Assembly (NCBI RefSeq): GCF_041320665.1
Contig: NZ_CP166730.1
Coordinates: 2,542,001-2,606,000, forward strand
Length of the DNA stretch: 64,000 nucleotides
Source: Comamonas sp. GB3 AK4-5
Lineage (GTDB): Bacteria > Pseudomonadota > Gammaproteobacteria > Burkholderiales > Burkholderiaceae_C
Direction: 5' to 3'
Part shown: positions 1-64,000 of the stretch, piece by piece
Numbering within the stretch: position 1 is the stretch's first letter
How the letters are laid out: each line of letters begins with the position of its first letter
Made by a program: the position numbers and the translations under genes
Notes under the pieces: generated by a model
The model's database searches: none
What the model was told of the DNA's origin: nothing
The model's input: only the letters and a program-made list of their open reading frames with translations

Positions 1-309
1 ATTGTGCGCTGTCGCGACCAACGGTTTGAAATAACCAAGAAAACGCACAGACAAACAAACAAGCCGCAGCACCCGGGTAGGGTGGCGCGGCCTGCTTCAG
101 GTGTTTCTGCTGTGGAAGCACTTCACATCTTCATTGCGAAACGGTAATTGAGCGTTGTCATGTGACTGGTGTTGCGGCCATCGTAAGCGCCGCTTCCATG
201 GCTGTTAGTGTGCCGTGCGGGCCACAGAAAATGTTGCTTCAAATTTGAGAGTATTGCCGTGCTACAGAATTTTCTTCTGCAAAAATTCTTTGAGTGGTAA
301 ATTTTGCTG
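1..309. other. Upstream region of the first Lrp gene, no gene seen
   Basis: No convincing coding frame is seen on either strand. The only structure is an inverted repeat, AGAATTTT at 266-273 and AAAATTCT at 282-289, just before the Lrp-type gene at 310. Its place and AT-rich form fit an autoregulatory operator of the Lrp family, but this is inference. A divergent target gene to the left would be expected, outside the window. Confidence 0.4.
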
Positions 310-765
310 ATGGATTCTTTGGATAGAAAAATTCTGGCCGCACTGCAGGCCAATGCCCGGGCCAGCTTGCAAGAAGTAGGCCAGGCCGTGGGTCTGAGCG
401 CCTCACCCTGTTGGAGCCGCATCAAACGCATGGAAGAGGCCGGCGTCATCGAGGGCTATACCGTGCGCCTCAACCCCCAGGCCCTGGGCCTGGCCGACAC
501 GGTGCTGGTCATGGTCACCCTGGACAGCCACTCCGACAACACCCTGGAAAAGTTCGGCGAGGTGCTGGCCTCCATTCCCGAGGTGGTGGAAGCGCATCTG
601 GTGTCGGGCGAATACGACTATCTGCTGCGCGTGGTGGTCAAAGACACGCGCGACTACGAGCGCCTGTTGCGCGAGAAGCTCTACAAGATCAAGGGCATAC
701 GCCACAGCCAGTCCAGCTTTGTGCTGCGCACCCTCAAGCGGGCCGATTTGCCACTGGGCGTTTGA
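310..765 (+). CDS. Lrp/AsnC family transcriptional regulator
   Basis: The 151-residue product has the Lrp/AsnC layout: an N-terminal helix-turn-helix (about residues 4-50, opening MDSLDRKILAALQ) and a C-terminal RAM ligand-binding and oligomerisation domain (about 65-140, with the typical VSGEYDYLLRVVVKD stretch). ATG 310 is chosen because it gives the standard family N-terminus; a TTG lies two codons upstream. Members usually sense amino acids and control a neighbouring catabolic or transport gene, probably one to the left of the window. The effector cannot be told. It resembles the second Lrp-type gene at 6499. Confidence 0.9.
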   Translation: MDSLDRKILAALQANARASLQEVGQAVGLSASPCWSRIKRMEEAGVIEGYTVRLNPQALGLADTVLVMVTLDSHSDNTLEKFGEVLASIPEVVEAHLVSGEYDYLLRVVVKDTRDYERLLREKLYKIKGIRHSQSSFVLRTLKRADLPLGV

Positions 766-917
766 TGGCCGGTGAACAGGCGCTCACGCAATGCAGGACA
801 GCGTTGCGTGCTCCCCCAAAATGAAGCGACGCAGTGCGTGCCAGGCATTGCTGCCACCTGCAGCCTGTGCTGAAATGCGGCTGCGCCGGCCATCGGCGTG
901 ACTGCACCACGTACACC

Positions 918-1193
918 ATGAAAAACTGCATCGTTTTGTCGGCCCTGGTTCTGGCGACTTCCCTGGCTGCTGCTGCCGACAAGGCCCCCACGGCCCAGCA
1001 AAACCTGATGGCGACCTGCAACACCGAAGCCACCGGCAAAAAAGGCGATGAACGCAAGGACTTCATGAAGTCCTGCCTGTCCGACGGTAAAAAACGCCAG
1101 CAGGAGCGCATGAAGACTTGCAACACCGACGCCACCGGTAAAAAGGGTGAAGAGCGCAAGGCGTTTATGAGTGAGTGCTTGAAGAAAAAGTAA
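918..1193 (+). CDS. PsiF-repeat periplasmic protein
   Basis: The 91-residue product has a short signal peptide (about residues 1-20, ending SLAAAA) followed by two PsiF-type repeats, each with a Cys near its start and end (CNTEATGKKGDERKDFM and CNTDATGKKGEERKAFM). PsiF proteins are small secreted proteins named for phosphate starvation induction in E. coli; their biochemical role is not established. ATG 918 is the start that produces a signal peptide; an upstream in-frame ATG at 834 would add unrelated sequence. No Pho box was recognised. Confidence 0.8.
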   Translation: MKNCIVLSALVLATSLAAAADKAPTAQQNLMATCNTEATGKKGDERKDFMKSCLSDGKKRQQERMKTCNTDATGKKGEERKAFMSECLKKK

Positions 1194-1280
1194 CCCCCCT
1201 GAGCCGCCTTCGGCGTCTTCCCCCCAGGGGGACGGCATCATCGCTGCGGGGCGGCCCTTGCTCGATGCCCCTGGCATATG
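1194..1280. repeat. Dispersed GC-rich palindromic repeat, copy 1
   Basis: Starts CCCCCCTGAGCCGCC and contains the hairpin core GCCTTCGGCG followed by TCTTCCCCCCAGGGGG. Related blocks with the same CCCCTGAG, CGC-hairpin and TTCCCCC modules occur near 35139 and 61346. All three lie between genes, as REP-like repeats of Comamonadaceae do. Confidence 0.55.
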
Positions 1281-1314
1281 CCGTGCCGTGGCGAACAACT
1301 TTCTACCGCACGTA

Positions 1315-1342
1315 AAAAGCCCGCAGTCGCGGGCTTTTGTTT
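1315..1342. terminator. Bidirectional intrinsic terminator
   Basis: A perfect 10-bp stem, AAAAGCCCGC (1315-1324) and GCGGGCTTTT (1329-1338), closes a 4-base loop and has A and T tracts on both sides. It lies between the convergent PsiF gene and the YeeE/YedE gene and can serve both. Confidence 0.85.
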
Positions 1343-1359
1343 TTCGCTGAGCTGGTATT

Positions 1360-1800
1360 TCAGCCCCAGCATTTGTCCCACAGATGCTGCAGTGCCATGC
1401 CCGCCAGCATGGCGGCCACAAACAGCCAGGCCTCGGGCTGCAGCGTGGACAGGTTCATCAGCGCCGGGCCGGGGCAAAAGCCCGCCAGACCCCAGCCGGT
1501 GCCGAACAGGGCCGCGCCAACCAGCAAGCGTCCATCGACGCGGCTGCTGCTGGGCAGTTGCATGGGCTCGCCCAACAAGGCCGGCAGCTTGCGGGCTGCA
1601 CGGCGCTTGGCCCAGCCAAAAGCCAGCAGGCCTACGGCAATGGCCCCGCCCATGAGCAGAGCCAGCGAGGGGTCCCATTGGCCAAAAAAGTCCAGAAAGT
1701 TCTGCACCTTGGCGGGGTTGCCCATGCCGGAGAGGATGAGGCCCAAGCCAAAGACCAGGCCGGCAACCAAGGCCACCAAAGAAGTTTTTGCGTTTTTCAT
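1360..1800 (-). CDS. YeeE/YedE-type membrane protein, second half of a sulfur transporter
   Basis: About 146 residues with several hydrophobic segments (LVALVAGLVFGLGLILSGM at the N-terminus) and a Cys-containing GLAGFCPGPAL motif typical of YeeE/YedE (DUF395) proteins. Members move thiosulfate or other sulfur species across the inner membrane. Together with the gene at 1829-2278 it forms the split pair known as PmpA/PmpB in bigR operons. ATG 1800 is used; ATG 1809 is an alternative and neither has a strong ribosome site. It follows its partner by 28 bases and ends at a bidirectional terminator. Confidence 0.8.
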   Translation of the reverse strand: MKNAKTSLVALVAGLVFGLGLILSGMGNPAKVQNFLDFFGQWDPSLALLMGGAIAVGLLAFGWAKRRAARKLPALLGEPMQLPSSSRVDGRLLVGAALFGTGWGLAGFCPGPALMNLSTLQPEAWLFVAAMLAGMALQHLWDKCWG

Positions 1801-1828
1801 AGCATTCATCGCTTGCTGTAATGGCCTA

Positions 1829-2278
1829 TCAAGCCAGTTGGAGTACATGGCGCAGCACATACACGCTCAGCGCGCCCGTGGCCATGAACATCAGCGTGGC
1901 CGCCAGCGAGCGCAGCGACAGCCGCGACAGCCCGCACACGCCGTGGCCGCTGGTGCAGCCCGAACCCAGGCGGGTGCCAAAGCCCACCAGCAGGCCGGCC
2001 AGCACAATCAGCAGCGGGCTGCGGGGCATCTCCATGGCGGGCAGGGGGGCGAACCATTGCCATGCCAGCGGGGCCGCCAGCAAACCCAGGATGAACGCCA
2101 GGCGCCAGCCCCAGGTCTGGGGTTGCTGCCAGCTGCTGCGCTGCATCAGCGTGCCCACGATGCCGCTGATGCCGGTCACCCGGCCCAGCAACACCACCAT
2201 GGCGGCCACGGCCAGGCCAACCAGCACCCCGCCGGCCAGGGAAGACCAAGGGGTGAATGCATTCCACAAAATCGTCAT
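1829..2278 (-). CDS. YeeE/YedE-type membrane protein, first half of a sulfur transporter
   Basis: 149 residues with four or five likely membrane spans and the family motif GFGTRLGSGCTSGHGVCGL, whose Cys is thought to pass the sulfur ligand in YeeE. The start ATG at 2278 overlaps the TGA of the upstream repressor gene (ATGA), so translation is probably coupled. The arrangement repressor, PmpA-like, PmpB-like matches bigR operons for sulfide and persulfide handling in alpha- and gammaproteobacteria. The substrate is inferred from family and context. Confidence 0.85.
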   Translation of the reverse strand: MTILWNAFTPWSSLAGGVLVGLAVAAMVVLLGRVTGISGIVGTLMQRSSWQQPQTWGWRLAFILGLLAAPLAWQWFAPLPAMEMPRSPLLIVLAGLLVGFGTRLGSGCTSGHGVCGLSRLSLRSLAATLMFMATGALSVYVLRHVLQLA

Positions 2279-2640
2279 GTCGTTGTTTCCGGAGCGCAAA
2301 ACAACTGGTACAGCGCTTGCATCAAAGTCAGGGCAGGGCCTTCGGTGATCTGGTACCAGATGAATTTGCCTTCGCGTCGGGTGCTGACCAGTCCCTCGCG
2401 GCGCAGCACGCCCAGCTGCTGCGACAGCGTGGGTTGACCAATGCCGGTGAGTTGCTCCAGCTCGCCCACCGTGCGCTCTTGCTGTGCCAGCTGGCACATG
2501 AGCATCAAACGGTCGGCATTGCCCAGCAGCTTGAGCAGGGCCACCGCCTCGGTGGCATGGGCGCGCAGGGCCTGCACATCCATGGCGGCGGCATCTGCAG
2601 GCACAGCGGTTTCAGTGGCGAGGGGGGCGGTCTGGGGCAT
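2275..2640 (-). CDS. bigR: ArsR-family repressor of the BigR/SqrR persulfide-sensing type
   Basis: The 121-residue winged-helix protein of the ArsR family has a recognition region around residues 66-82 (GIGQPTLSQQLGVLRRE). It has just two cysteines, C49 in LMLMCQLAQQE and C115 in YQLFCAPE, which matches the two-Cys sensor of BigR/SqrR that forms a di- or tetrasulfide bridge with persulfides and then releases DNA. Metal-binding ArsR motifs are absent. It heads an operon with the two YeeE/YedE genes (4-base overlap). It probably represses this operon and perhaps the DUF2892 gene upstream. Confidence 0.85.
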   Translation of the reverse strand: MPQTAPLATETAVPADAAAMDVQALRAHATEAVALLKLLGNADRLMLMCQLAQQERTVGELEQLTGIGQPTLSQQLGVLRREGLVSTRREGKFIWYQITEGPALTLMQALYQLFCAPETTT

Positions 2641-2670
2641 GGTGGGGCGGGGAGGGAGGTCAGGCGCCCG

Positions 2671-2690
2671 ATGCTATATAAAAAAGTAGA
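2671..2690. promoter_or_regulatory. AT-rich promoter/operator candidate of the bigR operon
   Basis: The core TATATAAAAAAG at 2675-2686 lies 35-45 bases upstream of the bigR start in an otherwise GC-rich sequence. Nearly the same word recurs at 3071-3081 in the next intergenic region. BigR-type repressors bind AT-rich inverted repeats, so both may be operators. Confidence 0.4.
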
Positions 2691-2791
2691 CTGTCAGCGC
2701 CGCAGGGCGATTGCCGGAGGGACATATTCGCAATGAAAAAGGCCTCTGAAGCAATCCACACCTACGGTGATAGCTCTCAATCCAGAAGCTT

Positions 2792-2977
2792 TCAGCGCTT
2801 GCAGCTGCTGATGCCCAGCAAGGGGTAGAGCGGGCAAAAGCGCAGCAGGCCGGTGAGCAGCGGCACCACACCAATCCAGCCCCACCAGCCCACGGTGCCT
2901 GTGGCGGCCAGGGCGATCAGCACCAGGCCGACCAGAATGCGCAGCATGCGGTCCAGGCCGCCGACGTTGTTTTTCAT
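2792..2977 (-). CDS. YgaP-like DUF2892 inner-membrane protein
   Basis: This 61-residue protein has two hydrophobic helices (about residues 11-28 and 31-46) and a C-terminal CPLYPLLGISSC motif. It corresponds to the membrane part of YgaP, a rhodanese that handles persulfide sulfur, without the rhodanese domain. DUF2892 proteins are common beside rhodanese, sulfide and YeeE/YedE genes. The gene lies directly upstream of bigR in the same direction, and divergently from the CxxC protein gene at 3125. A role in sulfide response is inferred from this setting. Confidence 0.8.
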   Translation of the reverse strand: MKNNVGGLDRMLRILVGLVLIALAATGTVGWWGWIGVVPLLTGLLRFCPLYPLLGISSCKR

Positions 2978-3050
2978 GCTCTCTTCCTTTCGTTGAGTGA
3001 ATCCACTGTTGCCATGCGCCCAGGCTTCTTTGCGAAGTAGAGTCTAGGCA

Positions 3051-3081
3051 CACAATATGTTTTTGTATATTATATAAAAAG
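3051..3081. promoter_or_regulatory. AT-rich inverted repeat between divergent genes
   Basis: AATAT (3054-3058) and ATATT (3067-3071) form an inverted repeat with an 8-base gap, followed by TATATAAAAAG. It lies 75-100 bases from the DUF2892 start and 45-70 bases from the gene at 3125. It shares TATATAAAAA with the bigR upstream region and is a candidate BigR operator serving both directions. Confidence 0.4.
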
Positions 3082-3124
3082 ATAAATTAATCAAGTTTTT
3101 TTGCACCCAACTGAAGGAGTTCCC

Positions 3125-3490
3125 ATGAGCACGTTTGCCCACCAAGCCCTGATCCGTGACATCAACACCTCGCTCAAGCCTTTTCGCAGCTCGCAAAGCG
3201 AAGCCATGAAGGGCTTTGCCCAGCTGGCCCAGGCCTCCATGGCCGAAGGTGCCATCAGCGCCAAGCACAAGGAGCTGATCGCCCTGGCGATTGGCGTCAC
3301 GCAGAAATGCTCGGGCTGCATAGGCTTTCACGTCAAAGCCTTGCTCAAGCTGGGCACCACCCGCCAGGAGCTGGACGAAATGCTGGCCATTGCCGTCTAC
3401 ATGGGCGGCGGCCCGGCCCTGATGTATGCGGCCGAGGCCGTGCACGCCTGGGAGGAAATGTCGGCAGCTGCCGCGCCCACTGCCGTTTGA
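3125..3490 (+). CDS. Carboxymuconolactone decarboxylase-like (AhpD-type) CxxC protein
   Basis: 121 residues with the carboxymuconolactone decarboxylase fold signature: an acidic helix, then KCSGCIGFHVKALLKLG with a CxxC pair and downstream His, as in AhpD-like thiol peroxidase partners. Such proteins reduce peroxides or act as disulfide reductants rather than decarboxylases when the CxxC..H triad is present. AAGGAG at 3113-3118 supports ATG 3125. Divergent from DUF2892-bigR and sharing its AT-rich control region, it may belong to the reactive-sulfur response; this is inference. A strong terminator follows. Confidence 0.8.
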   Translation: MSTFAHQALIRDINTSLKPFRSSQSEAMKGFAQLAQASMAEGAISAKHKELIALAIGVTQKCSGCIGFHVKALLKLGTTRQELDEMLAIAVYMGGGPALMYAAEAVHAWEEMSAAAAPTAV

Positions 3491-3508
3491 TCTGCTCTCT
3501 AAAGCAGA

Positions 3509-3547
3509 GCGCCCTGCACGCATAGGTATTGCGTGCAGGGCGCTTTT
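3509..3547 (+). terminator. Intrinsic terminator after the AhpD-like gene
   Basis: A perfect 13-bp stem, GCGCCCTGCACGC (3509-3521) and its complement (3531-3543), with a 9-base loop and TTTT after it. It also separates this gene from the convergent MFS gene. Confidence 0.9.
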
Positions 3548-3564
3548 GACTTGGAGTCCGCGTT

Positions 3565-4803
3565 TCAGCCTCTTGGCTTGCGGGTGTCCGGCAGCAAGGC
3601 CGTGGCCAGGCCCAGCAGCGGCAAAAAGGACACCAGGCCATAGACCCACACAATGCCATGGGTGTCGGCCAGATCGCCCAGGGCGGCGGCGCCAATGCCG
3701 CCTATACCAAACATCAGCCCAAACATCAGGCCCGAGACCATGCCCACGCGGCCGGGCACAGCCTCCTGGGCATAGACCACCATGGCGGCAAAGGCCGAAG
3801 ACATCACCAGGCCGATGGCAACGGCCAGCACCGCCGTCCACACCAGGCCCACATGGGGCAGGGCCAGAGCGAATGGCGCGACGCCCAGGAAGGAAATCCA
3901 GATCACCGCCTTGCGCCCGACACGGTCGCCCACCGGGCCACCCGCAAACGTGCCGGCCGCCACGGCCGCCAGAAACATGAACAAAAACATCTGGCTGTGC
4001 TGCACGCTCACGCCAAAACGTTCGATCAGGTAGAAGGTGAAGTAGTTGGTGAACGAGGCGATGTAGACAAACTTGGCAAACATCAGCACGCAGATCACCG
4101 CCACGGCGCGCACCACGCCGGCGCGGTCCAGACCCTGCACATGGCTGGTGGCCAGGCCCTTGGCCTTGGCCTGGCCATGCTGCTTGACCCAGAGGGTCAG
4201 GCGATAGAGCACATAAATGGCCGCCAGCGCCGCAAAGATGAACCAGGCCACTGCCGCCTGACCGTAGGGGATGACGATGGCAGCCGCAAGCAGCGGGCCA
4301 ATGGCCGAGCCGGTATTGCCTCCCACCTGAAAGGTGGACTGCGCGGTGCCAAAGCGCCCGCCCGAGGCCAGGCGGGCAATGCGCGAGGCTTCCGGGTGGA
4401 AGGTGGCCGAGCCCACGCCCACCACGGCAGCAGCCACCAAAAGCATGGCGTAGCTATTGGCCACGGCCAGCAGGGCAATGCCGATCAGCGTCATCACCAT
4501 GCCGCTGGGCAGCAGATAGGGCTTGGGGTGCTTGTCGGTGTAAAGCCCCACCCAGGGCTGGAGCAGGGATGCGGTGACCTGGTAGACCAGGGCAATGAGG
4601 CCAATCTGCCCAAAGCTCAGTGCGAAATTGGTCTTGAGCAGGGGGAAGATCGCCGGCAGCATGGCCTGGATCATGTCGTTGAGCAGGTGGGCGAATGCCG
4701 CACCGCCCACGATGGGCAATAAAAAGCCCTGGTGCTTGGTGGCCGCGGCCAATGCGGCGGCAGGTGCGGGAGATTCCGGGAGCGTGGTGGTAGAGGCAGT
4801 CAT
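3565..4803 (-). CDS. MFS exporter, fosmidomycin-resistance (Fsr) type
   Basis: 412 residues with twelve likely membrane helices in two halves split by a basic loop near residues 205-225. The loop between helices 2 and 3 carries GLYTDKHPKPY, and the second half carries GGPVGDRVGRK, an MFS motif A copy. The opening AFAHLLNDMIQAMLPAIFP and the ATFHPEASRIARLASGG region are typical of the Fsr subfamily, which exports fosmidomycin and unknown natural substrates. It is divergent from the AraC-family gene at 4949, its likely regulator. The substrate cannot be told. Confidence 0.85.
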   Translation of the reverse strand: MTASTTTLPESPAPAAALAAATKHQGFLLPIVGGAAFAHLLNDMIQAMLPAIFPLLKTNFALSFGQIGLIALVYQVTASLLQPWVGLYTDKHPKPYLLPSGMVMTLIGIALLAVANSYAMLLVAAAVVGVGSATFHPEASRIARLASGGRFGTAQSTFQVGGNTGSAIGPLLAAAIVIPYGQAAVAWFIFAALAAIYVLYRLTLWVKQHGQAKAKGLATSHVQGLDRAGVVRAVAVICVLMFAKFVYIASFTNYFTFYLIERFGVSVQHSQMFLFMFLAAVAAGTFAGGPVGDRVGRKAVIWISFLGVAPFALALPHVGLVWTAVLAVAIGLVMSSAFAAMVVYAQEAVPGRVGMVSGLMFGLMFGIGGIGAAALGDLADTHGIVWVYGLVSFLPLLGLATALLPDTRKPRG

Positions 4804-4948
4804 GGAAAAAGCAGATACAGCGAAACGGCGGCCCGGGCAGCCGAGGGCGAACCAGGAAGCAGCAAGCGTAGTGGGCGGTGCAATGGCTGTCTCGCGCTAA
4901 CATGCCAATCTATATAGCGTTTCTGCCATTTAAACCCCGGTCTTCTCT

Positions 4949-5728
4949 ATGCCAACCGAGCCCGCTCTCAAGCACAAGGAATACGACAACCTCCCGCGTT
5001 CGGTGGTGGTCATGGAAAGCCGCTGGCAGGCCGGCATGTCCACGGGCTGGCATTCCCACCCCAAGGCCCAGCTGCTGTATGCGACCGAGGGGGTGATGGT
5101 GGTGCACACCGAAACGGGATCGTGGGTCATCCCGCCCAACCGGGCGCTGTGGGTGGCCACAGGCCTGCGCCATACCGTGAGCATGTCCGGTGATGTATGG
5201 ATGCGTACCGCCTATATCGAGACGGGCCAGGTGCCGGCGCTGCCCCAGGCCAGCTGTGCCATCAATGTCTCGCCGCTTTTGCGCGAGTTGCTGGTGGAAG
5301 CGGTGCGCCTTTCGCCCACCGAAGCGCCCGAGGGGCGGGATGCCCGGCTGCTGGCGCTGCTCATCGACGAAATCCGCGACTCGGCCACCATGCCGCTGCA
5401 CCTGTATCTGCCCATGCCCAGCGACGCGCGCCTGCGCTCTATTTGCGATGGCCTGGTGGCCCAGCCTTCGGAAGCCGCCAGCGTGGCGCAATGGGCGGCC
5501 TCCATCCATGTGGCGGAGCGCACTCTGCACCGGCTGTTTGCCCAGGAAACCGGCATGACGTTCGCACAGTGGCGGGAGCAGGCCCGCTTGCTGCATGCGC
5601 TGCGCCGCATTGCCAAGGGCGACAAGGTGATTGATATCGCCATCGACTGCGGTTACGCCAGCCCCAGCGCATTCACCGCCATGTTCCGGCGCCACTTTGG
5701 CATCACGCCTTCAGGCTTTTATCAATAG
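4949..5728 (+). CDS. AraC-family regulator with N-terminal cupin
   Basis: 259 residues. The N-terminal part (about 20-100) is a small cupin-type sensing domain with GWHSHPKAQLLYATEGVMVV. The C-terminal part (about 160-259) carries two helix-turn-helix units ending in the family signature around DIAIDCGYASPSAFTAMFRR. It is transcribed away from the Fsr-type exporter; in other genomes this pairing usually means local control of the exporter. The inducer is unknown. Confidence 0.88.
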   Translation: MPTEPALKHKEYDNLPRSVVVMESRWQAGMSTGWHSHPKAQLLYATEGVMVVHTETGSWVIPPNRALWVATGLRHTVSMSGDVWMRTAYIETGQVPALPQASCAINVSPLLRELLVEAVRLSPTEAPEGRDARLLALLIDEIRDSATMPLHLYLPMPSDARLRSICDGLVAQPSEAASVAQWAASIHVAERTLHRLFAQETGMTFAQWREQARLLHALRRIAKGDKVIDIAIDCGYASPSAFTAMFRRHFGITPSGFYQ

Positions 5729-5742
5729 GCGAAGCGCATGGC

Positions 5743-6405
5743 TTAGGCCATGGCCCGCTCTGCCAGCAGCAGCAAGGCGATGGCGATCATCAAAGCCCCG
5801 GAGACCCGGGTGACGATGAAAGCCGCCGACGGCCGCGAACCCAGCACGCGCTGCGAGGCCATGCCCACGCCAAAGTAGACAAAGCAGCAACTGATGGCAT
5901 GCACGGCGCCCAGGGTCAGAATCTGCGCGCCGATGGGCCAAGCCGCAGCAGGCCGCACAAACTGGGGCAGCAAGGCCAGCAACAGCAAGATCAGCTTGGG
6001 GTTGAGGCCGCTGACGCCCGCGCCCTTGATGGCCCAGCGCCAGGGCATATCGGCGGCCTGACCTACTTCGCCTGTCGCAACCGCTGTTTCCAGGGGGCCG
6101 GCCTGGGCCGGGGGAGGGCTGCGCCACATGCCCATGCCCATCCACAGCAAATAAGCCGCGCCGGCCACCGTCAGCACGGTCAGCACCATGGGTTGGCGCG
6201 CCACCAGGGCCCCCACGCCGGCGGCCACGGCCAAGGTGGCCAACAAGGCACCGCAGGCCAAACCCACCACGGCCGGCAGCACCAGCCGACGCTCGCGCAG
6301 CCCGGCCGAAATCACATAGGCCCAGTCCGCCCCCGGGGTGATCACCAGCAAAAACGACACCGCCCAAAAGGCCGTCACAGCAGTCAATGGCACACAGCTA
6401 CCCAC
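5743..6405 (-). CDS. LysE/RhtB-family exporter
   Basis: 220 residues with six likely helices and the family opening AVSFLLVITPGADWAYVISAGL. The motif GVSGLNPKLILLLLALLPQF matches the conserved NPK region of LysE/RhtB amino-acid exporters. It is divergent from the Lrp/AsnC gene at 6499 across 93 bases, the common arrangement of an amino-acid exporter with its effector-sensing regulator. The substrate (an amino acid or homoserine lactone) is not deducible. Confidence 0.85.
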   Translation of the reverse strand: MGSCVPLTAVTAFWAVSFLLVITPGADWAYVISAGLRERRLVLPAVVGLACGALLATLAVAAGVGALVARQPMVLTVLTVAGAAYLLWMGMGMWRSPPPAQAGPLETAVATGEVGQAADMPWRWAIKGAGVSGLNPKLILLLLALLPQFVRPAAAWPIGAQILTLGAVHAISCCFVYFGVGMASQRVLGSRPSAAFIVTRVSGALMIAIALLLLAERAMA

Positions 6406-6498
6406 ACTTTTTGTAAAGCAGGGAGCTTATGCAAGTTCATCCGGCATATGCTTTCAAAATCTGCTTGCCAAACATTCATTATTGGAAGTTATTGCCCC

Positions 6499-6954
6499 AT
6501 GAACGCGCTGGATAGAAAAATTCTTGCTGCACTGGAAAACGACGGCCGCCTCAGTGTCACCGAACTGGCCGAACGGGTGGGCCTGAGCCTCTCACCCTGC
6601 CACCGCCGTGTTCGGGCGCTGGAAGAAGCGGGGGTCATCCGCGGCTACCGGGCCGAGCTGGACCCGGCCGCTCTGGGCCTGGACTTCGCCGCCCTGGTGT
6701 TTGTCACCCTGAGCAATAGCAAAGAGGTCCAGGCCTTTGAAAGCGCCGTGGCCTTGCTGGACAACGTCACCCAGGCGCAACGCCTGTTTGGCGATCCGGA
6801 CTATCTGCTGCATGTGGTGGTGCGGGACCTGCCGGCCTTTCAGCGCCTGTATGACGCGCAGCTGACCGCCTTGCCCGGCGTGCTGCGCATGACTTCCACC
6901 CTGGTGATGAAGCATGTGGTGAGCAACCGGCCGCTGACGCTGGCTGCTGGCTAG
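6499..6954 (+). CDS. Lrp/AsnC family transcriptional regulator
   Basis: 151 residues beginning MNALDRKILAALENDGRLSV with the N-terminal helix-turn-helix and a C-terminal RAM domain (LFGDPDYLLHVVVRDL). It is similar to the product of the gene at 310, so the two are probably paralogues. ATG 6499 is chosen for the family N-terminus; the frame is open for about 600 bases upstream but that is the antisense of the LysE gene. It probably controls the divergent LysE-type exporter. Confidence 0.9.
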   Translation: MNALDRKILAALENDGRLSVTELAERVGLSLSPCHRRVRALEEAGVIRGYRAELDPAALGLDFAALVFVTLSNSKEVQAFESAVALLDNVTQAQRLFGDPDYLLHVVVRDLPAFQRLYDAQLTALPGVLRMTSTLVMKHVVSNRPLTLAAG

Positions 6955-7477
6955 GTCTCGGTAGGACTTGGCTTGGCCGGTTCCGGTGCGGCCACACAAG
7001 CTGTGCGCTGCCGCTACCCTCTATCAAAACAAGAGTGCACAGTGCTGATGCTGTATGCCTTTGCGGCCTATTTCGTGTGAAAACACGCCATCTATGTTGC
7101 GCATGCGGCACATCTGGCCCATGACGCGGATGCGCATCGCAGGGCTCCGCGCTCCCAGCGAATCCACGCTACGCCGAGGCGCCCCTCTTTTTGAACTGGC
7201 GATTTTCCCAGTCGCCATTATCTCTGCGGCAATATTCATTTATCTGCGCAATAAGTGAGTAACTGCTCTCAATAATTCCTGAAGCAACTTCCCGCATATT
7301 AAAAGCCTGTAATGCCGCGAGAAAGACGGTTAAACAAGGCGATTCCTAAATTACCGCCTGTCGGCGATTGTGTTAGCTTCAAGTCGCCCACCACACTGTG
7401 GTTTATCTATCTCCCAAATCGGGTGCATGGGGAATTAATCCCTGCGCCGAATTGAATATTGCAGAGGGATTTATCTC
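6955..7477. other. 523-base gap upstream of the autotransporter, no supported gene
   Basis: Short frames exist on both strands (for example 7055-7258 plus), but none has a ribosome site or family features. From about 7250 the sequence turns AT-rich and probably holds the promoter and leader of the autotransporter gene. A small stem, GGCGA (7373 region) with TCGCC about 20 bases on, is visible but matches no riboswitch I know. Confidence 0.4.
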
Positions 7478-10240
7478 ATGGGATTTACTGAGCAATTGAC
7501 TCAATCGACTGAAAATACCTTGCCCCATTCATGCGCAATGGCTGCTGGAAATGCATGCAGCAGAGGCAAAAAGGCAGGGAAATCCATTGCACCGCAGGCT
7601 GCGCCCCATGCCGGCGCAAAGTACAGCCCGGTGCGCGTGCGCTGGAGGGCCGTCGCCCTGGCTGCCGCCATGCTGGCCTTGGGTGGTGGCCAGCTCTCCT
7701 GGGCGCAGACCGTTGTGGTGACAGGAGACACCGATCCCAGCACATCAGGCAGTTCTTCCACCTGGGATCTGGGCAATCAAATGCTGAGCATAGGCTATAA
7801 GGGCCAGGGCAGCATGAGCATTCAAAACGGTGGCCAGGTTGCCAACGGCTCTGCTTATGTTGGCAATACCTCCAGCGGCATCGGTTCAGTCCGCGTGCAG
7901 GGGGCGGGCTCCGCATGGAATATCAACGGTTCCCTGAATGTGGGCTACTACGGTACGGGGGAGATGCTCATCTCCAACGGTGCCAAGGTCAGCAGCCACA
8001 AAGCCGAGATAGGCAACCTGGCCGGCAGTACCGGCCGCATGCTGGTCACAGGCTCTGGCACGTTGTGGGAGATGGGAAAGGGCGCGCTCGGATTGAGTGT
8101 TGGCAGCTATGGAAATGGGGAGCTGACCATCAAAGACGGCGCCAAGGTGGTGACTTCAGGCGACTCGCTGATTGGCATAACGGATGGTGCGAAAGGCAAG
8201 GTCACGGTCAGCGGCGCCGGAACGCAATGGATAGGCTCCATTGGTTTGAGCATCGGGGAGTTTGCTGACAGCGAAGGGTATTTGCTGATTGAAGATGGGG
8301 CCATGGTCGTAATGAACAACGTGGTGCTGGGGCGCACCTCCACCTCCAAGGCCACGCTGGAGATCCGCTCTGGCGGTGTGCTGGAGCTGTCCCAGTTGCA
8401 GGATTTGGCCTATTCCAATTCCGACAATCTGATCCTGGACGGCGGCACCTTGCGGGCCCGCAGAAACATTGCCAACTTCATGGCCCGCTTTGGCAATGTG
8501 GATCTGCAAGCGGGTGGCGTGAACATCGACAGCAACGGTTTTGACATCGGCGTGCAAACCGAGTTCGCAGGCAGCGGCAAGCTGGTCAAGCAAGGCGCAG
8601 GCACGCTGACGCTCGATGGCAGCAGCAGCTATACCGGAGGCACCTGGGTGCAAGGCGGCACCTTGTTGCCCACCATCAACACCGCTTTGGGCACCGGCGA
8701 TGTGCTGATTGGCAACGGCAACCAGAGCGCCGTGCTGCGGGTGAATCCCGGAATCGATCTTGCCAACCTCATGACGGTGGGCAACCGTGGCTTTTTGATG
8801 GGTACGGGCACGGTCGGCGCCACCACGGTGCAAGCCGGCGGCACCGTGGCCGCCGGTGTGCCGGGCAATATCACAGGTACGCTGACGGTGAATGGTGACT
8901 TGAATCTGGGCGCAGGTTCCACCGTGGCGGTGCATACCAACCCCAACCTGGGCATCAGCAACGTAGTGGCCGTCAATGGCGTGGCCAATCTGGATGGGCG
9001 TGTGCTGCACATAGGCGCCGAAGAAAAATTCGAAGCCGGCACCCTCTACACCATTTTGACGGCCACCGGCGGCGTGAATGGCAAATTCGCGGCACTGGAA
9101 GACTATTACGCCTTTTTGGACCTGAAGGCGATTTACAACGCCAACAATGTGCAACTGGGCTGGGTTCGCAACCAGATCGATTTTTCGGACCTGGCGCTTA
9201 CCCCCAATCAGCTCGCCGTGGCCAAGGATGTGGAAACTCACCCGACCACGGGGCCTATTTACAGCTTTGTCGAGAACCTGCAAGACGGCCAGGTGCCGGA
9301 TGCCCTGGACAGCCTGTCGGGTGAAATCCACGCCAATATCCTGGGCCGGCTGGAGAACGTCAGCAGCAAGATTGCCACCGTGGGTTCCCGGCATTTGTTC
9401 AGTGACTTGCCCGCCTGGGTGGAGGTCGAAGGCAGCTGGCGCAATGTGAAGGGCGATGGCAACGCCGCCAAGCTCAAGCAAAACACCAGCGGCCTGTACC
9501 TGGGCATGAACCAGGACCTGGGCCAAAGCGGCTGGCGTGTGGGCGGGCTGCTGGGTTACTCCCGCATCAACGCCAAATCCCATGCCCGCTATGCGTCTGC
9601 CGATATCGACAACTACAGCGCCGCCTTGTATGCAGGCAAGGGCTTTGCGCACGGGGCCAATCGGGTGAATGTGCTGGGCGGTCTGTCCTATAGCCACCAC
9701 AGCATAGACACCGACCGCAGCGTGCCCCTGCTGGGCCAGCGCTTGAAGACGGACTACAACGCCCAAACCACACAGCTGTTTGCCGAGCTGGGCTACGCCA
9801 TGCCCTGGGATGCCAAGACCACCATCGAGCCCTTTGCCGCTGTGACCGTGGCCAAGCAGCGCGTGGATGGCTTCCATGAAAGCGGCGGCTTTGCCGAGCT
9901 GAGTGCAGCATCCAACAGCCAGACCCGTACGCATATGACGCTGGGCGTGCGCGGCCACAGCCAGGTGCTGCTGGCGGACAAGGACGTCAAGCTGCACGCC
10001 ACCCTGGGCTGGCGCCGTGGCCTGGGCAATATGGACACCACCCGCGCCATGGCGTTCTCGGGTGTGGGCAGCGAGTTCACCATTGCCGGTGTGCCCCTGG
10101 CGCGCAACAGCGCCTTGCTGGGCCTGCAGGCCCAGGCCCAGCTCAGCCGCAATGCACAGCTGGAGCTGGGCTACAACGGCGAATTTGGTGGGCGCAGCAG
10201 CGCCCATGCCATCCAGGCCAAGCTGAGCTGGCTGTTCTAA
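7478..10240 (+). CDS. Type Va autotransporter with passenger repeats and C-terminal beta-barrel
   Basis: 920 residues. A long N-terminal leader with a hydrophobic core (RAVALAAAMLALGGGQLSWA, ending near residue 75) is followed by a passenger of GNxxSG-type beta-helix repeats (about 80-300) and a PATR-like GKLVKQGAGTLTL motif. The final 270 residues form the autotransporter barrel, starting near VEVEGSWRNVKG and ending in the terminal Phe of LSWLF as outer-membrane proteins do. GAGGGA about 10 bases before ATG 7478 supports the start. No protease triad was seen, so an adhesin-like surface role is likely but unproven. Confidence 0.9.
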   Translation: MGFTEQLTQSTENTLPHSCAMAAGNACSRGKKAGKSIAPQAAPHAGAKYSPVRVRWRAVALAAAMLALGGGQLSWAQTVVVTGDTDPSTSGSSSTWDLGNQMLSIGYKGQGSMSIQNGGQVANGSAYVGNTSSGIGSVRVQGAGSAWNINGSLNVGYYGTGEMLISNGAKVSSHKAEIGNLAGSTGRMLVTGSGTLWEMGKGALGLSVGSYGNGELTIKDGAKVVTSGDSLIGITDGAKGKVTVSGAGTQWIGSIGLSIGEFADSEGYLLIEDGAMVVMNNVVLGRTSTSKATLEIRSGGVLELSQLQDLAYSNSDNLILDGGTLRARRNIANFMARFGNVDLQAGGVNIDSNGFDIGVQTEFAGSGKLVKQGAGTLTLDGSSSYTGGTWVQGGTLLPTINTALGTGDVLIGNGNQSAVLRVNPGIDLANLMTVGNRGFLMGTGTVGATTVQAGGTVAAGVPGNITGTLTVNGDLNLGAGSTVAVHTNPNLGISNVVAVNGVANLDGRVLHIGAEEKFEAGTLYTILTATGGVNGKFAALEDYYAFLDLKAIYNANNVQLGWVRNQIDFSDLALTPNQLAVAKDVETHPTTGPIYSFVENLQDGQVPDALDSLSGEIHANILGRLENVSSKIATVGSRHLFSDLPAWVEVEGSWRNVKGDGNAAKLKQNTSGLYLGMNQDLGQSGWRVGGLLGYSRINAKSHARYASADIDNYSAALYAGKGFAHGANRVNVLGGLSYSHHSIDTDRSVPLLGQRLKTDYNAQTTQLFAELGYAMPWDAKTTIEPFAAVTVAKQRVDGFHESGGFAELSAASNSQTRTHMTLGVRGHSQVLLADKDVKLHATLGWRRGLGNMDTTRAMAFSGVGSEFTIAGVPLARNSALLGLQAQAQLSRNAQLELGYNGEFGGRSSAHAIQAKLSWLF

Positions 10241-10264
10241 AACCGGCGTTGACTCCAAGCCTTG

Positions 10265-10290
10265 GGGCCGGCAAATCGCCGGCCCTTTTT
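10265..10290 (+). terminator. Intrinsic terminator of the autotransporter gene
   Basis: A perfect 8-bp stem, GGGCCGGC (10265-10272) and GCCGGCCC (10278-10285), with loop AAATC and five T residues. Confidence 0.9.
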
Positions 10291-10297
10291 GATGTAC

Positions 10298-10828
10298 TCA
10301 ACCATCCACAGGCTGCAGCGGTGTCTCCAGCAGCAGCTGGTAGAGGGCCAGGTCTAGCCAAGCTCCAAACTTGAAACCCACCTGGGGTAGCTGGCCCACC
10401 AGTTTGAACCCCAGTTTTTCATGCAGCATGCGGCTGCCCTGGTTGGCGGCATCGATGGCGCCCACCAGGGCGTGCACATCGTGCTGCCGGGCCTGCGCGA
10501 TCAATGCCTCCATCAACACCCGGCCCAGGCCACGGCCGCGCTGGCTGTGGTGGATGTAGACCGAATGCTCCATGGTGTATTTGTAGGCCGGCTGCGGGCG
10601 AAACAGCCCATAGCTGGCAAAGCCCAGCAAAGTGCCTGCCTCATCCTCCAGACCCAGCACCGGAAAGCCTCCACCTTGCTTGCTGGTAAACCAGCCCACC
10701 ATATGTTCGGGGGTGCGTGGCTGGTAGTCGTACAAGGCGGTCGAGGTCAGGATGGCGTGGTTGAAGATGTCCAAAATCGCACCGGCATGGCGCTCATGGG
10801 TGCAGGGCACAAGATATGGCGGGTTCAT
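10298..10828 (-). CDS. GNAT acetyltransferase, phosphinothricin/methionine-sulfoximine acetyltransferase-like
   Basis: 176 residues. The acetyl-CoA loop motif is HSQRGRGLGRVLMEALI, preceded by the EHSVYIHH strand and followed by AIDAANQGSRMLHEKLGF, the arrangement of the Pat/YncA branch of GNAT enzymes that N-acetylate methionine derivatives or phosphinothricin. ATG 10828 gives the usual N-terminus; ATG 10840 is an alternative. It stands alone, convergent with the autotransporter gene. The real substrate is not known. The 205 bases upstream, to the end of the receptor gene at 11034, show no further gene. Confidence 0.8.
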   Translation of the reverse strand: MNPPYLVPCTHERHAGAILDIFNHAILTSTALYDYQPRTPEHMVGWFTSKQGGGFPVLGLEDEAGTLLGFASYGLFRPQPAYKYTMEHSVYIHHSQRGRGLGRVLMEALIAQARQHDVHALVGAIDAANQGSRMLHEKLGFKLVGQLPQVGFKFGAWLDLALYQLLLETPLQPVDG

Positions 10829-11033
10829 CGCATGGCTCATGTGAGTGAAGAAGGGGCGGCCATCAAGGCCTGCACATAGCGTGCCTGGCCGTCTCCGAGG
10901 GGCAAACACCATGGCGGTGAGCCCGCTTGAATTATGGATTTCAATCAGAAAGCCTCATTTACCCCGCTGGGATTGCTCTACATTCGTGAGCATTCCTAGC
11001 CCTCACAGCTTGCCTAAGCGCAGTAAAACAGCA

Positions 11034-13034
11034 TCAAAACTGTGCCGTCAGGCCGATGTACAGGCGCTGACCATCCAGCGTCTTGCCGTAGTCGGCCAGG
11101 TTGACGCTTTTGTCCAGCAGGTTGTAGAGCCCGGAAAACAGCTGGATATGGGGTGTGGCCTGGTAGGTGGCGCCTATATCGACCAGCGTGTAGGCGGGCA
11201 GTTGGGCGCTGCCGCCGTCGATGCTCTTGCTCTTGTAGCGCGCCTTGCCCCAGAGCTTGACTTTGCCGGTGACGTTCCAGTCCGCTCCCAGGTTGAGCAT
11301 ATGCCGGGGCAGGTTGTTCAGCGGCTTGCCGGCATTGGGTCCGTTGTCCACATCGCTGTGGGTGAAGGTGTAGGAGGTGTTGAACTTGGCACGGCCAAAA
11401 GGCGTGGCAATCGGCATGCTGTAGGCCACCTCCAGACCCTTGATGGTGGCGGAGCTGACGTTGACATACTGGTTGATGCGCGAGCGTACCTCGCCGTTGT
11501 AGTGGCAGGCCGGGGTGGAGGAGGGGCTGCTGCAGATGGTTTCCGTGCTGATCTTGTCGCGGAAGTTGGTCTGGTAGGCCGTCACACTGGCGTTCACGTC
11601 CTGGGCCGGTGTCCAGTTCAGGCCGATTTCGTAGTTGGTGCTTTTTTCGGGCTTGAGGTCTTTGTTGCCCATGTCCCAGGCCGCGCCACGTGCAGCGATC
11701 TCGACGATGTTGTCGTCCGCCTGCTTGAGTGTGGGAGCCTTGTAGCCACCGCTGACGCCACCTTTGAGGGTCAGGCTGTCCTGTATGCGATACACGCCAT
11801 ACAGGCGTGGAATCCACTCGCTGCCGTAATGCTGGTTGCGGTCATAGCGCAGGCCGCCCACCACGGAGAACTTGTCGGTGAGAAAGTATTCATCCTCGGC
11901 AAACAGCGCCATCTGCCAGCGCTCCAGGTTGATGTTGCGCGAGCCGGGAAAGCGGCTGCCGTCGTGGTCTGTGCGCTCTTTCTTGTACTCGCCGCCAAAA
12001 GAGAGCATGTGCTTGGCCAGCGGCACCACGGTCTTGGTCTGCAGATAGCTGGCCTGGTATTCGGACTGGTAGCTGCCGTTGCTGATTTCCACCTTCTCCT
12101 GCGTGATGAAGGAGCTGGTGCGTATGCGTGATCCCCAGTCGATCTCGTGGGTCAGGGCGTAGTAATTGCGCTCGTTCTGCACCGCGCCGGCAGAGCCCGT
12201 GCGGGCACTGCGCACGTTATCGCCTGTACCATGGGTGGCTTCCAGGCCCAGGGTCTGGTGGTCGCTCAGCTTCCAGGACAGCTTGGCGGTGAGATCCTTG
12301 TTTTCGCGGGCGGCATAGCCGCCGATATAGCCATCTTCATGGCGCTTGAAGCGTGAGCCATATACCGTCAGGCCCAGGCGGTTCTGCACCAAAGGCCCGC
12401 TGAGGTAAAAGCGCTGCTGCTGCTCGCTGCCCGAGTCGGCGTTTTCCTGCACCACGCCGTCCACGGTGACGCTGCCCGTCCATTGGGTGGCCACTTTCTT
12501 GGTGATGATGTTGATCACACCGCCCAGGGCGCTGGAGCCATACAGGGACGACATGGGGCCACGGATGACTTCGATGCGCTCGATGGCCGACATGGGAGGC
12601 AACCAGCTGGTCTGCTGTGCGCCACCAAAACCGTTGTAGTAGGCCTGGGAGGAACTGCCCAGGGGTTTGCCATCCACCAGGAACAAGGTGTAGTCCTCGC
12701 CCAGGCCGCGGATATAGATTTGTGTGGATTCGATCTTGCCGCCGGCACCGCCTTCGATGGTGACACCGGGAATGTCCAGCAGCGCATCGGTCACGTCGCG
12801 GTAGCGCTTGCCTTCCAGCTCCTCCTTGCTCACCACGGTAATGGAGGCGGGCGCATCGGCCAGCAATTGCTCAAAACCCGTGGCCGTGACCACCACTTCG
12901 GACAGCTTGGTGTCGCCGGCCTCCTGGGCCTGGGCCAGCATGAAGCTGCTGCCGGCCAGCAGGCAGAGCACGGCTTTGCCGATGTGGTGAAGGCTTGGGC
13001 AGTCTTGGGGCTGCACAGAGAGGGAAACGTTCAT
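11034..13034 (-). CDS. TonB-dependent outer-membrane receptor, siderophore type
   Basis: 666 residues: signal peptide ending near AQAQE (residue 37), a TonB-box-like KLSEVVVTAT, a plug domain with IERIEVIRGPMSSLYGSSA and GVINIITKK, then a 22-strand barrel ending in Phe. The pattern resembles FepA/CirA-type ferric-catecholate receptors. It is the last gene of a probable minus-strand operon with DUF3325, PepSY and DUF3649 genes, a set commonly linked to Fur-controlled siderophore uptake. The ligand cannot be read from the sequence. There is a 129-base gap to the preceding gene, which may hold its own promoter. Confidence 0.88.
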   Translation of the reverse strand: MNVSLSVQPQDCPSLHHIGKAVLCLLAGSSFMLAQAQEAGDTKLSEVVVTATGFEQLLADAPASITVVSKEELEGKRYRDVTDALLDIPGVTIEGGAGGKIESTQIYIRGLGEDYTLFLVDGKPLGSSSQAYYNGFGGAQQTSWLPPMSAIERIEVIRGPMSSLYGSSALGGVINIITKKVATQWTGSVTVDGVVQENADSGSEQQQRFYLSGPLVQNRLGLTVYGSRFKRHEDGYIGGYAARENKDLTAKLSWKLSDHQTLGLEATHGTGDNVRSARTGSAGAVQNERNYYALTHEIDWGSRIRTSSFITQEKVEISNGSYQSEYQASYLQTKTVVPLAKHMLSFGGEYKKERTDHDGSRFPGSRNINLERWQMALFAEDEYFLTDKFSVVGGLRYDRNQHYGSEWIPRLYGVYRIQDSLTLKGGVSGGYKAPTLKQADDNIVEIAARGAAWDMGNKDLKPEKSTNYEIGLNWTPAQDVNASVTAYQTNFRDKISTETICSSPSSTPACHYNGEVRSRINQYVNVSSATIKGLEVAYSMPIATPFGRAKFNTSYTFTHSDVDNGPNAGKPLNNLPRHMLNLGADWNVTGKVKLWGKARYKSKSIDGGSAQLPAYTLVDIGATYQATPHIQLFSGLYNLLDKSVNLADYGKTLDGQRLYIGLTAQF

Positions 13035-13163
13035 GGATGACTCCCGTCGAGATGGAAGATGAAAAGAGGGATGCAGACGGGCGCAGCCATCCCGGCCGCA
13101 GCGTGGCTGCAGCCTTCAGGCTTGCGTCCGAGAAGGTGGGGAGGGTGGGTTAGTGGGTCGCGT

Positions 13164-13496
13164 TCATGGCAAGACCAGCCACAGCGCCATGCCCAGCAGG
13201 GCTGTGAACCAGGCCAGGCCGCGTAGGTGCCGCTCACAGTAGGTGAGCATCAGGCCCAGTGCGCCCGCAGAAAAAGCCAGCAGCCCGATCCAGGCGGCCA
13301 ATGCCACCGAGGTGCTCCATTGCGCCAGGCAGGGCTGCAGCGAAATGGCGAGCAAGGCATAGCCGCCCATGCGCCACAGCATCAGAGGCCTATGGCCTAG
13401 CTGGCCCGTGCCCAGCGGGTCACGGTGGCGCTCCATGGAGGAGGCAATCACCGTGAAGGCCGAAAAAGCCAGCAGCAAAGAGACCCAGACCATCAT
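13164..13496 (-). CDS. DUF3325 small membrane protein
   Basis: 110 residues with three hydrophobic segments (VWVSLLLAFSAFTVIASSM at the N-terminus). It fits DUF3325, a family found almost only beside PepSY membrane proteins and TonB-dependent receptors. The ATG at 13496 overlaps the TGA of the PepSY gene (ATGA), showing translational coupling. A second ATG follows directly at 13493. Its function is unknown; a helper role in iron release at the inner membrane is inferred from context. Confidence 0.75.
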   Translation of the reverse strand: MMVWVSLLLAFSAFTVIASSMERHRDPLGTGQLGHRPLMLWRMGGYALLAISLQPCLAQWSTSVALAAWIGLLAFSAGALGLMLTYCERHLRGLAWFTALLGMALWLVLP

Positions 13497-15184
13497 GACG
13501 GCTGCTCCATGGACGTGCGGGCGACTGCAGCCGCGGCATCGCCGGGTACAGGCTGTGAGCGGACAGGCGCCCCTGTTTTGGCAGGAGCGGCCTTGCCCTT
13601 GGCCGGCTGGAGCAGCCACCAGGTGATGAGGGCGTGCAGCAGGGCCAAGGCCAGCATCATCAAATCAAATCCCGCCACACTCCACTGGCTGTGCACCAGG
13701 CTCTGCAGCAGCGAAGCACCGCCGGTGAGTGGGTTGAGCAATGGCAGCAGCCCAAACAGCACCGTGGCCAATGCCAGTTGTTCGGTCCAGGCCTTGCGAT
13801 GGGGGCGAAGCAACGGGTGCAGCAGGCACAGCAGCCAGACAATGAAAAAGCCGCGAATTTCCCAGTCACTGCGTGCAGCGCTGTCGGCGGGAATCAGGCG
13901 GTTGAGCCAGAAATAGGCGGCCGTGGCCACGGACAGGCCGGCAATGGAGCCCACATTCAGCACCTCCACCAGGCGATGGCCTGGCGGCGTGCGGCCCATC
14001 TTGCGGCGCTCCGGCAGGCGCTTGACCACCCACAGCACCATGCCCGTCGCGGCCATGATGGTGCCCACCAGGCCGCTGAGAAACAGCAAGCAGCGCAGCG
14101 CGGGCTCGGCAAAGCGGCCCAGGTGCACACTGGTCAACACATTGCTGGTGGCGCGCACCCACGAGACTTCAGGGCTGGCAGGGCCTTCACGCAAGGCGCC
14201 GCTACCCGCCTCGAAGCGCAGGCTGCGGGACATGCCCCGGTTGAGCAGGCTGGCGCCTCCGCGTTCGCGCAGCTCCACCGTCGCACCTGCCGTTCCGGGG
14301 GCATTCACGGTGATGCTGCCCACATCGCGCCCGGGCCATTGCTGGCGAGCTTGCTCCAGCATGGGCGCCATCGCGGCCATTGGCAGAAAGGCTGCAGGGC
14401 GGTCTGCCTGGGCCGCACGGGGGCTGCGCTCACCTTGGCCTGCGGCCGCCGCTGCCTGGCGATTGCCCCGCATCTCGGCAAAGTAGGCCTGGTTGTCCCC
14501 GTTGTAGGCGGCCTGTATGCCCCAGGGCATCAGCATATTCATCAACAGCAGCAGGCCGCTGAAGGTGATGAGAATGTGAAAGGGCAGGGCCAGCACGGCC
14601 GTGGCGTTGTGGGCATCGAGCCAGGAGCGCTGGCCTTTCTTGGGGCGGAAGGTGAAGAAATCGGTGAAGATTTTCTTGTGCGTGATGACCCCGCTGATGA
14701 TGGCCACGAACATCAGCATGGTGGCGATGCCCACAATCCAGCGGCCCCAGATGCGGGGCATGGCATAGAGCTCGAAATGAAAGCGATAGAGAAAGCTGCC
14801 GCCACGGGTTTCGCGAGGCTGCAGGCGCTCGCCGGTGGCGGCGTCAATCTCGGCCCGTTGGGTTCCGGCGCGTCCGGCCGGTGCCCCCACATCGCGCCAG
14901 GAAGCTTCCACTGCAGTCTGGCGGGGACCGGGCAGATTCAGCGTCCAGGTGCTGGCATGGGGTGCGATGTTCTGCATCGCATCCAATGCTTTCTGGATGG
15001 TGTTTTCATCGCTGATGGAGCGGTGCAACTCTGGCCGCATCCAGTCGGTGATCTCATCGCGGAAAAAGCTCAGCGTGCCGGTGAAGAACACGGCATACAG
15101 CAGCCAGCCCAGTACCAGGCCACTCCAGGTGTGCAGCCAGGACATGGACTGGCGCAGGCCTTCTGGTTTGCCATCCACTCTCAT
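13493..15184 (-). CDS. PepSY-associated membrane protein, siderophore-linked reductase type
   Basis: 563 residues. It has the PepSY_TM layout: an N-terminal helix (SMSWLHTWSGLVLGWLLYAV), a large periplasmic part with PepSY-like segments (about residues 50-330), and further helices with conserved His residues (HNATAVLALPFHILITFSG, SVHLGRF). Related proteins are thought to be haem-binding inner-membrane ferric-siderophore reductases. ATG 15184 overlaps the TGA of the upstream DUF3649 gene. The central repeat of Ala, Gly and Arg near residue 240 looks like a low-complexity linker. Confidence 0.8.
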   Translation of the reverse strand: MRVDGKPEGLRQSMSWLHTWSGLVLGWLLYAVFFTGTLSFFRDEITDWMRPELHRSISDENTIQKALDAMQNIAPHASTWTLNLPGPRQTAVEASWRDVGAPAGRAGTQRAEIDAATGERLQPRETRGGSFLYRFHFELYAMPRIWGRWIVGIATMLMFVAIISGVITHKKIFTDFFTFRPKKGQRSWLDAHNATAVLALPFHILITFSGLLLLMNMLMPWGIQAAYNGDNQAYFAEMRGNRQAAAAAGQGERSPRAAQADRPAAFLPMAAMAPMLEQARQQWPGRDVGSITVNAPGTAGATVELRERGGASLLNRGMSRSLRFEAGSGALREGPASPEVSWVRATSNVLTSVHLGRFAEPALRCLLFLSGLVGTIMAATGMVLWVVKRLPERRKMGRTPPGHRLVEVLNVGSIAGLSVATAAYFWLNRLIPADSAARSDWEIRGFFIVWLLCLLHPLLRPHRKAWTEQLALATVLFGLLPLLNPLTGGASLLQSLVHSQWSVAGFDLMMLALALLHALITWWLLQPAKGKAAPAKTGAPVRSQPVPGDAAAAVARTSMEQPS

Positions 15185-15507
15185 GGCTGGCCCCCTGGCA
15201 GCAGCAGCCATGTCAACGCGGCAAGCAGCAGCGCGGGGACGGCGCAGCCTATCCATGCGCGTGTGGCGCTGGCGCAGCCAAAGCACCACATGGCGGCAAT
15301 GGCATGGACCATGAACGACAGCATGGTGGCCGCCATGGTGGCATCACTGCGGGCCAGGCCCAGATGTTGAAAACCCAATGCCCCGGCGGCGGCGCAGGTG
15401 GCTGCCAGCATGTATCCGCCGCCGATGGCGGCCGCCGCTCTTGAAGCGACTCTCACCCGATAGATGCCAAGGGTGGCGGCCTCGGTGGCCGAAACTGTTT
15501 TACTCAC
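15181..15507 (-). CDS. DUF3649 small membrane protein
   Basis: 108 residues with three hydrophobic helices and FQHLGLARSDATMAATMLSF in the middle, typical of DUF3649. A GTG at 15507 is preferred because GAGG lies 5 bases upstream; the frame also offers a TTG at 15540. It is the first gene of the DUF3649-PepSY-DUF3325 unit, joined by ATGA overlaps. In the 130 bases upstream, AATGCGTATGATT (15588-15600) is a weak palindromic Fur-box candidate. The family has no known biochemical function. Confidence 0.7.
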   Translation of the reverse strand: MSKTVSATEAATLGIYRVRVASRAAAAIGGGYMLAATCAAAGALGFQHLGLARSDATMAATMLSFMVHAIAAMWCFGCASATRAWIGCAVPALLLAALTWLLLPGGQP

Positions 15508-15637
15508 AATGTCCTCGTTGTTGCCAATAGCGCCACACAAGTGACGGTGGCCTGCTTGCGTGGGGTGCTCCAGATTTCAGCATTGGAAATGCGTATGATT
15601 CCCATTTTCGCAAACAATCCTGATCAATGCCTGACCA

Positions 15638-16336
15638 ATGAAATTGCTCGTTGTGGAAGATCACCAAGATTTGAGGGCCTTGCTGCAGGCCCACCTGGAG
15701 CGCATGGGCTTTGCGGTGGATGTGGCGGCGACCGGCCAACAGGCACTGCATGCCATTGCCTGCAGTGATTTCGACGCCGTGATCCTGGATCTTGGTTTGC
15801 CCGACATGGATGGCATGCAGGTGCTGGCCTGCTGTGAGAGGTGCCGCCAGCGCATTCCCTGCATCATCCTCACGGCCCGTGACGCCCTGGAAAGCAGGCT
15901 GGCAGGGCTCAACCGTGGGGCGGATGACTATGTGCTCAAGCCCTTTGAGGTTGCCGAGCTGGAAGCGCGTGTGCGCGCCGTGCTGCGCCGCGCCCAGGGG
16001 GGAAGCGAGCCCAGCTTGCGCTTGGGCAATGTGGTGTTTGAAACCGACTCCCGGCACACTACGGTGGCAGGCAAGGAGGTGGAGCTGCTACGGCGTGAGG
16101 CCATGCTGCTGGAAGAAATGCTGCGGGTCTGGCCACGCACCGTCGTCAAGGAGCGCATGGAAGAGCATCTGTACGCATCCCGCGAAAGCGTCACCCTGAA
16201 TGCCGTGGAAGCCCTGATCTCGCGCCTGCGCCGCAAATTGCGCGACGGCGGTGCCAATGTGCTGATCGACACCGTGCGTGGCGTGGGCTATCGCATGGTG
16301 TTGCCGGCATCGGTGCATGAAGCGCAGCAGTCTTGA
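15638..16336 (+). CDS. OmpR-family response regulator
   Basis: 232 residues: receiver domain (1-115) with acidic pocket E7/D8, phosphoacceptor D51 in ILDLGLPDMDGM and K101 in VLKPFEV; winged-helix DNA-binding domain (about 125-225) ending TVRGVGYRMV. It is closest in appearance to the QseB/PmrA/TctD branch. It overlaps the kinase gene by 20 bases. It is divergent from the iron-uptake genes, so control of these is possible but not shown. Confidence 0.9.
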   Translation: MKLLVVEDHQDLRALLQAHLERMGFAVDVAATGQQALHAIACSDFDAVILDLGLPDMDGMQVLACCERCRQRIPCIILTARDALESRLAGLNRGADDYVLKPFEVAELEARVRAVLRRAQGGSEPSLRLGNVVFETDSRHTTVAGKEVELLRREAMLLEEMLRVWPRTVVKERMEEHLYASRESVTLNAVEALISRLRRKLRDGGANVLIDTVRGVGYRMVLPASVHEAQQS

Positions 16337-17633
16337 GCGGCGTGTGTGGCTGGGGCTGGCGCTGGCTTTTGCCGCCGGCGCAGCAGCGTTGGCGCTGTCC
16401 CTGTATGACACCCGCGACCAGCTGCGCCGCGTCACCATGCTGATTCAGGCGCGCGAGATTGCTGAGGGCTTCAGCATGCACAGCGACCCGGCCAAGCTGC
16501 CCCCAAGCTATGCGGGTGGCGAGCTGTCCTACACCCTGTATTCGCCCGAGGGCCGGGTGCTCTGGTTTTCGGAGAATCTGAAATCACCGCGCCGCCTGCG
16601 TCCGGCATCGGCCGATGGGCACTGGCCGCTTTTCAGCCTGCCCATCCACAGCGGCGAAGTGATCAATGTCGCCGCGCCACTGGCCGACGGTGCAACGCTG
16701 ATGGTGGCCAAGCGCGATGCGCTCGAGCGCCAGACCATTGGCAATCTGCTGCAGGCCAAGCTGCTGCAAAGCCTGGTGATGTTGTTGCCCATTGGGTCGC
16801 TGGCGCTGCTGTTGATCTATCTGATGATGCGCTGGACGCTCAGGCCGGTGCAGGACGCGGCACGCTTTGTGCAAAGCCTGTCCGTGGAGAACATGCAGCC
16901 CATACCGACCGACAAGCTCCCGCGTGAGTTGCTGCCCCTGGCGCAGGCGGCCAACCATGCGCTGGAAAAGCTCACACAGTCGCTGGCCAATGAAAAACGC
17001 CTGGTCGCCGATGCCGCCCATGAGCTCCGAACACCTTTGACGGTGCTGGACCTGCGCCTGCAACAAGCGCGGGCCGAGGCCTCACCAGACTGGCAGGCCA
17101 TTGCAGCCGACATGGGCTATTTGCGCCAGGTCACGGACCAGTTGATGCTGCTGGCCCGCCAGGAGCAAGCGCTGGGCATGGGGGAGGCCTGCTCCGCCAG
17201 CACGGCGCTGACGCGCCTGGTGCGTGAAACCGTGGCCACTTTGCTGCCCCTGCTGGATGCACAGTCCCGCCAGGTGCATGTGGACTTGCTGGAGGGTGTG
17301 CGCTGCCAGGGCGACGAAAGCCTGCTGCGCACGGCGGTTGCCAACGTACTGGAAAACGCCATCTACCACGGCCAGGGCGATGTGCATGTGGGCATGTGCC
17401 AAGCCCACGGCCAGATCCTGCTGCACATCCGGGACCAGGGCCCGGGCGTGCCGGCGCAGCGGCAGGAGGCCATGTTCATCCGCTTCAACAAAGGCGTTGC
17501 AGGCAGCAAGGGCGCCGGCCTGGGCCTGGCCATCACCCGCAAGATCTTGCGCAATCTGGGGGGCGATGCCTGTTTTTTGCCAGGCCCGCACTGTGTGGTT
17601 GAGCTGCGCTTCCTGTTGCAGCAAAAACCATAG
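16317..17633 (+). CDS. Sensor histidine kinase
   Basis: 438 residues: N-terminal membrane helix (about 10-30), periplasmic sensor (31-150), second helix (about 150-170), HAMP-like linker, dimerisation box with H235 in DAAHELRTPLTVLDLRL, and an ATPase domain with N box NVLENAIYHGQG and G boxes DQGPGVP and GAGLGLAI. ATG 16317 lies inside the end of the regulator gene, so the two are co-translated. The signal is unknown. The periplasmic part has no metal-binding cluster that I can see. Confidence 0.9.
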   Translation: MKRSSLERRVWLGLALAFAAGAAALALSLYDTRDQLRRVTMLIQAREIAEGFSMHSDPAKLPPSYAGGELSYTLYSPEGRVLWFSENLKSPRRLRPASADGHWPLFSLPIHSGEVINVAAPLADGATLMVAKRDALERQTIGNLLQAKLLQSLVMLLPIGSLALLLIYLMMRWTLRPVQDAARFVQSLSVENMQPIPTDKLPRELLPLAQAANHALEKLTQSLANEKRLVADAAHELRTPLTVLDLRLQQARAEASPDWQAIAADMGYLRQVTDQLMLLARQEQALGMGEACSASTALTRLVRETVATLLPLLDAQSRQVHVDLLEGVRCQGDESLLRTAVANVLENAIYHGQGDVHVGMCQAHGQILLHIRDQGPGVPAQRQEAMFIRFNKGVAGSKGAGLGLAITRKILRNLGGDACFLPGPHCVVELRFLLQQKP

Positions 17634-17718
17634 CTATACAAGCTTTACAGTGCAGCGTTTGAAGCGGTCTTGAGCATTGAACCAAGCATGAGCCACAGCC
17701 CATGCCGGCGGTAGATGT

Positions 17719-18546
17719 TTAGGGCTTGGGCCCAAACACCTCTGCCAGCTTGCCCTCCGGCGCGCCGGTAAGGGTGTGCAGCTCACCCTGGCCGTCCTTC
17801 CACAAGAGGGCGGGGGTGGCAGTGAGGCCCAGTTGCACCATGGCCTGCTGGTTGTTGGTCAGCTGGGTGGCGATGGCGGGCGGAATGTTCTTCAGCGGCT
17901 GCAGGCCTTTGCCATCCACGGGCTGGATACGGCCGCTGCCGTGCAGCTTGGAATGGGCAGCCAGGGCGGCGGCCGGGTCTTTGCTGGCCAGCACGGCGGC
18001 GGCCTTGCCTGCGCTGTCGGGGCGGATCACGCCCACCAGAATATGGCGCAGCTGCACCTTGCCGGCCTCTACCCAGGGGCGGGCATCGGCCCAGAGTTTG
18101 TTGCAATAAGGGCAGTTGGGGTCGGTGAACATATAGACCACGCGCGGGGCCTTGGCGCTGCCATCGGCCACCCAGTGCGTAGCCTGCACGGTGTCCCAGG
18201 CCTGCTTGTCCAGCGCTGGCTGGACCAGGGCTTCCAGCGTGGGACGGTTCACATCCTCGCCCTCGGCGTTCAACAGCACGCCGGTGACCACATGTTTGCC
18301 ATCGGGGGTGAGGTACATGGCCAGAGGCTGACCCTGGCGCTGGCCGGCCCAGGCCTGCAAGCCGCCCTGGGCCTTCATGGGGCCGATGATTTCCACACCA
18401 AACTGCTGCATGGCGGCAATCGGTGCCGGGGGTTTTTGCGCCCATGCGGCGGCCAGCGGTGCGGCCAGAACCATGCCGGCGACCAGGGCCCTGGCCCCTT
18501 GCAATGCGGTGAAGGACGTGGAAAGCGGATGCGTAAGCAGTGTCAT
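17719..18546 (-). CDS. dsbG: Thiol:disulfide interchange protein DsbG-like
   Basis: 275 residues with a signal peptide ending near AAAWA (residue 36), a DsbC/DsbG-type dimerisation part, and a thioredoxin fold with C145-P-Y-C148, the CPYC active site of DsbG, and cis-Pro in TATPALLW. DsbG reduces sulfenylated or misbridged Cys in periplasmic proteins. ATG 18546 overlaps the TGA of the membrane TlpA-like gene (ATGA), so that protein may supply electrons in place of DsbD. It ends the sulfur and thiol block. Confidence 0.85.
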   Translation of the reverse strand: MTLLTHPLSTSFTALQGARALVAGMVLAAPLAAAWAQKPPAPIAAMQQFGVEIIGPMKAQGGLQAWAGQRQGQPLAMYLTPDGKHVVTGVLLNAEGEDVNRPTLEALVQPALDKQAWDTVQATHWVADGSAKAPRVVYMFTDPNCPYCNKLWADARPWVEAGKVQLRHILVGVIRPDSAGKAAAVLASKDPAAALAAHSKLHGSGRIQPVDGKGLQPLKNIPPAIATQLTNNQQAMVQLGLTATPALLWKDGQGELHTLTGAPEGKLAEVFGPKP

Positions 18547-19412
18547 GGCGAGGCAGATTCCGTGGAAGAAGATGGCGGGGCGCTGGCGGCAGCAGAAACC
18601 CCCAGGGCTTGCAACTGCTGGGCCAGCGTGGCGGTAGAGAGTTCACCCACGCGCAGTGCGGCCTGACGGCCCTGCGTGTCGACAAATACGGTGGTCGGCA
18701 GGGCGCGGCTGCCGAGCAGGCGGCCCAGGTCTTGCCGAATGTCCAGCAGCACCTGAGAGGGCGGCAGCTGGTGCTGGGCGGCAAAGCGCAGCACGGTTTC
18801 CGGGGCTTCGCCCTGGTTGACCCAGAGAAAGCGCACGCCGGGGTGTTCCTGCTGGGCCTGCAGCATGGCCGGCATTTCGCGGCGGCAGGGCGGGCACCAG
18901 CTGGCCCAGAGGTTGATGACCAGGGGCTGGCCATGCTGAGCTGGCAGTTGCTCCAGATTCAGGGTCTGCCCTTGCAGCGTCACGGCGGCAAAGGCAGGCA
19001 GCGGAATATTGCTGGGCAACATGGCATGGCGCAGCGCTTGCACGCCCAGCCACAGCGCCAGGGCGCTGGCAATGCCCACAGCGGCGGCGCGCAGCAAAGG
19101 GCTGCGCCTGATCCACAGAAAAACCAGGTACAGCAAGGCCGTGGCCACGCCGGCGCCCGCGCTCCAGCCGCCGTCGCGAATGTCCAGGGCGCTCCAGACC
19201 GGCGTGCGGTAGTGCTCGGTGTACTGCAACACAAAGGCGGCGCGGGCCACAATCAGGCTGCAGAGCAGCAGCATCCAGCCATGCAGACCCCAGACCTGCT
19301 GCTGGCGTGCAGCCAAGCGCTGGGCCAGGGCATCACCCACCCACCAGGCGCCCAGCAGTTGCAGCGGCGCCCAGGGCAGGGCCAAAGGGCCAATTTGAAG
19401 CACTTCACCCAT
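18543..19412 (-). CDS. Membrane-anchored TlpA/ResA-type thioredoxin with Lgt-like N-terminal domain
   Basis: 289 residues. The C-terminal half (about 135-275) is a TlpA-type thioredoxin with C173-P-P-C176 in NLWASWCPPC and a cis-Pro in RALPTTVFV. The N-terminal half has four hydrophobic segments whose order and a central LDIRDGGWSAGAG loop recall prolipoprotein diacylglyceryl transferase (Lgt), without its HGG motif. This would be an Lgt-derived membrane module fused to a periplasmic reductase. It is coupled to dsbG by ATGA overlap, so electron delivery to DsbG is a reasonable inference. Confidence 0.75.
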   Translation of the reverse strand: MGEVLQIGPLALPWAPLQLLGAWWVGDALAQRLAARQQQVWGLHGWMLLLCSLIVARAAFVLQYTEHYRTPVWSALDIRDGGWSAGAGVATALLYLVFLWIRRSPLLRAAAVGIASALALWLGVQALRHAMLPSNIPLPAFAAVTLQGQTLNLEQLPAQHGQPLVINLWASWCPPCRREMPAMLQAQQEHPGVRFLWVNQGEAPETVLRFAAQHQLPPSQVLLDIRQDLGRLLGSRALPTTVFVDTQGRQAALRVGELSTATLAQQLQALGVSAAASAPPSSSTESASP

Positions 19413-19534
19413 GGCTCTGTGTATTCATTCCGGAAACAGTGGGCACCAGGGCATGTAAACCCATGGACTGGTGGGGGTAGCAAGGCGCTGCGCCATCGCC
19501 AGCGCACAAGAGAGCGGCCAAAACAGTGCCGACC

Positions 19535-19864
19535 TCAGGCGTGGATATAGGCCCAGCCAGCCTGTTGCAGCAAGGCCAGCTCGATCACGGCCGGCCGCTC
19601 CAGCACGGTGAGGGGGGCATGGGCCTGGCGGCCGGTGTGGCCCAGGGTGTTGGGGCACAGGCCGGTCAATGGGTCGGCCTCGGCATGCGGCTGGTCCAGC
19701 GCGGCGGCCACGGCTGCAGCGTTGGCAATGATGCGCACGCTGCACTGGGCGTCGGCCTTGCGGGCATTGAGGGCGCTGGCCCGGGCGCGGGCCAGTGCGT
19801 CGGGGGTAGGGGCGTGTAGCACGATGCGCAGCGCAGGGGACTGGGGCTTGGAGGCAGTGGTCAT
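19535..19864 (-). CDS. DsrE-like sulfur-relay protein
   Basis: 109 residues with a Rossmann-like opening (LRIVLHAPTPDALARARASA), a middle INAAAVAAALD-like helix and one Cys in the loop DPLTGLCPNTL. The shape fits the DsrE/DsrF/TusD family of small sulfurtransferases, whose catalytic Cys sits in such a loop. ATG 19864 is used. It follows the flavoprotein gene by 63 bases and precedes the TlpA-like gene by 122. A cytoplasmic persulfide carrier role is inferred from family and neighbours. Confidence 0.65.
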   Translation of the reverse strand: MTTASKPQSPALRIVLHAPTPDALARARASALNARKADAQCSVRIIANAAAVAAALDQPHAEADPLTGLCPNTLGHTGRQAHAPLTVLERPAVIELALLQQAGWAYIHA

Positions 19865-19927
19865 GGGGTGTTCCTGGTAGCGAGGCTTACTGAGGCGCAA
19901 TGGGGTGGAGCGAGACCGGGGCGGCAC

Positions 19928-21343
19928 TCAACGCGGGCCGCCGGGTTGGCATTGGCGGGCAGCGTCTTGCAGCGCGCTGGGAATCATCTCTTCCACGCAA
20001 GGGTGGTAGGTGGGCAATTCCTGCAGACTGTGTACGGTTTCCCCGCGCATCACGGCCCAGGCCAGCAAATGGGCCAGGTGCTCGCCGCGCTCGGCGACGA
20101 TGGTGGCACCCAGCAATCGGCCTGTGGCCCGGTCAGCATAGATGCGCAACAGGTTGTCGCGTGCATGCATGACCTTGCTGCGGCCGTTGCCCGCGCCGCG
20201 CGCCGTACCAATGACGGTGTGCGCGGGGTCCAGCGCCTGCCAGGGCATGCCGACCTGGGCAATGTCGGGGTTGGTGAAGACGATGGACAGCGGCGTGCGC
20301 GGCTGCGGCGCCTCGCTGCCTGTGGACAGCCCCAGCAGGCGCGCCACCTGCCAGGCAGCCAGTCGGCCCTGGTCCACGGCCTCGTGCATCAGCGGGCGGA
20401 TGCCGCTGACATCGCCTGCAGCGAAAACAGGAGCAGAACCCACTTGCAGGGTCTGCGTATTCAGCAGTTTTTGTGCTTTTTCAGGCCAATCTTCCACGGC
20501 ATGCTGCAGCTGCAAATCCTCCCAGTTGGGGCGGCGGCCCACGGCCAGCAGCACACGGTCTACCTCGCGGGAGGTATGGCCCACGGTAAAGCGCAGGCTG
20601 CAGCCAACACGCTCCACCTGGGCGGCCTGGCCCAGGTGCATGTCCAGGCTGCGGCCCAGCCAGGCCGTGGCCAGCTCGGCGGCCACGGGGTCCGTCAGGC
20701 CGGCAGGGGCGGTGTGCAGATCGGCTGCAATCACCTCGCAGCCCAGGCGCTGCAGCGCCATCCCCATTTCCACGCCGATGGCGCCCAGGCCCAGCACGCC
20801 CACACGGGGTGGCGGCGCCTCCAGGCTGAAGAGCGCATCGGTGGTGATGACGGCATCGCCGAGGGCCTGCAGCGCGGCCGGCACCACGGGGCGGCTGCCG
20901 GTGGCCAGCACAAACGCCTGGGCGGTGATGGCGGTGATCTCCCCACCTTGGCCTTCCACTTCCAGGGTGTGCGGGCCGGTGAAGCGGGCCGCGCCCTGCA
21001 GCAAGCGCTCTCCCAAGGCCAGGGTGCGCTGGGCCTGGGCACCGGCCAGCTCGTCGCGCACGGCCAGGGCCTGTTGCCACAGCTGGTGGGGTTGCTGGTA
21101 GGTACCGACGGGGCTGACCGTGCCTTGCGACAGGCATTGCCACTGGGCAGCCGCGTGCAGCATCGCCTTGGAGGGCATGCAGCCCACACGCGCACAGGTG
21201 GTGCCCAGGGGGCCGCGATCGACCAGCAGCACGTCGACGCCCCACTGGCGCAGCGCGTGAAACGCATTCATACCGGCAGAGCCGGCACCGATCACCACGG
21301 CCTGGGCCTGGCGGGAAGAAGAAGAGGAGTGAGAAGTTGGCAT
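19928..21343 (-). CDS. Dihydrolipoamide dehydrogenase-like flavoprotein disulfide reductase
   Basis: 471 residues of the class I pyridine nucleotide-disulfide oxidoreductase family: FAD site IGAGSAG (18-24), redox pair C50 and C55 in GTTCARVGCMPSKA, NAD site GVLGLGAIGVEMG, second FAD motif APVFAAGDV, and a C-terminal His-Glu dyad in YHPCVEEM where lipoamide dehydrogenases have HPTLSE. The swap of Thr for Cys beside the catalytic His is unusual. No lipoyl-dependent complex is nearby; it sits with DsrE, TlpA, DsbG and thiosulfate dehydrogenase genes, so a sulfur-carrier or low-molecular-weight thiol substrate is plausible. Confidence 0.85.
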   Translation of the reverse strand: MPTSHSSSSSRQAQAVVIGAGSAGMNAFHALRQWGVDVLLVDRGPLGTTCARVGCMPSKAMLHAAAQWQCLSQGTVSPVGTYQQPHQLWQQALAVRDELAGAQAQRTLALGERLLQGAARFTGPHTLEVEGQGGEITAITAQAFVLATGSRPVVPAALQALGDAVITTDALFSLEAPPPRVGVLGLGAIGVEMGMALQRLGCEVIAADLHTAPAGLTDPVAAELATAWLGRSLDMHLGQAAQVERVGCSLRFTVGHTSREVDRVLLAVGRRPNWEDLQLQHAVEDWPEKAQKLLNTQTLQVGSAPVFAAGDVSGIRPLMHEAVDQGRLAAWQVARLLGLSTGSEAPQPRTPLSIVFTNPDIAQVGMPWQALDPAHTVIGTARGAGNGRSKVMHARDNLLRIYADRATGRLLGATIVAERGEHLAHLLAWAVMRGETVHSLQELPTYHPCVEEMIPSALQDAARQCQPGGPR

Positions 21344-21423
21344 GGCGTCCGCTATTGAAAAGAGGAGCGCTTAAGGCTGTATTAACGCGCTGTGCAAGGG
21401 TTATTTGTCAGCATGGAGCGCAT

Positions 21424-21454
21424 AAAAAAACCCCGCTCCCAAAAAGGAGCGGGG
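21424..21454 (-). terminator. Intrinsic terminator downstream of tsdA
   Basis: On the minus strand a 9-bp stem (GGAGCGGGG with its complement, 21431-21454) is followed by seven T residues (21424-21430). It lies downstream of tsdB-tsdA and the MITE-like element, and just upstream of the flavoprotein gene, so it insulates the two units. Confidence 0.8.
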
Positions 21455-21551
21455 GTCAAACACAAGCGCCAACCTGGCAACGGTGCGGGGGACGCGACCG
21501 TTGTGAGGCGGGCAGGGTGGATTGGGCTGCAGCCGTGTTATGGCTGCATTA

Positions 21552-21819
21552 AGAACGTGTTCAATGTCTCTACGCAGGCGCGTTGGAACGCAATCGGGAT
21601 GAGTTCGAAGCGATGGAGCGCAGCTTGCACCTGTGTGCAAGCAAGCTTCAGCGCGAAGAAATCGCCCGATTTCGCTCCAACCCTGCGGGCCAGTGCCTTT
21701 GCGGGCGGTCTACTGTGTTGCGAATCCTCGCAATAGCGCGGCTATTGCTGCGGTGTCGCGCCTTGTATCCCATCCCGCAAAAACGCTGGCGCGCCGCGAG
21801 GAGACTTTGAACACGTTCT
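21552..21819. mobile_element. MITE-like element, 268 bp, with 19-bp terminal inverted repeats
   Basis: AGAACGTGTTCAATGTCTC at 21552-21570 and GAGACTTTGAACACGTTCT at 21801-21819 are inverted repeats with one mismatch in 19. The interior has no convincing gene and contains smaller palindromes (for example CAATAGCGCGGCTATTG near 21731). There is no transposase and no clear target duplication. It lies between tsdA and the terminator, inside the 3' untranslated part of the tsd transcript. Confidence 0.55.
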
Positions 21820-21845
21820 AAGCGCCTTTTGGGCCTTTGGCGGGC

Positions 21846-22859
21846 TTAGATGCCCTTGCCCAGCAGCTTGCCGTTGACTTCCAGGCCGTACATCGAGTTG
21901 GGGCTGTCGTGGAAGATTTCACGCGTCTTGGCAATGCTGCCGTTGAAACGTGGATCTTGCGGACGCTCGAAGCTGTTGATGAAGGTGGCCACTTCCCAGG
22001 CTTCCTGGTCGCTCAAATCGTTGTGCAGGCCGTAAGGCATATTGGCCTTGATGAAGCTGGCCGCCTTGTCGATTTCGTGCATGCCGGCGCCCCAGTTGTA
22101 GGACTCCTTGCCCCACAGCGGAGGGAACACGGTCACACCGTCCTTTTTCTGGCCCTGGCCGTTGTCGCCGTGGCACAGGGCGCACTTGGCTTCATAGACC
22201 TTCTGGCCTGCCTCAAAGGTCGGCGTCACCTCGGCCTTGGGCACTTTCTTGAAGCCGGCTCCGGGCAGCTTTTCGCCGATGGGGGCTTTCTGCGCCATCC
22301 AGTAGGCATAGGCCTCGACGGCCACCAGAATGTCGTGGCCATCGTCCGGCGCCTTGCCGTTCATGGAATACATAAAGCAGCCACGCACGCGCTCGGCAAA
22401 AGTGTCGACATGGTCGGTCTTTTTGCGATAGGCCGGGTACAGCGGGTAGGCGCCCCACATGGGCGCGGCGTTCTTCAGGCGGCCGGCATCCAGGTGGCAG
22501 TTGGCGCAGCTGAGCGGATTGCCCGAGAAGCCTTTGGCGTTATCCGGCGTGCGCAGGAAGATGGCTTCACCGCGTTGTATCCATTCACCCATCTTGGTGT
22601 CGGGGATGGCGGTGGCAGCAGGCACGCTGTAGGCGGCGGGCTGCAGGCCGGCCTGGGCAGCCTTGGCCTGGGCGGCTTCCTTGGCCAGCTTTTCCGCCGC
22701 AGCGCGCTGGGCCCGGGGGGTGTCAGGGATGCTGTAGGCGATACCGCCCAACGCGGCCAGCAGGGGAATGGCGCAAAACGCCACCGCAATGGCAGCGCCC
22801 AGTTTGCCGCCTTCGGGCTGGCTGTCTGCCGTGGTGTGCACAGGAGATTCCGTGGTCAT
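21846..22859 (-). CDS. tsdA: Thiosulfate dehydrogenase TsdA, diheme cytochrome c
   Basis: 337 residues: N-terminal membrane anchor or uncleaved signal (about 21-43), then two haem sites, C118-A-N-C-H122 and C226-A-L-C-H230. Between them lies RVRGCFMYSMNGKA, matching the TsdA segment whose Cys (here C161) is the unusual axial ligand of the active-site haem. TsdA couples two thiosulfates to tetrathionate in the periplasm. It follows a TsdB-like cytochrome gene by 15 bases, the known tsdB-tsdA order, so electrons likely pass to that cytochrome and on to the terminal oxidase. Confidence 0.85.
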   Translation of the reverse strand: MTTESPVHTTADSQPEGGKLGAAIAVAFCAIPLLAALGGIAYSIPDTPRAQRAAAEKLAKEAAQAKAAQAGLQPAAYSVPAATAIPDTKMGEWIQRGEAIFLRTPDNAKGFSGNPLSCANCHLDAGRLKNAAPMWGAYPLYPAYRKKTDHVDTFAERVRGCFMYSMNGKAPDDGHDILVAVEAYAYWMAQKAPIGEKLPGAGFKKVPKAEVTPTFEAGQKVYEAKCALCHGDNGQGQKKDGVTVFPPLWGKESYNWGAGMHEIDKAASFIKANMPYGLHNDLSDQEAWEVATFINSFERPQDPRFNGSIAKTREIFHDSPNSMYGLEVNGKLLGKGI

Positions 22860-22874
22860 ATCCGGTGTCCGTTT

Positions 22875-23543
22875 TTAGTTGGAGGCGGCTTGGCTGCCGT
22901 GCTGTTGCTGGTAGTAGGCCGCAACGTCCTGAATGTCCTTGGGCGTGAGCTTTTGGGCAATCGAGCCCATCAGGCCCAGCGGGCCGTTGTCACGCGTCTT
23001 CTTCTGCCAGGCATCGACCTGCGACTGCATATAGGCCGCGCTCAGGTGGCCAATGGCGGGGAAGTCCAGGCCCACGCCGGTACCACCAGGACCGTGGCAT
23101 TTGGCGCAGGCCGGAATACCGTCACCCCAGCGGCCGCGTTCGACCAACCAGGCGCCGTTGCTGTCCTTGGCGGTGGGCAAGGGGCCCACCTGGCTCTTGA
23201 TGGGCAACTTCAGACTGGCGTAATAGGCGGCGACATCGGCCTTTTCCGCATCGGTCAGCGCACGGGCATTGGGCTCCATGGTCGGCGCCTTGCGCTTGCC
23301 GGCGGCAAAGCTCAGGAGCTGGCGCTCCAGGTAACCAGCGGACTGGCCGGCCAATGGCGGAAAGCCGGGGCCACCCTCGCCGTTGCTGCCGTGGCAGGAG
23401 ACGCAGGCGGCTGCGCCTTGGGAGCCGCCATTGGCAGCGATTTTGGCGCCGGCGCTCGCGTCAGCAGCCCAGCTCGGAATATGGCAGGCTGCCAGCAGGG
23501 CAAAGCACGCCAGCCCTTGGATAGGGGCCTTGGTTACGGGCAT
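22875..23543 (-). CDS. tsdB: TsdB-like diheme cytochrome c (c4 type)
   Basis: 222 residues: signal peptide ending near SWAAD (residue 28), two class I cytochrome c domains with C47-V-S-C-H51 and C146-A-K-C-H150 and distal Met residues (in KAPTMEPNARAL and near GLMGSIAQKL). It has the c4 layout and serves as TsdB when paired with TsdA. Immediately upstream of tsdA on the same strand, it is the expected electron acceptor of thiosulfate dehydrogenase. Without context it could be called cytochrome c4. Confidence 0.82.
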   Translation of the reverse strand: MPVTKAPIQGLACFALLAACHIPSWAADASAGAKIAANGGSQGAAACVSCHGSNGEGGPGFPPLAGQSAGYLERQLLSFAAGKRKAPTMEPNARALTDAEKADVAAYYASLKLPIKSQVGPLPTAKDSNGAWLVERGRWGDGIPACAKCHGPGGTGVGLDFPAIGHLSAAYMQSQVDAWQKKTRDNGPLGLMGSIAQKLTPKDIQDVAAYYQQQHGSQAASN

Positions 23544-23724
23544 AAGAATGAATGGACAAAGTGGGGGAGAACCAGGGTCGGTCCGCGGTGCGGCCTCCCT
23601 GGGCGTGCGCTTTTCGTATGCCTCCGGCGCGCGCAGGCATTGACCCCCAAAAGGCTAAGGGCAATGCATTAAGACGGAATTAAGACTTTGGCAAACCTTG
23701 CTTTCGAGCAAGGTGCTGCAACAC

Positions 23725-24672
23725 TCAATGTGTAGACTGACTGCGGCTACGCTGCAACGGCACCGTGGCCACCAGCACGCTGCACAGTGCCATGCCCAGG
23801 GCCAGCATTTGCAAGGGCTGCAGCGACTCCCCCAGCAGCAGCACACCGGTCAGTGCTGCACTCACGGGCAGCAGCACCGTGAAGACGCCGCTTTGTGACG
23901 CCGGCACGGTGCGCAGCCCCGTCATCCACAGCCACACGGTCCACATGCTGGCGGCCAGCGCATACAGCAGCAGCAGCCACCAGGTGCTGCTTTGCACGCC
24001 CGCAAAATCAAACTGCAGCGCCATATAAACGCCCATGGGCGTGGACAGGGCCAGACCCCACAGATTGATGATGGCGGTGATGCGCTTGGGCGGCAGGGCG
24101 GCCGTGAGCTTTTTGCCGATGACGGCGTAGCTGGCCTCACACAGCACGGCGGCCACCAAAAGCAAATGGCCGACCACCGTGCGCGAGGGCAGGGAAGAGA
24201 CCTCCTGCAGGTTGCCGGCCTGTACGCCGGCCTGACCCGGGGCCAGGGCCAGCAGGCCTATGCCGGCCACGGCCAGGGCAATCGCCCACCAGGTGCGCGC
24301 ACTGGCCGCCTCACGCAAGAACAACCAGCTGAACACCGCCACCGCTGCCGGAATGGCCGCCATGATGACCCCGGCCGAGACCGCGCTGGTCAGGCTGACC
24401 CCGGTGATCATGCACAAGGTGAACAGGAAGTTGCCGAAAAACGACTCCAGAAACAGCAGCTGGCGCGTTGGCCGGTTGATGGGGGCTTCCCCTTCGATTT
24501 TGCGCAGCCAGGGCGCCATGGCCACCGCTGCAATCCCGAAGCGCAGCCAGGCCAGCAGAAACACCGGAATCGCCGCCACCAGCGGCTTGGTCAGCGCCAC
24601 ATAGCAACCCACCATGGACATGCTCAGCGCCAGACATAGATAGGCGACGGGTTTGGAGGGTGGCAGGGACAT
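23725..24672 (-). CDS. DMT-family (EamA) transporter
   Basis: 315 residues with ten likely membrane helices in two EamA repeats; the first repeat contains LRFGIAAVAMAPWL and the second LSTPMGVYMALQFD and GVFTVLLPVSAALTGVLLLGE, the usual P-x-x-A-x-x-x-G-x-x-x-LGE motif. Such proteins export or import small metabolites and amino acids. It is divergent from aceA with 381 bases between; no functional link is evident. Confidence 0.85.
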   Translation of the reverse strand: MSLPPSKPVAYLCLALSMSMVGCYVALTKPLVAAIPVFLLAWLRFGIAAVAMAPWLRKIEGEAPINRPTRQLLFLESFFGNFLFTLCMITGVSLTSAVSAGVIMAAIPAAVAVFSWLFLREAASARTWWAIALAVAGIGLLALAPGQAGVQAGNLQEVSSLPSRTVVGHLLLVAAVLCEASYAVIGKKLTAALPPKRITAIINLWGLALSTPMGVYMALQFDFAGVQSSTWWLLLLYALAASMWTVWLWMTGLRTVPASQSGVFTVLLPVSAALTGVLLLGESLQPLQMLALGMALCSVLVATVPLQRSRSQSTH

Positions 24673-24827
24673 GGCAACGGAAGAAGGTGGGACTGAAAAA
24701 TCGGGCGGCAGCCATCATGCCGCAAAGACGGACTGCCACTTTGGCTTGTCGCGCGATGGGCTGCGCAGGGGCGGGGCCATGTTTACCCCTGGCGGTGGAG
24801 GCGAAATATTGCCATTCGGGAAAGTGT

Positions 24828-24896
24828 TTTCACTATGTGAAATAGAGGCGTGTTGCCGCGCAGCATTTTTTCTCAATATGAGAAAGTGCATTTCAC
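24828..24896. promoter_or_regulatory. Palindromic operator candidates upstream of aceA
   Basis: Two perfect palindromes, TTTCACTATGTGAAA (24828-24842) and TTTCTCAATATGAGAAA (24869-24885), and a lone TTTCAC (24891-24896) lie 160-225 bases before the isocitrate lyase start in a markedly AT-rich region. Their regular spacing suggests binding by a dimeric repressor or activator of the glyoxylate bypass. The regulator is not identified. Confidence 0.45.
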
Positions 24897-25053
24897 ATCC
24901 AGAAAAACAAAAATAAGCTATTGAATTTAAACGGTAATTTTTTTGTCTTATATAAGATATAAGTGCTTGTTCAGTGCCGGTGCTTTGCCTACAGTTGTCT
25001 CCAAGGCCGAACACCACGGCCAGCCGGTTTCACCACCTTTCAAGGAGATCACG

Positions 25054-26385
25054 ATGTCGAATGCGCTGAACAAACAACTGAGCCGCGAACAACAAATCGC
25101 CGCCCTGGAAAAAGACTGGGCCACCAACCCCCGCTGGAAGGGCATCAAGCGCGGCTATTCCGCCGCCGATGTGGTGCGCCTGCGCGGCAGCCTGCAGCCC
25201 GAGTACACGCTGGCCCAGCGCGGTGCACAAGTGCTGTGGGAAAAAATCAATGGCACTTCCAAGAAGGGCTATGTGAACGCCTTCGGCGCCATCTCTGCAG
25301 GCCAGGCCATGCAGCAGGCCAAGGCCGGTCTGGAGGCCGTGTACCTGTCCGGCTGGCAAGTCGCCGCCGACGGCAACACCTCCGAAACCATGTACCCCGA
25401 CCAGTCGCTGTACGCCTACGACTCGGTGCCCACCATGGTGCGCCGCATCAACAACACCTTCAAGCGCGCTGACGAAATCCAGTGGGGCAAGGGCATCAAC
25501 CCAGGCGACAAGGAATTCATCGACTACTTCCTGCCCATCGTGGCCGATGCCGAAGCCGGTTTCGGTGGCGTGCTGAACGCCTTCGAGCTGATGAAGAACA
25601 TGATCCAGGCAGGCGCTGCCGGCGTGCACTTCGAAGACCAGCTGGCCGCCGTGAAGAAATGCGGCCACATGGGTGGCAAGGTGCTGGTGCCCACCCGTGA
25701 AGCCTGCGAAAAGCTGATCGCTGCCCGCTTTGCGGCCGACGTGATGGGCGTGCCCACCATCGTGCTGGCCCGCACCGATGCCGAAGCCGCCAACCTGATC
25801 ACCAGCAACCACGACGCCAACGACCAGGCTTTCCTGACCGGCGAGCGCACCCAGGAAGGCTTCTACCGCGTCAAGAACGGCCTGGAGCAATCCATCAGCC
25901 GTGGCGTGGCCTACGCTCCCTACGCCGACCTGGTGTGGTGCGAAACCGGCGTGCCCGACATCGGCTTTGCCCGTGAGTTCGCCCAGGCCGTGCACGCTGC
26001 CTGCCCTGGCAAGCTGCTCTCGTACAACTGCTCGCCTTCCTTCAACTGGAAGAAAAACCTCAACGACAGCCAGATCGCATCCTTCCAGGACGACCTGTCT
26101 GCACTGGGCTACAAGTTCCAGTTCATCACCCTGGCTGGCATCCACAGCAACTGGTACAACACCTTCAAGTTCGCCCACGAATACGCTCGCGGCGAGGGCA
26201 TGAAGCACTACGTGGAAATGGTGCAGGAACCCGAGTTCGCCGCACGCGAAAAGGGCTACACCTTTGTGTCCCACCAGCAGGAAGTGGGCGCAGGTTACTT
26301 CGACGACGTGACCACCGTGATCCAAGGCGGCTCGTCCAGCGTCAAGGCCCTGGCTGGCTCCACCGAAGAGGAGCAATTCCACTGA
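25054..26385 (+). CDS. aceA: Isocitrate lyase
   Basis: 443 residues with the isocitrate lyase signature KKCGHMGGK and the substrate-binding stretches YLSGWQVAADGN, VADAEAGFGG, ARTDAEAA and NCSPSFNW. The enzyme splits isocitrate into glyoxylate and succinate for growth on acetate and fatty acids. AAGGAG (25042-25047) supports ATG 25054. No malate synthase gene is adjacent. Palindromes in the AT-rich upstream region suggest specific regulation. Confidence 0.97.
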   Translation: MSNALNKQLSREQQIAALEKDWATNPRWKGIKRGYSAADVVRLRGSLQPEYTLAQRGAQVLWEKINGTSKKGYVNAFGAISAGQAMQQAKAGLEAVYLSGWQVAADGNTSETMYPDQSLYAYDSVPTMVRRINNTFKRADEIQWGKGINPGDKEFIDYFLPIVADAEAGFGGVLNAFELMKNMIQAGAAGVHFEDQLAAVKKCGHMGGKVLVPTREACEKLIAARFAADVMGVPTIVLARTDAEAANLITSNHDANDQAFLTGERTQEGFYRVKNGLEQSISRGVAYAPYADLVWCETGVPDIGFAREFAQAVHAACPGKLLSYNCSPSFNWKKNLNDSQIASFQDDLSALGYKFQFITLAGIHSNWYNTFKFAHEYARGEGMKHYVEMVQEPEFAAREKGYTFVSHQQEVGAGYFDDVTTVIQGGSSSVKALAGSTEEEQFH

Positions 26386-26493
26386 TCTGCACCGCGCTAC
26401 TGCATCACTGACATGGCGCAGTAGAACGGAGACTGATGCTTGTTGTCTGGGGCCTGTGCGGCGGGGACGAGACTGCTGCCAGGAACCCATTTC

Positions 26494-26524
26494 AGCCCGG
26501 AGCTTTGCGGCTTCGGGCTTTTTT
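26494..26524 (+). terminator. Intrinsic terminator after aceA
   Basis: AGCCCG (26494-26499) pairs with CGGGCT (26514-26519), followed by a T tract to 26524. It separates aceA from the thrS leader. Confidence 0.75.
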
Positions 26525-26588
26525 GTGCTTTCGGCGTTAAAATGGCGCCCAAGATTCACCAACAAGAGCGAGAAAGGCAGTGCTGGTT

Positions 26589-26630
26589 ATGACACCGCGA
26601 ACTACTACCACGAGGTACTTCAGCCGCTAA
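26589..26630 (+). CDS. thrS leader peptide, threonine-rich
   Basis: A 13-codon frame upstream of thrS reads MTPRTTTTRYFSR and stops at TAA 26628-26630. Five of thirteen residues are Thr, four of them consecutive (codons ACT ACT ACC ACG, 26601-26612), far above chance. GAGAAAGG about 12 bases upstream is a possible, loosely spaced ribosome site. It is followed by alternative hairpins and an intrinsic terminator, so it most likely senses charged tRNA-Thr by ribosome stalling and controls the thrS operon. This type of gene is too short for routine gene finding. Confidence 0.75.
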   Translation: MTPRTTTTRYFSR

Positions 26631-26714
26631 GCGGCTGGCGGTTCGCGCCTGCACGAGAAGCTGTCCCAGACCCTTTCTCCATCCCTCAAAGCGCGGCCCA
26701 GTTCCGCGCTTTTT
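26596..26714 (+). promoter_or_regulatory. Transcription attenuator of the thrS operon
   Basis: Four pairing segments are visible. Segment 1, CGCGAAC (26596-26602), overlaps the first Thr codons and pairs with segment 2, GTTCGCG (26641-26647). Segment 2 (CTGG 26635-26638 plus CGCGC 26644-26648) can instead pair with segment 3 (GCGCG 26691-26695 plus CCAG 26698-26701). Segment 3 otherwise pairs with segment 4 (CCGCGC 26704-26709) to form a terminator stem (AAAGCGCGG and CCGCGCTTT) with a T run. A ribosome stalled on Thr codons would mask segment 1 and free 2 to pair with 3, allowing read-through into thrS. A further perfect hairpin, AGCCGCTAAGCGGCT, spans the leader stop codon. Confidence 0.72.
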
Positions 26715-26775
26715 GCTTTTCAGATGAGGCATCGGCCGCGGCCCCGTATCCCACATTAGGTTTCCAAGGATTTCC

Positions 26776-28695
26776 ATGCTCAAGATTACGCTCCCCGACG
26801 GCTCGCAACGCGAATTCGACGGTCCGGTCACTGTCATGCAGGTGGCTCAGTCCATCGGCGCCGGCCTGGCCAAGAACACGGTTGCCGGCCGCGTCAATGG
26901 CCGTCTGGTCGACGCCTGCGATCTGATCAGCGAAGACGCCAAGCTGCAGATCATCACGCCCAAGGACCAAGATGGCGTAGAGATCATCCGCCACTCCACA
27001 GCCCACCTGGTCGGCCACGCCGTCAAGCAGCTGTATCCCACGGCCAAGATGGTGATCGGCCCGGTGATCGAAGAGGGCTTTTACTACGACATCTCCTACG
27101 AGCGTCCCTTCACGCCCGAAGACATGGCCGCCATCGAGGCGCGCATGAAGGAATTGATCGCCCAGGATTACGACGTGATCAAGAAGATGACGCCACGCGC
27201 CGAAGTCCTCCAGGTCTTCAAAGACCGTGGCGAGGACTACAAGCTGCGCCTGGTCGAAGACATGCCCAATGAAAAAGCCATGGGCCTGTACTACCACCAG
27301 GAATATGTGGACATGTGCCGTGGCCCCCACGTGCCCAATACGCGCTTTCTGAAGGTCTTCAAACTGACCAAGCTGGCCGGCGCCTACTGGCGTGGCGATG
27401 CCAAGAACGAGCAACTGCAGCGCGTTTACGGCACGGCCTGGGCCGACAAGAAAGACCTGCAGGCCTACATCACGCGCATTGAAGAAGCCGAAAAGCGCGA
27501 CCACCGTCGCCTGGGCCGTGAGCTGGACCTGTTCCACATCGATGAATGCTCGCCCGGCACGGTGTTCTGGCACCCCAAGGGCTGGCGTGTATGGCAGGAG
27601 GTGGAGCAGTACATGCGCCGCGTCTACCGCGACAACGGCTACGAAGAAGTCAAGGGCCCGCAGATTCTGGACAAGACGCTGTGGGAGAAGACGGGCCACT
27701 GGGACAAGTACCGCGACAACATGTTCATCACGGAGTCGGAAAAGCGTGACTACGCCTTGAAACCCATGAACTGCCCGGGCCACATCCTGATCTTCAAGCA
27801 GGGCATCAAGAGCTACCGCGACCTGCCGCTGCGCTATGGCGAATTTGGCCAATGCCACCGCAACGAACCCACGGGCGGTCTGCACGGCATCATGCGCGTG
27901 CGCGGTTTCACGCAGGACGATGGCCATGTGTTCTGTACGGAAGATCAGGTCCAAAAGGAAGTGCTCGACTTCACGCAGCTGCTGCAAAAGGTCTATGCCG
28001 ACTTCGGTTTCACCGACATCATCTACAAGGTTGCCACGCGCCCTGAAGCACGCATCGGCTCGGATGAAGTCTGGGACAAGGCGGAAAAAGCCCTGTTCGA
28101 CTCGCTGAAGGCCTCGGGCTGCGACTACCAGGTCTCCGTGGGCGATGGCGCTTTCTACGGCCCCAAGATCGAGTACACGCTCAAGGACGCCCTGGGTCGC
28201 CAGTGGCAGTGCGGCACCATCCAGGTGGACTTTTCCATGCCCGAGCGCCTGGATGCGGAGTATGTGGGCGAGGACGGCAACCGCCACCGCCCCGTGATGC
28301 TGCACCGTGCCATCGTCGGTTCGCTGGAGCGTTTCATCGGCATTTTGATCGAGCAATTTGCCGGCGCGCTGCCAGTCTGGCTGGCTCCGGAGCAGGTGAC
28401 GGTGCTCAATATCACCGACGCACAGGCCGACTATGTGCAAGAAGTTGTGGCAAAGCTGCAAAAAGCGCTGCCGAATCAAAGTCTTAAGATAGCGGCTGAT
28501 CTGCGCAATGAAAAGATCACGTATAAAATACGCGAGCATTCGTTGCAAAAGCTGCCCTACATCCTCGTCGCCGGCGACAAGGAGAAGGCAGCCGGAGCCG
28601 TCGCAGTGCGCGCCCGGGGCAACAAAGACCTCGGTGTGATGTCCGTCGATGCCTTCATCGAGTTGCTCAGCAAGGACATCGCTTCTAAAGCGTAA
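26776..28695 (+). CDS. thrS: Threonyl-tRNA synthetase
   Basis: 639 residues, full length. Domain order: TGS (1-60), editing domain with [16 protein letters not shown] (the HxxxH of the editing site), class II catalytic core with motif 2 [20 protein letters not shown] and motif 3 [14 protein letters not shown], and C-terminal anticodon-binding domain. It charges tRNA-Thr. It is the first gene of thrS-infC-rpmI-rplT-pheS-pheT-ihfA, the standard order, and is preceded by a Thr attenuator. Confidence 0.98.
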
Positions 28696-28771
28696 TCAAC
28701 ATGGTTTTTTGCTTTGGACTGCGTGAATTGCGCGCAAGCAGCTACGCTTTTCGTAGCGTTTTGAAATTAGG

Positions 28772-29386
28772 GTGAAAGCCATAGCTACTGAATTCCGTGA
28801 TCGTCGCCACCGCGAGGAACGCAAGCACCGTCTTAACCGTGAAATCCAGGCCACCGAAGTGCGCCTGACCGGTCCTGAAAACGAACCCATCGGCGTCGTC
28901 AGCATCGCAGAAGCCCTGCGCATGGCTGGTGACATGGATGTGGATCTGGTGGAAATTGCCTCCACGGCGAACCCGCCTGTCTGCCGCTTGGTGGACTACG
29001 GCAAGTTCAAATACCAGGAACAAAAGCGCGCTGCCGAAGCCAAGGCCAAGCAGACCGTGATCGAAATCAAGGAAGTCAAATTCCGTCCTGGTACCGATGA
29101 TGGTGACTACAACATCAAGTTGCGCAACATCCGCCGCTTCCTGGCCGAGGGCGACAAGTGCAAGATCACGCTGCGTTTCCGTGGCCGTGAAATCACGCAC
29201 CAACAGCTGGGCCTGGATCTGCTGAATCGTCTGCGTGACGACCTGGCAGACACCATTCAGGTGGAGCAATTCCCCAAGCTGGAAGGCCGCCAGATGATCA
29301 TGATGATCGCCCCGGCGCGCAAAAAGCCTGTGGGAGCCACTGCCAAACCCGCTACTGCGGAAGAGGCTGGCAACACCGCCGCGTAA
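28772..29386 (+). CDS. infC: Translation initiation factor IF-3
   Basis: About 204 residues: N-terminal domain ([22 protein letters not shown]), flexible Lys-rich linker, and C-terminal domain with [23 protein letters not shown] and [14 protein letters not shown]. The usual GTG call is 28772, but a GGTGA ribosome site (28771-28775) overlaps that codon and stands 5 bases before an ATA at 28781, which would give [10 protein letters not shown]. infC is known for rare start codons (AUU, AUC, AUA) that IF-3 uses to control itself, so ATA 28781 may be the true start. A small hairpin, GCTACG/CGTAGC, lies at 28741-28757. Confidence 0.95.
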
Positions 29387-29420
29387 AAACGTCGCAGCCT
29401 GCCTGCGATCGCGTTAGAAT

Positions 29421-29454
29421 ATGCAGTTGGCGTAAATTGCTGCGCCAACTGCAT
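29421..29454 (+). promoter_or_regulatory. Strong hairpin in the infC-rpmI gap, candidate L20 or L35 control element
   Basis: ATGCAGTTGGCG (29421-29432) and CGCCAACTGCAT (29443-29454) form a perfect 12-bp stem with a 10-base loop, in a 244-base gap. The tail CGCGTTTTG is a poor terminator. In many bacteria the rpmI-rplT leader carries an RNA structure bound by L20, so an autoregulatory site is plausible; no match to a known leader family was established. Confidence 0.45.
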
Positions 29455-29630
29455 CGCGTTTTGTGGATTGGCCTTTCTTGCAACAAGCAAGGCTGCATAC
29501 GTAAAACGTGGCTTTGGTACTGAACGGCTTTGGCTGCTCAGCACCAAAGTACAAAAGTGCCTCGGAGCGCCGACAAGTGCTGTGCATGGTTGCGCAGCCG
29601 CCTCGCGAGCACAAATAAAGGAGCATTTAC

Positions 29631-29834
29631 ATGCCCAAAATGAAGACCAAGAGCAGCGCGAAGAAGCGTTTTCGCGTTCGTCCTGGTGGTACCGTCAAGC
29701 GCGGTCAAGCCTTCAAGCGTCACATCTTGACCAAGAAGACCACGAAGAACAAGCGCCACCTGCGTGGCACTGTCAGCGTGCATGAAGGCGACATGGGCTC
29801 CATCGCAAAGATGCTGCCTGGCGCTGGTCTGTAA
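29631..29834 (+). CDS. rpmI: 50S ribosomal protein L35
   Basis: 67 residues, strongly basic, [20 protein letters not shown], typical L35. AAAGGAG lies 7 bases before ATG 29631. It is followed by rplT after 26 bases. A 244-base leader with a strong hairpin precedes it. Confidence 0.97.
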
Positions 29835-29860
29835 TTCACTGACGAACAAGGAGAAAATAC

Positions 29861-30220
29861 ATGCCTCGCGTCAAACGTGGTGTAACGGCCCGTGCCCGTC
29901 ACAAAAAAGTTCTGACCCTTGCCAAGGGTTTCCGCGGTCGTCGCGGCAATGTCTTCCGCGTCGCCAAGCAGGCGGTGATGAAGGCAGGCCAATACGCCTA
30001 CCGTGACCGCCGCAACAAGAAGCGCGTGTTCCGCCAACTGTGGATCGCCCGTATCAACGCCGCTGCACGCGAACTGGGTCTGACCTACAGCCAATTCGCC
30101 AACGGCCTGAAGAAGGCTTCCATCGAAATCGACCGCAAGATGCTGGCCGATATCGCGGTGCACGACAAGGCTGCCTTTGGCAGCATCGTGGAACAAGTCA
30201 AGGCCAAGCTGGCTGCTTGA
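29861..30220 (+). CDS. rplT: 50S ribosomal protein L20
   Basis: 119 residues, basic, with [18 protein letters not shown] and the conserved [20 protein letters not shown] region. It binds 23S rRNA early in assembly and represses its own operon in several bacteria. AAGGAG lies 8 bases before the start. A strong intrinsic terminator follows before pheS. Confidence 0.97.
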
Positions 30221-30270
30221 TTCACGATCGGCAGTTGCTGCAGATGTAGTAGCTGCTGACGCACTATCAG

Positions 30271-30311
30271 CAAGGGCTAGGGCTTGAAAAGGCGCTAGCC
30301 CTTGTTTTTTT
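30271..30311 (+). terminator. Strong terminator between rplT and pheS
   Basis: CAAGGGCTAG (30271-30280) and CTAGCCCTTG (30295-30304) form a perfect 10-bp stem followed by seven T residues. No Phe-rich leader peptide was found before it, so it looks like a simple end or partial attenuator, and pheST probably has its own promoter in the 80 bases that follow. Confidence 0.85.
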
Positions 30312-30390
30312 ATCACCGGGTGTTTTTGCTGTTTGCCGCTGTGGCAGCCAGGCTGAGGGCACCAGGTATTGAGGTCGATAAAGAGTCGAT

Positions 30391-31443
30391 ATGAACGAGT
30401 TGGATTCTCTGGTCGAGAGCGCGCAGCAACTGTTTGCGCAGGCCCATACCCCCGCAGATCTGGAAAACGCCAAGGCGCAGTTTCTGGGCAAATCGGGCAA
30501 GATGACCGAGCTCATGAAGGGCATGGCGCAGCTTTCCGTCGAAGAGAAGAAGTCGCGCGGCGCCGCCATCAACGTGGCCAAGCAGGCCATCGAGGCCGCG
30601 CTCACCGCCCGCCGCAAGGCCTTGGCCGATGCCGAGCTCGAGGCCCATCTGAAGGCCGAAGTGCTGGATGTCAGCCTGCCCGGTCGCCGCCGCGGCACCG
30701 GCGGATTGCACCCTGTGTCCCTGACGCTGGAGCGCATCGAGGGCATTTTTGGCTCCATGGGCTTTGATGTGGCCGAAGGCCCCGAGATCGAATCCGACTG
30801 GTTCAACTTCACGGCGCTGAACACGCCGGAAGACCATCCCGCACGCTCCATGCACGACACCTTCTATGTGGAAGGCGGCACGGCGACAGCGCCCAATTTG
30901 CTGCGCACGCACACCAGCCCCATGCAGGTGCGCCACGCCGTGCAGCATGTGAAGAAATACCGCAATCAGCTCGATGCCGGCCAGTCCATGCCCGAGATCC
31001 GCGTGATTGCCCCCGGCCGCACCTACCGTGTGGACTCGGACGCCACTCACTCGCCCATGTTCCACCAGTGCGAAGGCCTGTGGATTGGCGAGAACATCAG
31101 CTTCAAGGACTTGAAGGTGGTCTTCTCCGACTTCTGCAAGACCTTCTTCGAGCAGGACGACCTGGTGCTGCGCTTTCGCCCCAGCTTCTTCCCGTTCACC
31201 GAGCCCTCGGCCGAGATCGACATCCAGTTCCAAAGCGGCCCGCTGGCTGGCAGGTGGCTGGAGATTTCCGGCGCCGGCCAGGTGCACCCCAACGTGGTGC
31301 GCAACATGGGCCTGGACCCCGAGAAATACATAGGCTTTGCCTTTGGCATGGGCCAGGACCGCCTGACCATGCTGCGTTATGGCGTGAACGATTTGCGCCT
31401 GTTCTTCGACGGCGACATCCGTTTTCTGTCGCAATTCCAGTAA
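30391..31443 (+). CDS. pheS: Phenylalanyl-tRNA synthetase alpha subunit
   Basis: 350 residues: N-terminal coiled-coil (1-100) that contacts tRNA, then the class II core with motif 2 [21 protein letters not shown], the Phe pocket [17 protein letters not shown] and motif 3 [17 protein letters not shown]. It forms the alpha2beta2 enzyme with PheT. A 164-base gap separates it from pheT. Confidence 0.98.
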
Positions 31444-31607
31444 TGGAAAAAGTGAGCTATCTGCGCTGATGCACCCAGCCTTTCAAATGGATTTCACATT
31501 GAAATGCTTGCTGCCAAAGCAATGAATGCTCCTTTTATTGAATATCGCATGCCCGGCCGGCTGCAGACCTGCAAGGTGTGCCGGCTTGAACGCCAAAGAG
31601 TCTGACT

Positions 31608-34064
31608 ATGCAATTCCCCGAATCCTGGTTGCGCGAATACTGCAACCCGAAGCTGACCACCCAAGAACTGGCCGACACCTTGACCATGGCCGGCCTGGAG
31701 GTCGAAGAGCTCGACCCCGTGGCACCTCCCTTCACCGGCATCGTGGTTGGTGAAATCAAGGAAGCCGTGCAACACCCCGACGCCGATCGCCTGCGCGTGT
31801 GCCAGGTCGACGTGGGTGGCCCCGAGCTGCTGAACATCGTCTGCGGCGCACCGAATGCGCGCGTGGGCATCCGCATTCCCTGCGCCACCGTGGGCGCCGA
31901 GCTGCCACCCGGTGAGGACGGCAAGCCCTTCAAGATCAAGATCGGCAAGCTGCGCGGCGTGCAAAGCTTTGGCATGCTGTGCTCAGCCAAGGAGCTGGGC
32001 ATTGACGACGATGCCAGCGGCCTGCTGGAACTGCCGGCCGACGCCCCTTTGGGCCAGAGCGTGCGCGAGTACCTGAACCTGGACGACACGCTGCTCACCC
32101 TCAAGCTCACGCCCAATCTGGCGCACTGCCTGTCGGTGTATGGCGTGGCGCGCGAGTTGTCGGCCCTGACCGGCACGCCGCTGAAGGCCTTGTCCTTCCC
32201 CACCGCCGCCGTGGCCACGCAAGACAAGCTGCCCGTGAAGATCGAGGCGCCCGAGCTGTGCGGCCGCTTCTCCGGCCGCATGGTGCGCAACGTCAACACG
32301 CAAGTGAAAACACCCCAGTGGATGCTGGACCGCCTGGCCCGCTGCGGCCAGCGCGGCGTGTCGCCCCTGGTGGACATCTCCAACTACGTGATGTTCGAGC
32401 TGGGCCGCCCCAGCCACATCTTTGACCTGGACAAGATCCACGGCGGCCTTCAAGTCCGCTGGGGCCAGGCGGGCGAGACGCTCAAGCTGCTCAATGGCAA
32501 CACCATCAAGATCGACGACAGCCCGAAAGTGGGCGTGATCGCCGACGACAAGCAGATCGAGTCCCTGGCCGGCATCATGGGTGGCGACGCCACGGCCGTG
32601 TCTGACGACACGAAAAACATCTACATCGAAGCCGCGTTCTGGTTCCCCAAGGCCGTGGCAGGCCGCTCGCGCCACTTCAATTTCGCCACCGACGCCGGCC
32701 ACCGCTTCGAGCGCGGTGTGGACCCCGCGCTCACCGTCGAGCATATCGAGCGCATCACCCAGCTGGTACTGGAGATCTGCGGCACGCCTGAGACACAGGT
32801 CGGCGCCATGGACGACCACCAGCCCAATATGCCCGCGGCCAAGACCGTGCAACTGCGCGTGGCACGCGCCGCCAAGGTCATCGGCATGGCCGTGAGCCAG
32901 CAGCAATGCCTGGATGCCCTGAATGGCCTGGGTCTGCCCGCCACCGTGGCCAGCGAAGGCGTGATCAGCGTGACCGCGCCCAGCTTCCGCTTCGACATCA
33001 ATCTGGAAGAAGACCTGATCGAAGAAGTGGCCCGCATGGTCGGCTACGAGAACCTGCCCACCACCAAGCCGCTGGCCCCCATCGCGCCCAAGCTGCGCGC
33101 CGAAAACCAGCGCAGCCCCTTTGCCGTGCGCCGTGAGCTGGCCGCACTGGGCTACCAGGAAACCATCAACTTCAGCTTTGTCGAAGAAAAGTGGGAGCAG
33201 GAGCTGGCCGGCAATACCCATGCCATCAAGCTGCTCAACCCCATTGCCAGCCATTTGAGCGTGATGCGCTCCTCGCTGCTGGGTTCGCTGCTACAGGTTT
33301 TGAAGTTCAACGTGGACCGCAAGGCCCAGCGCGTGCGCGTGTTTGAGCTGGGCCGCGTGTTCTTCAAGGATGGCTCCGTGGTCGAGTCCGACACCACCGT
33401 CAAGGGTTTCGATCAGCCCATGCGCGTGGCCGGTCTCGCCTATGGCGCGGCCGAGCAGCTGCAATGGGGCAGGGCAGAGACCAAGGTCGACTTCTACGAC
33501 ATCAAGGGCGATGTGGAGGCCTTGTTGGCCCCGGCAAAACCCCAGTTCGAAGCCGCTGAGCACCCAGCCATGCACCCCGGCCGCTGCGCCCGTGTGCTGC
33601 TGGATGGCCAGGCCATTGGCTTTGTGGGCGAGCTGCACCCCAAGTGGCGCCAGGAATGGGATCTGGCCCAGGCGCCTGTGATGTTCGAGCTGGACCTGAG
33701 CGCCGTGCTGGCCCGCAAGGTGGCGGTGTTTGCCCCCGTGGCCAAGCACCAGGCCGTGGAGCGCGACATTGCCGTGGTGGTCAAGGAGGCTGTGACCCAC
33801 GCCCAGGTCATGGAGGCCATCCAGCAAGGCGTGCAGGGCAGCGTGCTGCGCTCGGCCGTGCTGTTTGACGTGTTCCGCCCCAAGAAGCTCAAGGCCGGCG
33901 AAGAGGCCGCACCCGGAGCGCTGGCGCAAGACGAGAAAAGCCTGGCCGTGCGCCTGACGCTGGGCAGCGAGAATGCTTCGCTGACCGATGCCGAAATCGA
34001 CACCGCCATGCAGGCCGCCATTGCCGCATTGGTGGAGCGCGTGGCCGCACGCCTGCGCGGTTGA
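31608..34064 (+). CDS. pheT: Phenylalanyl-tRNA synthetase beta subunit
   Basis: 818 residues, full length: N-terminal EMAP-like tRNA-binding domain (about 40-150), B3/B4 editing domain, B5 (with SFRFDINLEEDLIEEVARMVGYENLP), the inactive class II-like core, and C-terminal ferredoxin-fold anticodon-binding domain (VAKHQAVERDIAVVV). It removes mischarged Tyr and completes the PheRS tetramer. It is followed by ihfA after 27 bases. Confidence 0.98.
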   Translation: MQFPESWLREYCNPKLTTQELADTLTMAGLEVEELDPVAPPFTGIVVGEIKEAVQHPDADRLRVCQVDVGGPELLNIVCGAPNARVGIRIPCATVGAELPPGEDGKPFKIKIGKLRGVQSFGMLCSAKELGIDDDASGLLELPADAPLGQSVREYLNLDDTLLTLKLTPNLAHCLSVYGVARELSALTGTPLKALSFPTAAVATQDKLPVKIEAPELCGRFSGRMVRNVNTQVKTPQWMLDRLARCGQRGVSPLVDISNYVMFELGRPSHIFDLDKIHGGLQVRWGQAGETLKLLNGNTIKIDDSPKVGVIADDKQIESLAGIMGGDATAVSDDTKNIYIEAAFWFPKAVAGRSRHFNFATDAGHRFERGVDPALTVEHIERITQLVLEICGTPETQVGAMDDHQPNMPAAKTVQLRVARAAKVIGMAVSQQQCLDALNGLGLPATVASEGVISVTAPSFRFDINLEEDLIEEVARMVGYENLPTTKPLAPIAPKLRAENQRSPFAVRRELAALGYQETINFSFVEEKWEQELAGNTHAIKLLNPIASHLSVMRSSLLGSLLQVLKFNVDRKAQRVRVFELGRVFFKDGSVVESDTTVKGFDQPMRVAGLAYGAAEQLQWGRAETKVDFYDIKGDVEALLAPAKPQFEAAEHPAMHPGRCARVLLDGQAIGFVGELHPKWRQEWDLAQAPVMFELDLSAVLARKVAVFAPVAKHQAVERDIAVVVKEAVTHAQVMEAIQQGVQGSVLRSAVLFDVFRPKKLKAGEEAAPGALAQDEKSLAVRLTLGSENASLTDAEIDTAMQAAIAALVERVAARLRG

Positions 34065-34091
34065 TGCACCGCGCTGCCCAAGGAGCTTGAG

Positions 34092-34448
34092 ATGATCGAA
34101 TTTGCAGAAGACAGTGGCGATGACGCCTCTACCGCCTTGACCAAGGCGCAATTGGCCGAGCTGCTGTTCGATCAGATCGGTTTGAACAAGCGCGAGTCCA
34201 AGGAAATGGTCGATGCCTTCTTCGACCTGATTTCCCGCAATCTGGTGGAGGGCGACGACGTCAAGCTCTCCGGCTTTGGCAACTTCCAGATTCGCACCAA
34301 GGCCCCACGCCCGGGGCGCAATCCGCGCACCGGCGAGCTGATCCCCATCGAGGCGCGCCGCGTGGTCACCTTCCACGCCAGCACCAAGCTCAAGGAGCAG
34401 ATCCAGGGCGCAGAAAGCAAGGACGGCACACCGCCATCGTCGCTGTAA
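34092..34448 (+). CDS. ihfA: Integration host factor alpha subunit
   Basis: 118 residues of the HU/IHF family: [29 protein letters not shown] and the DNA-bending arm [22 protein letters not shown] with the intercalating Pro. The N-terminus is extended by about 14 acidic residues relative to E. coli IHF-alpha, as is common in Burkholderiales. AAGGAG lies upstream of ATG 34092. IHF bends DNA for recombination, replication and transcription. Confidence 0.95.
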
Positions 34449-34545
34449 TGCACCTGCTCTTTGCAAGCGCTCTTGGTCCACTGCACAAGCTGCGGTAGGC
34501 TAGGGCGCTTGTTTTGTTTGGCCCGCGCCTTTGCTTCAACCCTCT

Positions 34546-34983
34546 ATGGCTCCGCTTCCCCCCATCCCTGCCAAGCGTTACTTCACCATCAGCGAAGTGG
34601 CGCTGCTGTGTGACGTCAAACCCCATGTGCTGCGCTATTGGGAGCAGGAGTTTGTGCAGCTGCGGCCCATGAAGCGGCGCGGCAACCGCCGCTACTACCA
34701 GCACCACGAGCTGCTGATGGTGCGCCGCATCCGCAGCCTGCTGTATGACGAGGGCTTCACCATCCAGGGCGCGCGCAACCAACTGCGCAGCCAACTGCGC
34801 AGCCAACCCGGGGAGTCTGCATCGCTTGTGGGCGATGACCTTGCGCCCAATAGCGTGCTGGCCCAGCCCCCGCAAGCACTGGTGTGGGAAGCCATCCCGC
34901 TTCCCGATGCGCAGGGCAACACCGTCACATCGGCACAGCTGCGGCAGGAACTTTTGCAGATTCGTTCACTGCTCTCGCTTTAG
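34546..34983 (+). CDS. MerR-family transcriptional regulator
   Basis: 145 residues: N-terminal winged helix-turn-helix (about 10-80, [26 protein letters not shown] and [24 protein letters not shown]) and a short C-terminal part without metal-binding Cys. This is the MerR-like protein that regularly sits between ihfA and tRNA-Pro in Burkholderiales; its target is not known. A duplicated LRSQLRSQ stretch marks the linker. ATG 34546 is preferred over the upstream TTG 34531. Confidence 0.85.
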
Positions 34984-35013
34984 GCCAAAAAATGTGTATA
35001 TAATTCAAGTCTT

Positions 35014-35090
35014 CGGAATGTAGCGCAGCCTGGTAGCGCACTTGCATGGGGTGCAAGGGGTCGCGAGTTCGAATCCCGCCATTCCGACCA
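35014..35090 (+). tRNA. tRNA-Pro (anticodon GGG)
   Basis: A complete 77-base cloverleaf with CCA-like end ACCA: acceptor CGGAATG/CATTCCG, D-arm with AGCGCAGCCTGGTAGCGC, anticodon stem CTTGC/GCAAG with loop ATGGGGT (anticodon GGG, reading CCC and CCT), and T-arm with GTTCGAATC. TATAAT at 34999-35004 is a good -10 box 9 bases upstream. Confidence 0.97.
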
Positions 35091-35097
35091 TATAGAT

Positions 35098-35130
35098 AAG
35101 GCTCCTAACTGCAAAGTTAGGGGCCTTTTT
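35098..35130 (+). terminator. Terminator after tRNA-Pro
   Basis: AAGGCTCCTAAC (35098-35109) pairs with GTTAGGGGCCTT (35116-35127), with one wobble pair, followed by a T run. Confidence 0.85.
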
Positions 35131-35138
35131 CTTTTGTG

Positions 35139-35245
35139 AGCTGACGCTCCCCCCTGAGACGCTTCGCGTCTTCCCCCTCTCTAGGCGCTACGCGCCGGAG
35201 GGGGAGGGCACTGACGCTTTGCGCAGTGCCCCTGACGTTGGGGCA
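35139..35245. repeat. Dispersed GC-rich palindromic repeat, copy 2
   Basis: Contains CCCCCCTGAGACGC, the hairpin GACGCTTCGCGTC, TTCCCCCTCT, then GGCGCTACGCGCC and GGAGGGGGAGG, and ends with two short palindromes (GGGCACTGACG...CAGTGCCC). It shares its modules with the copies near 1194 and 61346. Confidence 0.55.
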
Positions 35246-35253
35246 TGCCAGAT

Positions 35254-36249
35254 TTATGCGGCAACTTCTGCTTTGGCTTCTTGCTCGGCCAGCAGAGCAG
35301 GGCGGCGGGCATAGCGCTGGGCCAGCACGGCGCAGACCATCAGTTGCATCTGGTGAAACAGCATCAAGGGCAGCACCACGGCGCCGACTGAAGCGGCGGG
35401 GAACAGCACGTTCGCCATGGGGATGCCGCTGACCATGCTTTTCTTGGAGCCACAGAACACCAGGGTGATTTCGTCTTCCTTGCTCCAGCCCAGGCGCCGG
35501 GCTACGCAGGTGGTTGCTGCCAGCACCAGGCCCAGCAAGATGGCATTGACCAGCAGCAGACCGGCCAGGTCGCGCCACGAGGTTTGCAACCACAGGCCGC
35601 TGACCACCGCGGCGCTGAAGGCCGAATACACCACAAACAAGACGGAGCCCTGGTCCACCCCTTTCACCAAGGCTGCCCGGCGCTGCAAAAAGCCGCCAAT
35701 CCACGGGCGCAGCAAATGCCCCAGCGCAAACGGCAGCAGCAATTGCAGCGCAATGCGGCCGATGTCGTGCAGCGCGTTGCCCGCGGCCGCATTGCGGTGC
35801 AGCAGCAGACTGACCAGCACCGGCGTCACCAAAATCCCCAGCAAGGTGGAGGCCGAAGCGCTGCACACGGCCGCCGGAATATTGCCGCGCGCCATGGAGG
35901 TGAAGGCAATCGCCGATTGCACCGTGGCGGGTAAGGTGCACAAAAACAGCACACCCAGGTACATCTGCGGCGATACCAACGGCTCCAGCACCGGGCGCAG
36001 CGCCCAACCCAGCAACGGGAACAGTACAAAAGTCGTCGTAAAAATCCAACCATGCAACCGCCAGTGCCCGATGCCGGCCACGATGGCCTGGCGTGACAGC
36101 TTGGCGCCATGCAGGAAAAACAACAGGCTGACAATGCCCGTCGTGGCATGTTCCACGATCTGGGCTGTGCGGCCAGAGGCAGGCCACAAGCTGGCCAGCG
36201 CCACGGTCACGATCAAGGCCTGGGTAAAACGGTCGGGAAGCCAACGCAT
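35254..36249 (-). CDS. Bile acid:sodium symporter-like protein (SBF-like, YfeH type)
   Basis: 331 residues with about nine membrane helices. Family features are FLHGAKLSRQAIVAG near the N-terminus, LPATVQSAIAFTSMARGN in the middle (the crossed-helix region) and FCGSKKSMVSGIPMANVLF in the second half. The substrate is not known for this branch. It is divergent from the LysR-family gene at 36362, which may control it. Confidence 0.85.
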   Translation of the reverse strand: MRWLPDRFTQALIVTVALASLWPASGRTAQIVEHATTGIVSLLFFLHGAKLSRQAIVAGIGHWRLHGWIFTTTFVLFPLLGWALRPVLEPLVSPQMYLGVLFLCTLPATVQSAIAFTSMARGNIPAAVCSASASTLLGILVTPVLVSLLLHRNAAAGNALHDIGRIALQLLLPFALGHLLRPWIGGFLQRRAALVKGVDQGSVLFVVYSAFSAAVVSGLWLQTSWRDLAGLLLVNAILLGLVLAATTCVARRLGWSKEDEITLVFCGSKKSMVSGIPMANVLFPAASVGAVVLPLMLFHQMQLMVCAVLAQRYARRPALLAEQEAKAEVAA

Positions 36250-36361
36250 GCAAAAAACTCCAAAACGCAGCCCATAGAGCAGGGCATCTCAGCGGGTGAT
36301 TGGAGCAGTCGTAGATTCAAAAGAGAAATGGATTTATCTGATACTTTTATAATTAAACCTA

Positions 36362-37303
36362 ATGAATATCAGCCTGCGCCAACTGCGCGCCTTTCTGGCA
36401 GTCGCCGACACCGGCAGCTTCAGCCGCGCCGGCGCCCAGGTCGCGCTGACGCAGCCCGCCATCAGTCGCCATGTCACGGAGCTGGAGCAGGCCCTGGGGC
36501 TGCTGCTGCTGCATCGCACCACCCGCACGGTGGAGCTGACCGATGCCGGTCGCCTGTTGTGCAGCCATCTGCGCCGGGTGTTTGAAGACCTGGACGCCAG
36601 CTTGCTGGAGGTACAGGGTCTGGCCAGCCACCAGCAGGGAAGGGTGAGGGTGGCCAGCAGCCCCACGCTGTCGGCGCATTTGCTGCCGCAATGCATAGCC
36701 CGCTGCCAGCGCGAAGCGCCTGCCATCCATATCAAGCTGCTGGACCGTATCCAGCACGATGTGCTGCAAAGCGTGCGCAGCGCAGAGGTGGATTTCGGCG
36801 TGGTCATCGATCCGCAGGATGTACAGGACCTGCACACCACCACCATCAGCCACGATCCTTTTTGCCTGGTCTGTCCGGCCTCACACCCACTGGCCAACCA
36901 CCCGCAAGTGCATTGGCGCGCGTTGCACGGCCAGTCCCTGGTACTGCTGGACCATGCCTCTGGCAGCCGCCGTCTGATCGATGCCGCGCTGCAATCCCAC
37001 GGCGCCACCGCATCAGTGGTGCAGGATGTGGGGCACACCGCCACCATCTACAGCATGGTCGAGGCCGGCCTGGGCCTGAGCGTGGTGCCCCAACTGGCCG
37101 TGCCGGCAGCATGGATGCGGCGCCAGGCCCAGCCTGCATCGAACGAGCTGGTCGGCCGCCCCCTGGTGCCGCTGGTGGAGCGCAGCATCATGCTGGTACA
37201 CCGCCAGCACCGTGCACTCAGCCCCGTGGCAAAACATGTCTGGGAGATAGTGGCGGCGGAGGCAGGGCAGCTCATGGGCTTCGCTGGAATTGATGCCGCA
37301 TAG
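36362..37303 (+). CDS. LysR-family transcriptional regulator
   Basis: 313 residues: helix-turn-helix (NISLRQLRAFLAVADTGSFSRAGAQVALTQPAIS split over residues 2-35) and a periplasmic-binding-protein-like effector domain (about 90-300, with SMVEAGLGLSVVPQLA). It is divergent from the SBF-type transporter with 112 bases between, a typical LysR target layout. Confidence 0.9.
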   Translation: MNISLRQLRAFLAVADTGSFSRAGAQVALTQPAISRHVTELEQALGLLLLHRTTRTVELTDAGRLLCSHLRRVFEDLDASLLEVQGLASHQQGRVRVASSPTLSAHLLPQCIARCQREAPAIHIKLLDRIQHDVLQSVRSAEVDFGVVIDPQDVQDLHTTTISHDPFCLVCPASHPLANHPQVHWRALHGQSLVLLDHASGSRRLIDAALQSHGATASVVQDVGHTATIYSMVEAGLGLSVVPQLAVPAAWMRRQAQPASNELVGRPLVPLVERSIMLVHRQHRALSPVAKHVWEIVAAEAGQLMGFAGIDAA

Positions 37304-37361
37304 AAAAAGAGAAAGCCTGTCACCCTGACGAAGCAGGCAGACTTTATGCTGGGCGTTCTCC

Positions 37362-37560
37362 ATGCCACCCCATCTCCGCATGAAAGATTTGAAAATCCGC
37401 CCGGCCAACCCCGAAGATCTGCACGATGTGCTGGCCATCTTCAGCTGCCCCAAGGTCTATGCCGGCACTCTGCAACAGCCGTATCCATCCGCTGAGGCCT
37501 GGCGCAAAAGACTGGAAAGCCCACCGGATGGAGTGCATCAACTCGTCGCCCAGCTCGAAA
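37362..37560 (+). pseudogene. N-terminal fragment of a GNAT acetyltransferase cut by an IS element
   Basis: Reads MKDLKIRPANPEDLHDVLAI (from ATG 37380; an ATG at 37362 is also possible) and continues to GVHQLVAQLE, closely resembling the first 60 residues of YhhY-type acetyltransferases (QPYPSAEAWRKRLE matches the family). At 37561 the frame runs into the IS3-type left end. The rest of the gene is not found on the far side of the IS structure, so it has been lost, not merely split. Confidence 0.75.
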
Positions 37561-37578
37561 TGAATCGACCAGCTTTTC

Positions 37579-38409
37579 CTAGATAGCTGCCGGCCTCACG
37601 GAATTGCGTTTCTCGAACTCTACGGGAGACATGCCATCCGCAGACGAATGTCTGCGGATGGGGTTATAGAACATCTCGATGTAGCCAAAGATTGCGCTGC
37701 GCGCTTCTTGCCTTGTCGCATAGGTGTGTTTGCGAATGCGCTCACACTTGAGCAACTGGAAGAAACTCTCCGCCACGGCGTTGTCGTGGCAATTGCCTCG
37801 CCTGCTCATGCTGGGCTGCAGGTTGTGGCCTGCGAGGAAGCGCTGCCATTCATGGCTGGTGAATTGGCAGCCTTGATCGGAATGCACAACGACCGTATTG
37901 CGGGGCCTTCTCCGCCAGACAGCCATGTGCAAGGCATCAAGAGCCAACTGGGTGTCAATGCGGCTGCCCGTGGACCAGCCAACTACTTGCCGGGAATACA
38001 GGTCGATCACCGCAGCCAAGTACAGCCAGCCCTCGTGCGTAGCGATATACGTGATGTCGGTGACCCAGGCGGTATTGGGTTCACTGACTTTGAACTGTTG
38101 CTCCAACAGGTTAGGCGCAACTATGGCTGCAGCACCGCCCCGTGGACGTGGCCGCTTGCCATAGCCTCTTTGTGCCTTCAATCCTTCATGACGCAATAGC
38201 TTGGCAACGCGATGCCTACTGCAACCTTCACCCAAGTCACGCATATCCAGGGTCAGTTTGCGATAGCCATAAACGCCGCCGCTCTCCAGCCAAGCCTGTT
38301 TGAGCAAGCCCAGCAACCTGCGGTCATCAACCGCACGTTTGCTTTCTGGTTTGGCCTTCCAGGCGTAGTAGCCGCTGGGGTGCAGCCGCAGCATGCGACA
38401 CATCCGCAA
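37579..38409 (-). CDS. IS3-family transposase OrfB
   Basis: 276 residues with an HTH_21-type region (GGVYGYRKLTLDMR) and an rve DDE catalytic core: D in TAWVTDITYIA, D in VVVHSDQGCQFTS and E in NAVAESFFQLLK. In such elements OrfB is made as an OrfAB fusion by -1 frameshifting; a run of seven A followed by G (minus strand, around 38485-38492, codons CTA AAA AAA GCG) is present in orfA for this. The gene looks intact, but the left partner end is at 40503, not next to it. Confidence 0.9.
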   Translation of the reverse strand: MRMCRMLRLHPSGYYAWKAKPESKRAVDDRRLLGLLKQAWLESGGVYGYRKLTLDMRDLGEGCSRHRVAKLLRHEGLKAQRGYGKRPRPRGGAAAIVAPNLLEQQFKVSEPNTAWVTDITYIATHEGWLYLAAVIDLYSRQVVGWSTGSRIDTQLALDALHMAVWRRRPRNTVVVHSDQGCQFTSHEWQRFLAGHNLQPSMSRRGNCHDNAVAESFFQLLKCERIRKHTYATRQEARSAIFGYIEMFYNPIRRHSSADGMSPVEFEKRNSVRPAAI

Positions 38410-38450
38410 GACGCTGTAGACCTTCTGATGCCTGGCGATAAAGGCGTACT

Positions 38451-38716
38451 TCAGTCGGACTGGCGAGCGAAGTACGCCGCCGCTTTTTTTAGGATGTCAC
38501 GCTCCTCTGTGACCCGCTTGAGCTCGGACTTCAGGCGACGCAGCTCTTCGCTTTGGCTCACTTGCTGGGCTCGTTGCGCTGCTGGGATTTGTTGCTGGCG
38601 AACCCATTTGTACAGGCTATGTGCACTCACGCCTAGGCGGCGTGAGACATCGGCCACGCTGTGGCCGTGTTCCAGGATTTGCTTGGCTGCTTCAATCCTG
38701 AATTCTTCGGGGTAAC
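38451..38716 (-). pseudogene. IS3-family OrfA, 5' end replaced by IS481-type sequence
   Basis: Encodes YPEEFRIEAAKQILEHGHSV to AAAYFARQSD, a helix-turn-helix protein with a leucine-zipper-like stretch. The normal start MSSQR is lost at the IS481-type junction; the frame stays open into that element, where an ATG at 38759 could provide a new N-terminus. Compared with the intact copy B product it has Arg for Cys in KWVRQQQ. Confidence 0.8.
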
Positions 38717-39790
38717 TGTCGCATCCCGGATGATTGCATAGACAAAAATCGTTATCCACTGCTCATTGCTCGCGATGTGCTTCGTGAGCTTGTACAGTCC
38801 TTGCAAGCAACAGGGAGCCTGTGATGCAAATTGCTTTACACAAGAATGCCCGCACCACACCCGCTGTGCGTGCCGAGATCGCGAGCAGCAATGAGCCCGC
38901 ACGCGTACTGGCACAGCGCCATGGCATTACCGAGCAGACGGTCTACAAATGGAAGAAGCGCGATAGCGTGCAAGACCGCTCTCACACTGCACACCGTTTA
39001 CAGACACAGTTGACGTCTGCGCAGGAGATCGTGGTGGTGCATCTGCGCCGGGCCTTGCAGTTGCCACTGGATGACTTGCTGGCCGTCACCCACGAGTTCA
39101 TCAGCACCAAGGTCTCGCGCTCGGGCCTGGACAGGTGTTTGCGCCGCCATGGCGTTGGCAATCTCAATGCCTTGAAACCTGCCGTGCCTGCGCAGCCCCA
39201 CAAAGCCTTCAAAGACTATGTTCCGGGTTATCTGCACATGGATGTGAAGTACCTGCCGCAGATGCAGGATGAAACCAAGCGCCGCTATCTGTTCGTGGCC
39301 ATTGACCGTGCCACGCGCTGGGTGTTTGTGCGGGTCTTTGTCAACAAAACGGCAGCCAGCGCCAAGGCGTTTTTGAAGGCTTTGCACAAAGCCTGTCCGA
39401 TCAAGATCACCAAGCTGTTGACCGATAACGGCAAGGAGTTCACGGATCGCCTCTTTGCCAGCCGTGAGCGTGAGCCCAGCGGCAATCACGAGTTCGACAT
39501 GCTGTGTGAGCAGTTGGGCATTGAGCATAGGCTGACCAAGCCCAGGACGCCCAAAACCAATGGCATGGTGGAGCGCTTCAATGGGCGTATTGCCGATGTT
39601 TTGAAGACCCACCACTTCAACAGTGCCGAGGACTTGGAGCAAACGCTGCTGCGCTATGTGGCCTTGTACAACCATCAGTTACCGCAGTCAGCGCTGCAAA
39701 GCAAAACACCCATGCAGGCCATGAAAAAGTGGCATCAGACGCATCCAGACCTGTTCAATAAGCGACCATATGATCGTCCGGGATGCGACA
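38717..39790 (+). mobile_element. IS481-family insertion sequence, 1074 bp
   Basis: Ends are TGTCGCATCCCGGATGAT (from 38717) and, inverted, TGTCGCATCCCGGACGAT (to 39790), one mismatch in 18. It carries one transposase gene. The flanks (GGGTAAC on the left, TTCACTG on the right) share no target duplication, and they come from different positions of the IS3 element. Confidence 0.85.
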
Positions 39791-39798
39791 TTCACTGA
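38824..39798 (+). CDS. IS481-family DDE transposase
   Basis: 324 residues: N-terminal helix-turn-helix (EPARVLAQRHGITEQTVYKW), then an rve core with D in YLHMDVKYLP, D in LLTDNGKEFTD and E in TNGMVERFNGRI, the IS481 pattern. The start is ATG 38824 (a GTG precedes it). The reading frame crosses the right inverted repeat, and its stop codon (39796-39798) is contributed by the flanking IS3 remnant, so the last residues depend on the insertion site. Confidence 0.9.
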   Translation: MQIALHKNARTTPAVRAEIASSNEPARVLAQRHGITEQTVYKWKKRDSVQDRSHTAHRLQTQLTSAQEIVVVHLRRALQLPLDDLLAVTHEFISTKVSRSGLDRCLRRHGVGNLNALKPAVPAQPHKAFKDYVPGYLHMDVKYLPQMQDETKRRYLFVAIDRATRWVFVRVFVNKTAASAKAFLKALHKACPIKITKLLTDNGKEFTDRLFASREREPSGNHEFDMLCEQLGIEHRLTKPRTPKTNGMVERFNGRIADVLKTHHFNSAEDLEQTLLRYVALYNHQLPQSALQSKTPMQAMKKWHQTHPDLFNKRPYDRPGCDIH

Positions 39799-40120
39799 CT
39801 TTGAACTGTTGCTCCAACAGGTTAGGCGCAACTATGGCTGCAGCACCGCCCCGTGGACGTGGCCGCTTGCCATAGCCTCTTTGTGCCTTCAATCCTTCAT
39901 GACGCAATAGCTTGGCAACGCGATGCCTACTGCAACCTTCACCCAAGTCACGCATATCCAGGGTCAGTTTGCGATAGCCATAAACGCCGCCGCTCTCCAG
40001 CCAAGCCTGTTTGAGCAAGCCCAGCAACCTGCGGTCATCAACCGCACGTTTGCTTTCTGGTTTGGCCTTCCAGGCGTAGTAGCCGCTGGGGTGCAGCCGC
40101 AGCATGCGACACATCCGCAA
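39791..40120 (-). pseudogene. IS3-family OrfB, N-terminal fragment
   Basis: Encodes MRMCRMLRLHPSGYYAWKAK to LLEQQFKVSE, identical in appearance to the first 110 residues of the OrfB at 37579-38409, then enters the IS481-type inverted repeat. It lacks the DDE domain and cannot be active. Confidence 0.85.
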
Positions 40121-40161
40121 GACGCTGTAGACCTTCTGATGCCTGGCGATAAAGGCGTACT

Positions 40162-40440
40162 TCAGTCGGACTGCCGAGCGAAGTACGCCGCCGCTTTTTT
40201 TAGGATGTCACGCTCCTCTGTGACCCGCTTGAGCTCGGACTTCAGGCGACGCAGCTCTTCGCTTTGGCTCACTTGCTGGGCTCGTTGCGCTGCTGGGATT
40301 TGTTGCTGGCAAACCCATTTGTACAGGCTATGTGCACTCACGCCTAGGCGGCGTGAGACATCGGCCACGCTGTGGCCGTGTTCCAGGATTTGCTTGGCTG
40401 CTTCAATCCTGAATTCTTCGGGGTAACGTTGACTGCTCAT
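40162..40440 (-). CDS. IS3-family transposase OrfA (intact)
   Basis: 92 residues, MSSQRYPEEFRIEAAKQI onward: helix-turn-helix (VADVSRRLGVSAHSLYKW) and a heptad region near the C-terminus. AGGAGTCC-type ribosome site (minus strand, around 40443) precedes ATG 40440. The A7G slippery run near its 3' end would lead into orfB, which is truncated here. Confidence 0.88.
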   Translation of the reverse strand: MSSQRYPEEFRIEAAKQILEHGHSVADVSRRLGVSAHSLYKWVCQQQIPAAQRAQQVSQSEELRRLKSELKRVTEERDILKKAAAYFARQSD

Positions 40441-40503
40441 AAGGACTCCTATTGGAACGGAAATAGGAGGCTTTGAACTATCTACAAAACTCTGGTCGAT
40501 TCA

Positions 40504-40560
40504 GAGGCCATGGCGCAAGCCGATGCCAAGATGGCCCAAGTGAGCGGGGGTGGTGCATGA
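40504..40560 (+). pseudogene. 3' end of a gene truncated by the IS structure
   Basis: From the IS boundary the frame reads EAMAQADAKMAQVSGGGA and stops at TGA 40558-40560, overlapping the ATG of the next gene (ATGA). This tight overlap shows it is the tail of a real upstream gene of the phage-like element, lost with everything to its left. Confidence 0.6.
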
Positions 40561-40838
40561 GCATGCCCGCCAGTTTCAGAGAATGGGCCAATGCCCACAC
40601 CGAGGCCTACCATGTGCGCCGCCGTGCGCTGGGCTATGGTGGCACCGGGGGCGCGGGCCGCTGGTGGACGTTGCTGGATGCTGACTTGCGCTGCTTCTTG
40701 CTGTCGCGACAGGCTCCCAAGGATTGGGAGAAGTACATGGCATGCGAGTGGCACGCGCTGCCCAAGGCGCTGCGTTCTGTATTGGCGCTGGACATTCGCG
40801 CAGTGCGTCGCATGCTGGAGGACTGCACATGGCACTGA
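40557..40838 (+). CDS. Small phage-like protein of unknown function
   Basis: 93 residues, MSMPASFREWANAHTEAYHV onward, rich in Trp and Arg with a likely helical C-terminal half (DWEKYMACEWHALPKALRSV). No family recognised. It overlaps its upstream neighbour by four bases and the next gene by ten, so it belongs to the compact replication operon. Confidence 0.6.
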   Translation: MSMPASFREWANAHTEAYHVRRRALGYGGTGGAGRWWTLLDADLRCFLLSRQAPKDWEKYMACEWHALPKALRSVLALDIRAVRRMLEDCTWH

Positions 40839-41002
40839 CCCACACCACGGCCAAAGGTCTGCAACTGGCCCTGCCTGAGAACCCATCCCCCACCATCCGC
40901 TGCAGGGGCATGACAGCGAGAAGGGTGGTGCGCCGCCGCGTGGTGGCGCTGCGCCCGGCGCTGTTTGAGCGCAATTTCTGGCTGCAGAAACGGCTGCTGT
41001 AA
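40829..41002 (+). CDS. Very small basic protein upstream of the replication gene
   Basis: 57 residues, MALTHTTAKGLQLALPENPS onward, very basic in its second half (TARRVVRRRVVALRPALFER). It overlaps the preceding gene by ten bases and its TAA touches the replication gene start. Not recognised; the basic tail would suit nucleic-acid binding. Confidence 0.5.
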   Translation: MALTHTTAKGLQLALPENPSPTIRCRGMTARRVVRRRVVALRPALFERNFWLQKRLL

Positions 41003-42826
41003 ATGCGCCCGGTCGTGTTTGAAAAGCACGGCCCTGTAGCGCTCCCCTTCAAGGTAGAACCCCGCCTGCGCCTGCAAATTCTTGCGGGAGCAGTGCGGGA
41101 GCTTTTGCCCTCTGAGTGGCTGCCAGCTATTGGGATGCGTGCAAGAGCCGCAGCAGCTGCGGCTGCTGCTGTTGACCTGGCGACCATCCGCACGCCCCGC
41201 GTGCAGCCCTTCACGCGCCCACGCGCTGCGGGTGATGTGATGGCCTGCATGCTGGACAAGTACACCGGCGTTCGTGCGGCTGACCTGGGCGAAGAAGAGA
41301 TAAGAGCATTGGCCCGCAAGCATGCAGACACGGCGCGGCGTTTGATGGCCCGCAATGCCGGGGGCGGTGCATGGCTGACCTGGCAGCAGTTGTGCGAGTT
41401 GGTGGCCGAGTGCGGCGGCAAGATCACACCATCCAAAAAACTGCCTGGGCTGGAGGATTGGGCAAGGCGCGCATGTGATGCTTTTTGGTGGCGGCGGCAG
41501 CTGCGCCGCTGGGCCACGCGCAGCTATGAATCTGGCGCCTATGACCTGGGCCTGATCGGTGCCAGGGCAGGGCAGTGGTACTGCAGCAACCGCGCGGTGG
41601 TGCGGCGCGTGCAGCAGGTCAAGGCCAGCGTGGCGATGATGAAAAACACCATCATCGAAAACGACAGCGGCCAGCAATTGAACCTGTGGGAAGTGGCGCA
41701 GCGCTCTGTCTCGAATAAGGCCATCCGCAGGGGCGAATTGATGACCCGTGTGCGTGGCTGCGAAGAGTGGGCCTTGCACTCCGGTCTGCAAGGCATTTTT
41801 ACGACCAACACCTGCCCGAGCCGCTACCACAGCCAGCTCAAGGGGGGCGGCAAAAATCCCAAGTGGGATGGATCACTACCCGATGCGGGGCAGGCCTGGT
41901 TGCTGGAGACATGGCAAAAGCTGCGCAACAAATGGAGCCGGGACAAGGTGAAGGTCATGGGCTTTCGCGTGGCCGAGCCCCACCACGATGGCTGCCCGCA
42001 TTGGCACATGCTTTTATGGTGTGAGCCGCAGCATGTGGAATACGTGTGCGAGTCCATGCGCGCGCAGTGGCTGAAAGACTGCGGGGACGAACCCGGCGCA
42101 GACAAGCACCGCTGCAAAACCATGTTGATGGAGGCGGGCGGGGCCACGGGCTACATCGCCAAATACATCGCCAAAAATATTGATGATGTGCATGTGCCGG
42201 GTGGGCATGTGGACGATGAAGTGCCCCAGCAGGAGCTGGGCGCCGACTTGCTGGGGGACTTGGAAATCAAACCGAGCATGCGGGTCGAAACCTGGGCCAC
42301 GGCCTGGCGCATTCGGCAATTCCAGCCCATCGGGCAACCCAGTGTCACGGTGTGGCGCGAATTGCGGCGCATGTCCGAAGAGCAGGCCGGGGCCGGGTCG
42401 GACACCGTGATTCATGCATGGCTTGCGGCGCATCGCCGTGGTGAGCAGCTGGCATGCTGGCGCAAATACATGAAGGCGCAGGGCGGCCCATTGCAGGCCA
42501 GGGACGATTACCGCCTGGGCATGTTCTATATAGAGAGGCAATGCCAGGGCCGCTATGGAAAGGCCGCGCGCAAGGTGGCTTGTGGGGTGTCGGATCGCCG
42601 CGTCCAAGGGGAGATGCACGCCACGCTATCCACGCGCCGCGCGTGGGGCGGGGAGGGCTTCGCGTCGCGGAACGCGGCGCCCCCTTGGACTCGTTTCAAT
42701 AACTGTACGGCCCACAATCGCCGGTCAGTGGGCGCCGTGGTCAATCAGTTGGCCGAGGTGAGGGCGCGGCACGGTTTGGGGCGTGATTTTTCTGAGACCG
42801 GGGCCGCAGGTTGGCCGCCTGACTAG
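41003..42826 (+). CDS. Rolling-circle replication initiator, phage GPA family HUH endonuclease
   Basis: 607 residues. The three rolling-circle motifs are present: motif I GIFTTNTCPSRYH (264-276), the HUH motif in CPHWHMLLW (H333 and H335), and motif III YIAKYIAKNID with Y384 and Y388, the paired tyrosines typical of superfamily I (phiX174 gpA, P2 gpA, PM2 P12). It nicks one strand at the origin and stays bound to the 5' end. N-terminal 250 residues are less conserved. In P2 phages this gene stands beside ogr and cox-type genes; here it is followed by lysis genes, so the element is not a plain P2 relative. Confidence 0.88.
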   Translation: MRPVVFEKHGPVALPFKVEPRLRLQILAGAVRELLPSEWLPAIGMRARAAAAAAAAVDLATIRTPRVQPFTRPRAAGDVMACMLDKYTGVRAADLGEEEIRALARKHADTARRLMARNAGGGAWLTWQQLCELVAECGGKITPSKKLPGLEDWARRACDAFWWRRQLRRWATRSYESGAYDLGLIGARAGQWYCSNRAVVRRVQQVKASVAMMKNTIIENDSGQQLNLWEVAQRSVSNKAIRRGELMTRVRGCEEWALHSGLQGIFTTNTCPSRYHSQLKGGGKNPKWDGSLPDAGQAWLLETWQKLRNKWSRDKVKVMGFRVAEPHHDGCPHWHMLLWCEPQHVEYVCESMRAQWLKDCGDEPGADKHRCKTMLMEAGGATGYIAKYIAKNIDDVHVPGGHVDDEVPQQELGADLLGDLEIKPSMRVETWATAWRIRQFQPIGQPSVTVWRELRRMSEEQAGAGSDTVIHAWLAAHRRGEQLACWRKYMKAQGGPLQARDDYRLGMFYIERQCQGRYGKAARKVACGVSDRRVQGEMHATLSTRRAWGGEGFASRNAAPPWTRFNNCTAHNRRSVGAVVNQLAEVRARHGLGRDFSETGAAGWPPD

Positions 42827-42920
42827 GGTGAACCCGGTCAAAAAATAGTTCTTGCACTTGATTGGGTGGCTGCCAGTATTTGCGGCGCGGGCGCTGTTGC
42901 CCGTTTCTTTGGAGAAAACC

Positions 42921-43475
42921 ATGACACGCAAAACACTGATCGAACTGGCATCGCCTACTTTGTACGGCCCCGGAAGCCAAGGAAGCCAAAACATGTCCAT
43001 CAAACTGAAAGCGACAAAATCAGGTGGCAAGCTGGCATTCACGGCGCGCGTGACGGGGTTGCTCTCCGGCGGTGAGGAATCAGGAACAATCGGTGATTAC
43101 GAAATCAGCGACGATGCCGGGAAGATTCGCACTTTCCGCGATGCCGACGATGTGTTCACGCAGATGGGCGCGTTGTCGATGGTGGCCGATAACGTGATGG
43201 TAGACATGAGCAATATGTCTATTGTTGCCCCCAAGCCGTTTACGGGTGACATCATCAAAAAGGCACATCACACGGTTGCCAGTTACGAAAAGCGCCGTGC
43301 AGCAGTTGGTGAGCGCATCCAGAAGCTGGTGACAGAGGCTGCACTGATGGCCGCTGATGCAACCGTGCCGCAGTCACGCCGTGATGAAAACACAGCGCAG
43401 AAGGTGGCATCGCAAAGCTTGAAGGCCTTTCTTGATGCGGAAATCGTGCGCATCAACGCCATCATCGCGGGCTGA
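42921..43475 (+). CDS. Phage-like protein of unknown function, 184 residues
   Basis: Starts MTRKTLIELASPTLYGPGSQ with GGAG 7 bases upstream. The middle (SIKLKATKSGGKLAFTARVT to GDYEISDDAGKIRTFRDADD) looks beta-rich and the last 80 residues helical. No family was recognised. Its place between Rep and the endolysin suggests a structural or regulatory virion gene, but this is only inference. The preceding 94 bases may contain a promoter (TTGCAC at about 42852). Confidence 0.65.
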   Translation: MTRKTLIELASPTLYGPGSQGSQNMSIKLKATKSGGKLAFTARVTGLLSGGEESGTIGDYEISDDAGKIRTFRDADDVFTQMGALSMVADNVMVDMSNMSIVAPKPFTGDIIKKAHHTVASYEKRRAAVGERIQKLVTEAALMAADATVPQSRRDENTAQKVASQSLKAFLDAEIVRINAIIAG

Positions 43476-43480
43476 TCGCA

Positions 43481-43885
43481 ATGGCTTCGCGCTCTTTGGA
43501 CACACTCGCGCAGCCGGTCAAGGTCTGCGCGCTTGCATTCCTCGCGGGATGTGAGCGTGCAGGCCTTGACGTGCTGATCTACTGCACCCTGCGCAGCAAT
43601 GAAGAGCAGGCCGCGCTGTACGCCCAAGGGCGCAGCACGCGCGGCCAGGTCATCACCAACGCGCGCCCCGGTGATTCACTGCATAACCCCGATGCGAAAG
43701 GCTTCGCCTGGGCGTTTGACGCTGTGCCCACGCGCGGCGGCAAAGCGCTGTGGAACGATGACGATGCACTCAAGCAAATGGGGGCCATCGGTGAATCGGT
43801 GGGCCTGGAGTGGGCAGGGCGGTGGCGCGGCGCATTGCGTGAGCGTGTTCATTTCCAACTGAAACCGAAAGGTGGTGAGAAATGA
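43481..43885 (+). CDS. Phage endolysin, M15 family peptidase
   Basis: 134 residues with the VanY/L-Ala-D-Glu peptidase pattern: RSNEEQAALYAQGR, then SLHNPDAKGFAWAFDAVP (H68 and D80 as zinc ligands), GLEWAGRW (E110 as catalytic base) and VHFQL (H124). It would cut the peptide cross-links of peptidoglycan. There is no signal peptide, so a holin is needed, and a small membrane protein gene follows with an ATGA overlap. The gene lies 5 bases after its upstream neighbour. Confidence 0.85.
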   Translation: MASRSLDTLAQPVKVCALAFLAGCERAGLDVLIYCTLRSNEEQAALYAQGRSTRGQVITNARPGDSLHNPDAKGFAWAFDAVPTRGGKALWNDDDALKQMGAIGESVGLEWAGRWRGALRERVHFQLKPKGGEK

Positions 43886-44058
43886 AAAACGTCATCAAGG
43901 AACCCAGCACCTGGGGCGGCCTGGGGCTGTTGCTCACGGCGCTGCGGGTGTTTGTGCCGCTGCAGTATCAGCCGGTGATGGATGCCCTCACGGGCGCAGC
44001 CGGGGCGGCTGCGGTGGCCCTGCGCGAACGCAATGGGGGCAGCCATGTCAACCAGTGA
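43882..44058 (+). CDS. Small membrane protein, probable holin
   Basis: 58 residues, MKNVIKEPSTWGGLGLLLTA onward, with one clear hydrophobic helix (about 11-27) and a second Ala/Gly-rich one (34-47), then a charged tail. Its ATG overlaps the TGA of the endolysin gene. Size, topology and position fit a holin that lets the endolysin through the membrane. Confidence 0.65.
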   Translation: MKNVIKEPSTWGGLGLLLTALRVFVPLQYQPVMDALTGAAGAAAVALRERNGGSHVNQ

Positions 44059-44206
44059 ATGGGCCGGTATCGCGCTGCAAGTGCTGGTCAATGCATCACT
44101 GTTGATAGGCGCTGCAAGCCGCATGCGTGCGAGGCTGGCCGTGATTGAAACCCGCATTGAATACATCGAGCGCGGCCTTCATGCCCATGTCCCGCGAGCA
44201 GAGTGA
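44045..44206 (+). CDS. Small membrane protein of the lysis cluster
   Basis: 53 residues, MSTSEWAGIALQVLVNASLL onward: one N-terminal membrane helix and a charged helical tail (RLAVIETRIEYIERGLHAHV). It overlaps the holin-like gene by 14 bases. It could be an antiholin or an i-spanin-like protein; no overlapping Rz1 lipoprotein frame was seen. Confidence 0.55.
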   Translation: MSTSEWAGIALQVLVNASLLIGAASRMRARLAVIETRIEYIERGLHAHVPRAE

Positions 44207-44227
44207 GTGCGGCGGCACTCCAAACCC

Positions 44228-44251
44228 AAGCCCGCACCACGCGGGCTTTTT
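44228..44251 (+). terminator. Intrinsic terminator after the lysis genes
   Basis: AAGCCCGC (44228-44235) and GCGGGCTT (44241-44248) with loop ACCAC and a T run. It ends the Rep-lysis transcript before the paired genes that follow. Confidence 0.85.
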
Positions 44252-44275
44252 CACACCCCAAGATGGGAGCACATC

Positions 44276-44911
44276 ATGGCTGCAAGTGAATTTAGGCAAT
44301 GGGTGGTGGATGCCATCCAAGGTGCCGTGGACGACTTCAACGCCAACCGCGCCGAAGATGAAGAGACGGGTAGGGTGGCACGCAAGGAATTGCGGGATTG
44401 GTTTGACCACAAGATGGTGCCCATCAAGGATGCCGTGCTGCGTGGGGCGCTGGCCCGCGCGGGCCTGGAGATAGCGGGCGGCCCCATCAACATCGAAAGC
44501 ATCACGCAGGCCATCAACGATGGGCCGCTGGCCGAATTCGATGTGGAGATCAGCAACATTTTCAACAAGCGGGAACTGCGCGAAGTGCTGGAAAAGGTCG
44601 CCATCCAAAAAGTGGCCGAGCAGCTGGGCCTGAAACTGGAGTCCAACACCACGGAAGGCGTGAAGCTCGCCATCGTTGATTTGGTGAAAGATGAAGTAGG
44701 GGAGCAGCTGGCGAGCGAGGCGGGGGATATTTTTGATGCCGCCATCCCCACGGCGAAGATCGTGGCAATGATTCGCCAGGCCATCAAAGAGCCACGCGGC
44801 TACCACACCAACGTGCCCACCGTCATGGATGAAAAGGCGCAGAAAAACAGAGAGAAGCAAGCGCGGTACAGGGCCAAGAACCGGCGCGACTGGTTCCCCA
44901 AAGTTCGATAA
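44276..44911 (+). CDS. Unknown protein, first of a tandem related pair (211 residues)
   Basis: Starts MAASEFRQWVVDAIQGAVDD; mostly acidic and helical, with ARAGLEIAGGPINIESITQA, an AEQLGLKLESNTTEGVKLAI segment and a strongly basic tail (KNREKQARYRAKNRRDWFPK). It resembles its downstream neighbour in order of segments: an [R/A]RAGL[E/D] helix, a QL[G/D]LKLE segment, then a C-terminal basic tail. No family recognised. GGGAG lies 8 bases before ATG 44276, and a terminator precedes it, so it probably has its own promoter. Confidence 0.7.
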   Translation: MAASEFRQWVVDAIQGAVDDFNANRAEDEETGRVARKELRDWFDHKMVPIKDAVLRGALARAGLEIAGGPINIESITQAINDGPLAEFDVEISNIFNKRELREVLEKVAIQKVAEQLGLKLESNTTEGVKLAIVDLVKDEVGEQLASEAGDIFDAAIPTAKIVAMIRQAIKEPRGYHTNVPTVMDEKAQKNREKQARYRAKNRRDWFPKVR

Positions 44912-44936
44912 GCATCAACCCACACGGGAGAACATC

Positions 44937-45518
44937 ATGGCCTTGAATCATGTGGTTTTGACCGAGCGCGCAGGCGATGCGCTGAAAGCGGAAATCGTAG
45001 AGCGCCTATGGGTGCGGTACAGGGACGGCGAAGACGTGAGCGACATTGCCGAGGAAGAGCTGGCGGATTGGGCCATGGACAAGTTTCGCCCCCACATCAT
45101 CCAGGGGCTGCGCCGCGCGGGCTTGGACGTGCCCGAGGACGTGGAGGAGTTCACGCCCGAGATGATGAAAGACTACCTATCCGAGCAGCTGGATTTGAAG
45201 CTCGAAGCGCTCACGCCCGAGGCGGTGGCCGATGCCCTGGATGAACGCCTATCCCGCGAGGTAGGGCGCAAGCTGGGGATCAGCATTCCCACGCTGCGCG
45301 ACCCCGAAGCACTCAAGCAGGCCTGCATTGATGCGGTCGTAGAGGCCGTGCGCAGTGGCAAGGCCAACCAGCTGATCAGCCAGGCCATGGTGCGCCGATT
45401 CAAGAGCGCCAAGGCCTGGGCTGATGCGGGCATGTCGAAGGAGGAGCGCACCCGCATCCACAACGTCATGTCCCAACGCCGATGGCGCAAGCGGTTCGTG
45501 TGGACGTGGGTGCGGTGA
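44937..45518 (+). CDS. Unknown protein, second of a tandem related pair (193 residues)
   Basis: Starts MALNHVVLTERAGDALKAEI, with RRAGLDVPEDVEEFTPEMMK, SEQLDLKLEALTPEAVADAL and a basic Trp-rich end (SQRRWRKRFVWTWVR). It lies 25 bases after its relative and both have GGGAGAACATC- or GGGAGCACATC-type start contexts, so the pair arose by duplication. The acidic helical body with basic tail could suit a DNA-mimic, packaging or anti-defence protein; this is speculation. Confidence 0.7.
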   Translation: MALNHVVLTERAGDALKAEIVERLWVRYRDGEDVSDIAEEELADWAMDKFRPHIIQGLRRAGLDVPEDVEEFTPEMMKDYLSEQLDLKLEALTPEAVADALDERLSREVGRKLGISIPTLRDPEALKQACIDAVVEAVRSGKANQLISQAMVRRFKSAKAWADAGMSKEERTRIHNVMSQRRWRKRFVWTWVR

Positions 45519-45661
45519 ATTGAAGGGCGTTGGAGGGCATTGGCATAACAACCACCGTCGATGGCCGCCTTCTCAGGCATCTCTGTAGATGTCAGCGTTC
45601 GGCCAGAAGCAGACTGGAGGTTCGGGATACACTTGTATCAATTTATGACAATGAGGGCGAG

Positions 45662-47662
45662 ATGGTTAAACGGTCAATTCTGCAAATTACGGAGCTTGGA
45701 CAACTTTTCGAGGGGTATTCTGAAGGTCTATTTACGATCACCCGTCCGCTGAGCAACATCGAATATGAAAATGGTACTTATGGCGAAATATACGTAAAAC
45801 CAAATAAACGACTTTCAAAAATTTTTTCATCTGATCGTGAACTATTAGTTTTGATCACCAACTTCCCGGATCAGCAGCAAAGAACAATCCATGCACTTAA
45901 GCAGCAGATTGATGCCTCCCTTGGAAGAGTTGAAACTTCACTAGCTGTTCTCGTTCATGCGGATCCAGACGGAAATCACAAACTAAAGAATTGGGGCCGC
46001 GAGCAAGGAATTGCCGTTCTTCCCATTTCGTCCATCGACTCGTTTTCTGATAAAGCCACTTTTGAGCGGAATTTGCTTCAGGATTTTTTCTCGAATGACC
46101 CGTTCGATGTCACAGGTCCTGTTTCCGATGATGCTCGTTTTTTTGGAAGGCGCTCCGAAGCGCTTGACATAGCTCGACAACTCCAAAGCGGCCAAATACG
46201 CTCATCACTCGGAATCAGAAAAATTGGAAAAACGTCCGTCTTAAACAGGGTGCTACATGAGGCAAAGGCTAATCATGGTGCAGTGTGCGTGATGATCGAC
46301 TGCTCGAAGGACGAGATCTGGGCACAGACAGCACCTGAACTACTGCAATCAATTTCTGACGCTGTAGGGCGGGCAACCCGGATCAGTCCACACTATGCAG
46401 AGGTTGAAAGCACTACAAAGTCGAGTCGTGACTTAAGCAACGCTCGTCGTAGTCTGCAGCAGGAGGTTAATTCAGCAAATGGCACAGTCATACTCTTTTT
46501 TGACGAAGTCGATTACATCACGCCCAGCAGCCCGACAGCGCGTGAAATTTGGACAGAGAACTTCAATCCATTTTGGAGAAATCTTCGGGCAGTCACACAA
46601 GAAGCATCCCGTTCCAACCGAAACTTCTCGCTCTTTGTGTGTGGCGTATCGAGCAAATGGTTTAGAGAAGAATCGGTAAACGGAGTTGAAAATGCAGTTC
46701 TATCATTCATCCCCGAGGAGTATCTTTCACCACTTGCATCTAATGCTATCGCCGCGATGATACGCTCCATTTCTAAGGTCGCGGGTCTATCCTTTGACGA
46801 CAGTACGGCTGAATGGATAGGATACTCGTGTGGAAATATGCCATACTGGACTCGAAAGGCATGCTCATATATTCATCGTCATATTGATGTTCGAGATCGC
46901 CCATGTACGGTTCCTCGCGAGACCGCAGAGCGACTGATCGGGGAGTTCATGGAGGTTGAAGGGGCCGCAATTGCAGAAGTTGCGTTAAACCACCTATTCA
47001 AGGTGCACCCGGAGATTTTCGATTCAGCGAAGAGCATTACAGATGGTAATATTCATAATAAAACTGAGCCGCTGGTCTCAACCCTAATGCGATACGGCGT
47101 TGTAGCAGAACGCAATGGACGCATCGCACTTGCAAGCTCAATGCTCTTCCAAGGTATGCAGCTTTACCTCCAAAAGCGTGGTTCTGCTGAGCCATCGGAG
47201 TCAATTCCAGAGGCCGCTCAGAGCGCCGCGCTAAAGCTTACGATTGACGAATGGGCCGATGAACTAGCCCTTATTAATGCGACTCGGAATAAGCTCGAAA
47301 AGAGGATGCGTGCGCTCTCTTTGAATTTCATTAAATTCACCTGTCTGCAGGATAAATCGAAAGGGACTGCTTTGATCCGCATACAAGCATGCGTTGAAAA
47401 GATGCGGCTTGATAGACTGAAGCACCTGCCCGCTGATGATTTAGTTGAAAAACTCCTATGGTCTGAGCTCGTAAGGCTAGTGGAAAAAGAATGGGGATTG
47501 TTCTCCCCTATTTTTAATGATTTACGTCTTTTTAAAGAGCACTCTCTTGTAGTCAATGACCGCCCTGATACTCATGCCAAGGACGCTGATGGAGCTGACC
47601 TAGCACATTACAGACGTTCGTTGCGATGGCTGGAGGATGCGGTGCATAAGGCAAGCGCATAA
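45662..47662 (+). CDS. STAND/AAA-type ATPase with unrecognised N-terminal domain, candidate defence protein
   Basis: 666 residues from ATG 45662 (GAGGGCGAG just before it). The central domain (about 155-460) has FFGRRSEALDIA, Walker A GIRKIGKT (184-191), Walker B VILFFDEVD (276-284) and a sensor-like FSLFVCGVSSKW strand, as in AAA_16/STAND ATPases. The C-terminal third looks like winged-helix plus helical repeats. The N-terminal 150 residues have an alpha/beta look (ELLVLITNFPD, SLAVLVHADPDGN, GIAVLPISSID), which would suit a nuclease-like or receptor fold but matches nothing I recognise. Base use is far more AT-rich than its neighbours, a sign of separate transfer. Confidence 0.8.
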   Translation: MVKRSILQITELGQLFEGYSEGLFTITRPLSNIEYENGTYGEIYVKPNKRLSKIFSSDRELLVLITNFPDQQQRTIHALKQQIDASLGRVETSLAVLVHADPDGNHKLKNWGREQGIAVLPISSIDSFSDKATFERNLLQDFFSNDPFDVTGPVSDDARFFGRRSEALDIARQLQSGQIRSSLGIRKIGKTSVLNRVLHEAKANHGAVCVMIDCSKDEIWAQTAPELLQSISDAVGRATRISPHYAEVESTTKSSRDLSNARRSLQQEVNSANGTVILFFDEVDYITPSSPTAREIWTENFNPFWRNLRAVTQEASRSNRNFSLFVCGVSSKWFREESVNGVENAVLSFIPEEYLSPLASNAIAAMIRSISKVAGLSFDDSTAEWIGYSCGNMPYWTRKACSYIHRHIDVRDRPCTVPRETAERLIGEFMEVEGAAIAEVALNHLFKVHPEIFDSAKSITDGNIHNKTEPLVSTLMRYGVVAERNGRIALASSMLFQGMQLYLQKRGSAEPSESIPEAAQSAALKLTIDEWADELALINATRNKLEKRMRALSLNFIKFTCLQDKSKGTALIRIQACVEKMRLDRLKHLPADDLVEKLLWSELVRLVEKEWGLFSPIFNDLRLFKEHSLVVNDRPDTHAKDADGADLAHYRRSLRWLEDAVHKASA

Positions 47663-48059
47663 GCTTTATCGTTCTCACTGCTATCCACGACGATCCTGGC
47701 TGGTTTCTGTTACTGATAACCCATCCTGCTGCAGCCTAGTTTTAGCCAGTTCTATTACTGATAACCTGCCAGACCAGGCTGAACCGGCCCCAACCCCTCC
47801 AAGCAAGGCAGGGGGCCAATGGGCAAACCGGGGTATTTTTCTCAAAGCGATAGCGGGGAACGCAGGCGGCGTCTGCGCGCCAAGACTTCACCAAAAAAGA
47901 AGATCCACAGCGCAAGTCGGCACGCCGCCCGCGCGATGGGCTGTCAAACTGCGGCCCCAGCCGCAAAAGGCTTGTCTGTGCTGCTGCGCTCTGAGGCACG
48001 ATATTTCACGGACAAGGGCCGGTGCAGTCACAGCACGGCTGTCACATTTCGCGGAATGC
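47663..48059. other. 397-base gap after the ATPase gene
   Basis: No supported gene. Besides the direct repeats at 47705-47766 it shows mixed composition, returning from AT-rich to GC-rich near 47770, which may mark the right boundary of the transferred ATPase gene. Confidence 0.4.
47705..47766. repeat. Pair of 17-bp direct repeats downstream of the ATPase gene
   Basis: TTCTGTTACTGATAACC (47705-47721) and TTCTATTACTGATAACC (47750-47766) differ at one base and lie 45 bases apart, at the point where composition returns to normal. They could be protein-binding sites or remnants of an attachment site. Confidence 0.5.
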
Positions 48060-48563
48060 CTAACATCGGGCCGCTGTTGTGCTGCGGGTGAGCAGGCGCC
48101 ACGCCCGTGACTGGGTGAGCCGGTAGACCTTGGCCGGGCATGCGGTGGCTGTCGGCTGCGTGGTGGTGTAGCTCAATGGCAGGCCGAGGGGCGCAGCCAC
48201 AAGCTGCACGGTCAGCACCTTGCAGCGCCGTTGCCGTTTTGCGCTGCCGTCTGCATTGAAGCCAGCACGCATAAAACGGCGGCAGGGCTTTTGCCCCTCC
48301 AGTGCTTGGCCTGCGGGCTTGCCAGTGCTGTGCGCCAGGAATTTGCGCAGTGCCGGGCTGTCAATGTGGCTGACATTGCTGCGCGACCACACACAGGCAA
48401 TTTCGTGGCGTTCTGCGGGAGTCAGCCAATCGAGGGCGGCCAGGGCGATGCGTGCGCGCCGCTGCCAGCTGCGGCGTTCGGGCGTGCCTGGACTGGCGCA
48501 CCGTATCTTGAAGAAAAGATAAGGCAGGTCGTATGACGAACGGGTCAGGGATTTGCCGCGCAT
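48060..48563 (-). CDS. Hypothetical protein, doubtful
   Basis: 167 residues, MRGKSLTRSSYDLPYLFFKI onward, basic, with LAALDWLTPAERHEIACVWS in the middle. No ribosome site precedes ATG 48563 and no family is recognised. The N-terminal 100 residues read like a real protein; the last 60 (rich in Ala, Thr and Arg) may be read-through. It is kept because no better reading covers this stretch. Confidence 0.3.
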   Translation of the reverse strand: MRGKSLTRSSYDLPYLFFKIRCASPGTPERRSWQRRARIALAALDWLTPAERHEIACVWSRSNVSHIDSPALRKFLAHSTGKPAGQALEGQKPCRRFMRAGFNADGSAKRQRRCKVLTVQLVAAPLGLPLSYTTTQPTATACPAKVYRLTQSRAWRLLTRSTTAARC

Positions 48564-48662
48564 TTGGATACATTGGTAACGCCTTTTTCCCTTGTGCCAG
48601 AACTGTTATTTGAAGGGGTGACCGTCCAATCTGCGCATGTTTCCACTGGTCTAGGTTGCCAG

Positions 48663-48691
48663 TTGACTTAACATAATACACATCGTATTTC
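48663..48691 (+). promoter_or_regulatory. Promoter candidate for the gene at 48798
   Basis: TTGACT (48663-48668) and TATTTC (48686-48691) with a 17-base spacer in a locally AT-rich region, about 105 bases before the start codon. Confidence 0.4.
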
Positions 48692-48797
48692 TTTCCTATA
48701 GATTGCTCCACAACTGCCGAAATGGATGGATGCTTGTGCATCCGTTGCGGCAAGCGAAGGCAGTTGTCCAAGCACAGAACAAGAATTGGGAGGATTT

Positions 48798-50297
48798 ATG
48801 AGCAGCATCGTGCTCTCCAGCGCAGGTTTGCAGATACCGCCAGGCCCGGGGCCGCAGAAAGCGCAAACACCACCCGGCATCCCCGCTGCAGCGCTGCGCC
48901 CCGAGACTCCGGGGCCATCTACCCAGCTAACGCTGGGCAAGCCGGCCGATCTGGCTTCTGCGGTGTATGCCAAGCCCCAGACGCAGCCAAGTACCCGGCA
49001 GGCCTGGAGCGGCCCATCGAATGACCGCATCAGCAACCTGATGCTCCAGAACTTCAATGCCCAAAAGCACGGTTTGCTGAACCAGTCCAGAGGTCTGGGG
49101 CGGCTTCTGCTGGAGGGCTTTGCCATTGGACAGACCAATTACCGACAGACTTTTTCTTCCTACGCTGTCACGGATACCCACGGCAGCAGCGATGCAGCGC
49201 GCACGCAGGAATTGCTGGCACTCGACACCGCGCGCCTGACGTCCTCTCGCGTGAGCATGCAAATCCAGACCCGTTCCGGGCAGACGGTGCAGCTGCAGAT
49301 CGCATTCAAAAATGGCTTGGATGGCCAAAATGCGGGTTTGCATGTGGAGGCCAAAAGCTCCGGGCAGCTCAGCGACAGCGAGCGCAAGGCCATTGCCCAG
49401 CTTGCTGAAGGCTTTGAGAGCGTGCTCACGGGCCTGGCGCAAGGGCAAGGCCCGCGGCTCGATCTGGCGGGGATCATGGCCTTCGACAAATCCGTCCTGG
49501 CCAGCTTGTCGCTGACGGTCAAAGACTACGCCACTGATGCCGGCGTGCAGTCGTTTGCCCTGCAACTGAGTGACAAGCAGCGCACGCTGAATCTGCGACA
49601 GCCCCAGCGGGATGGCGTCAGCGAGTTGTCACTGAACCTGAATCCGGCAACGCCCATGTTGGGCGCTTCATTGCAGCAGCGCCAGAGCGCCATTGCCCAA
49701 ATTCTGCAGCAGCTGGACGCCTCCGCGCAGCGCAGCCATGCAGCTGATGCACAGCTTGCATTGTTCAAACAGGCCTTTACCCAGCTGCAAGAACTTGCCC
49801 CGCCCTCACCCAGCAATGCCGCTGCGGTGAACAAGCTGGATGCCATGCTGCAGCGCCAGGTTCCGGCCTTGCTCAGCGGGTTGATGGACTACCAGGGCAG
49901 CTTCAGCGGTGATTTCGAGCGCCGCAACAGCAAAGGCCTGGTCAATGAGCAGGGGCAGGCCCGCCATGAAATCAGCCAGACCACCACGCTGCAAAAAGAC
50001 CAAGCGAATGGGACTGCTGTGGTGCTGCAAAAGCAAAGTGAAAAAGTCAGTGCCCAGTATCTCCGGGCCCGCAACGATGCCACGCTGGAGCCTGAAAACG
50101 GCAATTACGACAGCTATGACATCCAGGACCAGACCACGCGCACCACGCAGATCGCTGCGGCCGATGGAAAGCTGACCCAGGCCCAGCAGTCCACTGATAT
50201 CAATCTGCAGCGGAAATTCACTAGTTTGGCGGACTTCAAGGTGCAGGAGCAACGCACAGACCCCGTGCGCAAGCAGTTGGTCCAGCAACTGCTCTGA
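48798..50297 (+). CDS. Conserved-looking protein of unknown function, 499 residues
   Basis: Start ATG 48798 has GGGAGGA 5 bases upstream. The product begins MSSIVLSSAGLQIPPGPGPQ (Pro-rich to about residue 70) and then is Gln- and Ala-rich with alternating strands and helices, including QIQTRSGQTVQLQIAFKNG, SDSERKAIAQLAEGFESVL and NGNYDSYDIQDQTTRTTQI. No signal peptide or membrane span is visible. The pattern recalls secreted or flagellum-related cytoplasmic proteins, but I do not recognise a family. It stands alone, convergent with the second autotransporter. Confidence 0.8.
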   Translation: MSSIVLSSAGLQIPPGPGPQKAQTPPGIPAAALRPETPGPSTQLTLGKPADLASAVYAKPQTQPSTRQAWSGPSNDRISNLMLQNFNAQKHGLLNQSRGLGRLLLEGFAIGQTNYRQTFSSYAVTDTHGSSDAARTQELLALDTARLTSSRVSMQIQTRSGQTVQLQIAFKNGLDGQNAGLHVEAKSSGQLSDSERKAIAQLAEGFESVLTGLAQGQGPRLDLAGIMAFDKSVLASLSLTVKDYATDAGVQSFALQLSDKQRTLNLRQPQRDGVSELSLNLNPATPMLGASLQQRQSAIAQILQQLDASAQRSHAADAQLALFKQAFTQLQELAPPSPSNAAAVNKLDAMLQRQVPALLSGLMDYQGSFSGDFERRNSKGLVNEQGQARHEISQTTTLQKDQANGTAVVLQKQSEKVSAQYLRARNDATLEPENGNYDSYDIQDQTTRTTQIAAADGKLTQAQQSTDINLQRKFTSLADFKVQEQRTDPVRKQLVQQLL

Positions 50298-50325
50298 CTC
50301 CCCTCTTCTTCTGGCTGCCAAAATA

Positions 50326-50354
50326 AACACAGGGGATACGGCATCCCCTGTGTT
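50326..50354. terminator. Bidirectional terminator between convergent genes
   Basis: AACACAGGGGAT (50326-50337) and ATCCCCTGTGTT (50343-50354), a perfect 12-bp stem with a 5-base loop, between the gene ending at 50297 and the autotransporter ending at 50394. Confidence 0.85.
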
Positions 50355-50393
50355 GTGCGTGCAAGTCGTACTGAAGGGAAGGTACTGGGCTGG

Positions 50394-53300
50394 TCAGAAG
50401 CTGGCTCTAAAGCCCACTATCCCTTTGAGGGTGTGAGAGCTGCCGGGATCATGGAAGCCAGCAGCGGCAGAGAGCTCGCCATAAACGCTGTATTTGTTGC
50501 GGCTCCAGCTGTACTTACCGCCTACGCCAAACTCAATCCAGAGGCGGTCTTTTTCATTGTTGAATTTGACACCACCCACATCGACCCTCGTGCCATTCAA
50601 GAATTCATAGTTCAGATTGGCCACCCCATACACATTGCGCTTTTCATAGTGGTTGGCAGACCATTCCTTGTCCAAGGCCACGCCGAAACGCGCACGCAAG
50701 CTTTTTCCGTTGTCCAGCTTGACCCTGGTGCCATGGATATCGGTGAACTGGTCAAAACGCGCCTCAGAAAATATCAACTGGGTCTGCGGGCTGACCGCAA
50801 ATTCTTCATCAATACGGTATTTTTTGCCCAGCTCGCTGGACAGCGTATAGCCCGAACCCTTGTTCTTCTTCACCAGGTCACCGCTACTGGTTTGAGAGCT
50901 GAGATCGCTGGAGTGCCAGCCCAGCAAGGCCTGGTTGTCCATATAGAAACCATCTTGCCCATACCAGGTTCCACTCAGCCCCAGTGCCCACATCTCGCTC
51001 TTGATCTTGCCACTGGCCAGCTCGTTTGACCGGATCTTGCTATCCCCATTGGCATATTGCAGATTGAGCCCGCCAACCATCCTGCCTTTTTCATCTTCGG
51101 AGAAAGTGCGGTCCACCCCGGCCTGCAGCAATGTGATGTTCTGTGAATAGCGGTTGTCCACGGTCGCGTGGAATGGATTGACACGGGTGGTGCTGTGTTC
51201 CACACGTACCCAGGCGCCCTGCTCCTTGGCTTGGAGGTTCTCTGCATCACGGTCCAGCAACCAATAGCGGTTACCCACCCGCTGCCGCAAGGTGGGCAGC
51301 TCATAAAGCCCCAACAAGGTCAGCGGATACAGTGCATAAGGCGCAACCGGATCACCATAACCCGTATTTCTCAAATACCAGTTGCCATTGCCTGGATTGG
51401 ATTTGCTACCTTGGTACAGCTGGTAGGCATAGGCGCCGCTGATGATGGCGGGAGCACCATTCTTGGAGTCATTGCTCAGCAAAGAGAACTTGGCATTCGA
51501 TGCGCCGGCCACATCGATAATTTTGATGCCTTCTTTGGTTTCTGCACCCACACTATTTTGCTTGTTGATTGCAATAAATCCTGTACCCGAGGTGTTCCCC
51601 CTGACATACAAGATATCGGTCTTGGATGCATCATCGTTCAACGTACTATTCAACGACAAGATGCCATTGCTAGAATTGAAATTATTCGCGGAGAGTGAGG
51701 TTCCTACATGGCTGCCAAATCTCACCAAGCCATGGTTATTCAGGTCGGCTATGGTTTGATCGTGATCATTCAAATTCACGCCACCGCCAGCCCCCACATG
51801 GTAATTGGATTGATAACTAAAAACAGATGTGGCGCCTGCTTTCAACGTACCCGCATGGATGTAGGTTTCACCTTTGTAGTCACTGATTCCATTGAATACG
51901 GTGGTGCCCGTATTTAAATGGCTAACTATCAAATTCCCCTGCATCTTTGAATCAAAATTCATTGTTCCCTGGTGATTGAAATTCAAGTAAGCATCACCAT
52001 CACCGCCAAGCACTGTAGGTGCTTTCAAAAAACCAAGCGTTGCCCCATCACCTATATTGATAACGCCTTTGGAACCAACATCCTCCGCCACAGAAACCAC
52101 ACTGTCTTCCGTGAAGGCGGCATTTTGATTGATATTCAACATGCCATTTCCACCAGAACCCACAAATGTACCAAGCTTGCTATGGACATAGGATGTGGCA
52201 CCACTCACATTGGCAATTGCCTGGCTCCCGGTATTGGCGGCTATATAGAATTCTCCGGCAACATCCAAAGAGCCACCTTGGCGGATATTTAGTACACTCT
52301 CCCCGTCAATGGATAGATAAAATCCTCCCGTATTGCTCCAGTTTGAATTTTCACCTTCAATATTAACCGTTACAAGCGAGCCAGATCCATTTGCGATGCC
52401 AGAGTCTACTCCCGTGACTTTGGCGCCACCCGTCACATTTACTAGGCCTATAGATCTGGAGTCAAAACCAGCATAAAAATCACCAACGGAAGCTGTGGCT
52501 TTATCATAGACGTTTAAAACTGCATAACCTCGCTCAGCGAAATCCCAGCTAGGGCTTGTCAAGTGTGCATTTTCACCATGCACATTGATTTCTGCAGTAG
52601 ATCCACTATAGTATGCAGAATGCATACCGGTGCTTATATTCACCGTAGCCTGGTCAATATTCAAAACCCCATGGCCGGAGTAACCCACATTAATTCCTGC
52701 TGCATTCAGAACAGCACCATCTAGCACATTGATGATGGAGGTGTTCTGGCTTCCTGGCGTATTATATCCATATGCCGCAAGAATCCACGAGCTCAAGTTT
52801 GCTTTGGACCCTTGTCCTTTTATGGTGAAAATATCTTTAGATACTCCCAATCCATTTCCCATATCAAGGCTTTGGCCATTCAGCATGTCAATCTGACCGC
52901 CATTCTCTATGACTATTTCGGAATTTCCACCTTTTCCCGAAAAGCTACGGTTGCCAACTGTCAACTTGGCATCCTTGCCACTGATGGTTAACTTTCCGAA
53001 TGAGCCCACTCCATCACCAAGTTGAAATTGATCAACAGTTAGCCCTGCACCACTCCCAATAATGAGCTCACCAATTTTTTGCGAATTCCCAATGGCAAGA
53101 TTTTTTATTTCGTAGTTTTCCAGTAGCCCTTCGATAATCAAGGACTGATTTCCAAATTTGTTGAGGACAATATCACTGAGATTGTTGGGCAGACCAGACG
53201 ACCAGTTGCCTGGGTCTGACCATTTATTCGAATGATTGCCCGACCATTCATCAGCAGCAAATGCGGCAGGCATTGGAATCAAGAGCGAAGACAAAGCCAC

Positions 53301-53420
53301 GGCCACAGCTTTGAGTTTAAAATCCTGTTTTTTACGTTCTCTCTCCCTTGTTTTATCAAAATAAATACCAGGGTTATTATTTTGTTTTTTACAATAAATC
53401 AATGAGCCTTTTTTATTCAT
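50394..53420 (-). CDS. Type Va autotransporter, AT-rich passenger
   Basis: 1008 residues. After a charged N-terminal extension comes a signal core (LKAVAVALSSLLIPMPAAFA, end near residue 55), then a passenger of beta-helix repeats (many GGNS, GSGG and VNIxG units, about 60-690, with QQGTMNFDSKMQGNLIV-like PATR sequences) and a barrel of about 290 residues ending RASF. AGAGGG lies 8 bases before ATG 53420. The passenger is clearly AT-richer than the barrel and than neighbouring genes (40% G+C in 52801-52860). It is not a close copy of the autotransporter at 7478. An adhesin role is likely. Confidence 0.88.
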   Translation of the reverse strand: MNKKGSLIYCKKQNNNPGIYFDKTRERERKKQDFKLKAVAVALSSLLIPMPAAFAADEWSGNHSNKWSDPGNWSSGLPNNLSDIVLNKFGNQSLIIEGLLENYEIKNLAIGNSQKIGELIIGSGAGLTVDQFQLGDGVGSFGKLTISGKDAKLTVGNRSFSGKGGNSEIVIENGGQIDMLNGQSLDMGNGLGVSKDIFTIKGQGSKANLSSWILAAYGYNTPGSQNTSIINVLDGAVLNAAGINVGYSGHGVLNIDQATVNISTGMHSAYYSGSTAEINVHGENAHLTSPSWDFAERGYAVLNVYDKATASVGDFYAGFDSRSIGLVNVTGGAKVTGVDSGIANGSGSLVTVNIEGENSNWSNTGGFYLSIDGESVLNIRQGGSLDVAGEFYIAANTGSQAIANVSGATSYVHSKLGTFVGSGGNGMLNINQNAAFTEDSVVSVAEDVGSKGVINIGDGATLGFLKAPTVLGGDGDAYLNFNHQGTMNFDSKMQGNLIVSHLNTGTTVFNGISDYKGETYIHAGTLKAGATSVFSYQSNYHVGAGGGVNLNDHDQTIADLNNHGLVRFGSHVGTSLSANNFNSSNGILSLNSTLNDDASKTDILYVRGNTSGTGFIAINKQNSVGAETKEGIKIIDVAGASNAKFSLLSNDSKNGAPAIISGAYAYQLYQGSKSNPGNGNWYLRNTGYGDPVAPYALYPLTLLGLYELPTLRQRVGNRYWLLDRDAENLQAKEQGAWVRVEHSTTRVNPFHATVDNRYSQNITLLQAGVDRTFSEDEKGRMVGGLNLQYANGDSKIRSNELASGKIKSEMWALGLSGTWYGQDGFYMDNQALLGWHSSDLSSQTSSGDLVKKNKGSGYTLSSELGKKYRIDEEFAVSPQTQLIFSEARFDQFTDIHGTRVKLDNGKSLRARFGVALDKEWSANHYEKRNVYGVANLNYEFLNGTRVDVGGVKFNNEKDRLWIEFGVGGKYSWSRNKYSVYGELSAAAGFHDPGSSHTLKGIVGFRASF

Positions 53421-53901
53421 GAATTTCCCTCTCTAGCTTCTGTGGGTTGTGAGATTCTCTGTAAATCCTAGTTACAGATTGAATTTTGCACCCGCCAGTT
53501 TTTCTCTTTTCTTTGTAGTCCCGTCCTTACGCTTTCGCATCCACTCCTACGCAGATGAAGGTGAGCTCCTACAGACCTGTATGCATTCAATCATCTACTT
53601 GTGTGCTGATGACCATAAAGTGCAAGCGGCAGATAATTAATTTCAAAAAAATAATCAATAACAGCGCTCAAAAATGACAAATGCGTTGTATTGACCGCGA
53701 TTCAAAAATATCTAAAAAAGCATCCACTCTCATTATTTTCACGAGTGAAATACAGACTCAATTTCTACTCATATATCTTCTGATGGGTGCTCGCAGGATT
53801 CCTTTGGGACGCTGAAGGTTGGAGACAGGCCTTCGCGCGTTTGACCGCGTGCTAGCGGTTTGTCACGCCTGGGGAAACCCGTGTGGCGCTCCCGCGCCGG
53901 C
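53421..53901. other. 481-base AT-rich region between divergent genes
   Basis: Holds the promoters of the AT-rich autotransporter (leftward) and the TetR gene (rightward). A short frame at 53449-53640 has no support. No other structure was seen. Confidence 0.4.
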
Positions 53902-54540
53902 ATGCACAAAAATGAAACGAAGATTCGTTCTACTTTCATTGTGCAAAACGAAAAACTGACCTTCTTTCCCCACGGGGGCTCACGCCATGTGCAGACCTTG
54001 CGCGTTGCGCTGGGCCTGTTCGTGAAGCGGGGCTTCTTCAACACCTCCATCCAGGACTTATGCGCCGAGGCCGGGGTGTCCATAGGCTTTTTCTACAACC
54101 ACTTCTCTGACAAGGAAGGCATTGCGCGCGAGCTGTACCGGCATCTGCTGGCACGCATGAATGTGCTGCTGGATGAGATTGAGGAGCGGCATGCCAGCTC
54201 CCGCGAACGCTGCGAGGCGGTGCTGCGCATGTTGTTTGGCCTGGCGGAGGCCGAACCGGAGGCCATGGGTTTTGTGGTGAATGCACGCCACCGGGAGTTT
54301 TTGCCGGAAGAGCAAGCGATCTGCTCGGCCTCGGCCTTTGTGCGCATGCGCGGCTTTGTCTTTGCCGGCATGGCGGAAGGCGAGATTCGCGACATGAACC
54401 CCATGGTGGCGGCCAGTCTGATGTATGGGAGCGCCATTCGCATGATCTGCCTGCGCCTGGACGGCTTGGTGGACATGTCGATCGAGCAGCTCTTCGAGCC
54501 GATGTGGGACGGTGTCTGGCGTTCGCTCAAGCCGGACTGA
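53902..54540 (+). CDS. TetR-family regulator of the SQR-like operon
   Basis: About 212 residues with a TetR helix-turn-helix (LRVALGLFVKRGFFNTSIQD then AEAGVSIGFFYNHFSDKEGI) and a helical effector domain. The start is uncertain: ATG 53902 or GTG 53941. The palindrome ACGAA-GA-TTCGT lies at 53917-53928; it would be in the coding region with the first start but in the promoter region with the second, which favours GTG 53941 and autoregulation. The SQR-like gene follows after 77 bases on the same strand. Confidence 0.82.
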   Translation: MHKNETKIRSTFIVQNEKLTFFPHGGSRHVQTLRVALGLFVKRGFFNTSIQDLCAEAGVSIGFFYNHFSDKEGIARELYRHLLARMNVLLDEIEERHASSRERCEAVLRMLFGLAEAEPEAMGFVVNARHREFLPEEQAICSASAFVRMRGFVFAGMAEGEIRDMNPMVAASLMYGSAIRMICLRLDGLVDMSIEQLFEPMWDGVWRSLKPD

Positions 54541-54617
54541 GGTCTGCAGGTTTATCCGTGCCGGCCTCCAGCGGGCGCCGGTTGTTTTTCGACTGAAAGT
54601 GAACAGGAGTAGCAGGG

Positions 54618-55808
54618 ATGGCGCATCACATATTGATCATTGGTGGCGGCATTGGCGGGACCATGACCGCCAATCATCTGGTCACCAAGCTGTATCCGGA
54701 GGTTCTGGCCGGCAAGGTCCGCATCACCATGCTCTCCAACTCTCCGTGGCATTACTACAAGCCGGCCTTTATGTATGTGGCTTTCAATGCCTTCTTCCGC
54801 GATGAGCTGCGGCGCAAGCAGCGCAGCCTGCTGCGGCCCGAGATCGACTTCCAGGTCGAAGAGGTGGAGAGCTTTGACTTTGCGCTGCAGAAAGTACGCT
54901 GCAAGAGCGGCAAACAATTTGGCTATGACCACCTGGTGATTTCCACGGGCTGCATCCCCTCCCCCGAGCGCATTCAAGGCCTGGCCGAAGCTGGCGACCA
55001 TTTCTACCAGCATGCGGCTTCACGCCAGTTGGCGGACAAGCTGGCACGCATCGAAAAAGGCCGCATCTTCGTGACCGTCACCTTCCCCAAAACGCCGAAT
55101 GTGCCGCACCAGTGCGGTATTGCGCCGCTCGAGACCACCTTGATGCTCGACGATCTGCTGCGCCGGCGCGGTGTGCGCGACAAGGTGGAGATCGTCTACA
55201 CCTACCCCTCGGTCTCGCAGCTGCTGCGCAATTGCCTGTTCCTGCAAAAAGACACCTGCGAGATCTTGCCCACCGTGTTCACCCAGCGCGGCATACGTTT
55301 TCAGCGCGGCTTCACGCTGTCGCATGTGGACCCAGACTCCAAGGTGGCCTATTCGGAGGAAGGCCAGTCGGAGAACTTCGACATCCTCATGGCCACCCCT
55401 CCCATCCGCGCCGTACAGGCCGTGCGCGACTGCGGCCTGTCCCAGGCCCAGGACGGTGAAGGCTGGCTGCCCACCGACCATGAAACCATGCAGGTGCTGG
55501 GCATGGAGCATGTCTATGTGCTGGGCGACACCGTGGACCTGCCGGTCAGCAAGGCCGGTGGCTCCTGCCACAGCCAGTCGCCGGTGGTGGTCAACAACAT
55601 TGCCTCGCAAATCCGTTTCGGCCGCACCAGCGATGCCTACGACGGCCGCGTCGTGGCCATTGCCCAGATGGGACTCGATGATGGCATGCCGCTGTGGTAC
55701 GACTACAAGGTCGACGTCAAACCCACGCCGCCCAACAAACTGGGGGGAATGATGCGCAAAGGCTTTAACCGCGGCATGTACTGGGCCGTGGCACGCGCAC
55801 TGATCTGA
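54618..55808 (+). CDS. Sulfide:quinone oxidoreductase-like flavoprotein
   Basis: 396 residues: N-terminal FAD motif ILIIGGGIGGTMTANHL, C112 in VISTGCIPSPERI and C166 in PHQCGIAPLETTLM, matching the two Cys beside the flavin in SQR, the second FAD contact MEHVYVLGDTVDLPVSKAGG, and a C-terminal amphipathic region for membrane binding. SQR oxidises sulfide at the periplasmic or cytoplasmic membrane face and reduces quinone. The third SQR Cys is not at its usual place, although C317 is nearby. It is followed by a DUF1641 gene, a frequent partner of this branch. Confidence 0.8.
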   Translation: MAHHILIIGGGIGGTMTANHLVTKLYPEVLAGKVRITMLSNSPWHYYKPAFMYVAFNAFFRDELRRKQRSLLRPEIDFQVEEVESFDFALQKVRCKSGKQFGYDHLVISTGCIPSPERIQGLAEAGDHFYQHAASRQLADKLARIEKGRIFVTVTFPKTPNVPHQCGIAPLETTLMLDDLLRRRGVRDKVEIVYTYPSVSQLLRNCLFLQKDTCEILPTVFTQRGIRFQRGFTLSHVDPDSKVAYSEEGQSENFDILMATPPIRAVQAVRDCGLSQAQDGEGWLPTDHETMQVLGMEHVYVLGDTVDLPVSKAGGSCHSQSPVVVNNIASQIRFGRTSDAYDGRVVAIAQMGLDDGMPLWYDYKVDVKPTPPNKLGGMMRKGFNRGMYWAVARALI

Positions 55809-55841
55809 GCGGTATCGCGTGCATAGAAAAGGAGATTCCAG

Positions 55842-56285
55842 ATGAACCACGTTTCCGATGTTTCCGAACCCAAGACCCAGTCAGGCCGTGCTGCTGCCGC
55901 CGGTTTGCTGCAGGACGACGCCGCTTTGCAAGGACTGGCGGAGCTCATGGCCAAGCTGGAGCCGCTGCTGGCGGGCCGGCGCCTCAACCGTGTGGTCGAT
56001 CTGCTGTCCGTGACGGCCGATGTGGTGGACATGAGCGACGCCTATATGGTGGAGAAGATGGCCAAGGCCTTTGAGGAAGGCGTGGGCATGACCTGGGCAG
56101 CCGGCAATGCGGCGCGCATGGCGGCCGCCAAGATGGAGCGCATGGAAGAAACGCCCTCGCTGATCGGCCTGCTGCGCATGGCCAAAGAGCCCGAGGTGCG
56201 GCGCGGACTGGCGTTTTTGCTGTCCGTGGCCGGGGCGCTGGGGCGCCAGCATGCTTACGACCCCATAGACTACACGGCAGACTGA
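55842..56285 (+). CDS. DUF1641 protein, partner of the SQR-like flavoprotein
   Basis: 147 residues, helical, with LAELMAKLEPLLAGRRLNRV and SLIGLLRMAKEPEVRRGLAF, the DUF1641 core. It has no Cys or signal peptide. Genes of this family commonly follow SQR or formate dehydrogenase genes, and it probably helps membrane association or assembly. AAGGAG lies upstream of ATG 55842. A terminator follows. Confidence 0.8.
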   Translation: MNHVSDVSEPKTQSGRAAAAGLLQDDAALQGLAELMAKLEPLLAGRRLNRVVDLLSVTADVVDMSDAYMVEKMAKAFEEGVGMTWAAGNAARMAAAKMERMEETPSLIGLLRMAKEPEVRRGLAFLLSVAGALGRQHAYDPIDYTAD

Positions 56286-56307
56286 TCCACCCAGCCTTGC
56301 CCTTCTG

Positions 56308-56333
56308 AAAGCTGCCGCTCTGCGGCAGCTTTT
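56308..56333 (+). terminator. Intrinsic terminator after the SQR-DUF1641 unit
   Basis: GCTGCCG (56311-56317) and CGGCAGC (56323-56329) with loop CTCTG, flanked by AAA and TTTT. Confidence 0.88.
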
Positions 56334-56338
56334 GCGTT

Positions 56339-57319
56339 CTAGCGACGGTTTTTGCGCAATGTCTTGGCCGGCAGACCGCGCCGTGGGGCAGCCGGGCGGG
56401 CCGAGCGCAAACGCGCAGCCGCATCGGCGGCCACCGGGGCCTGGAGTTGCGGATCGCGTGCTGCTGCCAGGGCCTTCAGGTCGGCCACACGCTCCTGCGC
56501 AGCGCGCAGCGCCTGCTCGGCCGACAGCTGCCCGCCCCTGGCCTGCACCAGCGCCTCTTCGGATTGCACAAAGCGCAGGTGCAACTCCTCATGGCGCGCC
56601 AGCGCCCTCTTCTCGCCATCGGACTGCTGCTTCTTCTGCGCCGCCAAGTCCTGGCGGGCGCGGTCCAGATCGGCCAGCATGCGGCGCTCGTTGCCGGCGA
56701 ACTGCTCCACTAGGCGCTGGCGCTCGCCCGCCGCCGCCTGCAGGGCCTCGGCATGCTGCTGCTGGTCTGCCTCGCGCTGCTGCAGCTTGGCCGTCAACTC
56801 CAGACGCAGGGCCTGGATGCTGGATTCCCGCTCCTGCAGCAGCTGCTGCATTTCATCCAGCCGGCGCGACAGCTCCTGCGCCTGGCTGCGCGCCAGCTTC
56901 ATGGCCTCGTCCATGGCTTTTTTCTGTTGGTGCATGGCCTCTTCGCGCTGTACCAGGTGCTGTTCATTGGCGGCCAGCGTTTTCTCGGCCCCGGCAATCA
57001 GGGCCTCGCGCTCCTGCAACTGCAGCTGGGCCGCTTGCTTGGATTGCTCCAGCGCGGCTTGCCACATCTGCAGCGCCGCCTGGCGCACGGGCTCGGGCAC
57101 ATCGTCCGCCGGCGCCTGGGCGGATTCAGACACCCCCAGCCTTGGCCCCAAGGTCGCAAACCAGCCTTCCAGCAAGGGGCTGACGGTATTGGGTGAGCCC
57201 CGCCCTATGTGCTGGCGCACGCGCTCGATGGTGGGACGCAACCCCTGGGCAATCAGCGCATCAGCAGCGGCCCAGACATCGGCTTCCTGAATGCCTCGCG
57301 GGCTTTTTGCGGTGTTCAT
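56339..57319 (-). CDS. KfrA-like coiled-coil DNA-binding protein
   Basis: 326 residues. The first 110 form the KfrA N-terminal DNA-binding domain (VWAAADALIAQGLRPTIERV with GRGSPNTVSPLLEGWF). Residues 110-290 are a long coiled coil rich in Gln, Glu and Leu, and the end is very basic (RSARPAAPRRGLPAKTLRKN). Plasmid KfrA proteins bind palindromes in their own promoter and help stable inheritance; chromosomal versions are of unknown role. AAGGA precedes ATG 57319. Two palindromes lie upstream, toward the divergent recombinase gene. Confidence 0.85.
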   Translation of the reverse strand: MNTAKSPRGIQEADVWAAADALIAQGLRPTIERVRQHIGRGSPNTVSPLLEGWFATLGPRLGVSESAQAPADDVPEPVRQAALQMWQAALEQSKQAAQLQLQEREALIAGAEKTLAANEQHLVQREEAMHQQKKAMDEAMKLARSQAQELSRRLDEMQQLLQERESSIQALRLELTAKLQQREADQQQHAEALQAAAGERQRLVEQFAGNERRMLADLDRARQDLAAQKKQQSDGEKRALARHEELHLRFVQSEEALVQARGGQLSAEQALRAAQERVADLKALAAARDPQLQAPVAADAAARLRSARPAAPRRGLPAKTLRKNRR

Positions 57320-57340
57320 ACGGAAATCCTTTTTATTACC

Positions 57341-57363
57341 CACGATAAGTGATTGTTATCGTG
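57341..57363. promoter_or_regulatory. Palindrome 1 in the kfrA-like promoter
   Basis: CACGATAA (57341-57348) and TTATCGTG (57356-57363), a perfect 8-bp inverted repeat with a 7-base spacer, 22 bases upstream of the start codon. A likely KfrA-like operator. Confidence 0.55.
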
Positions 57364-57383
57364 AGTTATTTATCTATTGCGTA

Positions 57384-57426
57384 ATACATCATATGTGAGA
57401 TGTATTTAATCATACATATGATGTAT
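57384..57426. promoter_or_regulatory. Palindrome 2 in the kfrA-like promoter
   Basis: ATACATCATATGT (57384-57396) and ACATATGATGTAT (57414-57426), a perfect 13-bp inverted repeat with a 17-base spacer in a strongly AT-rich region between the divergent KfrA-like and recombinase genes. Confidence 0.6.
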
Positions 57427-57596
57427 TCATACAGCTGAATTCGATACATTACAGCCACTCAGCCCCTGCGAAAGCTGCCTGGCGGCGTTTTTTGTCAGCC
57501 CAGCAGCCCACAGTGCCTCCACAGCGCCTCCCAACCCGCTTTCCCCCATTCCGCCAAACAGTCAAGTCCCTGCCGGCTTGGGGCGACAATCGCTTT

Positions 57597-58709
57597 ATGT
57601 CTTCTGCTCCGCTTCCGCCCTCCTCTGTGCCGGCTGACTTCCATGCCGTCGGCCGCTCAGGGCTGGCTGGCGATATGGCCTTGCTGCCCGCCTCGGCCAG
57701 ACAGGCCGTGCAGGAGCTGCTGCGCGAAGGCGAATCGGGCCATACCCGCATGAGCTACCAAAGCGCCATGCGCTACTGGGCGGGCTGGCATGCCCTGCGC
57801 TATGGCCAGCCCCTGCCCTGGCCGCTGCCGGTGGCGGTGGTGCTGCAATTCATCGTCGACCATGCCCAGCGCCAAACCACTCAGGGCCTGGCCCATGAAA
57901 TGCCCCCCACCGTGGACCAGGCCTTGGTGGATGCGGGTTACAAGCGCAAACTGGGGCCGCCGGCCCACAACACCCTGGTGCATCGCCTGGCCGTGCTCTC
58001 CAAGGCCCACCAGGTGCATGGCCTGCCCAATCCCTGCCAAGAAGGTGCGGTGCGCGAGCTGCTCTCACGCACCCGCAAGGCCTATGCGCGCCGGGGCGAG
58101 CAGCCGCAAAAGAAAGACGCATTGACCCGTGACGTACTGGAGCAACTGCTGGACACCTGCGACGACAGCCTGCGCGGGCTGCGGGACAAGGCCTTGCTGC
58201 TGTTTGCCTGGAGCAGCGGCGGGCGGCGCCGCTCCGAGGTCACGGGGGCGGATATGCGCCATCTGCGTGCCGTGGGCCCGCAAGACTATGTGTACACCCT
58301 GGCGCATTCCAAAACCAACCAGTCCGGCCTGGATGCACCGGAAAACCACAAGCCCGTCACCGGCCGGGCGGCGGCCGCCCTGCGTAGCTGGCTGGCCGCC
58401 GCCGGTATTCAGGAAGGCGCCATCTTCAGGCGCATACGCAAGGGTGGCCATGTGGGCGAGCCGCTGACGCCGGCCGCCGTGCGCGACATCGTGCGCCAGC
58501 GCTGTGCCCTGGCGGGTGTGGAGGGTGATTTCTCCGCCCATTCCCTGCGCTCCGGCTTTGTCACCGAGGCCGGCCGCCAGAACGTGCCCCTGCCCGACAC
58601 CATGGCGCTGACCGGTCACCACAGTGTGCACACCGTGATGGGCTACTACCGCGCTGACACCGCCCTGCAAAACCGCGCGGCCCGTTTGCTGGACGATCCC
58701 ACCTCATAA
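57597..58709 (+). CDS. Tyrosine recombinase/integrase
   Basis: 370 residues: SAM-like core-binding domain (about 40-165) and catalytic domain with the conserved set R211 (SSGGRRRSEV), K239, H315-x-x-R318 (SAHSLRSGF), H341/H342 (LTGHHSV) and Tyr 350/351 (VMGYYRADT). It is complete and probably active. It is divergent from the KfrA-like gene with about 280 bases between; no prophage genes lie beside it. It may act on a chromosomal site or be the survivor of an old element. Confidence 0.88.
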   Translation: MSSAPLPPSSVPADFHAVGRSGLAGDMALLPASARQAVQELLREGESGHTRMSYQSAMRYWAGWHALRYGQPLPWPLPVAVVLQFIVDHAQRQTTQGLAHEMPPTVDQALVDAGYKRKLGPPAHNTLVHRLAVLSKAHQVHGLPNPCQEGAVRELLSRTRKAYARRGEQPQKKDALTRDVLEQLLDTCDDSLRGLRDKALLLFAWSSGGRRRSEVTGADMRHLRAVGPQDYVYTLAHSKTNQSGLDAPENHKPVTGRAAAALRSWLAAAGIQEGAIFRRIRKGGHVGEPLTPAAVRDIVRQRCALAGVEGDFSAHSLRSGFVTEAGRQNVPLPDTMALTGHHSVHTVMGYYRADTALQNRAARLLDDPTS

Positions 58710-58798
58710 TTTTGATAGCTGCGGGTACTTGTACTGCCTTGTTTTCAGCATCAAAACCGTCTGAAACCAAGGCCGTATCTATACAGACAGCTCTTTAT

Positions 58799-59451
58799 TT
58801 ATGCAGCGCCTGAATGATCCCGCATCGGCTCCCGCAATGCCGCCGCGCTGCGGGCCAGCGCCGTGATCTGCGCCCAGTCGCCACGCGCCAGGGCATCTGC
58901 CGGCACCAGCCAGGAGCCCCCCACGCACACCACATTCGCCAGAGCCAGAAACTCGCCCGCATTCGCCGCCGAGATGCCGCCCGTGGGGCAAAAGCGCACA
59001 TCGGCAAACGGCCCTTGCCAGGCCTTGAGCATGGCGGCGCCACCGGCCTGCATGGCGGGGAAGAATTTGAGCGCGTCAAAACCATCGGCCTGGGCCTGCA
59101 TGATTTCGCTGCTGGTGGCCACACCCGGAAGCAAGGGCAGCTCCAGCGCCTGACAGGCTTGGCCTAACGCACAGGTATAGCCAGGGCTGACAGCAAAGCG
59201 CGCACCGGCGGCATGGGCCGCACGGGCATCGGCCGCATTGCGCACCGTGCCGGCACCCACAATGGCCTCGGGCACAGCCCGGGCGATGGCTGCGATGCAG
59301 TCCAGGCCCTGGGGCGTGCGCAGCGTTACCTCCAACACACGAATCCCACCAGCTACCAAGGCTTGTGCCATGGGCACCGCATGCTCCACTTTCTGAAGCA
59401 CGATGACCGGGATCACCGGTGCATCCTGCATGATGGACAACGCCGTCATCT

Positions 59452-59461
<10 letters not shown>
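58799..59461 (-). CDS. eda: KDPG aldolase
   Basis: 220 residues of a TIM-barrel aldolase: E44 in [11 protein letters not shown], then [20 protein letters not shown], and the Schiff-base K132 in [14 protein letters not shown]. It splits 2-keto-3-deoxy-6-phosphogluconate into pyruvate and glyceraldehyde 3-phosphate. GGAAGGGG upstream favours ATG 59461, which overlaps the end of edd by 10 bases; ATG 59449 is an alternative. Confidence 0.95.
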
Positions 59462-61293
<1,832 letters not shown>

Positions 61294-61345
61294 ATCCATG
61301 ATTCGCAATCAAGCGTACGCCTTAGAAACTGGCGCACTCCAGGTC

Positions 61346-61441
61346 AGAGACACCGCGCAAGGGCCGCCCCGCTGCGCCGGTGTCGTCCCCCCCGCGCAGC
61401 GAGAGGGGGAAGGCGCGATAGCGCCTCAGGGGGAACTGCGC
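61346..61441. repeat. Dispersed GC-rich palindromic repeat, copy 3
   Basis: Contains GCCGCCCCGCTGCGCCGG, CCCCCGCGCAGCGAGAGGGG, then GGCGCGATAGCGCC and TCAGGGGGA. Read on the minus strand it has the same CCCCTGAGGCGC, hairpin, TTCCCCCTC order as copies 1 and 2. It lies between dctP and edd and might affect differential expression in the operon. Confidence 0.55.
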
Positions 61442-62446
61442 CTAGCGCAGTTTCTTTAACTCGTCTTGGGTTTGCTTCCACAGTTCCTGGCCCACGGCGC
61501 TGGCCACCGATGCATGCACGCTGCTGAGCTTGGTGCGCATGCGATCGGCTTCGGCGGCGGACAGCTCGTTGACCTGCATGCCTTTTTGCTTCAGGTCGGC
61601 CAGGGCCTTGGCGGCTTCGGCCCGGGTGTCCTGGCGTTCAAAGTCGCGGCTTTTTTTGGCGGCGTCCAGCAGCACTTTTTGCTCGTCCTTGGAGAGGCCA
61701 TCCCACCATTTCTTGCTCACGGTGAGGATCCAGGGGCTGTAGACATGGTTGGTCACCGTCAGGTACTTCTGCACCTCATAGAACTTGCTGGACAGCACGG
61801 TGTTGTAGGGGTTCTCCTGGCCATCCACGGCCCTGGTTTCCAGCGCAGTAAACAGCTCCGAGAACGGCAGCGGTACAGCATTCGCACCCAAGGCCTTGAA
61901 GCTGTCCAGAAAGACGTTGTTCTGCATCACGCGCAGCTTGATGCCGTTCAGATCTTCCAGCCTGGCCACGGGCTGCTTGTTGTTCGTCAGGTTGCGAAAA
62001 CCGTTTTCCCAATACACCAAGGCCACCATGCCCTTGGGCTCCAGCGTGGCCTTGATGCGATCGCCCACGGGCCCATCCAGCAAGGCATCGGCCTCCTTGG
62101 TGTTGTTGATCAAAAACGGGGTATCCCACAGCGCCATCTGCGGGGCCACACCCACCAGGGTGGCGGTGGAGCCCACCATCATCTCCTGGGCACCACCAAT
62201 CAAGGCCTGCTGCATCTGCGTGTCCGAGCCCAGCGCGGCATTGCCGATGGCGCGGATTTTCATCTTGCCGCTAGTGGCCTTTTCCACCTCCTTGGCAAAA
62301 AAGCGCGCCGCGCGGCCCTGGTTGGAGTCGTCCACCAGGCCGTAGCCAAAGCGCACGATGCGGGGTTTGAAGTCCTGGGCCTGTGCGGCCGTGGTGGCCA
62401 TCAGTGCGGCGACTGCCACGGCGGCCAAAGCGAATCTGCGTTGCAT
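61442..62446 (-). CDS. dctP: TRAP transporter substrate-binding protein
   Basis: 334 residues: signal peptide (MQRRFALAAVAVAALMATTA, cut after AQA), then a DctP-type binding fold with IRAIGNAALGSDTQMQQALI, LRVMQNNVFLDSFKALGANA (carrying the carboxylate-binding Arg) and ALETRAVDGQENPYNTVLSS. It captures an organic acid in the periplasm. With edd-eda downstream, gluconate or another sugar acid is the likely ligand. Confidence 0.92.
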   Translation of the reverse strand: MQRRFALAAVAVAALMATTAAQAQDFKPRIVRFGYGLVDDSNQGRAARFFAKEVEKATSGKMKIRAIGNAALGSDTQMQQALIGGAQEMMVGSTATLVGVAPQMALWDTPFLINNTKEADALLDGPVGDRIKATLEPKGMVALVYWENGFRNLTNNKQPVARLEDLNGIKLRVMQNNVFLDSFKALGANAVPLPFSELFTALETRAVDGQENPYNTVLSSKFYEVQKYLTVTNHVYSPWILTVSKKWWDGLSKDEQKVLLDAAKKSRDFERQDTRAEAAKALADLKQKGMQVNELSAAEADRMRTKLSSVHASVASAVGQELWKQTQDELKKLR

Positions 62447-62533
62447 GTCTGTCTCCTTATGCGGTGTGAAAAATGGGCTTTCCGCCTCTAATGCTTGTGT
62501 ACAAAGCGTCGCGCGCTATAAAAAACAAAGCCA

Positions 62534-63814
62534 TCAATGCATCCACTGCAGCGGTGCCGTCACGATCTGCGGAAACAGCACCAGCAGCACGGCCAGCAGC
62601 ACATAGGCCAGCAGAAAAGGCGTGGTGCCCTTGATCACGGTCTCCATGCGCAGCCGGCCCACGCCTGCCACCACGTTCTGCACCGTACCCACGGGGGGCG
62701 TGATCAGGCCGATACAGCCCACATAGATGAACATGAAACCGAAGTACACCGGGTCTATGCCGGCCTTCACCGCCAGCGGGGCGCACACCGGGCCGAAGAT
62801 CAAGATCGTGGGTGTCAAATCCATGGCCGTGCCCACCACCAGCAAAAACAGCATCATCAGCGCCATAAAGGCCATGGGGTTGCCCAGCACGCCGGAGAAG
62901 GCATCGGCCAGCAGATTGGGCAGATCGGCCAGAGTGATCATGTAGGCCGTCACCGTGGCCGCACCGCACAGGAACATGACCACGGCCGTGGTCTTGGCTG
63001 CGGCCAGAAACACCTCGTACAACCGGGTCCAGCTCATCTCGCGGTAAACCACCATGGAGACAAACAAGGCATAGACCGCGGCCACCACGGCGGCTTCGGT
63101 AGGCGTGAACAGCCCGCCCTTGAGGCCGCCCAGAATGATGACGGGCATCATCATGGCCCAGAAGCTTTTGAGCAGTGCCTTGAGCCGCGCCCCCCAGCCT
63201 ATGCGCACGCCTTGAGCGAGCTGGTATTTGCGCGCAATCCACCACCAGGCAAAAACCAGGAACACGCCCATGATCAGCCCCGGCACAACACCCGACAGAA
63301 ACAGCTTGCTGATGGAGGTATTGGTGGTCACGCCATAGATCACAAAGGGCATGGAGGGCGGGATGATGGGGGCGATGATGCCGCCCGAGGCCAGCAGGCC
63401 TGCGCCGTAGCTGTCCGGGTATTTGTGGTCGCGCATCATGGGCAGCAAGATGGTGGCCAATGCGGCCGTGTCGGCAATGGCCGAGCCGCTCATGGAGGCC
63501 AGCAGCACGGCCGCGCCAATGGCCACATAGCCCAGACCGCCCCGGATATGGCCCACAAAGGCGCTGGCCAGATCGATGATGCGGCGCGACAGGCCACCGG
63601 CATTCATCAGCTCGCCCGCCAGAATGAAAAACGGCACGGCCAGCAGCGGGAAGTTGTCAAAGCCCGCCTGCAGGTTCTGGGCCAGCAGCTGGGAGTCAAA
63701 AAAGTCCAGATGCCACATCAACGCCACGCCGGTGAGCACCAGCGACTGTGCAATCGGCATGCCGATCACCATGCCGCCGATGAGCACGAAGAGAAAAATA
63801 AAGGTCACAACCAT
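62534..63814 (-). CDS. dctM: TRAP transporter large permease
   Basis: 426 residues with about twelve membrane helices, of the DctM family: FILAGELMNAGGLSRRIIDL, GSAIADTAALATILLPMM, and the C-terminal YVGCIGLITPPVGTVQNVVA. It forms the sodium-driven channel with DctQ. It lies 87 bases upstream of dctP and 33 bases after dctQ. Confidence 0.95.
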   Translation of the reverse strand: MVVTFIFLFVLIGGMVIGMPIAQSLVLTGVALMWHLDFFDSQLLAQNLQAGFDNFPLLAVPFFILAGELMNAGGLSRRIIDLASAFVGHIRGGLGYVAIGAAVLLASMSGSAIADTAALATILLPMMRDHKYPDSYGAGLLASGGIIAPIIPPSMPFVIYGVTTNTSISKLFLSGVVPGLIMGVFLVFAWWWIARKYQLAQGVRIGWGARLKALLKSFWAMMMPVIILGGLKGGLFTPTEAAVVAAVYALFVSMVVYREMSWTRLYEVFLAAAKTTAVVMFLCGAATVTAYMITLADLPNLLADAFSGVLGNPMAFMALMMLFLLVVGTAMDLTPTILIFGPVCAPLAVKAGIDPVYFGFMFIYVGCIGLITPPVGTVQNVVAGVGRLRMETVIKGTTPFLLAYVLLAVLLVLFPQIVTAPLQWMH

Positions 63815-63847
63815 GGTGCGCAGTCCCTATGCAATGCTTGGCAAGAT

Positions 63848-64000
63848 TCATTCGATATCGAGGAGGCCCGCATCGCGCTCCACCGCCGCGCCGCGGCGTA
63901 TATCGCGCGCCGCCACCACCAGCAGGCCCACGGCCAGCACCAGGGTGGCGGCAGCACCCAGGGCCAGCGGATAGCCCAGCACCGTGCTGTAGCTGGAAAG
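63848..64000 (-). CDS. dctQ: TRAP transporter small permease, C-terminal part
   Basis: The last 50 residues are visible and end at TGA 63848-63850: SSYSTVLGYPLALGAAATLV, a membrane helix, then a charged tail (RDIRRGAAVERD). The length, helix and position before dctM fit DctQ. The gene continues beyond the right end of the window. Confidence 0.85.
   Translation of the reverse strand, partial: LSSYSTVLGYPLALGAAATLVLAVGLLVVAARDIRRGAAVERDAGLLDIE

Follow-up and report, generated by a model that had tools for sequence, protein, structure and literature searches.

A putative threonine-codon attenuator before thrS in Comamonas and its relatives, with a near-invariant leader start

How is thrS controlled in Comamonas sp. 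GB3 AK4-5? In E. coli, the matched text of PMC9976931 describes a thrS operator in which threonyl-tRNA synthetase (ThrRS) recognises a tRNA mimic and controls translation. The window, i.e. the whole 64,000 nucleotide stretch analysed here, contains an isocitrate lyase gene, a short leader open reading frame (ORF), a terminator-like hairpin and then thrS (26776–28695, TIGR00418), with the leader parts and the genes from thrS to rplT on the + strand. This arrangement had led to the original prediction of a threonine-codon leader-peptide attenuator, acting on thrS and on the translation genes behind it. Here, we compare the leader with those of related genomes to ask which parts of that proposal are retained.

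Anatomy of the thrS leader

The leader ORF, MTPRTTTTRYFSR followed by its stop (26589–26630), has 13 codons and is kept in relatives; five of the codons (2, 5, 6, 7 and 8) specify Thr. Its likely ribosome-binding site, GAGAAAGG (26570–26577), coincides with a conserved run of purine-rich sequence around −19 to −12. While a strict sigma-70 scan of 26300–35200 returned no promoters, a likely −10 box, TAAAAT, can be placed by sequence at 26538–26543, and 74 of 91 family sequences have a TA[ACG]AAT box 25–90 nt ahead of the leader. As far as sequence can tell, transcription would thus begin before the leader and not downstream of 26630.

Each of the segments proposed for the three mutually exclusive pairings is present at the positions originally given, and RNAfold predicts the helices. 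Segment 1, CGCGAAC (26596–26602), stands opposite GTTCGCG (26641–26647) of segment 2 (26635–26648), together with an inner helix, TCAGCCGC / GCGGCTGG (26620–26638), that has the stop codon TAA as its loop. The alternative, antiterminator pairing joins segment 2 to segment 3, by TCGCGC (26643–26648) with GCGCGG (26691–26696) and by GG (26640–26641) with CC (26698–26699). Segments 3 and 4 form an intrinsic terminator between leader and thrS (26688–26714), with arms AAAGCGCGG (26688–26696) and CCGCGCTTT (26704–26712) and T at 26710–26714, 60 nt before thrS. Folding of 26585–26648 gives −26.4 kcal/mol (z −3.33) and folding of the terminator −12.9 kcal/mol (z −3.22), while the antiterminator stretch, 26618–26703, does not stand out from its shuffles (z −1.22, with 26 of 200 folding equally well). 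The whole leader folds as 1:2, and the 2:3 helix forms once the leader start and segment 4 are left out (26618–26703).

The same plan is found in the E. coli thr, his, trp and leu attenuators, where a short ORF with many codons for the sensed amino acid is combined with alternative pairings and an intrinsic terminator ahead of the first gene; the putative thrS switch differs from them in governing an aminoacyl-tRNA synthetase gene, in its near-invariant 18-nt start and in rare codons at positions 2, 4 and 5. Leader-peptide attenuation of an aminoacyl-tRNA synthetase operon is known from E. coli pheST, with its pheM leader, which senses Phe rather than Thr and is unrelated in sequence. The T-box leaders of Firmicutes thrS genes likewise respond to the charging of tRNA-Thr through a terminator, in their case by binding tRNA directly without a translated leader; no T-box match was found at the Comamonas leader.

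Threonine codons and alternative pairing in relatives

Upstream DNA of thrS was taken from the best 110 of 200 family genomes by ThrS score, a sample biased to near relatives that comprises 30 loci and 80 stretches (three shortened by contig ends). A short ORF starting MTPRT, accompanied by a terminator-like hairpin, occurs in 91 of these 110 genomes, the leaders being 11–27 residues long and comprising 87 distinct peptides. Past codon 5, Thr accounts for 200 of 809 residues in frame (87 distinct peptides), compared with 1.2% and 3.5% in the other two frames, and it is encoded by all four codons (ACC, ACG, ACA and ACT), which shows selection on the amino acid and not on the letters. The signal is weaker in other families (36 of 246 residues past codon 5), where 11 of 29 distinct leaders keep Thr2 and Thr5 only, with no Thr beyond. 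By a permissive scan, a terminator-like hairpin stands behind all 119 leaders.

Codon choice is also distinctive. Codon 2 is ACA in 86 of 87 leaders and codon 5 is ACT in 75 and ACG in 12, and the codons at positions 2, 4 and 5 are rare: in 26 thrS genes ACA, CGA and ACT account for 2.8%, 2.3% and 3.1% of the codons for their respective amino acids. Such codons may sharpen threonine sensing. Rarity is not a rule, however, since the E. coli thr leader, according to the matched text of PMC1183508, has eight ACC codons, a common codon. In two Ralstonia loci the leader start has moved, and MIQAPRTTTASERQ retains PRTTT and CACCGCGAACTAC without Thr2 and GGTTATGA, which points to Thr5 onward as the control codons.

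Both alternative pairings exceed their shuffled controls. With a ribosome on Thr5, the probability of 1:2 pairing, taken as core positions +6 to +16 (the core is described below) with the stop-codon neighbourhood, is 0.556 compared with 0.160 in shuffles (sd of replicate means 0.016), and that of 2:3 pairing, taken as the terminator 5′ arm with the 0–25 nt past the leader stop, is 0.585 compared with 0.203 (sd 0.023), in both cases for 90 of 91 sequences (in one the stop lies too near the terminator) and with significance overstated by these contrasts because the relatives are not independent. The difference is smaller when the terminator 5′ arm may pair with any upstream partner (0.725 and 0.626 in shuffles). 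The partner of the core differs by lineage, and is GTTCGCG in 34 of 91 sequences (group A) and others by eye. In group A the inner helix around the stop codon has 168 of 204 cells paired, with compensatory changes among the 34 sequences, compared with 31–97 in slid copies and a mean of 151 and maximum of 162 when dealt anew (0 of 1000 as high), for columns chosen after viewing the alignment. The best inner helix has 6.1 pairs, compared with 5.4 in shuffles, and RNAalifold of the 34 sequences returned the invariant outer helix only.

Equilibrium folding of the 91 sequences did not make a ribosome-driven switch visible. Upstream partners hold arm 3 at 0.70 in the ribosome-free state, 0.72 when a ribosome sits at Thr5 and 0.57 when it sits at the stop, the Thr5 state exceeding the ribosome-free state in just 59 of 91, and with arm 4 out the terminator wins in all ribosome states (mean 0.82–0.90).

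The Thr codons and stem pairing are thus conserved in the thrS leaders of relatives, as the original prediction had anticipated, and sequence comparison establishes the anatomy and its conservation, shows that Thr codons are under selection and finds more alternative pairing than in shuffles. We consider it very probable that thrS is under a classical ribosome-mediated attenuator sensing charged tRNA-Thr, with infC, rpmI and rplT probably included by read-through; ribosome stalling, read-through and the response to threonine are what we infer from this arrangement. With ample Thr-tRNA, the ribosome would get to the stop codon, in the loop of the inner 1:2 hairpin in the window, and cover segment 2; with segment 2 masked, the 3:4 terminator would form and transcription would stop. 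In a shortage of Thr-tRNA, the ribosome would stall at Thr5–Thr8 and mask segment 1, leaving segment 2 to pair with segment 3, so that the terminator would fail and more ThrRS would be made. This would give relatives of Comamonas, Acidovorax, Cupriavidus, Massilia and Paraburkholderia a testable mechanism of thrS control unlike that of E. coli.

Among the matches listed in the open-licence literature, the text returned holds no description of a thrS leader-peptide attenuator. The matched text of PMC4833913 cites a survey from 2010 (Lopatovskaya, Seliverstov, Lyubetsky, Mol Biol 44:128-139) that covers attenuators in amino-acid and aminoacyl-tRNA operons, and the thrS switch may therefore have been predicted earlier.

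A different short ORF lies upstream of thrS in six Xanthomonadaceae sequences, after a shared ..GTG[CT]GAC|ATG block. It reads MSTTTAHR (in two), MDTTRAHR, MSTTIAPR, MSTINV or MDTGPDQP, a candidate hairpin is found in five of the six by loose scan, and it is possibly an independent Thr leader.

The near-invariant leader start and competing readings

The original prediction did not include a near-invariant core of 18 nt, GGTTATGACACCGCGAAC (26585–26602), which spans −4 to +13 of the leader and has the same letter in 89–91 of 91 family rows at every position. The rows were selected by the peptide MTPRT alone, which left synonymous letters and the GGTT ahead of the ATG free to vary, and near-invariance nevertheless covers both; by comparison, the early codons of thrS itself, behind its ATG, vary at their third positions, with at most 70 of 91 alike. 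The puzzle is that 18 nt are nearly frozen while the rest of the leader drifts freely.

The core also marks thrS leaders at a distance. It has a single match in the window even with up to three mismatches. Among 300 genomes at the order level there are 22 exact matches and 13 with one mismatch, and all 35 sit 113–223 nt before a thrS start. Of 15 places examined that differ from the core by two letters, 5 (of MTPLT type) precede thrS, and the other 10 are without a thrS gene in the nearest 700 nt. Exact cores outside the family occur, for instance, in Massilia, Janthinobacterium, Cupriavidus and Paraburkholderia, and one-letter variants in loci L075, L079 and L103. At the class level, 185 genomes gave two matches at one mismatch or fewer, both from the window's own family, though absence of the core does not imply absence of an attenuator.

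Several readings were considered and rejected. A hairpin of GGU:ACC or GUU:AAC does not fit as the cause of the constancy, as 12 of the 13 order matches with one mismatch carry C at position −4, breaking a G-C pair, with no compensating change by eye. A mimic of an anticodon arm at GGU lacks the stem (by eye), and an upstream ORF that runs into the leader start at ATGA does not keep its frame among the relatives examined (by eye). Base pairing by itself fails to account for the near-invariance of the core.

It is conceivable, if unlikely, that the core itself serves as a recognition site, with ThrRS, another protein or a trans RNA binding GGUUAUGACACCGCGAAC at the leader start and setting leader translation, alone or on top of stalling. 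Near-invariance that takes in untranslated and synonymous letters, though the pairing partner changes between lineages, would fit such a site, as would the restriction of position −4 to G or C in order matches with 0–1 mismatch, where the [G/C]GU at −4 to −2 resembles (by eye) what we take to be Thr anticodons. By eye, however, there is no conserved stem to present an anticodon-like loop, the genome of the window has no reverse-strand match of the core at two mismatches or fewer, which also led us to reject a trans target, and selection for Thr codons already explains tRNA-Thr sensing within the family. Dual control of thrS, by charged tRNA-Thr through stalling and by a second ligand (e.g. ThrRS or a trans RNA) acting through the core at leader initiation, seems to us improbable to a similar degree; if it were true, lineages with Thr2 and Thr5 alone would depend mainly on the second ligand.

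Still less likely is that the leader ORF is incidental and the hairpin a constitutive terminator or stabilising 5′ structure fixing the level of thrS. This idea draws on the family genomes in which the MTPRT leader is missing, 19 of 110 (one of which carries an MKTRT leader), as 17 of them still yield a terminator-like hairpin, but the scan used is loose and reports hairpins in 34 of 110 shuffled upstreams as well. Fifteen of the 17 hairpins are of the GCGCGG..CCGCGC or ACGCGG..CCGCGT kind (by eye). In-frame selection for Thr and properly placed alternative pairing, on the other hand, require a leader that is translated and switches. In six of the leaderless genomes we note a GCGCGG..CCGCGC hairpin 15–25 nt before the thrS start and 17–28 nt after a TA[ACG]AAT box, so that the hairpin seems to outlive the leader.

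Control of the E. coli type, with ThrRS binding tRNA-like arms in the leader and blocking translation, concerns the same gene and is the mode established for E. coli thrS (matched text of PMC9976931) but is very unlikely here, where the feedback would run through a leader ORF and intrinsic terminator, which are the conserved parts, and where Rfam gave no match for 26500–26800 at E up to 10 (at gathering score, the single match in the whole window is a tRNA at 35014). Judged from anatomy and conservation, the element before thrS is very probably a real, widely kept attenuator of an already known kind, with a near-invariant start.

Reach of the switch downstream of thrS

Behind thrS lie infC (28781–29386, TIGR00168, encoding IF3, with a probable ATA start inferred from the sequence), rpmI (29631–29834, TIGR00001) and rplT (29861–30220, TIGR01032), followed by pheS, pheT and ihfA. 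The original prediction extended control to all of these genes, and here it does not hold up well. A strong terminator-like hairpin (30269–30312, −28 kcal/mol, z −5.09, then seven T) separates rplT from pheS, and a hairpin of this type is found in the same gap in 62 of 67 relatives having both genes, including Gammaproteobacteria, the only control for this count being the infC–rpmI gap (10 of 71), with no shuffles. Direct control therefore probably ends at rplT, and inclusion of pheST-ihfA is doubtful. Read-through from the putative switch would probably reach IF3 and the ribosomal proteins L35 and L20, with PheRS or IHF improbable, so threonine supply may be tied to these three products. A Phe leader in the rplT–pheS gap was also considered and rejected, as there is none in the window, and where relatives do have an ORF with at least three Phe (17 of 67), these ORFs do not resemble one another by eye.

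Two further observations concern the neighbouring genes. At the position extrapolated from the probable ATA start of infC (28781–28783), relatives have ATC in 19 cases, ATA in 5, ATT in 5 and various others, this placement being rough. Of nine loci chosen by eye and scanned, seven (L075, L079, L083, L085, L098, L104 and L105) have a tRNA-Val(GAC) gene immediately before thrS, in the same orientation.
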